Made by a program: the position numbers and the translations under genes. 5,305 nt of DNA, from contig JAIRTK010000129.1 in assembly GCA_031254955.1 (NCBI GenBank), forward strand, positions 1-5,305, written 5' to 3'. This stretch comes from Opitutaceae bacterium. Its GTDB lineage: Bacteria; Verrucomicrobiota; Verrucomicrobiia; Opitutales; Opitutaceae. Below, piece by piece: positions 1-5,305 of the stretch; the first letter of the stretch is position 1; every line of letters starts with the position of its first letter. The notes under the pieces are model-generated. The model saw only the letters and a program-made list of their open reading frames with translations, did not search any database and was not told where the DNA came from.

Positions 1-2615
1 CCTCCGCCGCCCTCTTCGCCCGCCTCCTCGCCTGCGGCACCTACGACGACCGCCAGCCCCTCCCCTCCTCCCCGCCGCACAAGTATCCGCGCTCCGAATA
101 CGTCTCCTGGTTCCGCGCCCTCCCCGCCGCGCTGCAAACACGCATGGCAGAAACCTGGGGCGCGCCGTCCGCTCACGGCCCCGCAGCCGCGCCCGTCCGC
201 TGGACGCCCGTCGGCAAAAGCCCCTCCTCCCGCCTGCTCCCGCTCCCCGACGAGCCGCACACCGACGACACCCACTTCCATTTCGCCGCGCTCGAACTCG
301 GTCACGTCCTCATCGCCCTCCAGCCCCCGCGCGGCTTCGGCCTGGACCCGGACGCGATCTACCACGCCACCGACCTCGCCCCCACGCACCACTACGCCGC
401 GTTTTACCGCTGGCTCGCCGCCGCGTGGCGCGCCGACGCCGTCATCCATCTCGGCAAGCACGGCACGCTCGAATGGCTCCCCGGCAAAGCCGTCGCGCTC
501 TCCGACGCCTGCGCCCCCGACGCGCTTCTCGACGACCTGCCGCTCTTCTACCCCTTTGTCGTCAACGACCCCGGCGAAGGCGCGCAAGCCAAACGCCGCG
601 CCCGCGCCGTCATCATCGACCACCTCGTGCCGCCGCTCACCCACGCCGACCTGCACGGCCCCGTCGCCACGCTCGCCCGCGTAATCGAGGACTACTACCG
701 CGCCGAGGCGCTCGACCCGCCCAAACTCCCGCTCCTCCAGGCGCAAATCTGGAAACTCGTCCGCGACGCCCGCCTGGTTGACGACCTGCGCGAAATCCGC
801 CGCCAACGCCACGGCGACCACACGCACGAATGGGACGAGCGCCCCGGCGAATCCGGCGCGCCGCGCTCGCTCGAAAAACTCAACGCCCGCGACATGGCCC
901 ACCTCGTCGAAGACCTCGACGCCTACCTCTGCGAACTCGGTCGCGCCCAAATCCGCCACGGCCTGCACATCCTCGGCCAGCCGCCCGAAGGCAAGACACT
1001 CGTTGACCTGCTCTTCGCCCTCACGCGCCACCCCAACGGCGAAATCCCCTCGCTCACGGAAACCCTCGCCGCCGCCGCCGCCCAAAGTGGAAGCGGCGTC
1101 CCGCCGCTTGCCACAAACGGCAAAATACCGCTTCCCCCCTCCGCCACCCAAGCCGCCACCCAAGCCGCCATCGACGACCACGCCCGCGCGCTTATCCGCC
1201 AACTCGTCGAAAACAACTTCAACCCCGAAACCCTCTCCGCGCCCGCCGCCGCCGTTCCCGTCCTCGATTTCATCGCCGCCCGCCTCGCCCCCGCGCTCGC
1301 CCGCACCACCGACGAAATCGACGCCCTCCTCCGCGCCCTCGACGGACGCTACATCCCCGCTGGCCCCGCCGGCGCGCCCAGCCGCGGCATGGCCCACGTG
1401 CTTCCCACCGGACGCAACTTCTACAACGTCGATCCCCGCGCCCTGCCCTCGCGCGCCGCGTGGACCGTCGGCCAGGCGCTCGCCCGCGACGCCATCGAAC
1501 GCCACACCGCCGAGACCGGCGCGCCCCCGGAAAACATCGCGCTCAGCGTCTGGGGCACCGCCACCATGCGCACCGGCGGCGACGACATCGCGCAAGCCCT
1601 CGCCCTCATCGGCGTCCGCCCCCGATGGCACGCCGGCACCAGCCGCGCCGCCGGCTTCGAAATCATCCCGCTCGCCGAACTCGGACGCCCGCGCGCCGAC
1701 GTGACCCTGCGCGTCAGCGGATTTTTCCGCGACGCCTTCCCGCAGCTCATGCGCCTGTTCGACGACGCCGTGCGCGCCGTCGCCGCGCTCGACGAACCGC
1801 CCGCGCAAAACCACGTCCGCGCTCACTGCCTGGCCGACACCGCCGCGCTTGTCGGCGAAGGCATCGACCCCGCCGCCGCCCGCCACCGCGCCGGCTTCCG
1901 CGTCTTCAGCTCCCGGCCCGGCGCCTACGGCACCGGCCTGCTCGACCTCATCGAAAACCACAACTGGCGCGACGCCGACGACCTCGCGCGCGCCTTTCTC
2001 GCCTGGGGCGGCTGGGCCTACGGCGGCGACACGCCCGGCGGCACCGAAGCCGCCGCCGATTTCCGCCGCCGCCTCGCCACCGTCGATCTTGCCCTGCACA
2101 ACCAGGACAACCGCGAGCACGACCTCTTCGACTCCGACGATTATTTCCAATTTCAAGGCGGCCTCATCGCCGCCATCTCCGCCCTCTCAGGCCGCAAACC
2201 CCGCGCCTACCACGGCGACACCTCCGACCCCGCGCGCCCCGTCAACCGCACGCTCCAAGCCGAGGCGCTCCGCGTCCACCGCACCCGCGTCGTGAACCCC
2301 AAGTGGCTCGCCGCCATCCGCCGCCACGGCTACAAAGGCGGGCTGGAGATGGCCGCGACCGTGGATTACATGTTCGGCTACTCCGCCACCGCCGGCGTCA
2401 TCACCGACTGGATGTATGAGGACGCCGCCGAGTCCTACACCAAAGGCGAGTCCCGCGACTTTCTCCGCCACGCGAACCCGTGGGCGCTCCACGCCATCGC
2501 CGAGCGCCTGCTCGAAGCCCGCCAGCGCGGCCTCTGGAACGCAAAACCCGCCACCCTCGCCCACCTGCGCGAAACCCTCCTCGAAACCGAGTCCGTCCTC
2601 GAATCCAAAACATGA
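1..2615 (+). CDS. cobN: Cobaltochelatase large subunit CobN, C-terminal part (5' end outside window)
   Basis: CobN is the large, tetrapyrrole-binding subunit of the cytoplasmic ATP-dependent cobaltochelatase, which inserts Co2+ into hydrogenobyrinic acid a,c-diamide in late-insertion cobalamin synthesis. The open frame starts at base 3 and has no stop back to the window edge. The ATG at 144 is internal, because the codons before it already read like CobN (YVSWFRALPAAL then WGAP). About 870 residues are visible of a family usually about 1,200-1,300 long. Family landmarks are LGKHGTLEWLPGK (450-488), YPFVVNDPGEGAQAKRR (549-599), NREHDLFDSDDYFQFQGG (2109-2162) and NPKWLAAIRRHGYKGG followed by MAATVDYMFGYSA (2295-2387). 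The C-terminus is complete (TGA 2613-2615). BchH/ChlH of magnesium chelatase is the related alternative, but the motifs and the cbiM neighbour favour CobN. The gene carries an in-frame repeat insertion at 1083-1138 and a small tandem duplication just after it, both in a variable segment. Confidence 0.95.
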   Translation, partial: SAALFARLLACGTYDDRQPLPSSPPHKYPRSEYVSWFRALPAALQTRMAETWGAPSAHGPAAAPVRWTPVGKSPSSRLLPLPDEPHTDDTHFHFAALELGHVLIALQPPRGFGLDPDAIYHATDLAPTHHYAAFYRWLAAAWRADAVIHLGKHGTLEWLPGKAVALSDACAPDALLDDLPLFYPFVVNDPGEGAQAKRRARAVIIDHLVPPLTHADLHGPVATLARVIEDYYRAEALDPPKLPLLQAQIWKLVRDARLVDDLREIRRQRHGDHTHEWDERPGESGAPRSLEKLNARDMAHLVEDLDAYLCELGRAQIRHGLHILGQPPEGKTLVDLLFALTRHPNGEIPSLTETLAAAAAQSGSGVPPLATNGKIPLPPSATQAATQAAIDDHARALIRQLVENNFNPETLSAPAAAVPVLDFIAARLAPALARTTDEIDALLRALDGRYIPAGPAGAPSRGMAHVLPTGRNFYNVDPRALPSRAAWTVGQALARDAIERHTAETGAPPENIALSVWGTATMRTGGDDIAQALALIGVRPRWHAGTSRAAGFEIIPLAELGRPRADVTLRVSGFFRDAFPQLMRLFDDAVRAVAALDEPPAQNHVRAHCLADTAALVGEGIDPAAARHRAGFRVFSSRPGAYGTGLLDLIENHNWRDADDLARAFLAWGGWAYGGDTPGGTEAAADFRRRLATVDLALHNQDNREHDLFDSDDYFQFQGGLIAAISALSGRKPRAYHGDTSDPARPVNRTLQAEALRVHRTRVVNPKWLAAIRRHGYKGGLEMAATVDYMFGYSATAGVITDWMYEDAAESYTKGESRDFLRHANPWALHAIAERLLEARQRGLWNAKPATLAHLRETLLETESVLESKT
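1083..1138 (+). repeat. Intragenic palindromic repeat, copy A (inside cobN)
   Basis: This 56-nt segment is 52/56 identical to 4365-4420 in the next gene. It contains a perfect 8-bp hairpin with loop TCC (1091-1098 pairing with 1102-1109). A competing outer stem pairs GGAAGCGG (1089-1096) with CCGCTTCC (1128-1135). Read in the cobN frame it encodes QSGSGVPPLATNGKIPLPP, low-complexity sequence that sits between TETLAAAAA and the IDDHARAL helix. CobN proteins vary in length here, so it is probably a tolerated insertion on the protein surface. Mobility or origin cannot be judged from two copies. Confidence 0.85.
1141..1164 (+). repeat. Two exact 12-bp tandem repeats in cobN
   Basis: The unit CCGCCACCCAAG occurs twice back to back (1141-1152 and 1153-1164), giving the duplicated peptide ATQA-ATQA. 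It directly follows the 56-nt repeat, so it may mark slippage or repair at the edge of that insertion. Confidence 0.7.
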
Positions 2616-2824
2616 ATACACCACCGCCCCCGCCCTTCAAAACAAGTGCACCAGAAAGTGCCGCCACCGTCCGGAATCTTTCCTCTTTCCTCTTTATCTT
2701 TCTCTTTCGTCAGGCACGAGCGGGGAGTTCCAAACGAAGCGAGAAGCCGGCCAGGAAGAAAGATAAAGAGGAAAGAAGAAAGAGGCAGGGACACCTGCTT
2801 CGAGTGCCCCTCTCCCAGTCCTGA
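2612..2824 (+). pseudogene. Probable displaced start of the chelatase ATPase gene (70-codon remnant ORF)
   Basis: An ATG at 2612 overlaps the cobN stop as ATGA, a typical layout for translational coupling. The frame reads MNTPPPPPFKTSAPES, then runs through the purine/pyrimidine hairpin and stops at TGA 2822-2824. MNT plus a proline run plus F is how the complete ATPase gene also starts (MNTSAT, prolines, FPF). The 18-nt string CCACCGCCCCCGCCCTTC at 2621-2638 recurs exactly at 2931-2948 inside that gene. I infer that this was the ancestral start before an insertion cut it off. A 70-residue peptide could still be translated, but its tail looks non-functional: FLFIFLF then basic residues, as the hairpin arms would encode. 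Confidence 0.55.
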
Positions 2825-2885
2825 CATCACTTCCTGTCACCCCCCGTCAAAACATAAACCCATCCGCGCCCCCGCCCTTCAAAAC
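2616..2885. other. cobN-chlID intergenic region: inserted/duplicated segment
   Basis: No gene with family resemblance lies here. The 20-mer CGCCCCCGCCCTTCAAAACA occurs at 2625-2644 and again at 2867-2886, and the 14-mer AAAACATGAATACA occurs at 2607-2620 and 2881-2894. The second 14-mer contains the used start codon. Between the direct repeats lie the large hairpin 2677-2783, a small hairpin GCAGG-GACA-CCTGC (2785-2798) and a 5-bp inverted repeat TGACA/TGTCA (2822-2839). The ATPase frame stays open upstream to a GTG at 2646, but those residues come from hairpin sequence and resemble no chelatase. I see no convincing promoter and no Shine-Dalgarno before 2886. Confidence 0.6.
2677..2783. repeat. 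Long inverted repeat: 26-bp purine/pyrimidine stem
   Basis: Bases 2677-2703 pair with 2757-2783, with a single mismatch (C2683/A2777). The central 17 bp are perfect (2685-2701 with 2759-2775), and the loop is about 53 nt. The left arm is pyrimidine-rich and the right arm purine-rich. Both are built from CTTT(C/A)T or AGAAAG/ATAAAG-type hexamers, with a few 7-nt AGGAAAG units. The same hexamer family forms the array after the ATPase gene. In RNA this would be a strong structure between two chelatase genes. It lacks the U-run of an intrinsic terminator, so read-through with reduced or separately set translation of the downstream gene is possible. Confidence 0.85.
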
Positions 2886-5027
2886 ATGAATACATCCGCC
2901 ACGCCCCCGCCGCCAGTACCACCGCCGCCACCACCGCCCCCGCCCTTCCCCTTCACCGCCATTGTCGGCCAGGACGACCTCCGCCTCGCGCTCCTGCTCA
3001 ACGCCATCGACCCGCGCATCGGCGGCGTCCTCATCCGTGGCGAACGCGGCACGGCCAAAAGCACCGCCGCGCGCGGCCTCGCCGCGCTAGGAAGCGCGGG
3101 CGGCACGCCCGCCCGCCCGCCGGCGGACAAGCCGTCCGCGCTCCACAGCGCCGCCGCCGCGCCCTTCATCGAACTCCCCCTGGGCGCGACCGAGGACCGT
3201 GTCATCGGCGCCCTCGACCTCGAACCCGCCCTCCGCGAAGGCCGCCGGCGGCTCCGCCCCGGCCTGCTCGCGCAAGCCGACGGCGGCGTCCTCTACGTGG
3301 ACGAAGTCAACCTGCTCCCCGACCACCTCGTTGACCTGCTCCTCGACGCCGCCGCCAGCGGCTGCGTGCGCGTCGAGCGCGACGGCATCTCCGAATCCGC
3401 CCCCGCGCGCTTCATCCTCATCGGCAGCATGAACCCCGAGGAAGGCGAGCTTCGCCCCCAATTCCTCGACCGCTTCGGCCTCTGCGTGCGCGTCGCCACG
3501 CACGCCGACCACGCGCTCCGCGTCGAGACCCTCCGCCGCCGCCTCGCCTACGAGGCCGACCCGCGCGCATTCGTCAACGCCGAGGAAACATCCGCGCAAC
3601 AACTCCGCGCCCGCCTCGCCGCCGCCCGCGCCCGCCTCCCTGCGATTCCGCTCGACGACGCCACCCTCGCCCAAGCCGCCGCGCTTTGCGCCGCCCTCAA
3701 ACTCGACGGCGCGCGCGGCGACCTCGCCCTCGTGCGCGCCGCCCGCGCCATCGCCGCGTGGGAAAACGCCCCCGCCATCACCGACGCGCACCTCCGCCAC
3801 GCCGCCCGTCTCGCGCTCCCCCACCGCACCCGCAAAAAACCCTTCGAGCCGGTAAAAATGGAAACAACTTCCAGCCGCTTTGACACCGCACCCACCCACC
3901 TCCCAAAACAAAACGCCGCCCCCACCCACCCCAAAAAACAAGACGCCGCCACGCCCTTACACGAACAAGACGCCGCCGCCACGCCGCCGGGGAACGCACA
4001 CGTCCCGCGTGCCGGCGCGGGCGTCCCGCCCGTGCCTCTGTCCTGCGGAAACGCCGGACAAAACCCGCAAAACGCGGACACTCCCCAACCTGACGCCGAC
4101 GCCACCGTCACCGAAAAAGAAATACCCCCGCCGGACGCCGCCGCCATCCCTGTCCCCGGAGCGATTCACCTCGCCCTCGACACGCCGCCCCCCGCCCGCG
4201 CCACCGCCCCCGGACACCGCGCCGCCGCCGGACGCCGCGACACCGCCGCGCGACCCGCCGGCGAAGTCATCCGCAGCGCGCCCTTGCGCGAAGGCGGCTC
4301 GCTTGCCCTCGCGCCCACGCTCACCGCCGCCGCCGCGCGCACTTCAAGCGATGCCGTCGCCGGCCAAAGTGGAAGCGGCGTCCCGCCGCTTGTCACAAAC
4401 GGCAAAATGCCACTTCCACCCGCCCCCGCGCTCGCCCTCCACCGCGCCGACCTCCGCCAGCACGAACGCGCCAAACGCGGCGCGGCGCGCGTGCTCTTCA
4501 TCGTCGATGCCAGCGGCTCGATGTCCGCGCAACACCGCCTCGCCCTCGCCAAAGGCGCGGCCACCGGGCTGCTCGCCGGCAGCTACCAAAAACGCGACGA
4601 AGTCGCCCTCCTCCTCTTCCACGGCGAAACCGCCACGCTCGCCGTGCCCTTCACCCGCGACGTTGACCGCGTGGAACGCGCCCTGCGCGACGCGCCCACC
4701 GGCGGGCGCACCCCGCTCGCCGCCGCGCTCACCGACGCCGCCGCGCTGCTTGCCGCCCGCGGCCCCGCGCTCCTTGTCGTGTTCACCGACGGACGCGCCA
4801 ACGTCCCGCACCATCCCGGCGCCGACCCGTGGCGGGAAGCCCTCGCCGCCGCCCGCGCCCTCGCGCCCGCCGCCGCCGGCGCGCTCGTCGTCGATTGCGA
4901 GACCGGCCCCGTCGCCCTCGGACGCGCCCGCGACCTCGCCGCCGCCCTGGAGGCCGAATGCGAACACCTCGCCGCGCTCGACGAACCCGCCCTCACGCTC
5001 CGCATCCGCAACCAGCTCGCCTCCTAA
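2886..5027 (+). CDS. chlID: Fused ChlI/ChlD-type (AAA+ and VWA) cobaltochelatase ATPase subunit
   Basis: This is the predicted motor subunit that works with CobN. ATP hydrolysis by its AAA+ ring drives cobalt insertion, and its VWA domain contacts the large subunit. The protein has 713 residues from the ATG at 2886. Residues 7-20 are mostly proline, and the ChlI fold begins at FTAIVGQDDL. Walker A is GERGTAKST (52-60), Walker B is VLYVDE (135-140), sensor-1 is the SMNPEEGELRP region (N183), and LDRFG (194-198) follows with R196. The lid ends near residue 322 (RKKPFEP). A low-complexity linker runs to about residue 505. The VWA MIDAS is intact: DASGS (D541, S543, S545), T609 and D635 in FTDGRAN. 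Fused homologues are usually somewhat shorter; the extra length lies in the linker and repeat insertions. The GTG at 2646 is rejected as the start because it reads through the hairpin. Magnesium chelatase is the alternative, but cobN and cbiM on either side argue for cobalt. Confidence 0.92.
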   Translation: MNTSATPPPPVPPPPPPPPPFPFTAIVGQDDLRLALLLNAIDPRIGGVLIRGERGTAKSTAARGLAALGSAGGTPARPPADKPSALHSAAAAPFIELPLGATEDRVIGALDLEPALREGRRRLRPGLLAQADGGVLYVDEVNLLPDHLVDLLLDAAASGCVRVERDGISESAPARFILIGSMNPEEGELRPQFLDRFGLCVRVATHADHALRVETLRRRLAYEADPRAFVNAEETSAQQLRARLAAARARLPAIPLDDATLAQAAALCAALKLDGARGDLALVRAARAIAAWENAPAITDAHLRHAARLALPHRTRKKPFEPVKMETTSSRFDTAPTHLPKQNAAPTHPKKQDAATPLHEQDAAATPPGNAHVPRAGAGVPPVPLSCGNAGQNPQNADTPQPDADATVTEKEIPPPDAAAIPVPGAIHLALDTPPPARATAPGHRAAAGRRDTAARPAGEVIRSAPLREGGSLALAPTLTAAAARTSSDAVAGQSGSGVPPLVTNGKMPLPPAPALALHRADLRQHERAKRGAARVLFIVDASGSMSAQHRLALAKGAATGLLAGSYQKRDEVALLLFHGETATLAVPFTRDVDRVERALRDAPTGGRTPLAAALTDAAALLAARGPALLVVFTDGRANVPHHPGADPWREALAAARALAPAAAGALVVDCETGPVALGRARDLAAALEAECEHLAALDEPALTLRIRNQLAS
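3091..3139 (+). repeat. GC-rich double hairpin insertion in the P-loop domain
   Basis: Two adjacent hairpins: GCGGGCG (3096-3102) pairs with CGCCCGC (3106-3112) across loop GCA, and GCGGAC (3123-3128) pairs with GTCCGC (3134-3139). The encoded stretch GSAGGTPARPPADKPSALHS lies between the helix after Walker A (GLAAL) and the conserved strand FIELPLGATEDRV. ChlI-family proteins carry a variable insert at this place, so the domain should tolerate it. Its hairpin core resembles the cores at 1091-1109, 4014-4036 and 4373-4391, but no near-identical copy exists in the window. Confidence 0.5.
3891..3980 (+). repeat. Three imperfect ~30-bp tandem repeats in the AAA-VWA linker
   Basis: The linker repeats PTHLPKQNAA (3891-3920), PTHPKKQDAA (3921-3950) and TPLHEQDAA (3951-3977), with the common core K/E-Q-N/D-A-A. 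The DNA is more A-rich than its surroundings and includes a TTA codon, unusual in this background. This fits a disordered, fast-changing spacer that has grown by tandem duplication. Confidence 0.65.
4014..4059 (+). repeat. Pair of GC-rich hairpins in the linker (GVPPV-type repeat)
   Basis: Bases 4014-4023 pair with 4027-4036 (10 pairs including one G-T wobble) around a TCC loop. Next, 4040-4047 pairs with 4052-4059 (7 of 8) around a GAAA loop. The frame reads RAGAGVPPVPLSCGNAGQN. The core GGCGTCCCGCC matches that of the two 56-nt repeats, and the peptide GAGVPPV parallels their GSGVPPL, so this is probably a relative of the same palindromic family. Confidence 0.55.
4365..4420 (+). repeat. Intragenic palindromic repeat, copy B (inside chlID)
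   Basis: Second copy of the 56-nt repeat at 1083-1138, differing at four bases. The inner 8-bp hairpin with loop TCC is unchanged (4373-4380 with 4384-4391). The outer stem here pairs GTGGAAG (4369-4375) with CTTCCAC (4413-4419). A GGCA-AAA-TGCC hairpin (4401-4411) lies between. It encodes QSGSGVPPLVTNGKMPLPP in the gene's frame. It sits between the conserved TLTAAAAR stretch and LALHRADLRQHERAKRGAA, just before the VWA domain. Confidence 0.85.
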
Positions 5028-5039
5028 CCGCGCTCCCAA

Positions 5040-5220
5040 TCGTTCTCGTTCTCTTTCTCGTTCTCGTTCTCGAAACGCCGCGAAACCCAAAGAGAGAACG
5101 ATAAAGATAAAGAGAAAAAGAAAGAGAAAGATAACGAGAACGAGAACGCTAAAGATAAAGAAAACGATAAAGAGAACGAGAACGAGAACGAGTAAGAGAA
5201 CGATTAGGAGAACGATAAAA
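5040..5220. repeat. Inverted hexanucleotide array (5 reversed + 21 forward units)
   Basis: From 5095 to 5220 the sequence divides without any slip into 21 six-base units, mostly AGAACG, ATAAAG, AGAAAG and single-base variants (consensus A-K-A-A-M-G). From 5041 to 5070 there are five units in the opposite orientation (CGTTCT x4, CTTTCT x1). A spacer at 5071-5094 separates the two. The arms can pair: 5040-5056 is perfectly complementary to 5169-5185 (17 bp), and other registers are possible. It occupies most of the gap between chlID and cbiM. No coding sequence is credible here. It may act as a transcript-end structure or protein-binding array, or may be a mobile or expanding repeat. Confidence 0.88.
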
Positions 5221-5271
5221 CCCCCATCCGCTGCGCGCCGTATTTTTTCCACACTCCAACCCACACACATC

Positions 5272-5305
5272 ATGCACATCATGGAAGGCTACCTCCCTGC
5301 CGCCC
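5272..5305 (+). CDS. cbiM: CbiM, cobalt ECF transporter S/T component, N-terminal fragment
   Basis: Only 11 codons are visible: MHIMEGYLPAA. The CbiM/NikM family starts with the very characteristic MHIMEGFLP or MHIMEGYLP, in which the N-terminal Met and His2 are known metal ligands for Co2+/Ni2+. CbiM is a membrane protein that works with CbiN, CbiQ and CbiO to import cobalt, which fits the cobaltochelatase genes just upstream. The start at 5272 is chosen over the ATG at 5281 because His2 must follow the initiator Met. No Shine-Dalgarno is evident upstream (CACACACATC precedes the ATG). NikM, the nickel homologue, is the alternative; the context favours cobalt. Confidence 0.8.
   Translation, partial: MHIMEGYLPAA

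Follow-up and report, generated by a model that had tools for sequence, protein, structure and literature searches.

A dispersed GTGG-tagged pair of REP hairpins that probably persists as a linker in two chelatase genes of an Opitutaceae bacterium

The 56-nt palindromic sequence that occurs in both chelatase genes of this Opitutaceae bacterium is, on sequence grounds, a dispersed REP-type element of the GTAG superfamily and therein of a known kind. We consider it probable that this dispersed, GTGG-tagged pair of REP hairpins, likely spread by REP-type copying, likely persists in cobN and chlID because the register in which it is read adds a linker to the protein. Two findings are new here: in-gene copies strongly favour one register, and a given linker can hold different REP families in relatives; intra-ORF REPs of the GTAG superfamily were already known. 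'Extragenic' palindromes are usually treated as non-coding, and here about one quarter of the clusters lie in genes, about four fifths of those in a single register. Counting registers makes it possible to test how selection sorts insertions according to the encoded peptide.

Two copies in neighbouring chelatase genes

The window, that is the whole stretch of 5,305 nucleotides analysed here, holds cobN and chlID as neighbouring genes on one strand. Its features are as follows.

3..2615, + strand: cobN, cobaltochelatase large subunit, 5' end beyond the window (NCBIfam TIGR02257; relative of PDB 7c6o)
1083..1138, + strand: two family A REP units, head to head, within cobN, translated as QSGSGVPPLATNGKIPLPP (residues 361-379)
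1087..1109, + strand: first REP unit of the cobN dimer, with a GTGG head, the stem AAGCGGCG/CGCCGCTT and a TCC loop
1115..1137, - strand: inverted second REP unit of the cobN dimer, decayed, with a GGGG head and 3 mismatches
2886..5027, + strand: chlID-type fused AAA/VWA chelatase subunit, putative cobaltochelatase (NCBIfam TIGR02442 and TIGR02030; relative of PDB 1g8p)
4016..4038, - strand: second REP-like unit in the chlID linker, family B, 2 mismatches, read RAGAGVPPV
4365..4420, + strand: two family A REP units, head to head, within chlID, translated as QSGSGVPPLVTNGKMPLPP (residues 494-512), with an orthologous copy in Termitidicoccus mucosus
4369..4391, + strand: REP unit 1 of the chlID dimer, by unit pattern and DNA folding
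4397..4419, - strand: inverted second REP unit of the chlID dimer, with 2 mismatches

Direct reading and re-alignment confirmed the preliminary description of the two copies: 52 of 56 bases are identical and 4 differ, the inner hairpin (1091-1109 and 4373-4391, AAGCGGCG-TCC-CGCCGCTT) shows no difference, 9 of the 10 outer-arm positions are paired in either copy, and both are translated as QSGSGVPPL-x-TNGK-x-PLPP in the frames of their genes. Over 58 bases, re-alignment gave 53 identities, and the similarity between the copies drops at the edges of the element. The cobN product matches TIGR02257 above the curated cut-off, while the chlID product scores 614 bits against TIGR02442 (cut-off 779) and is likewise below the curated cut-off of TIGR02030. 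The second REP-like unit in the chlID linker has a counterpart, RAGTGVPPV, in the gene of a related Opitutaceae MAG (G001).

Anatomy and family of the element

The 56-mer consists of two inverted 23-nt REP units, heads outward and 5 nt apart, which is a better anatomy for it than a single palindrome with an outer stem. The family A unit reads GTGG-AAGCGGC-N-TCC-N-GCCGCTT, with an 8-bp stem and a 3-nt loop. The loop-closing pair differs among copies (G-C, A-T or T-A) and stays paired, as would be expected if the hairpin matters. As single-stranded DNA, the two copies fold with z-scores of -4.4 and -4.0 against shuffles, and as RNA with z-scores of -3.8 and -6.0; RNA folding favours the long outer stem, and DNA folding favours separate hairpins. 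Two further families share the head: family B (GTGG-CACGGGC..GCCCGTG) and family C, with the stem CATGGGC. The bases 5' of the head tend to AAR or CAAR in family A and to GGWTYGN in families B and C, in coding and non-coding copies alike.

Like described REPs of the GTAG superfamily, the element has at one end an unpaired GTGG (the alternative being GTAG) that runs straight into the stem, stem and loop lengths within 5-13 bp and 2-20 nt, and many dispersed copies. Perfect hairpins headed by GTGG numbered 116, compared with 0-11 for each of 16 other heads, a count biased by loci that were mostly picked with GTGG patterns. Among the features of a MITE, inverted ends are present, and a target duplication is unreadable in these hypervariable linkers. 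The window gave no Rfam match at gathering score. At 51-56 nt, the window element falls short of the 105-146 bp of Rickettsia palindromic elements, from which it is here set apart by size.

Dispersal in the genome and beyond

The genome of origin (G000) is a MAG of 574 contigs and 69% completeness. It holds at least 51 matches to the 56-mer at E up to 10, both window copies included (40 of 99 first-look candidates were scored). With up to 2 mismatches allowed, the family A unit was found at 30 places in this genome, 21 in G001 and 12 in T. mucosus (G002), where the reversed pattern gave 0, 0 and 1, respectively; the family B unit was found at 72, 39 and 166 places, respectively (controls 0, 0 and 1). 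The 30 places against none in the reversed control, together with the DNA fold z-scores, indicate that the match is not due to chance. A species-representative collection yielded 48 stretches with exact family A dimers, 46 of which are titled Verrucomicrobia, Opitutales, Akkermansiaceae, Prosthecobacter and similar, the remaining two being one Planctomycetota and one Deltaproteobacteria MAG.

The proposal that the sequence is a dispersed element is thus borne out, since the genome search gave far more than two copies. An assembly artefact of the fragmented MAG is hardly to be credited: the genome is incomplete, yet in T. mucosus a 7.82-Mb contig carries this chlID insertion between the same flanks.

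As for how the element spreads, the suggestion of a REP/MITE-like element is supported for REP-type dispersal; for MITE-like transposition, no transposase with clear REP flanks was found among 20 loci, and a target duplication could not be defined. PF01797 hits were found in 29 of 38 genomes, and Y1-type transposase hits numbered 6 in the genome of origin, 7 in G001 and 7 in T. mucosus. RAYT-like genes are present as well: NF047646 was matched by all six proteins tried, above the cut-off in two. None of 20 fetched Y1-transposase loci, several of them cut by contig ends, was clearly flanked by these REPs. One locus (L178) has a family B unit, with up to 2 mismatches, about 0.4 kb from the Y1 ORF, and two more of the 20 carry units with 3 mismatches. 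REPs flanking a RAYT gene were seen in just one weak case among the 20 loci. According to the available text of PMC3733652, a Y1/RAYT association is not demanded of every GTAG-superfamily family.

A lineage insertion at linkers that appear to turn over

The genome of origin and T. mucosus share the family A dimer of chlID, along with its position and flanks, so the insertion likely predates their split, judging from the sequences. At the cobN site of the dimer, T. mucosus has a B/C cluster instead (GTGVPPV...GRDARATQ). In G001 cobN, no REP was seen at that site, and a different palindrome lies downstream by eye. In a further relative (proteins P0003 and P0124), another REP-type peptide occupies the chlID site and CobN holds what looks like a remnant of one, and P0123 carries QSGGGGMPLPP, which resembles the outcome of an in-frame internal deletion. 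Among the best 120 homologues listed per protein, both queries counted, the REP-type peptide pattern was found in 3 CobN and 4 ChlID sequences; the match in ChlID homologue P0153 (GTGAPPA) is probably chance.

The homologues examined outside the near relatives are without the peptide; its presence in distant taxa would, by the preliminary description, have marked it as conserved protein sequence. This absence and the different content at the same sites argue that, as far as sequence comparison goes, the peptide was inserted in this lineage; the linkers of CobN and ChlID appear to turn over. Clean insertion edges and target duplications were unreadable in the linker alignments, and the TPR alignment was poorly framed on the G000 side.

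A peptide native to the protein, or a local duplication between cobN and chlID, has a very slim chance of accounting for these data. The two window copies do share one substitution that is absent from the five other full dimers compared (seven dimers in all), which would fit a duplication. However, besides the homologues without the peptide, the genome holds dozens more copies, many of them non-genic, and the similarity ends at the element's edges. For recent copying of the chlID dimer into cobN, one private shared substitution among seven dimers is too weak a sign, though these two copies may share a source.

One register dominates in three related genomes

Entry into coding regions in an open frame, which the preliminary description had suggested, was tabulated by frame and orientation in the genome of origin, G001 and T. 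mucosus. The census comprised 172 clusters of families A, B and C with up to 2 mismatches (51, 22 and 99, respectively). Frames were called with a codon model trained on the fetched loci, using 240 nt on each side of the REP cluster and excluding the element itself. The suggestion held: 45 clusters lie in a gene whose frame is open throughout the element, 37 have one coding flank, 84 have none, 4 are other and 2 are at an edge.

Among the 45 in-gene clusters, the first unit was in register h1, that is head-first at codon phase 1 and read GxGVPPx, in 36 cases, followed by h0 (5), t2 (3) and t0 (1), with h2 and t1 at zero. Against an expectation of 1/6 for one of six registers, this gives p 1.7e-20, a value that treats clusters as independent although a few are homologous. 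Single-unit clusters were in h1 in 20 of 25 cases, and in 18 of 22 once homologous duplicates were removed by hand. Register h1 was in front at all 12 caller settings; h2 turns up once at two of the other settings. Of 12,000 simulated random insertions, 5,001 were called in-gene, and h1 received 917 of them (18%), next to 728 (h0), 854 (h2), 841 (t0), 796 (t1) and 865 (t2). These fairly even numbers argue that the caller is not the source of the h1 bias. The simulated in-gene share of 42% is also the fair expectation for in-gene calls, in place of the coding fraction of 69.5%, and the observed 26% (45 of 172) indicates that genes are avoided, moderately.

The registers differ in what they encode: VEAASRR in h0, SGGTPLP in t2, KRRDAAS in t0, and peptides rich in W, R and H in h2 and t1. 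Eight of the 36 h1 readings hold one or two Asp when counted by eye (e.g. GTGDSPV), so that 'uncharged' is mostly true of h1 and not strict.

We infer that the register bias is due to selection on the peptide after insertion, and that linkers of multi-domain proteins are permissive REP sites. REP hairpin pairs would spread through the genome by a REP-type copying process and insert roughly at random, and selection on the encoded peptide would afterwards leave h1. A landing in h1 would add a Gly/Pro-rich, mostly uncharged linker that is predicted to be flexible, and linkers such as the CobN loop and the ChlID AAA-VWA linker may serve as permissive sites where REPs come and go.

An unlikely alternative is that the bias is made at insertion, without selection on the peptide, by a transposase whose preferred target word or strand falls in a single codon phase of GC-rich genes. 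The orientation cannot be put down to peptide chemistry alone: 22 of the 25 single-unit in-gene clusters are head-first, and t2, which is also uncharged and stop-free, is first in just 3 of 45, so the orientation bias needs a further cause. Gene-adjacent single units are head-first in 12 of 19 cases, in the same direction and not significantly so. On the other hand, nine words from the elements' 5' edges, taken as target remnants, predict h1 at only 6-28% (CCAA[AG] 27%, GG[AT]T[CT]GN 6%), and the two registers never first among the 45 are those that spell W/R/H-rich peptides, with h2 seen four times in other genomes. Replication strand is unclear as a cause, the best of all splits into replication halves in T. 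mucosus, 34 of 52 single units, being unconvincing. A change from GTAG to GTGG that removed a stop and so opened genes to REPs was also discarded; the TAG stop falls only in h2, which is not the register used.

It is improbable that the element is kept for a role in the DNA or the mRNA, such as an RNase site or supercoiling relief, that would coordinate the two chelatase genes, with the peptide as a by-product. The stable predicted RNA folds and the position of the genes on one strand would suit such a role. A palindrome, however, should work in any register, yet one dominates; the cobN site holds another family in T. mucosus and no visible REP in G001, and many unrelated genes are hit. Selection on the encoded peptide remains our preferred reading.

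Register outside the group

The register bias is weaker in other Verrucomicrobiota than in the group of three genomes. Of 49 family A dimers in other genomes, 18 lie in genes, with h1 at 10, h0 at 4 and h2 at 4, at a looser caller threshold of 8. Three of the four h2 cases come from one MAG, one of the 18 (L279) is the census copy of G001, and two pairs look homologous. Exact family B and C units are present in the genome G005, which we take to be O. terrae PB90-1. Only 2 of its 67 B/C clusters are in genes, compared with 45 of 172 A/B/C clusters in the three genomes; both are in h1, too few for a replicate of the bias.

Predicted structure of the linkers

AlphaFold2 models were built with 40 homologues. 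The chlID element (residues 494-512) lies inside a stretch with pLDDT below 50 (491-512), beside a helix ending at 492. The cobN element (residues 361-379) lies mostly inside such a stretch (363-382), between helices 351-361 and 383-403. The CobN model is a fragment with a mean pLDDT of 66.9, ten low stretches and 229 of 870 residues below 50, and a low-confidence loop there lends weak support. The earlier idea that a flexible peptide is added agrees with these models, in which almost all of the Gly/Pro-rich segment has a pLDDT below 50 in CobN and ChlID, as weak evidence for CobN.

Relation to known systems

GTAG-superfamily REPs, including a GTGG form in O. terrae (the GTAG-20 family), are described in the available text of PMC3733652, which gives O. 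terrae (Opitutus terrae) as highest for GTAG repeats inside ORFs and proposes flexible linkers or loops as REP-tolerant sites. The present elements share with them a head tetranucleotide that adjoins a short, perfect stem with a short loop, the head-to-head arrangement of dimers and intra-ORF copies; family A has its own stem, AAGCGGC. No mention of a register bias was found in the available text of PMC3733652, nor, by title or abstract start, for such REPs in the literature searched. The elements also resemble REPINs and BIMEs with RAYT transposases (PMC3116915, PMC2817692) in that two inverted REPs form one dispersed unit and RAYT-like genes are present; unlike those, no RAYT gene among the 20 loci is clearly flanked by the units.

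Palindromes in genes are familiar from Rickettsia too, where such elements were reportedly studied by Ogata in 2000 and 2002. Rickettsia palindromic elements are in-frame palindromes in unrelated conserved genes, with an effect thought neutral or slightly detrimental in the single protein tested; in the available text of the two sources they are Rickettsia-specific, whereas the Opitutaceae elements are 23-nt units or 51-nt dimers (PMC2229807, PMC3767692).

Genes and linkers hit

Of the 45 in-gene ORFs, 38 were scanned, and 37 of these had a Pfam match, 35 above the curated cut-off; the other seven ORFs comprised three window entries, three chelatase orthologues and one duplicate locus. In the T. 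mucosus 2-oxoacid dehydrogenase E2, a family B unit lies between the E3-binding and catalytic domains, and the G001 E2 has A plus B units in the same linker. A Clp-type protein (L341) carries the element between AAA modules. A UvrA-like gene of G001 (L252) is hit in register h0; uvrA of O. terrae is reported as REP-hit in the text of PMC3733652.

Adjacent E2 and E3 genes of T. mucosus (L354) each carry an element, a second case of two partner subunits. With the 2-oxoacid dehydrogenase likewise hit, the two insertions in the chelatase need no special targeting. The significance that the preliminary description had attached to two partner proteins of one complex is not supported, as the chlID copy is the older one, the T. 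mucosus cobN site holds another family and many unrelated proteins are hit.

A broader reading, which we put forward only tentatively and hold to be somewhat doubtful, is that the REPs of the Termitidicoccus lineage are a genome-wide source of ready-made linkers. Several families with different stems would converge on one register (GxG[V/I/D]xPx) and one orientation in the same inter-domain loops, and REP turnover would be a main route by which the linkers of conserved enzymes and partner subunits evolve, with protein-level selection shaping which REPs persist. The in-gene clusters themselves offer a natural experiment on the making and replacement of linkers in conserved multi-subunit enzymes. 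For annotators, they are a warning that sequences like GSGVPPL or GRDARAT in proteins of these Opitutaceae probably stem from repeats.

In orthologous pairs with 82-91% protein identity, the contents of the same linkers differ. In a TPR protein (L212/L327), a second stretch containing a family C unit (GMGVSPM) is present in T. mucosus and absent from the genome of origin. Further orthologue sets with differing linker content are an MG10 protein (L234/L318), a DUF2229 protein (L101/L361/L362) and an ABC-F protein (L104/L365/L366).

A family A dimer, the kind of head-to-head REP pair carried by cobN and chlID of the window, is also present, as ASGVPPLAANGKMPLPP, in another CobN-family gene stretch of the same genome (locus L096, G000 C358), identified by its PF02514 match. 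A ChlID homologue, P0123, has the sequence QSGGGGMPLPP, the pattern that would be expected after an in-frame internal deletion within the family A dimer. Family B units were found in a pair of neighbouring genes: in Termitidicoccus mucosus, the adjacent 2-oxoacid dehydrogenase E2 and E3 genes (L354:1650-4499) contain one unit each, both translated GTGDSPV.

In G005 (L368-L437), a genome outside the Termitidicoccus group, family B and C REPs are abundant, occurring at 264 places, yet their clusters are seldom located in genes (2 of 67). This rarity is a feature of G005, from which the Termitidicoccus group differs.

Besides REPs, coding linkers of these genomes (L361, L362, L365, L093) contain further short repeats, AAATCGAAAATC, encoding the peptide SKIEN, and CATTCCGCATT, encoding PHSAF. 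Intergenic AG-rich and CT-rich arrays of the GAGAACGATAAAG type at window positions 5039-5216 and 2677-2783 form long inverted repeats. AG-rich repeats resembling these arrays (EENEKDKEERIKNP) were observed in the coding linker of T. mucosus chlID.
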